Shown: one piece after another, positions 1-20,463 of the stretch
Layout of the letters: each line of letters begins with the position of its first letter
Position numbering within the stretch: position 1 is the first letter of the stretch
Source of the DNA: a virus
Reading direction: 5' to 3' (one strand)
DNA: 20,463 nucleotides
IMG/VR virus record: IMGVR_UViG_3300043436_003442
Coordinates: 1-20,463 of that record
Notes under the pieces: generated by a model
What the model was told of the DNA's origin: nothing
Databases searched by the model: none
Seen by the model: the letters and a program-made list of their open reading frames with translations, nothing else
Position numbers and translations under genes: made by a program

Positions 1-71
1 CTAATGGTCTGCGTATTAAAACGCCAACCCGCCGGAAGTACCTTGAGATATGGGGGGCTCGTCCTCATCAT
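1..71 (-). CDS. Partial unknown protein (N-terminal 23 residues only)
   Basis: An open frame starts with ATGATG and overlaps the stop codon of the tail-fibre-like gene by four bases (ATGA), the usual junction in this operon. It reads MMRTSPPYLKVLPAGW and continues off the left edge, so only 23 codons are visible. Nothing in this fragment identifies a family. Its position downstream of the tail-fibre and LamG genes suggests another virion or distal tail gene, which is inference from position only. Confidence 0.5.
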   Translation of the reverse strand, partial: MMRTSPPYLKVLPAGWRFNTQTI

Positions 72-1228
72 GTCTGCTTCTCCTGCCACTCAGCATTCTT
101 GCCACTCTTAACCCTGGTTATCTCAGTCCCACTTGCCGAAGCTATCTCCACCGACCAATCATACCAGCCAGGTCGAAGCAATCCAGTAACCGCCTGAGAT
201 ACATCAAATCGAAGAGTCACGTTTCCGCTTCCTGCATCAATTACAGTCCCGCTCTGAATAAATGAATTAACCCCTTGGTCATCTTCATACCTCATCCCAA
301 ATTTACAGGTCGCTGTTGCCGCTACGAATCCGCTCGGCAATGCAACCGTCCAAGAAAACGCCCTACCGTTAGCGTTTAGGTAGTCATCCCCAATAATAAG
401 TGGACTTGCCAATTGACCCGATGCTGTAACCGGAGTCGATACAGTCACCGTCCCGCCTGCCTGGATCAGATCGGTTTGGCTCTTGACGTTGTTCAGGATA
501 TTCCCTGCCTGCGTCCCGCTGTAACCTGTAGAAAGATCAGTAGACCAAGGATTACCAGCCGCACCTGAATCGATCAAAGCCTTACCCGTTGTGCCTGCTG
601 TCGTGTGACCGCTTGTAGGCTCATTCCAAACACCGTTAACGACTTCTGTTACAGCATCGCTTGCTAGCCCCGCCGCTGTAAGCCAATTAGCAGAGAATGC
701 CGCTGAGGTGACAACGCCTGCTTGTAGTGCATGAATATCCGCTGCGATATGACCTGATCCCGCGCCGGTCACCTGAACCGATCGATTGTTGTTGTTGCTT
801 ATCAAGACGTGTTTACCGAAGCTATCGGCAACCCATGTTGCAGTCGTCAATGAGTTCCACACCGCCGTTGGAATTGCGTCAACGCTGGTTTGCGTCGCTC
901 GGCTTCCAATGGTCGCATCGATTCGCGACAATCCAAACGCCGCGCCATCACTAGGATTCGCTGCCGTAAACACAACAGTCTTTTCAACAGGAGATGCACC
1001 CGAAGCGATAAACAAATACGAACCCTCGTCTGCATTTGTATCCGCTTGCGATAGATTGAATCGATATTGACCGTTGCCAAGCTCGCTCGTCGTTCCTGTA
1101 GCTGTCGCTTGCGCACCATTGTCGAGGGCTAGATAAGCAGTCACGCTCGCACCGGTCAAACCTAATCCGGTCGAAGTATTAATCAAAGCGAAGTAAATGT
1201 ATTGATTCGCGACGTTCTTACGGTACAT
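68..1228 (-). CDS. Tail-fibre / baseplate-associated structural protein candidate
   Basis: 386 aa if translation starts at the ATG at 1228, whose A is also the last base of the upstream TGA stop (TGATG). The N-terminal ~100 residues alternate short beta-type segments rich in Thr, Ala, Gly and Ser, with a pattern (ATGTTSELGNGQYRFNLSQA) like the N-terminal domains of phage baseplate-upper or tail-fibre proteins. The middle is low-complexity (Thr/Ser/Ala/Asn-rich), and residues ~270-386 look like an immunoglobulin-like beta domain ending in SGKNAEWQEKQT. No enzymatic motif is visible. Linked tightly to the LamG gene upstream and to a partial gene downstream. A virion surface role is inferred from composition and context. 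Confidence 0.6.
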   Translation of the reverse strand: MYRKNVANQYIYFALINTSTGLGLTGASVTAYLALDNGAQATATGTTSELGNGQYRFNLSQADTNADEGSYLFIASGASPVEKTVVFTAANPSDGAAFGLSRIDATIGSRATQTSVDAIPTAVWNSLTTATWVADSFGKHVLISNNNNRSVQVTGAGSGHIAADIHALQAGVVTSAAFSANWLTAAGLASDAVTEVVNGVWNEPTSGHTTAGTTGKALIDSGAAGNPWSTDLSTGYSGTQAGNILNNVKSQTDLIQAGGTVTVSTPVTASGQLASPLIIGDDYLNANGRAFSWTVALPSGFVAATATCKFGMRYEDDQGVNSFIQSGTVIDAGSGNVTLRFDVSQAVTGLLRPGWYDWSVEIASASGTEITRVKSGKNAEWQEKQT

Positions 1229-2067
1229 CAATAAACTCCGCTTCCGATTAAGTGTTGTCGATTAACCCAATAGCCTTTGAATCCGCCTGCCTGTTCCGTG
1301 TATCTTCGCCTGCGTCGCAACGGCATGTTACCGCGTCCGATCTGCCATAACTGACGCACCTCGCCCGCTGTCAAGGCTCGGTTGTAAATGCGGATGTCGT
1401 CAAGCTGGCCGTTCAGACGATTACTTGCTGCATTCAGCGTAATCGAAGATGTATTTGTTGTCACCGAGAATGAGCCTGCGCCTGTCGTTGTTTGCAAAAC
1501 ACCATCGAAATAAACAGAAAAGTTTCCGGCAGTACCTCTCCCATTGCCGTTATAGCTCAAAGCATAATGATGCCATCCACTCGTCATTACAGCAGTTGTC
1601 AAGTCGGCTCTATTTCTAGACCAGGCATTTGCTGTCCCAAAAAGTATCCCGCGATAATTTCCTGATAAGTCACTCGACACGCCAAATTCCCAGGCTAAAT
1701 TGTCGTCAGATGTAAGCATTAAAAACTTAGTGAAGACATTGGCAAAATCGCGAACATTCGCGAACAACGATACAGAAAATGGGGATGCATTTGCTGCGTA
1801 AATCGTGCTTCCAGAAATCGCAACAAAGTCATTCGACCCATCGAAATCCAACGCAATCTTTCCACCACTGGTGACCCAATCATCGTTGGCCATGTTTGTG
1901 AGAGTGCCCCAGTTCTGACGGCCCGATAGATCCCACAATCGAGTACCACCCATTGCAGGATTAAGCGACGGGCACCACCATCCAGCATCAGGAAACGACC
2001 TCGGAAACATCGCCTCCGATGCCGAGCGAGCGAAACCAGAATGTACCGACGTATTGAGCCAGGTCAC
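1228..2067 (-). CDS. LamG / concanavalin A-like lectin domain virion protein
   Basis: 279 aa, GTG start at 2067 sharing one base with the upstream TAG (TAGTG), with an AAGGTGG SD about 9 nt before it. Residues ~70-245 carry the hallmarks of the LamG-like jelly-roll fold: FDGSNDFVAIS, then SGWHHYALSYNG, FSVYFDGVLQ, and near the end LNGQLDDIRIYNRALTAGEV. In phages such domains are found on tail fibres, capsid decorations and other surface proteins, where they bind glycans or proteins. The C-terminus after the domain is Arg-rich (PLRRRRRYTEQ) and then aromatic. The domain call is from motifs; receptor binding is inference. Confidence 0.85.
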   Translation of the reverse strand: MTWLNTSVHSGFARSASEAMFPRSFPDAGWWCPSLNPAMGGTRLWDLSGRQNWGTLTNMANDDWVTSGGKIALDFDGSNDFVAISGSTIYAANASPFSVSLFANVRDFANVFTKFLMLTSDDNLAWEFGVSSDLSGNYRGILFGTANAWSRNRADLTTAVMTSGWHHYALSYNGNGRGTAGNFSVYFDGVLQTTTGAGSFSVTTNTSSITLNAASNRLNGQLDDIRIYNRALTAGEVRQLWQIGRGNMPLRRRRRYTEQAGGFKGYWVNRQHLIGSGVY

Positions 2068-2597
2068 TACTCAACCACCTTATCAATTAGCGGTACAAGG
2101 ATGACCCGCGAACCGTTGTTCGTTGCCGTTGCTTCGTCTCGGATCGCTTGCCCAAGGTTGTTATCAACGATTGGAGCGACGTAACGACCGATTGGACGCC
2201 AAACAACCGGAGCCTGAATTAGCACCGTATCAGCGTCAGCCGTTGCGACCAACGACGTCACCGCTGGCCCTGCTTGACGTAAATTAGCATCCGAAGTCCC
2301 GAGCGTGTAAGACGCATCCGATCCAGTGACCTTAGCAGGCCACTCAGAGCCATCGCGGGAATTGACTAAGTACAAATCGACGGTATTTCCAACCGCCGGA
2401 GCTGTACCGGTCTCGATAATTAAATACACCGCGTAATCTCGATCCCAATTCTCTGTGAGATCAGCCGACCCACCTTGACGAGCAGCACCGTTAGCAAGAG
2501 CATCAAACGACAGCGTGTGAGTCACACCGCTAGCACCAGCCTCACCCCAAATAATCGCCGTCCCTTGTGAAACCTTAAACAAATCAGGCAACGCCAT
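2067..2597 (-). CDS. Phage structural protein candidate, unknown function
   Basis: 176 aa beginning MALPDLFKVSQGTAIIWGEA; the start overlaps the upstream gene end by 14 nt and has an AAGGAG SD upstream. The sequence is beta-rich, Gly/Ala/Thr/Asp-rich and lacks Cys, typical of tail or decoration proteins. No catalytic motif is seen. It sits directly upstream of the LamG and tail-fibre-like genes and overlaps the 152-aa gene, so it probably belongs to the same virion module. I do not recognise a named family. Confidence 0.6.
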   Translation of the reverse strand: MALPDLFKVSQGTAIIWGEAGASGVTHTLSFDALANGAARQGGSADLTENWDRDYAVYLIIETGTAPAVGNTVDLYLVNSRDGSEWPAKVTGSDASYTLGTSDANLRQAGPAVTSLVATADADTVLIQAPVVWRPIGRYVAPIVDNNLGQAIRDEATATNNGSRVILVPLIDKVVE

Positions 2598-3042
2598 TTT
2601 GAATCATGCTCCTTGCTGATTTAACGTGACCGGGCTCAACATGCGACCAGCCTACCGATTCCGTCCACTTGATTGTGACCCAACGTAGCGACTTGAGCCG
2701 CTCGATTTGGGCTTGAGTTGCAATGCCAAACGATACTAGCCCCTGCATCATGTCGATCGCTGCTTGCTTGTCGAGGTCAGCATTTTGCACCCGACCGCCA
2801 ACGTCATCGATCCAACCAGCAATCGAGATGCAAAGCTTCCTGATCTGTTCGTCGGATGATTGCTGGCCGATGATGATCGGAGCGTAAACAGCCTCCTCAA
2901 TGGCCCACTGTTTAACCTCGACCACCGGAACCAATCGCTTTACCGTGACAGTCAGCACGTTTATCAAGTCCGCCGCTTGTTGGTCGCTTGTGCCTTGGTA
3001 CTGAGTCTTTTTGAGTTCTTCGATCAATGGTTCGTAATTCAC
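2584..3042 (-). CDS. Small phage protein resembling tail-region proteins of unknown function
   Basis: 152 aa with a GTG start overlapping the desaturase-like gene stop by four bases (GTGA). The opening MNYEPLIEELKKTQYQGTSD followed by QQAADLINVLTV resembles a common phage family whose members start with a short helix, an 'aY.G.sD...A..LN' segment and a helical middle; its function is unknown to me. The C-terminal third (SLRWVTIKWTES) looks like an added strand-rich segment. It is the first gene left of the envelope cassette and precedes the structural genes. The family resemblance is from memory of sequence style. Confidence 0.55.
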   Translation of the reverse strand: MNYEPLIEELKKTQYQGTSDQQAADLINVLTVTVKRLVPVVEVKQWAIEEAVYAPIIIGQQSSDEQIRKLCISIAGWIDDVGGRVQNADLDKQAAIDMMQGLVSFGIATQAQIERLKSLRWVTIKWTESVGWSHVEPGHVKSARSMIQNGVA

Positions 3043-3566
3043 GCTCGCGCCTCAATTCTGGTTGTGACGAAAACAACGTACTCGATGTAACGCCAAAAAC
3101 CGATCGCATCAAAAATCGGATTAAGCATCGGACTCATAACGCAGTATCGGATATGATAGGGCGAACGATGATGCTCGGCATGATGCTTGCACGATTGTAG
3201 GATGCCACATCGTTGAGCCATCGATACCAACCAACCGTTTCGCCCCTTCGAGTGCCCCCAAGCATGGATCTGGTTGGCTTGGGACAAGAACAAAAACGTC
3301 AGCCATGCGTCGCGAGTCGCATTGCAGCAAAGGCACGCGCCACAAGCCAACATCGATGGAATGATGGTTGTGTAATTGCGATGCCAATAAGAGCCCTTCA
3401 GGAATGCGTATTGATCCGAATGGTGGAGTTGGTTTGGCCCACCGATGAGCCTGCCGAAAACCGGCGTATCTTGGTCAAGGTACGAATCCTCCCACCAGTG
3501 AAAAACACCGGCAATAAAGTCAGCCGTTAGGAATGATATGATTACGAACAGGATCCACTCAATCAC
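3039..3566 (-). CDS. CarF/Kua (TMEM189, plasmanylethanolamine desaturase)-like membrane lipid desaturase
   Basis: 175 aa from a GTG at 3566 that overlaps the previous stop (GTGA) and lies 9 nt after GGAGG; an upstream TTG at 3575 would abut the SD and is less likely. The protein has an N-terminal membrane segment (IEWILFVIISFLTADFIAG), a second hydrophobic stretch around residues 70-98, and the family-type histidine pattern: FHWWEDSY (H23), PNQLHHSDQ (H48, H49), H62, NQIHAWGHS (H101, H105), KHHAEHHRSPYH (H128, H129, H132, H133, H138). CarF/Kua enzymes introduce the vinyl-ether double bond of plasmalogens, using His-bound di-iron in membranes. Substrate here is unknown; a generic lipid desaturase is the fallback. 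It lies in a cassette of membrane proteins. Confidence 0.82.
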   Translation of the reverse strand: MIEWILFVIISFLTADFIAGVFHWWEDSYLDQDTPVFGRLIGGPNQLHHSDQYAFLKGSYWHRNYTTIIPSMLACGACLCCNATRDAWLTFLFLSQANQIHAWGHSKGRNGWLVSMAQRCGILQSCKHHAEHHRSPYHIRYCVMSPMLNPIFDAIGFWRYIEYVVFVTTRIEARA

Positions 3567-3775
3567 TTGTTGCAACCTCCGAGCAATTTACCGATCTCAG
3601 TTTGCAACGTCTCAATCTTGGCCCAAAGTTTTTCGCGATCTGATCGACATTCCTGCAAATCGCTTCGCGTGGTTTTCTTTTCTTCGACGAACAAGCGAAA
3701 CAAGATTCCGACCGCTGTGCTTAACGCTGCGACCATGCCCGAGCCGATGATGTAAACCAAGCTTTCCTGAGTCAC
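3563..3775 (-). CDS. Single-pass membrane / coiled-coil protein (holin accessory or spanin-like candidate)
   Basis: 70 aa, GTG start at 3775 overlapping the upstream stop (GTGA). Residues ~8-28 (YIIGSGMVAALSTAVGILFR) form a membrane helix, and residues ~31-65 are charged heptad-like sequence (EEKKTTRSDLQECRSDREKL) suggesting a coiled coil. It ends in GGCNK. This layout is seen in phage lysis-cassette proteins such as haemolysin XhlA-like or inner-membrane spanin-like proteins, but no family-specific motif allows a firm call. Confidence 0.55.
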   Translation of the reverse strand: MTQESLVYIIGSGMVAALSTAVGILFRLFVEEKKTTRSDLQECRSDREKLWAKIETLQTEIGKLLGGCNK

Positions 3776-4206
3776 TTTACGAGCCCTTTCGCCTGTTCAA
3801 AAGTGAGATAGCCAACGTGATCCTTGCGATCCGATCCCTTGGAGACTTCAAACCTTGGAGTCACCGGAAACGGATGATCCTCGACAATGCCTACCGACCA
3901 TCCGGCATCCAAGAATTTTTGCATCTCGCACCGCTTCCACTTCTCGCATGGCGGGCAATTCTTGGAGACGAATACCAGAATCTCGATCTTCAATGGCTTG
4001 TCGCTTGGGCTTGGGATCGGCTTGGGATCTTCGATCGGAGCTGGTTGAACTGTTAGAGAATCTCGAACAGTTGCCACCTGTTTAACAAGGTCGCTCGACG
4101 GTATGTCGCATTGAGTTGGATCTGGCTTGGATCCATTGAAGAACCAACCAAGCAAGCAAAGCATTATACAGCAAATCAAAATAGACTCCCTTCGTTCATT
4201 GCTCAT
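3772..4206 (-). CDS. Membrane-anchored thioredoxin-fold candidate with CPPC motif
   Basis: 144 aa, ATG at 4206 overlapping the protease stop (ATGA). The N-terminus (residues 9-23, ILICCIMLCLLGWFF) is a signal anchor or signal peptide. A Pro-rich linker (residues 55-70) leads to a small domain reading KIEILVFVSKNCPPCEKWKR, with C84-Pro-Pro-C87 right after a beta strand as in thioredoxins and glutaredoxins, plus C93. A cis-Pro-like VTPRF follows at ~115. Probably a periplasmic or membrane-facing disulfide oxidoreductase; the coupled papain-like enzyme just upstream could be a client. An earlier in-frame ATG at 4299 lies inside the protease gene and is rejected as the start. Confidence 0.7.
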   Translation of the reverse strand: MSNERRESILICCIMLCLLGWFFNGSKPDPTQCDIPSSDLVKQVATVRDSLTVQPAPIEDPKPIPSPSDKPLKIEILVFVSKNCPPCEKWKRCEMQKFLDAGWSVGIVEDHPFPVTPRFEVSKGSDRKDHVGYLTFEQAKGLVK

Positions 4207-5027
4207 CCCAATGGCCTCGACTGCATCCAAGATACTTTTCGGGGCCCAGGCGTTGAAAGATCCGATACGCCAACGATTGATGTCCATTGATGCTTGCAAA
4301 GAGCATCAATTACGCTTGGTGCAATTTCAGTCCAAGAATCGTTGTGACTGTTTAGCCGCCAAAGGTAGTTCCGGCCCTGTTTGTCTCTGCGTTTGCTGTA
4401 GCCGAGCCATGCCGTAGCATGACCGCCACCGCGACCAAGACCGACCGACTCCAAAACACCGTTGCGACTGTAGAACGAATCGTTCCAAAGCGTTCCGGTA
4501 TGAACCGCACCTACGCCGCTTGCCAAATATCGAAAGATGGCATCATACGAATCGAGCCAAGTATGCGAGCCGATTCGATACGGGAAAGCCTTCATCCTCA
4601 TATCGTCGGTAATGAGCGTCCGGGCGTTGCTAGGGTATGGCGTTAAGTATGGCAAATCCTTTTCGGGAAGCATACCGATCGATGTTGCAACCTTAAGCCC
4701 TGCTTCGATGGTCGATCCCTTGTCAACACCGAGCAAACCTTGGCTCTGTCTTTGGGACTCAAGATACGCAAACAACTGCGACAACTGACGATCAACGCTA
4801 AACGAGCCATGCACCAACGCCCAAACGTACTCGCAAGCATTGGTCAATGAAAATCCTTGGCAGGATCCCATGTTGCCCTGCTTATCATGTCGCATCAGTG
4901 GCCGTGGATCGATCTCATCGGGAGCTGCGAAGTCTCGCATCGTGAAAGCAATTTCGGTCGAGCCTGCCTTGATCGCGTCTCGATTCTCGATGGTTGGATC
5001 GTAGCCTGTGAATTCAAAGTCACTCAC
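4203..5027 (-). CDS. Papain-like (C1-type) cysteine peptidase
   Basis: 274 aa, GTG start at 5027 overlapping the upstream TGA (GTGA), with GGAGG about 6 nt before it. The papain signature is visible in order: oxyanion Gln50 and catalytic Cys56 in KQGNMGSCQGFSLTNACEY, His203 in GRGGGHATAWLGYS, and Asn226 in YLWRLNSHNDSWTE. Residues 1-45 resemble a short N-terminal extension (GYDPTIENRDAIKAG) and no signal peptide is seen. C1-like enzymes cleave peptide bonds; in a phage lysis/structural setting it could cut host envelope proteins or peptidoglycan stems, or process virion proteins. It is coupled to membrane proteins on both sides. Fold assignment is good; target is unknown. Confidence 0.8.
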   Translation of the reverse strand: MSDFEFTGYDPTIENRDAIKAGSTEIAFTMRDFAAPDEIDPRPLMRHDKQGNMGSCQGFSLTNACEYVWALVHGSFSVDRQLSQLFAYLESQRQSQGLLGVDKGSTIEAGLKVATSIGMLPEKDLPYLTPYPSNARTLITDDMRMKAFPYRIGSHTWLDSYDAIFRYLASGVGAVHTGTLWNDSFYSRNGVLESVGLGRGGGHATAWLGYSKRRDKQGRNYLWRLNSHNDSWTEIAPSVIDALCKHQWTSIVGVSDLSTPGPRKVSWMQSRPLG

Positions 5028-5320
5028 TGCCCACCTCCATAGAATGCGATGCGAACAATGATGCCGCTTAAAAAAACCAAGTTGACAACAGCAGCAGCTA
5101 AAAGAAAGTTGATAGCTTTATTCGCCTCAGTGGTTTCGTTTTCGACCCCTCTAAGAGTTGTTTGAATTGAATTTAGCTTCTCAGACTGCTTAAAATAGCG
5201 ATCTTTCCAATCGTCGCGTTCTTTTCGCAACCTGTCCATTTCCATTTGATCTATTTCAATCACGCCTAGGACGGACTTGACCAACTCATCCCAAGGCTCT
5301 TGTTTCTTTTGCTCACTCAT
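5024..5320 (-). CDS. Coiled-coil, C-terminally anchored membrane protein
   Basis: 98 aa from the ATG at 5320 (MSEQKKQEPWDELV), which overlaps the upstream stop in ATGAGTGA. Residues ~20-65 are strongly charged with heptad spacing (MEMDRLRKERDDWKDRYFKQ), predicted coiled coil. Residues ~70-94 (NFLLAAAVVNLVFLSGIIVR) form one membrane helix near the C-terminus. Tail-anchored topology with a long cytoplasmic coiled coil is likely. A longer reading to 5404 would run through the neighbouring gene and is rejected. Confidence 0.6.
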   Translation of the reverse strand: MSEQKKQEPWDELVKSVLGVIEIDQMEMDRLRKERDDWKDRYFKQSEKLNSIQTTLRGVENETTEANKAINFLLAAAVVNLVFLSGIIVRIAFYGGGQ

Positions 5321-5480
5321 CCCAAAACACCCTCTTGGTAAGAGTCTTGATGGCATCGAGGATGATGGTAGAAGTATACGAGAAAAGCAGAGCGCAAACG
5401 CCAAAAAATACCAACACCAACGGTGTAAGCATCATCACCAAAGCGACAAACGCATCGCCTGTTGTGTCTGGATTGTCCAT
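5313..5480 (-). CDS. Small hydrophobic membrane protein (55 aa)
   Basis: A 55-codon frame starts with ATG directly after the upstream TAG (zero gap) and ends in TGA inside the ATGAGTGA junction with the next gene. It reads MDNPDTTGDAFVALVMMLTP, continues with a long hydrophobic run to about residue 42, and ends TKRVFWDE. One long or two short membrane helices fit. Small size, coupling and neighbours suggest a holin, holin-like or antiholin role, without proof. Confidence 0.6.
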   Translation of the reverse strand: MDNPDTTGDAFVALVMMLTPLVLVFFGVCALLFSYTSTIILDAIKTLTKRVFWDE

Positions 5481-5861
5481 CTACCACGCCCCCGCTATTT
5501 CACGATTGATCTTGGCTATCTCAGATTCCTTACCCGCGAAGCTTGCAGGCAAATCGAGTTTGTCAATGGCCTCGTAGACTTTGTTCAATGCGTCTTTTTG
5601 CTTAGCCCCTGCATTATCGGCAATAAACTTCGTCCATTGCTCTTGATCTTTGATCTCGCCCGATTCGATCTTTGAAGCCGCCTCCAAGAATGCCTGCTTG
5701 TAGGCCGATCGGATGGATGGCAACGTCTGAGAGACGACCGCCTTGAGCTCCTTCGGCTGTGGCTTGTCCGGTTGCGGTTGCTGATTTCGCAACAACGCAA
5801 AGACCGCGACTGCAGCGACGATCCAAGGCACCCAATTTTCTTTTTTCGCTTCCGCCATCAT
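5481..5861 (-). CDS. N-terminally anchored protein with helical soluble domain
   Basis: 126 aa (or 125 aa from the next ATG at 5858; AAGGA lies just upstream). Residues ~10-25 (WVPWIVAAVAVFALL) are a signal anchor, followed by a Pro/Gln/Lys linker and a charged, mostly helical domain (residues 40-126) with no Cys or His cluster and no catalytic motif. Downstream it abuts the 55-aa membrane gene. An 83-nt non-coding gap lies upstream. Function unknown; a periplasm-facing accessory of the envelope cassette is the contextual guess. Confidence 0.6.
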   Translation of the reverse strand: MMAEAKKENWVPWIVAAVAVFALLRNQQPQPDKPQPKELKAVVSQTLPSIRSAYKQAFLEAASKIESGEIKDQEQWTKFIADNAGAKQKDALNKVYEAIDKLDLPASFAGKESEIAKINREIAGAW

Positions 5862-5944
5862 CCATCCTTGTGTATCGCCCGTCTCGCTCCGACTAACCCG
5901 CTTGTAAGGATTGAAGGTTAGTAGGTAGTCGTTGCGATCTAGGC
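5862..5944 (-). other. Short intergenic gap inside the envelope cassette
   Basis: No open frame with an SD is visible here. In the transcript sense CTAACC and GGTTAG can pair as a six-base-pair hairpin with a long loop, but no U-run follows, so I do not call a terminator. The end near 5870 supplies the AAGGA of the downstream gene. Otherwise nothing is recognised. Confidence 0.35.
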
Positions 5945-6259
5945 TTAGTCGTTATCGTCGTCGCTGACCGTGGAATCGAAGGGCTCACCAACCGCAACAT
6001 CCTCCGAAGGATTCTCGACCTTCTGCGATTGCCACCATAGCCACAATCTAAGAGCGATCTGAATCAGCAAAAAGAGCGTAGCCGGATCGATGCCGACTAA
6101 CTCAGGATGCGAACCGAACAAAAGCTTTCCAGCTTCCTCATCGCCGTCGATGGTCTTTGCGACCAAATCGGCCACCGTTGGATCGGATCGACGAGCGATC
6201 CAGATTTCACGAGCCGCTCGCCGAGCCTTTAACCTGTCAGTAAATTTCACGCGATTCAC
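5945..6259 (-). CDS. Small membrane protein of the envelope cassette
   Basis: 104 aa, GTG start at 6259 overlapping the holin-like stop (GTGA). The N-terminal ~30 residues are very basic (RVKFTDRLKARRAAREIW), a helical acidic stretch follows, then one hydrophobic segment (residues ~59-77, ATLFLLIQIALRLWLWW), and an acidic tail ending VSDDDND. Basic head, membrane helix and acidic tail suggest a single-pass protein. No family recognised. Confidence 0.55.
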   Translation of the reverse strand: MNRVKFTDRLKARRAAREIWIARRSDPTVADLVAKTIDGDEEAGKLLFGSHPELVGIDPATLFLLIQIALRLWLWWQSQKVENPSEDVAVGEPFDSTVSDDDND

Positions 6260-6444
6260 TTGGTCACCTCATCAGGCTTAGGCAATGGCCGAACAGAATC
6301 GCCAACGATCCAAGCACCAACAACCCATACGAGCTGCTGAATTTGATCCTCAGTCAATGGGGTCTTGTCCTTGAGAACAACGACGGCAATCGTAGCCGCC
6401 GCCGCCCAAAATCGCTTGCTCTTAACTAAATCACCGATGTTCAT
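6256..6444 (-). CDS. Holin-like small membrane protein
   Basis: 62 aa, ATG at 6444 with AAAGGAG 10 nt upstream. Two hydrophobic segments are separated by a polar turn: FWAAAATIAVVVLKD (residues ~12-26) and QQLVWVVGAWIVGDS (~36-50), with a charged C-terminus PKPDEVTK. The 'GDLVKSKRFW' start followed by two short helices matches the general style of small phage holin families. It is the first gene after a promoter candidate and leads the membrane cassette, fitting a holin, but small size makes the call uncertain. Confidence 0.55.
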   Translation of the reverse strand: MNIGDLVKSKRFWAAAATIAVVVLKDKTPLTEDQIQQLVWVVGAWIVGDSVRPLPKPDEVTK

Positions 6445-6464
6445 AATTTTGACTCCTTTCTCGC

Positions 6465-6493
6465 ATTTTAGGCTTGACCCGCTGAAATTGCAA
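6465..6493 (-). promoter_or_regulatory. Sigma70-like promoter candidate before the envelope cassette
   Basis: On the minus strand TTGCAA (-35, 4/6) and TAAAAT (-10, 5/6) are separated by exactly 17 nt. The -10 lies about 20 nt upstream of the holin-like start codon, between it and the stop of the upstream regulator-like gene. The position separates replication genes from lysis and virion genes, which suits a middle or late transcription start. Matches are by eye only. Confidence 0.45.
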
Positions 6494-6502
6494 GCAACGG
6501 CC

Positions 6503-6700
6503 CTAAATTCGTTTCTCCCGCTTCCGAGCCGACTTAGCTGTCTTTGGCCGCTTCTTGGTCTTGCGTGTCAGAAATAGCCCTAAATGCTCGTTCATCGCCT
6601 CGAAAATCAGTTGGCTTAGAGTCATGTCCATTTTGGCCGCTGCTCGATCCCACGCCGACCAAGCTTCATCGGGTTGCGAGATGTTTTTTCGTTGCGTCAT
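6503..6700 (-). CDS. Small ribbon-helix-helix-like basic protein
   Basis: 65 aa, overlapping the RusA stop by four bases. Residues ~8-40 (SQPDEAWSAWDRAAAKMDMT followed by LSQLIFEAMNEHL) have the strand-helix-helix pattern of CopG/Arc-type DNA-binding proteins, with the 'G/M-T-L-S' turn between helices. Residues 45-65 are almost all Lys/Arg/Ala. It resembles the 69-aa protein at 18188-18397 in the same pattern. Located just before the envelope-cassette promoter candidate, it might bind there. The fold is inferred from pattern only. Confidence 0.5.
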   Translation of the reverse strand: MTQRKNISQPDEAWSAWDRAAAKMDMTLSQLIFEAMNEHLGLFLTRKTKKRPKTAKSARKREKRI

Positions 6701-7101
6701 TGGGTTACCTCAATAATCGTTCCGACCTTATCCTCTGGCCCGACGTACCACTTCTCAACGGTCAGTCGGTAGACCTGCCCATCGTCGATGTAAGCAACGC
6801 CGTTCAAGGAATCGAGGATGCCCTTAGCCGTGTTGTCGATGTCCGGCCTGCTCATCTTAGGTTCTCGACTCGCTCGACGAATCTTGCTATGGCCTTTCGG
6901 TCGCGAGTACCAGCAAACAATCTCGATTGACACTGGCCCTGTCAAGCATCGATTGATCGAAGATTTCCAAGCCAACTGAACAGCCTGCTTGAACGCATGA
7001 ATGGGGTGATGTTGCTCTGTGTAGGCCCTCGGAAAGCCGTTCTTCGTCGAGACCTTTGGCCGTGGTTGCGCCACCGGCTCACCTGGGATAAAAATTTTCA
7101 T
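6697..7101 (-). CDS. rusA: RusA-family Holliday junction resolvase
   Basis: 134 aa, close to the usual RusA length of ~120. It starts MKIFIPGEPVAQPRPKV, the family's PRPR-like opening, and carries the catalytic acidic signature RPDIDNTAKGILDSLNG with D87 and D89, then AYIDDGQV with D106/D107 and the conserved Lys of VEKWYVG (K117). RusA enzymes are dimeric, Mg-dependent endonucleases that cut four-way junctions; in phages they resolve recombination or replication intermediates before packaging. ATG overlaps the upstream TGA by four bases. It fits functionally with the RecE/RecT pair and helicase in the same operon. Confidence 0.93.
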   Translation of the reverse strand: MKIFIPGEPVAQPRPKVSTKNGFPRAYTEQHHPIHAFKQAVQLAWKSSINRCLTGPVSIEIVCWYSRPKGHSKIRRASREPKMSRPDIDNTAKGILDSLNGVAYIDDGQVYRLTVEKWYVGPEDKVGTIIEVTQ

Positions 7102-7280
7102 TTCTTCCTCCTTAACGCTGGATGATCTTTGTTGACGACGGCTCGGAGTGCGTCGAACAACTCTTTGGTTCTTGCCTGAGATTCCGTCAGCTTTCGGCTT
7201 GTTCGCTCTAGCTGCTTGCGAAGGTCTTTGTTTTCGGATTTAAGATCCTCGATGTTGGCAAAGTATTCGGAAAGTTTCAT
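7098..7280 (-). CDS. Short coiled-coil protein
   Basis: 60 aa, start coupled to the upstream stop (TAATG) and end coupled to rusA (ATGA). Nearly the whole chain is a single amphipathic helix with Leu/Ile heptads (YFANIEDLKSENKDLRKQLE) ending in basic ALRRKK. It resembles small leucine-zipper-type phage proteins; function unknown. Confidence 0.5.
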   Translation of the reverse strand: MKLSEYFANIEDLKSENKDLRKQLERTSRKLTESQARTKELFDALRAVVNKDHPALRRKK

Positions 7281-7552
7281 TAGAACACCTTGGATCGTTC
7301 GCTTGGTTCTTCAATGCCATGCTTGATTCTTGCGTTCTTAATCGCTTGCTCGCACCATTGAATTTGATATTGCTCGAAATAGAAATTTTCCATCATCATC
7401 ATCTCGGTTGCTTGCTTGAACGCTGCATTGCAGGTTGTTTCATAGCTCAAATCGATGTGATCCAACCCTGCCAAAGCAGCTTCTGCGTACCTTCTGAACT
7501 GTGCTCGCTCGTCAGCTTCATTGTTATCGCTACCAGTCATTGAACTGCCCAT
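7280..7552 (-). CDS. Small unknown phage protein
   Basis: 90 aa from the ATG at 7552 (MGSSMTGSDNNEADERAQFR), chosen because GAGGAAAGAA precedes it; this overlaps the helicase 3' end by 23 nt. A longer reading to 7609 is less likely. The chain is helical and acidic, with an unusual MMMMENFYFEQ run near residues 50-60 and a basic C-terminus. No motif recognised. It lies between helicase and coiled-coil genes. Confidence 0.5.
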   Translation of the reverse strand: MGSSMTGSDNNEADERAQFRRYAEAALAGLDHIDLSYETTCNAAFKQATEMMMMENFYFEQYQIQWCEQAIKNARIKHGIEEPSERSKVF

Positions 7553-8813
7553 TTCTTTCCTCGCTTGAGTAAACTGCACCGCGACGCATCTTAAGATCGC
7601 AACTAGCAATCTCGCCGTCTCGGAACTTCGCTATCAAAACTTTCAAATCTTCCGATGCTCGATCCTCACGATGGAGCAACAGAACAACATCCGAATCATC
7701 CTCGATTGAACCGGATTCCTTTAGGTCGCTAAGCTTTGGTGGTTCACCTTCTGCCGCTCGACCGACTTGAGCCAAAACAACTATCGGGATGTTTAGCTGT
7801 TTGCTGATCCTTGCAAGCTCGTTTGAAACATGGCCCACTTGCAACCGCCGATCATAGATGCCCTTCGGAGCCTTTATCAACTGGATGTAGTCAATCACAA
7901 CGAGCTTACATCCCCGCCTAGCAATGTCCGATCTGATCCTAGCTTCAATCGCTGCGATGCTTGCTCCTGGCCGATGCCAGAACTCCATCGGGCAAGCTTG
8001 AAAGTCGCTTGCGATCTTAAGCATTTCGGACAGTTGGCTGTCGGTATAGGTCAGCCTGTTGAGGTCTTTCGCATCAAGCGTTGTACCGCGCAACATGAAC
8101 CGCAAAGCGAATTGACGGAAGCTCATTTCAAGACTTATGAACAACGTCGGCTCGGCTCGATCCCTGGCTGGCCTCAAGGCGATCTCAGCACCTACCGCCG
8201 ATTTACCGATTGATGGCCTTGCTCCGATGGTGATGTAGCCTGATGGCAAGCCACCAAAAAGCGATTCGTCGAGTGTTTTGAGTCCCGTAGGCATAACTGC
8301 AACATGTCCCTGCTGTCGCTTGATCTCGCAATCCTCAAGGAAGTCGGATAACACAACGCCGATCGATTTCTGATCCTTGCTGCCAACATCAACGAGCGTT
8401 GACGCTGACGATAGCTGGCCCGCAAGCTCCATAGGCTCAAAGCTTGGCGACTGTGCTTGATTATGCAAGTCGGCAATCGCCATGCGTAAACGCCGCCTTT
8501 GTGAAGCTTTGGCGACCTGTTCGGCATAGTAGGCCGTGTGATGAGGTAAACCGTTTTTGAGCAACTCAGCGAGCCTTGTTATGCCGCCGATCTTGTCGAT
8601 TACCTTAACCCGATCGAGCTCGATTGAAATCGTTTGGATATTCAACGGTACCGACTTGGCTAGCAAACTTTGGATCGCCAAGAACACATCGGCAAACCCT
8701 GTGCTTATGAAGTCTTTAGCTGTAACAAACTCTTGAGCGGTGTAGATCGCTTCCGGCGAAACGATTAACGCACCCATCAAGCTTTCTTCGTCCTTTAGGT
8801 CTTGGTCTGTCAT
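7530..8813 (-). CDS. dnaB: Replicative DNA helicase, DnaB family
   Basis: 427 aa, the usual DnaB size. The N-terminal helical domain (MTDQDLKDEESLMGALIVSP, residues 1-110) is followed by the RecA-like domain: Walker A GARPSIGKS (197-205), LFISLEMS (224-231), Walker B LVVIDYIQLI (304-313), the LSQ-like VVLAQVGRAAEG, and LSDLKESGSIEDDSDVVLLL leading to the arginine-finger region. It is a hexameric 5'-3' helicase that opens the phage fork. It follows the replisome-organiser-like gene by a three-base gap, the classical initiator/loader-helicase order. The residue after the Walker Lys is Ser instead of the more common Thr, which is tolerated. Confidence 0.95.
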   Translation of the reverse strand: MTDQDLKDEESLMGALIVSPEAIYTAQEFVTAKDFISTGFADVFLAIQSLLAKSVPLNIQTISIELDRVKVIDKIGGITRLAELLKNGLPHHTAYYAEQVAKASQRRRLRMAIADLHNQAQSPSFEPMELAGQLSSASTLVDVGSKDQKSIGVVLSDFLEDCEIKRQQGHVAVMPTGLKTLDESLFGGLPSGYITIGARPSIGKSAVGAEIALRPARDRAEPTLFISLEMSFRQFALRFMLRGTTLDAKDLNRLTYTDSQLSEMLKIASDFQACPMEFWHRPGASIAAIEARIRSDIARRGCKLVVIDYIQLIKAPKGIYDRRLQVGHVSNELARISKQLNIPIVVLAQVGRAAEGEPPKLSDLKESGSIEDDSDVVLLLHREDRASEDLKVLIAKFRDGEIASCDLKMRRGAVYSSEERNGQFNDW

Positions 8814-8816
8814 GGC

Positions 8817-9710
8817 TTAGTATTTCTTAGCTGTGTCCCAGAGTGATGGTTTCTTTGCTTCGAGCACCTTCGACGGATCGATGTAATCAGGGCTGATGCC
8901 TTGGTACTCGTTTGAGATCGCAACATCGATGCAGGCTAGGAGATGCTTAGCATCGACAAACCGAGTATCCCAACCTCGACAAACATTGCTCCGATCCTTG
9001 ATGCGCTTGCCTGTTCTGAGTCTCATTGACTCAAAGTCTGCTAGAGCCTGTCTTACTTCCGGAGTGTCGAGTCTCTTAGGAGGTTGGAACTCTCCGACAG
9101 TCTCGGATGGTTTCCTCTTGGCTTTTGGTTTTTCTTCCTCAGTGGTCTTTCCCCCATTGGGGGATAAAGGGGGATTTATTTCTTCTCTTCTCTCCCTCTC
9201 CTCTTCTCTAGGCGTTACTGTAACGTTACGCGTTACGTTACTTGTTACGTTACTTTTTGACTCGATTCCAAGTCGCTTTTTTTCCCTGTACCGGGCTTGC
9301 CTTTCGGCGTTCTTGGACTTGTTTTTCCCGTCTGGCTCAACGTTGTATTCATCGAAAAACCTTGGGAAAATCAACCCCTGATCATTTTCGACAACCCACC
9401 CAACGGACTCCATAGCATCGCCAAATCCAGGCATGTCGGAGATGTCGTCAAGCACCCAGAGACCAACACCGTAGCAGGCTAGATCATCGCCGTTACGCAC
9501 TCCTCGATGTCGCATCACGCCCCACACCGATAACAACGCACCAACGCAAGCGTTACGCGTTACGTTACGCGTTACGGTCATGTTACGTCTCATCTGCTGG
9601 TTAACGTGACGCGCTAAAACACCATCCTCATCGTCCAGCATGTCGGCCATAAGGCAAACTTTGGGATCCCGGTAGAGATCCGTCCGCATTTTGATCCAAT
9701 CACCGGCCAT
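8817..9710 (-). CDS. Replisome organiser / replication initiation protein (helicase-loader type)
   Basis: 297 aa starting MAGDWIKMRTDLYRDPKV, typical of the N-terminal winged-helix domain of phage replisome organisers. Residues ~140-170 are basic (KNAERQARYREKKRLGI), followed by Asn-Val-Thr repeats (SNVTSNVTRNVTVTPREEE), a Glu/Arg tract and NPPLSPNGG. The C-terminal domain (residues ~210-297, e.g. ADFESMRLRTGKRIKD) resembles DnaT/DnaD-like tails that contact single-stranded DNA and helicase. The encoding DNA contains iteron-like repeats, as the lambda O gene does. It directly precedes dnaB. Initiator versus loader cannot be separated from sequence alone. Confidence 0.75.
   Translation of the reverse strand: MAGDWIKMRTDLYRDPKVCLMADMLDDEDGVLARHVNQQMRRNMTVTRNVTRNACVGALLSVWGVMRHRGVRNGDDLACYGVGLWVLDDISDMPGFGDAMESVGWVVENDQGLIFPRFFDEYNVEPDGKNKSKNAERQARYREKKRLGIESKSNVTSNVTRNVTVTPREEERERREEINPPLSPNGGKTTEEEKPKAKRKPSETVGEFQPPKRLDTPEVRQALADFESMRLRTGKRIKDRSNVCRGWDTRFVDAKHLLACIDVAISNEYQGISPDYIDPSKVLEAKKPSLWDTAKKY
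9150..9173. other. GC hairpin inside the candidate origin
   Basis: TCCCCC-ATT-GGGGGA forms a six-base-pair inverted repeat (9150-9164), followed by another GGGGG at 9169-9173. Right of it lies a polypyrimidine stretch (about 9177-9209, purine-rich on the coding strand) and then iteron-like repeats. In protein this encodes NPPLSPNGG, so coding constraint could also explain it. Confidence 0.35.
9212..9253. repeat. Iteron-like repeat cluster A
   Basis: Tandem copies of GTTAC/CGTTAC cover 42 nt, including the exact 17-mer GTTACGCGTTACGTTAC at 9225-9241. The same 17-mer recurs at 9552-9568. The cluster lies in the replisome-organiser gene and encodes Asn-Val-Thr-Arg repeats. Dense short direct repeats within an initiator gene are a hallmark of lambdoid-type origins. 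Confidence 0.6.
9550..9588. repeat. Iteron-like repeat cluster B
   Basis: A second run of GCGTTAC/GTTACG units includes the 17-mer identical to that in cluster A (9552-9568), another GCGTTACG at 9570-9576 and TGTTACG at 9581-9587. A single CGTTACGC lies between the clusters at 9491-9498. It encodes MTVTRNVTRN near the protein's residue 45. Confidence 0.6.
9698..9710 (-). repeat. 13-bp gene-start repeat, copy 1
   Basis: The first 13 nt of the replisome-organiser gene (ATGGCCGGTGATT, encoding Met-Ala-Gly-Asp) are identical to the first 13 nt of the 91-aa gene at 10153-10165. The pair brackets the 91-aa gene and the structured element at 9735-9831. Confidence 0.6.
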
Positions 9711-9734
9711 AGCAGCTTGACCCTTCCTTGGAAA

Positions 9735-9831
9735 AATCCCAGCCGGTATTCAGGCTGCTACCCCTGGCGCAGACGCGCCAACAGAAACCGGCTGGGATTG
9801 TTTTTGTTTTGCGTTGGGTAGCAACCAACGC
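9735..9831 (-). ncRNA. Structured element upstream of the replication genes (nested hairpins with long-range pairing)
   Basis: In transcript order: a 7-bp perfect hairpin (GCGTTGG / CCAACGC, 9831-9811) with loop TTGCTAC; an A-rich linker; then a 13-bp perfect stem (AATCCCAGCCGGT / ACCGGCTGGGATT, arms 9799-9787 and 9747-9735). Within that stem's loop is a 6-bp hairpin TGGCGC-GTCT-GCGCCA (9780-9765). The 8-mer GGGTAGCA inside the large loop (9763-9756) is exactly complementary to TGCTACCC of the first hairpin, allowing a kissing or pseudoknot contact. TTTTT follows the large stem in the transcript, and a T-rich run follows on the other strand, so terminator activity in either direction is possible. 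Whether it acts as RNA, terminator or DNA structure near the origin is open. Confidence 0.5.
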
Positions 9832-9889
9832 CATCATTTTATCCATGTTTTCACGCAATTGAAATAACACAAATTCAGGAAAATTAAAA

Positions 9890-10165
9890 CTACTCAAAAG
9901 CGACTGTCAGTTTTCGTCGCTCGTCCCAATCGGGGCATTCCTCGATGAATTCGGGAATGCTCCAGACTACTATTTTTCGCGAATGCTTAAATCGAAACAA
10001 TGCTCTACCCGTGGAATCTACATCAACCAATTGCGTCCACGCCTTAGCCTCTTGGTCAAAATCAAATCCGACAATTGAAAGCCAGTTTCGTATCATGTAG
10101 GTATCACCTCTCACGACGCAAACCTTTTCGTCGACCTTCTGGAAATCCAATAAATCACCGGCCAT
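9890..10165 (-). CDS. Unknown 91-aa protein
   Basis: Starts MAGDLLDFQKVDEKVCVVRG with a strong GGAGGG SD 8 nt upstream. It is a mixed alpha/beta chain with many aromatic residues (IRNWLSIVGFDFDQEAKAWT) and an acidic end (EECPDWDERRK). No family recognised. It is isolated between two structured non-coding segments, and its leader contains an intrinsic terminator-like hairpin, so its expression is probably set by RNA structure. The isolated position and the 13-bp start repeat suggest a separately acquired gene. Confidence 0.6.
   Translation of the reverse strand: MAGDLLDFQKVDEKVCVVRGDTYMIRNWLSIVGFDFDQEAKAWTQLVDVDSTGRALFRFKHSRKIVVWSIPEFIEECPDWDERRKLTVAFE
10153..10165 (-). repeat. 13-bp gene-start repeat, copy 2
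   Basis: Identical to the 13 nt at 9698-9710; it contains the ATG and codons 2-4 of the 91-aa gene. Confidence 0.6.
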
Positions 10166-10187
10166 CTATCTACCCTCCAAAAAACCA

Positions 10188-10271
10188 TTGAAACGAAACT
10201 TAAAAAGAGCCGCCCGCCCTCTCGAACGAGCGGCCCCGTGGTAAGTAGCGGACGTTTCAACGCAACTTACC
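10188..10271 (-). promoter_or_regulatory. Leader RNA with hairpin-loop to leader pairing (pseudoknot candidate)
   Basis: Transcript order: an 11-bp stem with one A-A mismatch (GGTAAGTTGCG / CGCTACTTACC, arms 10271-10261 and 10250-10240) with loop TTGAAACGTC; then a GC-rich hairpin with U-run (10234-10202); then CGTTTCAA (10195-10188), which is the exact complement of TTGAAACG in the first loop. The last segment lies just before the U-rich GGAGGG ribosome-binding site of the 91-aa gene. Loop-leader pairing would bridge the terminator, a layout usable for attenuation or translational control. The ~115 nt further upstream (10272-10387) shows no gene. Confidence 0.5.
10202..10234 (-). terminator. 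Intrinsic terminator candidate downstream of the methyltransferase gene
   Basis: GCCGCTC pairs with GGGCGGC (7 bp including one G-U) across a 12-nt loop, followed directly by TCTTTTT in the transcript. It lies about 150 nt downstream of the methyltransferase stop and 40-70 nt upstream of the 91-aa gene. A competing CTCG/CGAG hairpin exists within the loop. Confidence 0.55.
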
Positions 10272-10387
10272 GGCGGTCGATTAGGCTATGCATCCCGGCT
10301 CGTACCGCGCACCAGTTCATTTGGCCGGACTCCCATTGCAAAGAGAAGAATGGGCACCTTTGCCGAGGCGAACCGACCTGAGAAGGA
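10272..10387. other. Gene-free interval after the methyltransferase gene
   Basis: The only open frame is a 16-codon one from ATG (MGVRPNELVRGTSRDA) without an SD, so I do not call it. CCGGC and GCCGG about 25 nt apart could form a weak hairpin. Nothing else is recognised; with 10166-10271 it makes the largest intergenic region here, about 220 nt. Confidence 0.4.
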
Positions 10388-11674
10388 TCAAAACAAACTC
10401 AACTGCCTTGGCTTGTCAGCCTCAGCAGAAATCCTAGCCCTAGCGATCTCGATGTATTCGGCCTCACGTTCGATGCCGATGAACCGAAAACCCTCTGCCA
10501 TCGCCGCTTTGCCGGTCGATCCTGAGCCCATGAAGGGGTCTAGAACGATGCCTTTTGGCGGTGTGATAAGTCGGCATAGGTAACGCATCAGGTCGGTAGG
10601 TTTGACCGTTGGATGAGGGTTGCGGGCTAGCGACGTCCCCTTGTCGCCCTTTCTGTTAGCCCCGTCCGGGCAATCGTATTCGCTTTGGTCGCCGTAGCTG
10701 TTGCGAGTCCGCTTTTCGACTTCCTCAAACGCCCCGCACCCTTCGTCCCGGTCGTCGCGACTTGCTTTAGCGCAGTAAAAAAATCGTGCTGCGCTGCCTC
10801 CGTCATCGTCGTGACCCCGAACTCCAGGATCTCCGCCGAAAACTCCGAAGCATCCTGTTTTGCCCTTTCCTGGCCCTCTGTCGCTTGCTTTGGCTGGCCC
10901 CGTCTCAGGAAACAACGCCAGCACCTCCTCGCTGCCATCGTGGATGAAGTTGGCAGGGAATCGGCCCGATGCCTCACTCATTTCGCCGTTGCGACCTTCG
11001 CCGGTTTTCATGCCGTAAGTGCGTCCAGTGGGGCTATTGAAAACAGGCTGCGGCACACTAGGCGGTTTGCCCTCAATCCTGCACCCATCAATATTCAACC
11101 CGCCCGTTCCGTGTTCGAGTACGTTGGCTGCGACGGTTCCGATGAGGGGCTTGCGGGCTAGGGTAATGGGCTCTAGGGCAGGCTTGATCGATGTGCCCCA
11201 TCCCTCCCATTGCTTAGCTGCTTCGGTAGCGGGGGCGGTAATTGGGTACTCGACATCCCGGACCCATTCGACTTTGTTCGTCACGGTTCCAGGCGCGTTA
11301 GACCGAAACGCCGTACCCACAACCTCCCGCTCTGCCCCTGCCGCCTTGTCGATAGCCTTCGATACATCGAGCGATTTCGGGAACCCCGACCCATATACCC
11401 AAGCGATCATATCGCGGATTTCGAAGCCTGCATCCTCGATCCTTACCGCCATCCTGTGCTGCGTCCTCGTCCCCGCAAAGGCCAACAGGTGGCCTCCTGG
11501 CTTGAGTGCGCGAAGGCATTCGACCCAAACCGCCTCGGTAGGTACGTCATAGTCCCAACGCTTCCCCATAAAGGATAACCCATAAGGAGGATCGGTAACA
11601 ATCGCATCGACCGAGCAATCCGCAAGGGTCTTGAGTACGTCCAGGCAATCGCCGTGGTGTAGCGTGTACCTCAT
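10388..11674 (-). CDS. DNA methyltransferase (DPPY type) with C-terminal clamp-binding motif
   Basis: 428 aa. The order catalytic motif first, SAM motif last marks a beta-class amino-methyltransferase: TDPPYGLSF (DPPY at 28-31), a central variable target-recognition part (residues ~90-345), the HPTVKPTDLM motif at ~350, and the SAM-binding LDPFMGSGSTG (~378-388). DPPY suggests N6-adenine more than N4-cytosine. It likely protects phage DNA from restriction or marks it. The chain ends exactly in QLSLF (424-428), the consensus bacterial sliding-clamp-binding pentapeptide, and a DnaN homologue lies 2 kb upstream in the operon. No restriction nuclease is adjacent. Followed by a terminator candidate. 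Confidence 0.92.
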   Translation of the reverse strand: MRYTLHHGDCLDVLKTLADCSVDAIVTDPPYGLSFMGKRWDYDVPTEAVWVECLRALKPGGHLLAFAGTRTQHRMAVRIEDAGFEIRDMIAWVYGSGFPKSLDVSKAIDKAAGAEREVVGTAFRSNAPGTVTNKVEWVRDVEYPITAPATEAAKQWEGWGTSIKPALEPITLARKPLIGTVAANVLEHGTGGLNIDGCRIEGKPPSVPQPVFNSPTGRTYGMKTGEGRNGEMSEASGRFPANFIHDGSEEVLALFPETGPAKASDRGPGKGKTGCFGVFGGDPGVRGHDDDGGSAARFFYCAKASRDDRDEGCGAFEEVEKRTRNSYGDQSEYDCPDGANRKGDKGTSLARNPHPTVKPTDLMRYLCRLITPPKGIVLDPFMGSGSTGKAAMAEGFRFIGIEREAEYIEIARARISAEADKPRQLSLF

Positions 11675-11675
11675 T

Positions 11676-12071
11676 TCACCAATACCTTTCCTTTACCAGC
11701 CCATCATTGATGAGCCGAGCGTTTAGCGACAATGGAGCGACCTCAAGGATCTTCTCGCCGTTGCTGATCGGTCTGGATGCAACCGGCCAAGCATCGTAAA
11801 TGATGGCCAAAAACCGCCCGTACTTGTCGCGAAACTGCTTGCTCTTTGGAGCCTCGACGGATTGGACGATGACATGCGAAAACAAGTGTTTTGTCACCAT
11901 GCTTACTCGAAGATCCTTTCCCGCCTGCGTCCTCATCTCAGGTGCATCGATGCCGTAAAGCCTCATGCGTTGTTGCGTAAAAGTGTTGAATCCAAGATCG
12001 ATCATTAAATCGAACGTGTCACCGTCGATGACCTCGACAATCTGAGCTTGGTAAATGTGAATTCGACTCAT
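11676..12071 (-). CDS. Thermonuclease (staphylococcal nuclease-like, SNase fold)
   Basis: 131 aa. Family motifs in order: VEVIDGDTFDL (metal-binding Asp17/Asp19 region), MRLYGIDAPEMR (R37, D42, E45) and DKYGRFLAIIY (R86), matching the catalytic Arg-Glu-Arg set of SNase. No signal peptide is evident (MSRIHIYQAQ), so it may act inside the cell, for example in host DNA breakdown. Shares a four-base overlap with the upstream gene and is one base from the methyltransferase start. Confidence 0.9.
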   Translation of the reverse strand: MSRIHIYQAQIVEVIDGDTFDLMIDLGFNTFTQQRMRLYGIDAPEMRTQAGKDLRVSMVTKHLFSHVIVQSVEAPKSKQFRDKYGRFLAIIYDAWPVASRPISNGEKILEVAPLSLNARLINDGLVKERYW

Positions 12072-12427
12072 AGCCCCTCGCCTTCCTCGACCTCTCGATC
12101 AATTTCGATGAGTGCGAAACCGTGAATCCTAGCCTCGGCAATCGCTTCGGACTGAAGCATAAACACGCACGTTCCGCCGTTTGCGTAAACCACCATGCTC
12201 CTTTGCACCCGCACCTTCTTTTTTGGTGGAGGTGCAAGGTTGTTAGGGTGATCTGTTGTAGCCCACATCACCCTACCGTCAGTGTGCCAACCAACAGGGA
12301 CGAAGCGATCTCGAACCATCATCCTACCAGTGTATCGATAACGCTCCTGCCCCACATTAATCGCGTCAATGAAAGCCTCCTCGCCATTCGCCAGTGTAAC
12401 CGGCCCGACTTGCCATTTGTTACTCAA
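12068..12427 (-). CDS. Unknown phage protein (119 aa)
   Basis: The best start is TTG at 12427 (MSNKWQVGPVTLANGEEAFI), overlapping the previous stop by 8 nt; no better ATG fits. It has an alternating strand-like pattern, a basic PPPKKKVRVQRSM segment in the middle and an acidic end (REVEEGEGL). Phrases such as 'NGEEAFIDAI' and 'YRYTGRMMV' are seen in phage proteins of unknown role. No motif allows a functional call. Confidence 0.55.
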   Translation of the reverse strand: MSNKWQVGPVTLANGEEAFIDAINVGQERYRYTGRMMVRDRFVPVGWHTDGRVMWATTDHPNNLAPPPKKKVRVQRSMVVYANGGTCVFMLQSEAIAEARIHGFALIEIDREVEEGEGL

Positions 12428-12596
12428 GACCCACCGCCTTTCTATATTTAGATTTCACCTGTTCGGTTACTTCGCCGAACTGCAATTTAGTTTCGTGATA
12501 AGCCTGCCGGATCGCCTCTAAGTCAGACAATCCAGCGTCGGCAATTTTTATGCAAACACGCTCGGCAAACCATTCGTTAATCGCGAAATCATCCAC
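12420..12596 (-). CDS. Small unknown protein (58 aa)
   Basis: I choose the GTG at 12596 because GGAG lies 8 nt before it and the resulting 8-nt overlap matches neighbouring junctions; a GTG at 12650 would overlap the zinc protein by 62 nt. The product, starting (V/M)DDFAINEWFAERVCIKI, is helical and mixed-charge. Function unknown. Confidence 0.45.
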   Translation of the reverse strand: MDDFAINEWFAERVCIKIADAGLSDLEAIRQAYHETKLQFGEVTEQVKSKYRKAVGLE

Positions 12597-13005
12597 GAGC
12601 GATCTCCAATTCGCAAGCTCTACACTTAGCAACGGTAAGGGATCTTCCACAGTGACCGCATCGCCAAGTCTTTTGGATCTTCCAGCGATTGCTAGTAATT
12701 TCCAAAACTCGCTTTGTTCTTGGCTTGAGCCCGAGCCTCAACACAGTCAACTTGTTTGCTCGTCGAATCGATTCTTCGTTTGATTCTCCAACCAATTCCT
12801 CTTGAGCCCTGTGTTGGCTAGCCAAATTAGCAAGCCTAGTTGCTTCCGTGGTTGACCGAGTATTCTCGGAAAGCCTCTGGCAAATGTCGCTTTGAGACTC
12901 GCCTGCATTAACTCTGTTTGCACACTGCCAGCACCTAGAGCGATTGTTTCGAGCCACCGGAAATTGCTTTTCGCAACACTCGCAAGCTTTTGTTTGTCGA
13001 GCCAT
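12589..13005 (-). CDS. Double zinc-ribbon protein
   Basis: 138 aa from the ATG at 13005 (MARQTKACECCEKQFPVARN), sharing one base with the upstream TGA. Two Cys4 clusters frame the protein: C8-x2-C11 with C25-x2-C28 at the N-terminus, and C116-x2-C119 with C128-x2-C131 at the C-terminus. Between them are helices (DICQRLSENTRSTTEATRLA) and a basic segment. Zinc ribbons usually bind nucleic acid or protein partners. An N-terminally longer reading to 13095 overlaps the neighbour and is rejected. Possible role: transcription or recombination accessory. Confidence 0.6.
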   Translation of the reverse strand: MARQTKACECCEKQFPVARNNRSRCWQCANRVNAGESQSDICQRLSENTRSTTEATRLANLASQHRAQEELVGESNEESIRRANKLTVLRLGLKPRTKRVLEITSNRWKIQKTWRCGHCGRSLTVAKCRACELEIARG

Positions 13006-13520
13006 CAGAACACCTCGAAGCCTTTTTCTGTCACAAAAATGCTTCGACCGCTTGGTAGTGTGTATTCCTTGCCAACTTCCAAATGATCTACGCAACTATC
13101 CAATTTTTCCGGTTTGTTCGGCTCGATGCGTCGGCGATACCAAACCGCTTTGGCTTGATCGCCTTTGGCAAATGTCCGCCTCCATTCTTTCGAGTGGCAG
13201 TCCCAAGCTTCATCCGTCGCTAGCTTCGGCTCATCGGGAAACTTCCCCAGCAACCTGTACCCTTCGCCGGGATCGGGCTTGTCCAGGTACCATTGTGGCG
13301 GCTCGTAAACTTGGCAGAATTTCCAATTATTCGCGTTGCTGGATATCCAATGCAAACTGTTTGGGCATGTTGCATCATATCCACCGAGAAATCTACTGAC
13401 GCTCCAAATGGACGTATCAACATCCCGGAACCTAGCCTCAACCTTCTCGCCTCGCATTACCTTGGCGATGTCCCCGGCTGTTGCATCCCGCCAAAATTGT
13501 TCGATCTTTTGTTCGCTCAT
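13005..13520 (-). CDS. Unknown phage protein (171 aa)
   Basis: Starts MSEQKIEQFWRDATAGDIAK with an AAGGTC-type SD. The first 40 residues suggest a helix and 'ARFRDVDTSIW' turn; the C-terminal part ends in LEVGKEYTLPSGRSIFVTEK. Several Trp/Tyr-rich motifs (WYRRRIEP, PPQWYLDKP) are typical of small phage-specific proteins. There is no catalytic signature. It overlaps the 60-aa gene upstream by four bases and the zinc protein by one. Confidence 0.55.
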   Translation of the reverse strand: MSEQKIEQFWRDATAGDIAKVMRGEKVEARFRDVDTSIWSVSRFLGGYDATCPNSLHWISSNANNWKFCQVYEPPQWYLDKPDPGEGYRLLGKFPDEPKLATDEAWDCHSKEWRRTFAKGDQAKAVWYRRRIEPNKPEKLDSCVDHLEVGKEYTLPSGRSIFVTEKGFEVF

Positions 13521-13699
13521 TCTTGACCTTTCGCAAATTTAAAACCAGCCTGAAAAGCTTGCCACGTCGCTTCAATTAAACTATCAAAATACCTCTTATC
13601 GTTTCTGCCAAACATCGACTCTGGAGTCCAAAGCTTGTATCTTTCGGATGCGTACCGCTCGAACGCTTCGCGGATTTCGTCCAGTTCTGTTTCGCTCAT
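13517..13699 (-). CDS. Small helical phage protein (60 aa)
   Basis: ATG at 13699, one base after the sliding-clamp stop. Helical and charged, with the pattern ATWQAFQAGFKFAKGQE at the C-terminus that occurs in many small phage proteins with an 'aW.AF.AG' ending. Function unknown. Confidence 0.5.
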   Translation of the reverse strand: MSETELDEIREAFERYASERYKLWTPESMFGRNDKRYFDSLIEATWQAFQAGFKFAKGQE

Positions 13700-13700
13700 C

Positions 13701-14786
13701 TTAGTTCCTGTTCATTGGCATGATGACGTATTTGGACTCACCGCTGACCCATAACGTAGGCCTTGTAGGATCCTTGCACCACAGGCTAACCTGATCGGTC
13801 TTGTCGAGGCTCTGCAGCCAATCGAGCACGAACCGATAATCCATCGTGATCTCAAAAACCTCTGGAGTCTCAAGCGGTACTGACACCTGAGACCGACCAA
13901 CATCAGCCGCCTTAGCTGCGATCTTGCAAGAGCCATCGCCAAAGCTAAAGACAACGCCGCGAGACTCTTGCTCAGCCGTTACCGATGCTTGGCGAACCGC
14001 CTGCATGAATGGCCCCGCTAGGAATCGGTACTCGATACCATCGGCGGACGGGATAACCGATTGCCAATTTGGGTATCGACCTTCGACCAACCTGGTCTGA
14101 ATCGCCACTTTATCGCCCTTAAACTGGATCGACGACTTGTTGACCGAGATGCCAATAAACCCCTCAGAGCCCTCCAATGAGCGTTTAACGAGCCCAAGAG
14201 CCTTAGTTGGCACAATAGCCGATCCGCCTTCTAAATAGCTTCCTAGATGCAAATCTAGGCCGCTGTAGGCTAATCTCCGCCCATCGGTCGCGATGAGTTC
14301 CAATCGATCGCCACCGGCAACGAAATTAACCCCGCCGAGCTGGTATCGTGTTGAGTCTACGTCAGTAGCAAAATCGACCCGCCGCAAGGCCCCTAGCAGG
14401 CCCGCAGAACCTACCTCGATGCTCTTGCCTTCGATGGCCGAGACTCGCGGGAATTCGCTTGGATTGCGAGCCTGCAAGGTGAAAGAGCCCTCGTCGGTTG
14501 TGATCTCGATCGACCTTTCGTCAGCCTCGATGGTGACCGATTCGGAGCGGGACTCTTTCAGAATCATCCCGACCCTGCGAGGATCCAAAAGAGCCGTACC
14601 AGCCGAGTGTATTTCCTCAGGGATTGCATCGACTACCAGCGACGTTTCGCCATTGGATGCCTCTAGTTGACCCGTCGTCGCATCGATCAGCACGTTTCCA
14701 AGTACGTCTTTGACCTGGCTTGATGCCCCCGATGCTGCGAGATTGAACGACTCCAAAAACTTCGACCTGTTCAAAACAATTTTCAT
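13701..14786 (-). CDS. dnaN: DNA polymerase III beta subunit (sliding clamp)
   Basis: 361 aa from the ATG at 14786 (MKIVLNRSKFLESFNLAASG), near the 366 aa of E. coli DnaN; AGAGG precedes it. Recognisable features: LIATDGRRLAYS in the second domain, EGRYPNWQSVIP in the linker, and the diagnostic C-terminus SKYVIMPMNRN, where VIMPM forms part of the peptide-binding cleft. It forms a dimeric ring tethering polymerases and other clamp clients. Being phage-coded, it likely supplies a clamp for phage replication or captures host polymerase. The methyltransferase downstream carries a clamp-binding tail. No DNA polymerase gene is in the window. A 23-residue N-terminal extension reading to 14855 is rejected. 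Confidence 0.95.
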   Translation of the reverse strand: MKIVLNRSKFLESFNLAASGASSQVKDVLGNVLIDATTGQLEASNGETSLVVDAIPEEIHSAGTALLDPRRVGMILKESRSESVTIEADERSIEITTDEGSFTLQARNPSEFPRVSAIEGKSIEVGSAGLLGALRRVDFATDVDSTRYQLGGVNFVAGGDRLELIATDGRRLAYSGLDLHLGSYLEGGSAIVPTKALGLVKRSLEGSEGFIGISVNKSSIQFKGDKVAIQTRLVEGRYPNWQSVIPSADGIEYRFLAGPFMQAVRQASVTAEQESRGVVFSFGDGSCKIAAKAADVGRSQVSVPLETPEVFEITMDYRFVLDWLQSLDKTDQVSLWCKDPTRPTLWVSGESKYVIMPMNRN

Positions 14787-14787
14787 G

Positions 14788-14994
14788 CTAGCCTCTTTCT
14801 TTTGTTGATGTCTTTGGCCCGATGGCATTGAAGCAAATGTTAGCGACAGAAACAATCACATCGTGGTATTCGTTGTCGCTTGCACAATCCGCTTGAATGT
14901 TTTTCAATGCTCGCTCCAATTCGTCGATCCGTTCGAGCAACATTTGCGAACGTGCAATAACATCCGCCGCCATTAAATCGTGTTTTCGTGCCAT
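14788..14994 (-). CDS. Small coiled-coil protein (68 aa)
   Basis: ATG at 14994 (MARKHDLMAADVIARSQMLL) is preceded by GGAGG at ideal spacing, and the stop lies one base from dnaN. Residues ~20-40 (LERIDELERALKNIQADCA) form a heptad helix. It overlaps the lipoprotein frame by 155 nt; its composition is the more protein-like of the two over the shared part. Function unknown. Confidence 0.6.
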   Translation of the reverse strand: MARKHDLMAADVIARSQMLLERIDELERALKNIQADCASDNEYHDVIVSVANICFNAIGPKTSTKERG

Positions 14995-15073
14995 CTTTAA
15001 CCTCCAGAATTTCGTAGTAGCTTGGCGTTGATCGACAGCCGACCAACGCGATGAACAAAACAATCAACCTCAT
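14840..15073 (-). CDS. Small lipoprotein candidate overlapping the coiled-coil gene
   Basis: ATG at 15073 with GGAGG about 4 nt upstream. The N-terminus MRLIVLFIALVGCRSTPSYY is a short lipoprotein signal with lipobox LVGC, so Cys13 would be acylated and a tail of about 65 residues exposed. After about residue 35 the frame lies entirely over the coiled-coil gene and looks like shadow sequence (RIPRCDCFCR). Phage lipoproteins include Rz1-like spanins and superinfection-exclusion factors. The start is convincing, the tail is not; it may be truncated or evolving. Confidence 0.45.
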   Translation of the reverse strand: MRLIVLFIALVGCRSTPSYYEILEVKDGTKTRFNGGGCYCTFANVARTDRRIGASIEKHSSGLCKRQRIPRCDCFCR

Positions 15074-15085
15074 ATCACCTCCATA

Positions 15086-15112
15086 CGCCGCCCCGAAGTG
15101 GTTTGGCAAAAG
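15086..15112. repeat. 27-bp direct repeat, copy 1
   Basis: Matches 15623-15649 in 25 of 27 positions; the shared ends are CGCCGCCCCGAA and TTGGCAAAAG. The two copies bracket the 160-aa gene. Copy 1 lies in the leader of the lipoprotein gene. Confidence 0.7.
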
Positions 15113-15131
15113 CTACCTACCGCAAGTAATT

Positions 15132-15614
15132 CTATCCGTAATATGACGACAGCCACCAACATGCGTCGTCGTCCGACTCAATGCCGTACTGATCCATAAA
15201 CTCACGCAAAACTTGGCGAGCCTCTTCGGTGTCCCTCAAGAAATCAATATCGACCTTTTCAGGGTATCCTCGTCTATTGGAGATACCTTTAGTTGACAGC
15301 ATGTACATTGGACATTCGTCGCTGCAATAGTTCACCACTTCAACCGGAATTGGATTAGCATTCTCCCATTCGCGTTTCTTTGCAAAATACTCGGAGATGA
15401 CTGGAGAATCCCTATTGATGCCAGGTTTATAATTACCGTGCTCATCAAAAGGCGATTCGATCGGATTGACAAACCCGCGAACATCTTGCCACCATTTATC
15501 AATATCACCGTCGTATTTGTCGGTGCTCCAAGGAAACTCAAAATGCCCCCCGAAACATACGCCAAAACTTAACTGACCATCTGTTGAAACACCCATAATT
15601 AGTCTTTCATTCAC
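15132..15614 (-). CDS. Unknown protein (160 aa) in a repeat-flanked cassette
   Basis: Starts with GTG at 15614 (MNERLIMGVSTDGQLSFGVC), or possibly ATG seven codons in; no strong SD is seen for either. Acidic, with many aromatic residues (DIDKWWQDVRGF, WWLSSYYG at the end) and four Cys (VNYCSDECPMYML near residue 96). The DNA looks more A/T-rich than neighbouring genes, and it is flanked by 27-bp direct repeats, suggesting later acquisition. No motif recognised. Confidence 0.55.
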   Translation of the reverse strand: MNERLIMGVSTDGQLSFGVCFGGHFEFPWSTDKYDGDIDKWWQDVRGFVNPIESPFDEHGNYKPGINRDSPVISEYFAKKREWENANPIPVEVVNYCSDECPMYMLSTKGISNRRGYPEKVDIDFLRDTEEARQVLREFMDQYGIESDDDACWWLSSYYG

Positions 15615-15622
15615 TGGTTAAC

Positions 15623-15649
15623 CGCCGCCCCGAATTGGGTTGGCAAAAG
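15623..15649. repeat. 27-bp direct repeat, copy 2
   Basis: Second copy of the repeat at 15086-15112. Its right edge coincides with the 3' end of the tRNA-like element, a typical place for integration or recombination cores. Confidence 0.7.
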
Positions 15650-15790
15650 GATCGGGCAGGATTCGAACCTGCTTACGGCCTCCAGGATGCAATCGTTTAC
15701 CCCTGATTCTCTGCCGAGTCTCTACGGTTGCCCGTTTCTCTGGCCGATGCCGCTTGTCTCAAATCGTGGTTCCCGCCACGCCGCCGATCC
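15649..15790 (-). ncRNA. tRNA-like element (canonical T-arm and matching acceptor strands, 142 nt)
   Basis: The 3' part reads GCAGG-TTCGAAT-CCTGC, a perfect 5-bp T-arm with consensus TTCGAAT loop, then CCGATCC. The exact complement GGATCGG starts 142 nt upstream (15790-15784), followed by a D-arm-sized hairpin CGTGG-CGGGAA-CCACG. Between them CGGCC and GGCCG can close a long arm holding ACGG-GCAA-CCGT, a CTC/GAG hairpin and a CAGG/CCTG hairpin. It is too long for a normal tRNA and I find no clear anticodon loop. Alternatives: tRNA-derived attachment site remnant, intron-bearing or decayed tRNA, or a new tRNA-like RNA. Confidence 0.4.
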
Positions 15791-15829
15791 TGGCACGCTT
15801 TTTAGCGAGCTGGTGCCATGCTCGCATTC

Positions 15830-16717
15830 TCACTCTGCTGGCCCTTCGATGGCTGGTAGGTCAACCTTTTGGAGCGTGACACGCTTGACGTATTCCGCGT
15901 CGATCGTCTTGCTATCGCCCTCGATGTCAGCCTGCAAAGCTCGGACACTTTCGGTATCGTCCAGCACACACCAACCGCGACCGATTGCGTAATGCATGGC
16001 CGTTTTCATGGCCTGCTCAACTGGCCACTTGTGCCAAGGGTCAGAGTCCTTCGCAAAGTCGTTGCCGGGTTTCTCTGCGTAGTTAAATCCATCGCTATTG
16101 GCCCTGCGTTTCTCGATCAACTTTTTAGCGACAAATCCGGTATGGATGACCGTACCAGTGTCGCGAATCTTGACCGACAGCACAACACCGCGAAGATCAT
16201 CGAATGAAATCGGCGGATTGTCGAAATCAATCGACTCGATCTCGCAAGTCCCGTCAGTTCCGATCTTGATCTTATCATCGTAACCGATCGGAGTTGCGAC
16301 CATGTGCATTCCGGCTCGATTCGCAAGAGCGTTTAGGCCTCGATGCGACAACTGGAAAAACAGTTGCTTAGGTTCACCTCGCCGAACCGATCTAGGGATT
16401 GCAAACGCAAGAGCACCCGCGCCAGTGCTTGGCATCATGCCGGTAAGAGCCGCGATTGCGATTACTCGACCAACCGACTCTTGCCCTTGTGGAGTGCTCA
16501 AGCATTCGTCGAAGTCCTCAGGCTTCTTGCTCGATGATCGAGCCGCCGAAAGAGCAACGCTGATGCGTCCAGCCGCTTCCCTTGCTCGATCTTCGCCGAC
16601 CCAATCCGTTAAAACCATCGTTGCAAAATTCAACGCCGTTTGACGGAATGCCGCTGGCTTGCTAAGAGCCTTGGTTTCCTTTTTTGGTTCTGTTGTTAGT
16701 TCTGTTGTCATTTTCAT
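15830..16717 (-). CDS. recT: RecT-family single-strand annealing protein
   Basis: 295 aa, ATG at 16717 preceded by GGAGGA. Central motifs fit the RecT/Bet superfamily: QLSHRGLNALANRAGMHMVA (residues ~120-140, cf. 'Y.G...LA.RSG') and WPVEQAMKTAMHYAIGRG (cf. 'eMakKTa.r.l.k.'). RecT proteins form rings and filaments on single strands and anneal homologous DNA. It overlaps the exonuclease gene by four bases, the standard exonuclease-annealase pair. The first ~25 residues are polar and probably disordered; the C-terminus is acidic. Confidence 0.85.
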   Translation of the reverse strand: MKMTTELTTEPKKETKALSKPAAFRQTALNFATMVLTDWVGEDRAREAAGRISVALSAARSSSKKPEDFDECLSTPQGQESVGRVIAIAALTGMMPSTGAGALAFAIPRSVRRGEPKQLFFQLSHRGLNALANRAGMHMVATPIGYDDKIKIGTDGTCEIESIDFDNPPISFDDLRGVVLSVKIRDTGTVIHTGFVAKKLIEKRRANSDGFNYAEKPGNDFAKDSDPWHKWPVEQAMKTAMHYAIGRGWCVLDDTESVRALQADIEGDSKTIDAEYVKRVTLQKVDLPAIEGPAE

Positions 16718-17526
16718 TCCTCCGAATAAACCCTTCTCTTAGGCAACCGCAAAGGGACAATCCCGCTGCTGTAAGGTTGCTGCCAATTGTTTGTTTCGAG
16801 CCGATGCTCGTACTCTGTAACCAAGTTGCGAGCGTCTTGATAACCCATTCCGATTGCGTCTGCGTCAAGCTCATACAAAGCCACCGTCGGCGGAATGCCC
16901 CGCGTCGATGGTTTCGGTTTCTCGACCACCGCAAAGATGAATCGATACACTGCGCTGCGAGCAGCTTCGATAGCCTTTTGATAGATAAACGCCTGTCGAT
17001 GGTAGCCGTAATCAACCGCTGACCATTGCCACCTGTGGGGGCTTGCGTCGTCGGTCGTTTTGATGTCGATGATCAACTTCATCGAGTCGATGATGCAATC
17101 CGGTTTCGCCTTGAAGCGATGCCCGAACAGATCAAAATGATGCCCTACTTCGACCCGCCGAGGTTGTGCCATGATCGTCGCAAATTCGGCATGATTGTTA
17201 AGAGCCTGGACGCAGGCGATCGCGTCTTGATACTCTTCAAGCGTGAGGACAATCTTTCCTTCGTTGTCACGCTCGAAAATGATAGCCTGCAGCTTCCCCT
17301 CTTTCGTTCGTCGATCGATCTTTGGAGTAACCACAAAACGCTCATCCATCCTTTCCGGCTCAAGTGCCAAGCAATGAACCGCATGACCCATAGCGAAAGC
17401 GTCGGATTCTTTCGGCGGTAACGTCGGCGGATCGTCAACGTATCGCATCTTAAATTCCATCGGGCTTTGAGCCAAGCAGGATAGCTTGGAGTGCGATAGG
17501 GCTTTGTTGGCGTAGTAGTCACTCAT
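16714..17526 (-). CDS. recE: RecE-like PD-(D/E)XK exonuclease
   Basis: 270 aa, matching the C-terminal nuclease part of RecE alone. It shows the family start ALSHSKLSCLAQSP, GHAVHCLALEP (His51), FKAKPDCIIDSMKLIIDIKT (D143, D154, K156 as the D...D-x-K core) and YGYHRQAFIYQ, the QhxxY-like motif of RecB-type nucleases. Such enzymes chew 5' ends to give 3' single strands for RecT. ATGAGTGA overlap with the upstream gene; four-base overlap with recT. Confidence 0.9.
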   Translation of the reverse strand: MSDYYANKALSHSKLSCLAQSPMEFKMRYVDDPPTLPPKESDAFAMGHAVHCLALEPERMDERFVVTPKIDRRTKEGKLQAIIFERDNEGKIVLTLEEYQDAIACVQALNNHAEFATIMAQPRRVEVGHHFDLFGHRFKAKPDCIIDSMKLIIDIKTTDDASPHRWQWSAVDYGYHRQAFIYQKAIEAARSAVYRFIFAVVEKPKPSTRGIPPTVALYELDADAIGMGYQDARNLVTEYEHRLETNNWQQPYSSGIVPLRLPKRRVYSEE

Positions 17527-17821
17527 CGGTCAGCCCCTCGTCAAGTTCTCTTGAGTACATCGGCAACAGGTTAAGCCCCTCAGCCACCGGATCGGCAGAC
17601 AGTCGCTCGATGAGTGCGTCGGCGGATTTTACCGCCATTTCCGAAAGCGTCTCAAAAAGCTCGGCGTAGCTGGCTTTGTATCCAACTATACTTGCATTAC
17701 CCAACAGCCCCTGCAACGCCCTGGCTGCGATCTCCTCGCGTTTGGTAAGGCCATCGGAGTAAACCATACCCTGCACGTATTCGTAAGCAAACGGATACGC
17801 TTTGTCGTTACCATCCATCAT
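17519..17821 (-). CDS. Conserved-type phage protein, unknown function (100 aa)
   Basis: ATGATG start at 17821, overlapping the preceding 29-aa peptide stop (ATGA), with AGAGGTGA upstream. The pattern SDGLTKREEIAARALQGLLG followed by a helix AVKSADALIERLS is shared by many small proteins found near phage recombination genes ('GlTkReyfAa.alqGll'). No role is known to me. It is translationally coupled to recE. Confidence 0.65.
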   Translation of the reverse strand: MMDGNDKAYPFAYEYVQGMVYSDGLTKREEIAARALQGLLGNASIVGYKASYAELFETLSEMAVKSADALIERLSADPVAEGLNLLPMYSRELDEGLTDE

Positions 17822-17907
17822 TCACCTCTCATAAAAAACCACAGAACAAACCCAACGCTGACCTCGACCACGCCGAGGTAGACCAGCTCATGTAAAATCT
17901 GGCTCAT
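17818..17907 (-). CDS. 29-aa membrane peptide candidate (MSQILHEL...)
   Basis: MSQILHELVYLGVVEV continues with a hydrophobic stretch ending VLWFFMRGE. ATG at 17907 has GGGAG 9 nt upstream, and the stop overlaps the next gene's ATG (ATGA). One short membrane helix is likely. SD plus coupling on both sides support translation; function unknown. Confidence 0.5.
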   Translation of the reverse strand: MSQILHELVYLGVVEVSVGFVLWFFMRGE

Positions 17908-17986
17908 CGTGACCGCTCCCGATATCAGAGACTCCACAGCCAAGACCGATGCCGAAAGCGACGATGAAGATTAGAGCGTAAAGCAT
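17888..17986 (-). CDS. 32-aa membrane peptide candidate (MLYALIFI...)
   Basis: MLYALIFIVAFGIGLGCGVS followed by an acidic tail DIGSGHDEPDFT. GAGG lies 7 nt before the ATG and the frame begins just after the upstream stop. The hydrophobic N-terminus with LGCG could be a signal anchor or a weak lipoprotein signal. It overlaps the 29-aa peptide by 20 nt. Confidence 0.5.
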   Translation of the reverse strand: MLYALIFIVAFGIGLGCGVSDIGSGHDEPDFT

Positions 17987-17997
17987 TTTTAACCTCA

Positions 17998-18195
17998 CTA
18001 AACAAACTTAAAACCGAATTCCCACCCACCGTTGAGAAGGTCACCAAACTTGCCTTCTACCCAATCGCAAATATCGTCGCATCCCCATTGGATCGGAACA
18101 CCGCTGGACACTGTGATCCTGCTTGTGATTGTGTCGTCGTCATCCACTGCAAGGAACCGCCAGAAGCAAAGCTCAATCACTCGACACTCAGTCAT
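17998..18195 (-). CDS. Unknown small protein (65 aa)
   Basis: ATG at 18195 overlapping the upstream stop by 8 nt. Aromatic, acidic and Cys-containing (ELCFWRFLAVDDDDTITSR, then GCDDICDWVEGKFGDLL). No family recognised. Confidence 0.5.
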   Translation of the reverse strand: MTECRVIELCFWRFLAVDDDDTITSRITVSSGVPIQWGCDDICDWVEGKFGDLLNGGWEFGFKFV

Positions 18196-18397
18196 TTTTA
18201 GGCCTCCCTCTAGTTCGCTTGCTTAGCTTTTTCCAGCCCTTGACCGGATCAACACCGAGAATCCGATGGGCTCGATCGACCATCGCAAGCCCAACAAACT
18301 CCGAAAGCCCGATGCCCTCAAGCGATGCGGCCTTTCTGGCTAACTCTGCCCAGTCGGCAGGTTGCGTTGTGTTGACGTTGACAATGTTATTCGCCAT
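18188..18397 (-). CDS. Ribbon-helix-helix-like small protein
   Basis: 69 aa: a strand-like start NIVNVNTTQPADWAEL, two helices (LARKAASLEG and LSEFVGLAMVDRAHRIL) joined by a short turn, and a basic tail KKLSKRTRGRPKND. It matches the general pattern of CopG-type regulators and resembles the protein at 6503-6700. Overlaps the sigma-like gene by 11 nt. Confidence 0.5.
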   Translation of the reverse strand: MANNIVNVNTTQPADWAELARKAASLEGIGLSEFVGLAMVDRAHRILGVDPVKGWKKLSKRTRGRPKND

Positions 18398-18740
18398 TGT
18401 AAAGCTCCTTTTTGATCGTCTGAATGCCTTTGTCTTTTGCTAGATACCGAATAGCCCGCATTTCGATTTGTCTCACTCTCTCCTTCGTGATCTTACCGAC
18501 GGTTTTTGCAGTCTCCAAAAGTGTCATCGAGTCAAAGAATCTGCATTCAATAATAGCCCTCTCTCGATCAGGAAGATTTTCGACTGCGAGCTTCAACAAT
18601 CTAGCGTGCTCAGACGATTGGGCCTGAATCAAAGGGTCTTCTGTTGTCATTCTCAAAACGATCCTTGTAGTGGCGTCCAGCATGGCAAGGTAGTCCCAGG
18701 GGGTCTGTGGCTGACGCAGCCCTGGCCGAATTTTACTCAT
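18387..18740 (-). CDS. Sigma70 region-4-only transcription factor candidate
   Basis: 117 aa, ATG at 18740 with GGAG 10 nt upstream in a duplicated segment. Residues ~55-101 match sigma region 4: ENLPDRERAIIECRFFDSMT, then a helix-turn-helix ending KERVRQIEMRAIRYL, the classic 'RVRQIE.RAL..L' -35 recognition helix. The N-terminal ~50 residues do not show regions 1-3, so it cannot melt -10 DNA by itself; it may act on host polymerase as a late or middle-gene regulator or anti-sigma-like competitor. Full-length sigma is ~200-600 aa, so this is a mini form. Confidence 0.75.
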   Translation of the reverse strand: MSKIRPGLRQPQTPWDYLAMLDATTRIVLRMTTEDPLIQAQSSEHARLLKLAVENLPDRERAIIECRFFDSMTLLETAKTVGKITKERVRQIEMRAIRYLAKDKGIQTIKKELYNGE

Positions 18741-18756
18741 CGATCTTTACTCCAAA
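18737..18756 (-). repeat. 20-bp translation-start repeat, copy 1
   Basis: In the coding sense TTTGGAGTAAAGATCGATGA; it provides SD and ATG of the sigma-like gene. It differs by one base from the copy at 18856-18875. Confidence 0.75.
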
Positions 18757-18769
18757 CATAGCCCCATGC

Positions 18770-18859
18770 TTATACCGAATAGCAAGCACGAAGCAACAAC
18801 AAGAAAAGGAAAAATACAAATGCAACTAGGAAATCGAAGGCTAGCGAGTTGCTATTCAT
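18770..18859 (-). CDS. 29-aa hydrophobic peptide candidate
   Basis: MNSNSLAFDFLVAFVFFLFL then LLLRACYSV. The ATG at 18859 overlaps the upstream stop (ATGAATAG) and is served by GGAG within the repeat, identical in layout to the sigma-like gene start. One strongly hydrophobic helix; likely membrane-inserted. Too short for family assignment. Confidence 0.5.
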   Translation of the reverse strand: MNSNSLAFDFLVAFVFFLFLLLLRACYSV

Positions 18860-19244
18860 CGATCTTCACTCCAAAGGGGGTTCCGTCGTCGTCGAAAAAA
18901 AGTTCGGAAAAAGCATCGGCGAAATACATCGGCTCGCCCGAAATGTTCATCACCCCCGAATCGCGATATTCAAGCACCCGAAAGGCAGCATCTGGCGTAT
19001 CGTCTTTATGCCTTACCCACCGATCCCGATGCGGCTTGAACTCTTCCGCATTCGCGAAGTGTCGATACTTCGCTGGTTGCTCGATCTTGCGGATGATGGG
19101 CCAAACAGCATCGGACTCGCAAGTCATCCACTTGAACGGCTTACCGTCCCCGTTAATTGAAAAATCGCCCTGTTTGATCTTCCGAACCTCGACCAACTCC
19201 CACCCATCGGGCACACCTGGCACGTTCCTAAAGCCTTCACTCAT
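18852..19244 (-). CDS. Unknown phage protein (130 aa)
   Basis: MSEGFRNVPGVPDGWELVEV start; segments PAKYRHFANAEEFKPHRDRW and GVMNISGEPMYFADAFSELF are reminiscent of phage early proteins of unknown function. Ends FGVKIDE, whose DNA also forms the 20-bp repeat used as the ribosome-binding site of the following peptide. Overlaps the upstream gene by 8 nt. Confidence 0.6.
   Translation of the reverse strand: MSEGFRNVPGVPDGWELVEVRKIKQGDFSINGDGKPFKWMTCESDAVWPIIRKIEQPAKYRHFANAEEFKPHRDRWVRHKDDTPDAAFRVLEYRDSGVMNISGEPMYFADAFSELFFDDDGTPFGVKIDE
18856..18875 (-). repeat. 20-bp translation-start repeat, copy 2
   Basis: Encodes the last codons of the 130-aa protein and supplies SD and ATG of the 29-aa peptide. 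One mismatch with the copy at 18737-18756, 119 bp away. Confidence 0.75.
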
Positions 19245-19467
19245 CTTCCAAACCCTTTCTCAAGTGCTGTACCGCTTCCTCGATTCCCTCGTTCTCCAGA
19301 TCCTCGAGCCGTTGGCACTCGACCGCTAGCTCTTGGGCTCGACGTTTGGCCATGCCTATGTAGACAGCATCAAAACCGCCTGTAAATGCAAAGCTCATGC
19401 ATTCTTCAATGATACTTGCCAAGTCTCGTATCTCGTCACGAAGTTGCTCTTTTGTTCGCTTAGGCAT
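19237..19467 (-). CDS. Small helical protein (76 aa)
   Basis: MPKRTKEQLRDEIRDLASII start, highly charged and helical with a Gly-rich middle (SFAFTGGFDAVYIGMAKR) and acidic tail. Overlaps both neighbours by 8 nt. No family recognised. Confidence 0.5.
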   Translation of the reverse strand: MPKRTKEQLRDEIRDLASIIEECMSFAFTGGFDAVYIGMAKRRAQELAVECQRLEDLENEGIEEAVQHLRKGLEDE

Positions 19468-19684
19468 TTTGCACCTTCTTTCGTTTCCAAACTGGAATCA
19501 AGCCAGGGGCCAACCGGAAAACCGGCATTAAGCACCAGCCAGTTTTGATCTGTCCGACCTCCACCTTTCCTTCTCTGATCCATTCCTTGACAATCGGCCA
19601 AAGATCCGATGGATGCATCCCGCTGGCCTTGCTGATCTGCGGGATTGATTCCCATTTCGTTGACATGACCGCTTCTGCTTTCAT
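19460..19684 (-). CDS. Winged-helix-like small protein (74 aa)
   Basis: The start is the ATG at 19684 (MKAEAVMSTKWESIPQISKA), directly after the 25-bp repeat that carries GGAGATAG. Pattern IPQISKASGMHPSDLWPIVK, then EGKVEVGQIKTGW, resembles a helix-turn-helix plus wing of small DNA-binding proteins; basic C-terminus (VWKRKKVQNA). A longer frame to 19789 lies over the upstream gene and is rejected. Possible early regulator. Confidence 0.55.
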   Translation of the reverse strand: MKAEAVMSTKWESIPQISKASGMHPSDLWPIVKEWIREGKVEVGQIKTGWCLMPVFRLAPGLIPVWKRKKVQNA

Positions 19685-19685
19685 G

Positions 19686-19710
19686 CGTTCTATCTCCAAA
19701 AAAGTGTTAA
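19686..19710 (-). repeat. 25-bp leader repeat, copy 1
   Basis: Exact copy of 20076-20100; in the coding sense it contains TTAACAC, a T6 run and GGAGATAGAACG before the start codon of the winged-helix-like gene. Its first TAA is the stop of the 122-aa gene. Confidence 0.85.
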
Positions 19711-20075
19711 ACCATCGCCATTTCTTGCGATGCCTTGACCGCCGCAGCGATCTTGGCCAATTGTCGCTCAATCTCTCCGACCGAATCACCTACAACAATG
19801 TCCGCATCGTTTTCGTTTCCTCGCTTGCCTGCCTTGTGGTTGCTGACGCGAAGCTTGATCGACCAATCGCCGCCGATGGCGTCAATCGTCCAGTACCGCG
19901 ACCCGATCGAGCCCGCTTCGCTGTAGCAATCCTCAACACCGTCGATGCTTTTGATTGCTTCGGTTACAGCATCCTCAAGAGCCTTGTCAGCATCGAGAAA
20001 TAACCTGTCCGACAAAAGCAAATGACCGACCAACTCCCAAGCTTCAAGCGTTGCATGGATCATGTTTGCGTTCAT
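19707..20075 (-). CDS. Unknown early protein (122 aa)
   Basis: ATG at 20075 (MNANMIHATLEAWELVGHLL) directly after copy 2 of the 25-bp repeat with GGAGATAG. An alpha-helical N-terminus, a strand-rich centre (GSRYWTIDAIGGDWSIKLRV) and a C-terminal helix (EIERQLAKIAAAVKASQEMA). No motif recognised. Bracketed by the repeat copies, so it may have arrived or been duplicated as a unit. Confidence 0.6.
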   Translation of the reverse strand: MNANMIHATLEAWELVGHLLLSDRLFLDADKALEDAVTEAIKSIDGVEDCYSEAGSIGSRYWTIDAIGGDWSIKLRVSNHKAGKRGNENDADIVVGDSVGEIERQLAKIAAAVKASQEMAMV

Positions 20076-20100
20076 CGTTCTATCTCCAAAAAAGTGTTAA
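20076..20100 (-). repeat. 25-bp leader repeat, copy 2
   Basis: Identical to 19686-19710, 390 bp apart, supplying the ribosome-binding site of the 122-aa gene. Just upstream (20107-20118) is ACCC-TTCG-GGGT, a UUCG-type hairpin in the transcript. Confidence 0.85.
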
Positions 20101-20144
20101 GCCAAGACCCCGAAGGGTTTCGCCGTTCCCGGCTCGTCAGTTGG

Positions 20145-20315
20145 TTAGCGAGCGGTTCGAGCTTCGAGCCACTTTTGAGCACCCTTGAGGGTCTTAAAGT
20201 CTTTGCTCTGAGTGAAGGTCATCGCGGTGTAAGTTCCGTCGGCGTTCTTGAATACGCCTCGGGTTTGCGTCTCGTTGTTCGCGTCTTCGATTTTGATCGT
20301 CGTTGCTTGGCTCAT
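20145..20315 (-). CDS. First gene of the early operon, small unknown protein (56 aa)
   Basis: MSQATTIKIEDANNETQTRG, then a short strand pattern (VFKNADGTYTAMTFTQSKDF) and KTLKGAQKWLEARTAR. ATG at 20315 has GGAGA 8 nt upstream. The 'SKDFKTLKGAQKWL' ending occurs in small phage proteins of unknown role. It is the promoter-proximal gene, so probably strongly expressed early. Confidence 0.6.
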   Translation of the reverse strand: MSQATTIKIEDANNETQTRGVFKNADGTYTAMTFTQSKDFKTLKGAQKWLEARTAR

Positions 20316-20339
20316 CGTCTTAATCTCCGGTTAGTTTCC

Positions 20340-20357
20340 GTCAGCGACGTTGCTGAC
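20340..20357. promoter_or_regulatory. Palindrome at the transcription start (operator or 5' hairpin)
   Basis: GTCAGC-GACGTT-GCTGAC has perfect 6-bp arms and 16 of 18 positions palindromic. It begins about 10 nt after the -10 element, where either a repressor would block transcription or a 5'-end hairpin would stabilise the mRNA. Confidence 0.45.
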
Positions 20358-20366
20358 TACGTGTGT

Positions 20367-20396
20367 ATATTAATCGACCGGCCAAATAAAGGTCAA
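20367..20396 (-). promoter_or_regulatory. Sigma70-like early promoter
   Basis: On the minus strand TTGACC (-35, 5/6) and TAATAT (-10, 4/6) are 18 nt apart, ahead of the first gene of the leftward operon by about 50 nt. An alternative -10 (TATACA) lies slightly downstream. The region right of it (20397-20463) is A/T-rich with GCGTTT/AAACGC arms and no gene. Confidence 0.6.
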
Positions 20397-20463
20397 CAGG
20401 TTTTCGGGAAAAGATCAAGAAGTTTTTTCCGAAAGATGCGTTTCACCAACGAAAACGCAGGGA

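Follow-up and report, generated by a model that had tools for sequence, protein, structure and literature searches.

A predicted phage lipid desaturase of the PF10520 superfamily on a branch apart from CarF/PEDS1

The window analysed in this study, a stretch of 20,463 nt covering positions 1 to 20,463 of the IMG/VR virus record IMGVR_UViG_3300043436_003442, carries a gene for a predicted membrane lipid desaturase (Table 1). A sequence-only reading had proposed a phage-encoded CarF/Kua (plasmanylethanolamine desaturase-like) enzyme at this position; its coordinates 3039-3566 proved correct, with the frame located on the minus strand, a point absent from that reading, and the plus strand of the same section is broken by stops. 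The GTG at 3566 was taken as the start codon since it fits this coordinate and shares a GTGA overlap with the stop of the 70-aa gene lying upstream. In the same manner, the stop of the desaturase gene overlaps the GTG start of the downstream 152-aa gene as GTGA. Several relatives possess a Met at or beside the position of GTG 3566, and an alternative longer open frame (3575-3039, minus strand) with a TTG start would encode 178 aa. Altogether, the gene was confirmed as real and intact.

Table 1. The desaturase gene and neighbouring genes in the window (coordinates as positions of the window)
Feature	Position	Strand	Remarks
Lipid desaturase (PF10520)	3039..3566, including stop	-	GTG start at 3566; 175 aa
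70-aa protein	3563..3775	-	N-terminal hydrophobic stretch, charged tail; resembles a holin or spanin by eye
Thioredoxin-like protein	3772..4299	-	CPPC behind an N-terminal hydrophobic stretch
Papain-like (C1) protease-like protein	4203..5027	-	PF00112 20.3 bits, just below the cut-off of 20.7
62-aa holin-like protein	6256..6444	-	phrog_9987 holin, E 3.9e-4, weak
152-aa protein	2584..3042	-	No assigned function; downstream of the desaturase in many relatives
176-aa protein	2067..2597	-	No assigned function
LamG/concanavalin-like virion-type protein	1228..2067	-	PF13385 62.2 bits; phrog_8510 virion structural, E 7.1e-11

The genes of the window follow each other in the order holin-like protein, proteins of 104, 126, and 126 aa, papain-like protease, thioredoxin-like protein, 70-aa protein, and desaturase, followed by the 152-aa, 176-aa, LamG, and 387-aa proteins, and this order is largely retained in many relatives. 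The 70-aa protein matched phrog_9829, a family with no assigned function (E 0.002), and weakly the Rz-like spanin family phrog_739 (E 0.095). For the thioredoxin-like protein, a C-terminal domain (residues c. 78-147) was predicted at high pLDDT, with Foldseek matches that include thioredoxins (best E c. 0.001); this CPPC protein was found frequently in relatives of the window phage. The relative of the papain-like protein on contig L034 scored 21.9 bits against PF00112, above the cut-off. The gene had also been described as lying in a lysis-type cassette, which suits the window as far as the nearby holin and papain-like matches go, these being weak or below the cut-off, but does not extend to other phages, in which the desaturase is located beside head, terminase, or portal genes. 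A promoter scan gave five promoter-like sites against 4.5 expected, i.e., no signal above chance, and a terminator scan gave nine terminator-like sites against 5.1 expected.

Comparison of the desaturase with the PF10520 profile (Lipid_desat) yielded 135.9 bits at a cut-off of 26.4, spanning profile positions 2-174 of 175, and the motifs HWWED, HH, QIHAWGH, and KHHAEHH named in the sequence-only reading are all present. According to Werner et al., H96, H121, H122, H187, H191, H215, H218, H219, and D100 are essential in mouse PEDS1, while the exchanges F118A and H131A retain 5.9% and 7.4% activity, respectively. Based on spacing and alignment, the PEDS1 positions 96/100/121/122/187/191/215/218/219 correspond to residues 26/30/51/52/104/108/132/135/136 of the window protein, so that all eight essential histidines (H26, H51, H52, H104, H108, H132, H135, and H136) and the aspartate (D30) are matched. 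Since PEDS1 H96 corresponds to residue 26, the window protein is c. 70 N-terminal residues shorter than PEDS1. The two further positions differ, F118 being N48 and H131 being G61. A weak match to the FA_hydroxylase profile (20.0 bits) stayed under the cut-off of 31, the classical acyl-lipid desaturase profile PF00487 and the PHROG families gave no match for the desaturase at E ≤1e-1, and sequence searches of the PDB with it returned no useful match.

The residues were compared in an alignment of 77 sequences, in which the window protein was joined by 74 from viral contigs and two from phage records. The eight histidines and D100 were retained in 69 of the 70 rows covering all 11 positions, the exception being the viral row L136 with N in place of H215, and catalytic residues persisted in sequences down to c. 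50% identity and lower. Among the cellular relatives used for the phylogeny, L055 lacked H121. Position 118 was N in 75 of 76 rows, the only F belonging to the jumbo phage LR756511, and position 131 was H in just four of 75 rows, namely LR756511 and the window-group rows L022, L028, and L029 (L027 has Y there). In the latter three, and in L027 with Y for H, the short block AFLKHSYWQRNSLTII replaces AFLKGSYWHRNYTTII as one unit, and this joint difference suggests recombination within the desaturase gene.

The AlphaFold2 model of the desaturase (pLDDT 94.7, pTM 0.89) revealed helices at residues 2-32, 63-83, and 85-97 besides shorter ones; CarF/PEDS1 is characterised by four helices that span the membrane. 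Its best PDB match was the fatty-acid hydroxylase Scs7p, with a weak Foldseek E of 0.5; VIA superposed 143 residues at 4.5 A with Z 6.9, a value in the range that the tool calls common. The model thus weakly resembles Scs7p, an enzyme of a related class, and together with the weak FA_hydroxylase match this makes hydroxylation instead of desaturation possible. Among predicted viral structures, the best match was a lipid desaturase of Harvfovirus (E 1.3e-7, TM 0.69 by query).

Relatives of the desaturase were detected on 74 IMG/VR contigs, 47 by protein search, 25 by alignment search, and two through use of a second alignment; the set was not de-replicated and some pairs share an identical protein (L117/L118, L152/L162). 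Since relatives occur at so many viral loci, the frame is no chance reading. With respect to selection, the median dN/dS was 0.089 and the maximum 0.18 (190 pairs among 20 copies of the window group), so the gene is under purifying selection. That the gene is phage-encoded, as had been proposed, was borne out by phage replication genes in the window, which also codes for DnaB, a replication initiation protein, a DNA methyltransferase, DnaN, a RecT-like protein, exonuclease VIII, and RusA, and by terminase and portal genes in two longer relatives. One of these (G004, 41 kb) harbors terminase, portal, head and protease, neck, and minor tail genes, the other (G009, 60 kb) terminase, portal, head protease, and minor tail genes. 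A further contig (G012, 59,720 bp) revealed a terminal overlap of 21 bp located within the desaturase gene, suggestive of a genome that is circular and complete.

Hosts were sought via genomic copies and via DnaN. Copies at least 60% identical to the provirus form L154 were found in six of 241 Pirellulaceae genomes, and matches at E ≤1e-10 in 19 of 241; G319, G392, G400, and G410 each contain two copies at the former threshold. One copy in G319 is 99% identical to L154, and this IMG/VR record was probably cut from G319. In that genome, the one scanned with Pfam, genes for HNH, large terminase, and portal proteins come after the desaturase, and by eye the surroundings of the desaturase in G392 resemble those in G319. 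Two genomes, G392 and G375, showed additional PF10520 matches, which at 184.5 and 192.6 bits, respectively, fall in the score range of the rows with F118. The DnaN of the window scored best against Planctomycetota (220 bits, 79 genomes), compared to 112.6 bits in Pseudomonadota and 119.3 bits in Bacteroidota (80 genomes each), the three phyla sampled; it matched in 72 of the 79 Planctomycetota genomes, most closely at 37% identity in a Pirellulaceae genome. Based on the relatives in Pirellulaceae genomes and on the DnaN comparison, the hosts are probably Pirellulaceae, and the host phylum Planctomycetota is well supported.

For the phylogeny, cellular relatives were drawn from 21 named genome contigs and 294 Planctomycetota genomes, 30 of which showed PF10520 matches. 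A tree of 60 rows, which omitted L090, L115, and L116 (other frame taken, or partial), revealed a branch of 19 rows (100/99), all with F118; besides LR756511, which has both residues, it holds 18 planctomycete rows, and H131 is present in 15 of these. The window is among the 41 rows outside this branch, in which position 118 is N (39 rows) or L (two rows), and H at 131 is absent from all cellular rows among them. In a second tree of 64 rows, which omitted 14 rows and took 18 of 27 newly added viral sequences, the window belongs to a clade of 26 rows (100/97), 25 of which are viral, the other coming from a Pirellulaceae MAG. Ten of the 47 viral loci from the protein search entered one or other tree. 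By eye, the frames flanking the Pirellulaceae MAG copy (L051, on contig G013) are not phage-like, so not every copy in the clade of the window is phage-borne. Overall, the trees indicate at least two branches of bacterial PF10520 proteins.

The window protein has in common with CarF/TMEM189 (PEDS1) the PF10520 domain, the eight essential histidines, D100, and the motif spacing, but differs in N for F118 and G for H131, and it is located outside the branch with the PEDS1 residues in trees that were built without any named CarF or TMEM189 sequence. The literature consulted in this study comprised PMC8960569, PMC9131029, PMC12456178, PMC9127768, PMC11868695, PMC11480375, PMC8228385, PMC10299390, and PMC8156234. 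A review states that H131 (H113 of CarF) is absent from plant and alphaproteobacterial homologues, which do not complement carF, and that true CarF among bacteria is reported only from myxobacteria and Leptospira. Based on the profile score and the metal-site residues, we assign the protein to the PF10520 superfamily; the residues at 118 and 131 and the grouping in the tree speak against CarF/PEDS1, and on sequence grounds the window desaturase represents a branch of the superfamily distinct from CarF/PEDS1. Thus, the family and the di-iron histidine layout of the original proposal stood, whereas the specific assignment as a plasmalogen desaturase is not supported by the residues or the tree. 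For the protection against oxidative or light stress that had also been raised, nothing in the analysis provided support. More generally, a PF10520 match by itself is no warrant for naming a protein a plasmalogen desaturase.

We know of no characterised member of the PF10520 branch of the window; substrate and reaction are therefore deduced from the superfamily as a whole. The explanation that we favor, and hold to be somewhat better than even, is that the phage supplies a di-iron lipid desaturase of its own to remodel the membrane of the host, probably at a late stage, with the position of the bond left unspecified. Judged by its family, the enzyme probably introduces a double bond into host membrane lipids. 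In the window phage, this small membrane di-iron desaturase, encoded between lysis-like and virion genes, would be made late in infection, as its gene position suggests, and would consume O2 and host reductant. The double bond would be placed in a chain of a membrane glycerolipid, close to the head group, whether the lipid is an acyl lipid, an alkyl ether, or another; a vinyl ether is possible, though not favored. Such a bond might change how the membrane packs or how sensitive it is to oxidation during assembly or lysis, which would benefit the phage.

The alternative closest to the original proposal is a true CarF/PEDS1 function, by which plasmalogens would be made in the infected cell, and we regard it as unlikely. 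It would account equally for the family and the metal site, and H131 does occur in the window relatives L022, L028, and L029. A Black Sea MAG study reports homologues of genes for ether and membrane-spanning lipids in Planctomycetota. At least 18 of the 294 planctomycete genomes contain a sequence with F118, so that the host phylum may make plasmalogens as well. Yet the near-invariant N at position 118, the G at 131 in the window, the support for the branch from which the window is excluded, and the failure of homologues lacking H131 to complement carF, as stated in the review cited, all argue against it. The planctomycete sequences themselves (L088, L089, and L091-L106) are 18 with F118, 15 of which also have H131, and because of these residues some planctomycetes may make plasmalogens aerobically. 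A different phage gene fits the enzyme more closely: the 595 kb uncultured phage LR756511 (L050, 5989-6447) encodes a PF10520-type protein with both F118 and H131, which groups, on a long branch, with a planctomycete F-type sequence (97/84 in the 60-row tree and 91/77 in the 64-row tree). Judged by these residues, it would be a stronger candidate than the window gene for a plasmalogen desaturase encoded by a phage.

Considering the genes around the desaturase in other phages, the upstream genes turned out to be varied. In L024, the neighbours seen in the window give way to a subtilase (PF00082, 155.1 bits) and a different small hydrophobic protein, with the same frames in L025, and subtilase motifs were also found in L139 and L141. 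The provirus forms L184 and L158 carry a trypsin-like protein (PF13365) upstream, while in L033, L038, L136, and L149 a thioredoxin-like gene is located directly upstream, and no protease motif was found in the stretch of up to 3.5 kb upstream that was searched in these four. The ends of the thioredoxin-like gene and the desaturase gene overlap in L033, L038, and L149, though their surroundings differ. Because of these varied upstream genes, the desaturase is to be seen as occurring in several contexts, near late-type genes wherever the context is readable, and the variation between phages argues against one fixed partnership. Three unrelated proteases are thus found upstream of the desaturase in separate phage groups, namely the subtilase (L024, 7480-8409), the trypsin-like protein (L184, 8376-9716), and the papain-like protein of the window (4203-5027), which may be phage lysis or processing enzymes.

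Conversely, 24 of 79 loci with the papain-like gene hold the desaturase; among the 34 with at least 2.6 kb downstream it is present in 12 and absent from 22. A search with the thioredoxin-like gene, in which 80 of 106 matches were kept, gave a similar picture: among the 51 loci whose downstream sequence reaches 1.5 kb or more, the desaturase is present in 21 and absent from 30. Since both genes are frequent without the desaturase, neither depends on it. In L207 and L209, the operon is present, but the desaturase is lacking precisely at the junction of the small hydrophobic gene with the 152-aa gene. Presence of the desaturase is thus optional, and we describe the gene as an optional, translationally coupled cassette of Planctomycetota phages. 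It provides natural phage pairs that differ in the presence of the gene, which makes its benefit to the phage testable. A fixed protease-desaturase unit was dropped as an explanation, the papain-like gene being common without the desaturase as well, and the thioredoxin-like protein was demoted as a dedicated redox donor for the corresponding reason.

These counts also bear on a FAD4-like reaction, in which a trans double bond would be set in an acyl chain, close to the carboxyl end, with the thioredoxin-like protein helping as PRXQ helps FAD4. Plant FAD4, a 16:1 delta-3-trans desaturase, is described in the literature as a PF10520 superfamily member with the eight-histidine motif also seen in the window, assisted by peroxiredoxin Q. 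In the window group, a single gene separates the thioredoxin-like gene from the desaturase downstream of it, while in L033, L038, and L149 the two are direct neighbours and their ends overlap. Nevertheless, the majority of thioredoxin-like loci with sufficient downstream sequence lack the desaturase, and several phages with the desaturase have no thioredoxin-like gene nearby. Moreover, F118, which the literature gives as common to animal PEDS1 and plant FAD4, is N48 in the window, the tree having been built without plant sequences; on balance we rate this reaction slightly below a true plasmalogen desaturase. A membrane change that blocks infection by competing phages, making the desaturase a lysogen exclusion or fitness gene (moron), would agree with the optional cassette and with the duplicate copies in four of the Pirellulaceae genomes, but where the context is readable the gene has lysis-like, virion, or terminase genes around or next to it and does not form a separate unit, which renders this explanation improbable. 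That the gene is a degenerate or neutral hitch-hiker, as its lack in many sister phages might imply, is very improbable in view of the low dN/dS and the catalytic residues retained to c. 50% identity and beyond.

Returning to the remodelling of host membranes by a phage desaturase, other viral enzymes may be compared. Protein UIS25202.1 of Erythrobacter phage vB_EliS-L02, deposited as a hypothetical protein, is 33.5% identical to the window protein over 90% of the query and has all eight histidines, D100, and N at position 118 as in the window. In contrast to the window, its host is a different one and its neighbours are PhoH and portal genes, and in the 64-row tree it groups with the viral rows L160 and L161 (100/99). 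The words 'desaturase' and 'lipid' are both absent from the main text of the vB_EliS-L02 paper. The Harvfovirus lipid desaturase has a predicted fold like that of the window protein at 24% identity and belongs to a giant virus of a eukaryotic host. Cyanophage-encoded lipid desaturases were reportedly described by Roitman et al. in 2018 and are said to be of the classical acyl-lipid type, PF00487. They are likewise phage-borne auxiliary genes, but their family and hosts differ from those of the window gene. In principle, phage lipid desaturases are hence already known from cyanophages, which may serve as a precedent for the window gene by analogy. For a phage enzyme of the CarF/TMEM189/PF10520 type, no description was found in the open-access literature searched.

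Beyond the favored explanation, we tentatively put forward, at lower confidence, that planctomycete phages possess their own branch of the superfamily with an undescribed reaction used for late re-tailoring of lipids, and that phages may have taken up such genes repeatedly, possibly including a real plasmalogen-maker. Repeated uptake is conceivable because the unrelated jumbo phage LR756511 has all PEDS1-type residues tested. If true, phages of an abundant and, with respect to its lipids, unusual phylum would edit the membrane lipids of their hosts, using an enzyme type so far described from animals, plants, myxobacteria, and a small number of other bacteria.

With regard to cellular relatives, inspection by eye of the frames around nine cellular N-type desaturase genes gave no pathway clue. 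In Emticicia aquatica (L063, 5305-7469), the cellular desaturase is flanked by fibronectin-like and coiled-coil-like frames, as judged by eye, and may be located in a mobile element.

Follow-up and report, generated by a model that had tools for sequence, protein, structure and literature searches.

The published consensus of bacterial clamp-binding peptides is QL(S/D)LF (PMC12309361, PMC11139829), as the original prediction for the DNA studied here had correctly assumed. PolC, Pol II/IV/V, MutS, Hda and IS transposases share this pentapeptide consensus, which is often located at a flexible C-terminus. PolC of B. subtilis ends in QLSLF (PMC12309361), and IS transposases have gained a clamp-binding motif many times independently (PMC4549789). 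Unlike the phage enzyme described below, none of these proteins is a DNA methyltransferase. A DNA methyltransferase tethered to a sliding clamp is represented by eukaryotic DNMT1 with its PCNA-binding motif, which methylates newly replicated DNA (PMC9690074). DNMT1 bound to PCNA resembles the tethering proposed here in its mode of work, but it maintains 5-methylcytosine, is an unrelated enzyme and uses a different motif and a different clamp, so that the likeness is one of convergence and not of membership. The enzyme of this study shares the PF01555 fold and motif order with the beta-class N6-adenine methyltransferases CcrM, M.HpyAVI, M.BceJIV and M.RsrI, a set of orphan and type II enzymes. 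In contrast to CcrM-type enzymes, its lineage has larger variable middle segments and, in addition, a tail of the clamp-binding type. DnaN clamps are likewise known from phages, e.g. Rhizobium phage RR1-A, Aurantimonas phage AmM-1 and Arthrobacter and Microcystis phages, and have the same three-domain architecture as the clamp reported here. Clamp-binding motifs and PF01555 enzymes are thus each well known, whereas the literature searched did not yield the two together: in a clamp review of 2024 no word begins with 'methyl' (PMC11139829), and no relevant description of a clamp combined with a methyltransferase in phages was found in the open-licence literature.

The window, i.e. the whole stretch of DNA analyzed, is a 20,463-bp IMG/VR virus fragment in which 41 ORFs were counted. 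The methyltransferase gene and its 3'-terminal features are as follows:

10388..11674, minus strand: beta-class N6/N4 DNA methyltransferase of 428 aa, identified by PF01555, PHROG 67 and sequence and fold matches
10391..10405, minus strand: candidate C-terminal clamp-binding motif QLSLF, residues 424-428, from translation, pLDDT and motif statistics
10406..10417, minus strand: basic linker DKPR, residues 420-423, from the AlphaFold2 secondary structure

The ORF starts with ATG and encodes a protein with the C-terminal end ...ARISAEADKPRQLSLF followed by TGA (the C-terminal sequence of the 428-aa product is also given as ...ISAEADKPRQLSLF up to the stop). Its assignment to PF01555 is supported by a profile score of 113 bits (cut-off 26.7; E=2e-32), by the catalytic motif IV DPPY at residues 28-31 and by the DPF-G-G-T type SAM motif DPFMGSGST at residues 379-387. 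It also matched PHROG 67 (E=4e-77) and, by sequence as well as by fold, three beta-class enzymes of known structure (CcrM, M.HpyAVI and M.BceJIV). The structural model suggests an ordinary beta-class fold with a short flexible tail, and site-specific methylation is predicted. Pfam scans of the window proteins, the smallest ORFs excepted, recognized no restriction endonuclease partner. Genes in the neighborhood encode a DnaB-type helicase, a replication initiator, RecT, an exonuclease VIII-like protein, RusA and an SNase-like nuclease. The window also carries an unusual phage cargo gene with a lipid desaturase domain (3039-3575, minus strand; PF10520, E=2e-39).

Translation of the minus-strand ORF confirmed that the methyltransferase ends in QLSLF. 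The position originally assigned to these codons, 10388-10402, is one codon off, since 10388-10390 is the stop codon. The pentapeptide fits the pattern Q-phi-x-[L/M]-[F/L] exactly and occupies the extreme C-terminus. In the AlphaFold2 model, residues 424-428 lie beyond the last helix (405-419), from which they are separated by the DKPR linker, and have pLDDT values below 50; the C-terminus carrying the motif is therefore presumably flexible. Because the linker to the last helix comprises only four residues, docking of the tail while the enzyme is on DNA is sterically unproven. A chance origin of the pentapeptide in this methyltransferase is, judged from the sequence, very unlikely. Short motifs easily arise, and about 0.7 occurrences of QxxLF anywhere in the window proteins are expected from composition, but the corresponding expectation for the 41 ORFs is 0.0045 for a C-terminal QxxLF and 4.6e-5 for a C-terminal QL[SD]LF, and the motif is enriched at the level of the family as well. 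QxxLF was absent at any position from the other ORFs of the window (41 ORFs).

Among relatives of the methyltransferase at 55-67% identity, QLSLF is kept in four other phages (L001, L056, L059, and L087). Three relatives (L009, L015, and L027) have QPTLFD, and the variants QLTLL, QLELL, QVSLF and QQGLF are scattered over further ones, while the majority lack a strict motif. The last 153 bp of the four QLSLF genes are about 93% identical at the DNA level, although the whole proteins are only about 60% identical, which is explained by the mosaic middle of the gene. This closeness of the 3'-end reflects shared ancestry, and we therefore rejected these four relatives as independent evidence. Conservation of the tail in close homologues, on which the original prediction was made to depend, is consequently found only in part: the tail is kept where the 3'-end is close, and most homologues in the 55-67% range are without it. 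The strict motif is absent from about 82% of the distinct methyltransferase tails. Hence, the tail appears dispensable for methylation as such. It was also absent from 14 of 15 homologues of isolated phages, including every sampled mycobacteriophage, Klebsiella and Salmonella phage enzyme; the exception is Cylindrospermopsis phage Cr-LKS3, the homologue of which carries QPDLF. About 20 PF01555 enzymes of sampled cellular genomes outside the phage family did not contain the motif, and the one match belonged to a prophage-type enzyme.

Recurrence was evaluated in a comparison sample of several hundred relatives with 141 distinct methyltransferase tails. Within the last 30 residues, QxxLF occurred in 5 out of 45 distinct tails of type A, the type of the window enzyme, and in 12 out of 57 tails of type B, compared to 0.07 and 0.36 expected from shuffling. 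The respective numbers for control ORFs were 12 out of 1575 and 4.6. The motif thus recurs in the methyltransferase family beyond chance, though in a patchy manner. [LM]F was present in 51 of the 141 distinct tails, and Gln was found at position -3 in 25 of these 51 versus 2.6 expected, at -4 in 4, and at -2 in 1 (binomial p for -3 about 4e-19; Fisher test against control tails 3e-9). Thr, Ser and Asp are abundant immediately before Leu, matching the published motif profile. It is considered unlikely that the tail has a role other than clamp binding, for instance in packing against the enzyme or as a protease signal at the C-terminus. Many homologues indeed have a hydrophobic LF or LL end without Gln, but this role is opposed by the enrichment of Gln exactly at -3 and nowhere else, by a location often 1-16 residues short of the protein end, which is ill-suited to a C-terminal degron, and by the predicted lack of structure of the tail.

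On trees calculated without the tail, the trait changed state at least 10 times in type A, where 17 of 102 are positive, and at least 11 times in type B, where 31 of 86 are positive. The trees were built quickly with FastTree, and the total of at least 21 changes gives gains and losses together. Short linear motifs behave in this way, turning over repeatedly within flexible tails, and the pattern mirrors, by analogy, the situation in IS transposases. Since phage methyltransferases acquired the tail many times, they probably ride the replication machinery and mark new DNA.

The phage has its own sliding clamp, as originally predicted, encoded about 2 kb from the methyltransferase gene:

13701..14786, minus strand: DnaN-type sliding clamp of 361 aa with the peptide pocket kept, identified by TIGR00663 and PF00712/PF02767/PF02768

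It scored 168.9 bits against TIGR00663 (cut-off 137.65) and matched all three Pfam clamp domains. The AlphaFold2 model has a pLDDT of 90.4, and its fold agrees with the E. coli and Pseudomonas clamps with a TM of about 0.9 (Foldseek); complexes of the E. coli clamp with AcQLALF and AcQADLF are among the top matches. Overall identity to E. coli DnaN is 22%, yet 10 of the 12 subsite-I residues, taken from the pocket residue list in PMC11139829, are identical (R152, L155, T172, G174, R176, L177, P242, V247, V360, and M362; p about 1e-5). P363 and M364 are likewise kept. Changes in the pocket region from the E. coli to the phage clamp are H175R, R246S, N320D, Y323F, V344T and R365N, and subsite II is partly changed, which, like the short linker, leaves some doubt about docking. 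The peptide cleft, without which the original prediction could not have stood, is therefore present in the phage clamp. In sequence, the identity of this clamp to those in phage records stays below 60% throughout, with 22-28% among the matches listed, and the clamp falls into an environmental clade seen in L081-L093.

Another idea is that the enzyme uses its tail to block the clamps of the host, competing with Pol III and repair polymerases and thereby slowing host replication during takeover. A precedent exists in SocB of Caulobacter, which binds the clamp and blocks elongation (PMC9690074). We regard this as distinctly improbable, because a blocker need not be a methyltransferase, whereas the catalytic motifs are intact in every carrier of the tail, and because a phage that depends on a DnaN-type clamp of its own would be harmed by such inhibition.

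The methyltransferase gene of the window lies in an exchangeable locus beside dnaN with the following borders:

11676..12071, minus strand: gene of an SNase-like nuclease (PF00565)
10200..10380, minus strand: conserved structured non-coding element with a terminator-like hairpin, from alignment and covariation

In phages with related clamps (L081-L088), different PF01555 enzymes are found at this one site between the SNase-like gene, which is common to all of them, and the non-coding element. The exchange site corresponds to window positions 10388-11676, is in the same place in L081-L088 and harbors either methyltransferase or helicase-methyltransferase modules. Type A ends in QLSLF at this locus (window and L087), and type B enzymes are 319 or 347 aa long and terminate with QPTLFD (L081, L082, L083, L085, L086, and L088). 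A third type, C, of 268-278 aa ends in QGVLF and occurs in a more distant clamp group; in L009 and L027 it adjoins type-A enzymes ending in QPTLFD. In L084 and L093 the site is occupied by a helicase-methyltransferase fusion with APTLFD, lacking the Gln, followed by a short extension. More generally, fusions in clamp-bearing phages keep a near-terminal [A/M]P[S/T/V]LFD, i.e. the motif without its first Gln (L084:12870-15410, L093, L101, L103, L251:37416-39947, and L249:34595-37204). An isolated phage, Microcystis phage Mae-JY04, has a PF01555 enzyme adjoining dnaN that ends in QIDLFGAVA (L252:3758-5194, minus strand); this ORF is carried as hypothetical in the annotation.

Beyond the exchanged modules, the sequences become homologous again at the stop codon of the methyltransferase, and the tails in the group of the window keep module-specific codons. 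The tail therefore travels with the module in this group, for which recombination of the tail together with the backbone of the phage was considered and rejected. In the group of L009, L119 and L107, types A and B have similar tail codons, so that local exchange is possible there. The non-coding element directly 3' of the stop codon showed compensatory changes on both sides in 14 of 37 predicted pairs and had no Rfam match at the gathering threshold. It was also detected in L081, L083-L087, L093, L009, L101, L103, L107, L119, L120, L001 and L059. Immediately downstream of a phage-type dnaN, some phages have a PcfK-like gene (PF14058) whose product terminates with QLSLFD or QQMSLF (L125:3051-3470, L126:3051-3422, L127, L128, L130:9755-10156, L131, and L132). 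From its sequence, the product is a candidate for a second clamp client encoded beside the clamp.

Raw counts gave the tail in 13 of 20 methyltransferases in clamp-bearing loci versus 6 of 81 elsewhere, but this association is not claimed because it rests on redundant, related phages. After removal of similar tails, the strict motif was present in 4 out of 15 cases with a phage clamp nearby and in 21 out of 126 without, and phylogenetically independent pairs, few of which were available, did not reveal an association. The view of the tail as a companion of the phage's own clamp, as it was first proposed, is consequently not supported as a rule: the suggested comparison of phages with and without dnaN found the tail in both, on phage contigs without a detected clamp as well as in Pseudomonas prophages of genomes with a single clamp gene, with no tree-controlled association. 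Prophage-type enzymes in cellular genomes carry QLDLF, QRDLF and QLSLF in Pseudomonas and QGSLF in Acidovorax, and clamp matches were confined to one gene in each of 13 genomes searched. If the tail works in these prophages, it must therefore use the host clamp. Given tails in phages and prophages without dnaN, the general statement has to refer to the clamp rather than to the phage clamp.

A rival view, to which these data lend some weight, is that the tail is a real clamp-binding motif with the host clamp as its main partner, the phage dnaN being incidental. It is favored by the strict motifs on phage contigs without a detected clamp, by the tailed prophage enzymes in Pseudomonas and Acidovorax genomes with a single host dnaN, by the lack of a tree-controlled association and by the near-universality of the motif across bacterial clamps (PMC4549789). 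We hold it to be somewhat less than evenly probable, since all eight unfused methyltransferases beside dnaN in close relatives of the window phage carry the Gln motif and the pocket is kept in the phage clamp. Searches of whole contigs detected PF02767 in 3 of 50 and in 7 of 36, and many IMG/VR contigs are fragments, which makes the absence of a clamp uncertain. For the window, the phage clamp, encoded 2 kb away and with its pocket kept, is the likely partner. The best reading of the sequence data would be a methyltransferase able to use either the phage or the host clamp.

Position-specific recurrence, the low-confidence C-terminus of the model and the pocket kept on the clamp support that the tail behaves as a clamp-binding motif. 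Independent support comes from the replacement of one tailed methyltransferase by another at the site beside dnaN. We consider it probable that the enzyme is a clamp-tethered, replication-coupled methyltransferase, the tail of which docks in the DnaN ring and allows early methylation of phage DNA. Gln424, Leu427 and Phe428 would insert into the hydrophobic pocket of the ring, which would be the phage's own and probably also that of the host. With the ring as its anchor behind the polymerase, the enzyme would meet sites on new phage DNA at once and repeatedly, and progeny DNA might thus be methylated before host restriction cuts. Physical binding, the choice of clamp and the benefit of replication-coupled methylation are what we infer for this system. 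Coupling of methylation to the fork, which had been predicted at the outset, would be soundly deduced from the sequence, and protection against restriction is the most likely purpose of methylating new phage DNA early. Loss of the five tail residues is predicted to uncouple methylation from replication while leaving catalysis untouched.

Beyond this phage, we lean slightly towards clamp tethering as a general, convergent strategy of phage methyltransferases, in which modules that are unrelated or only distantly related repeatedly gain QxxLF and would thereby methylate phage DNA at the fork, and thus towards a prokaryotic counterpart of DNMT1-PCNA. If true, this would explain how phage methylation outpaces host restriction on fast-replicating DNA. 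It would also add a new class of clients to the bacterial clamp and provide a bacterial parallel to DNMT1-PCNA coupling, and a C-terminal Qxx[LM]F may serve as a sequence flag for further replication-coupled phage enzymes.
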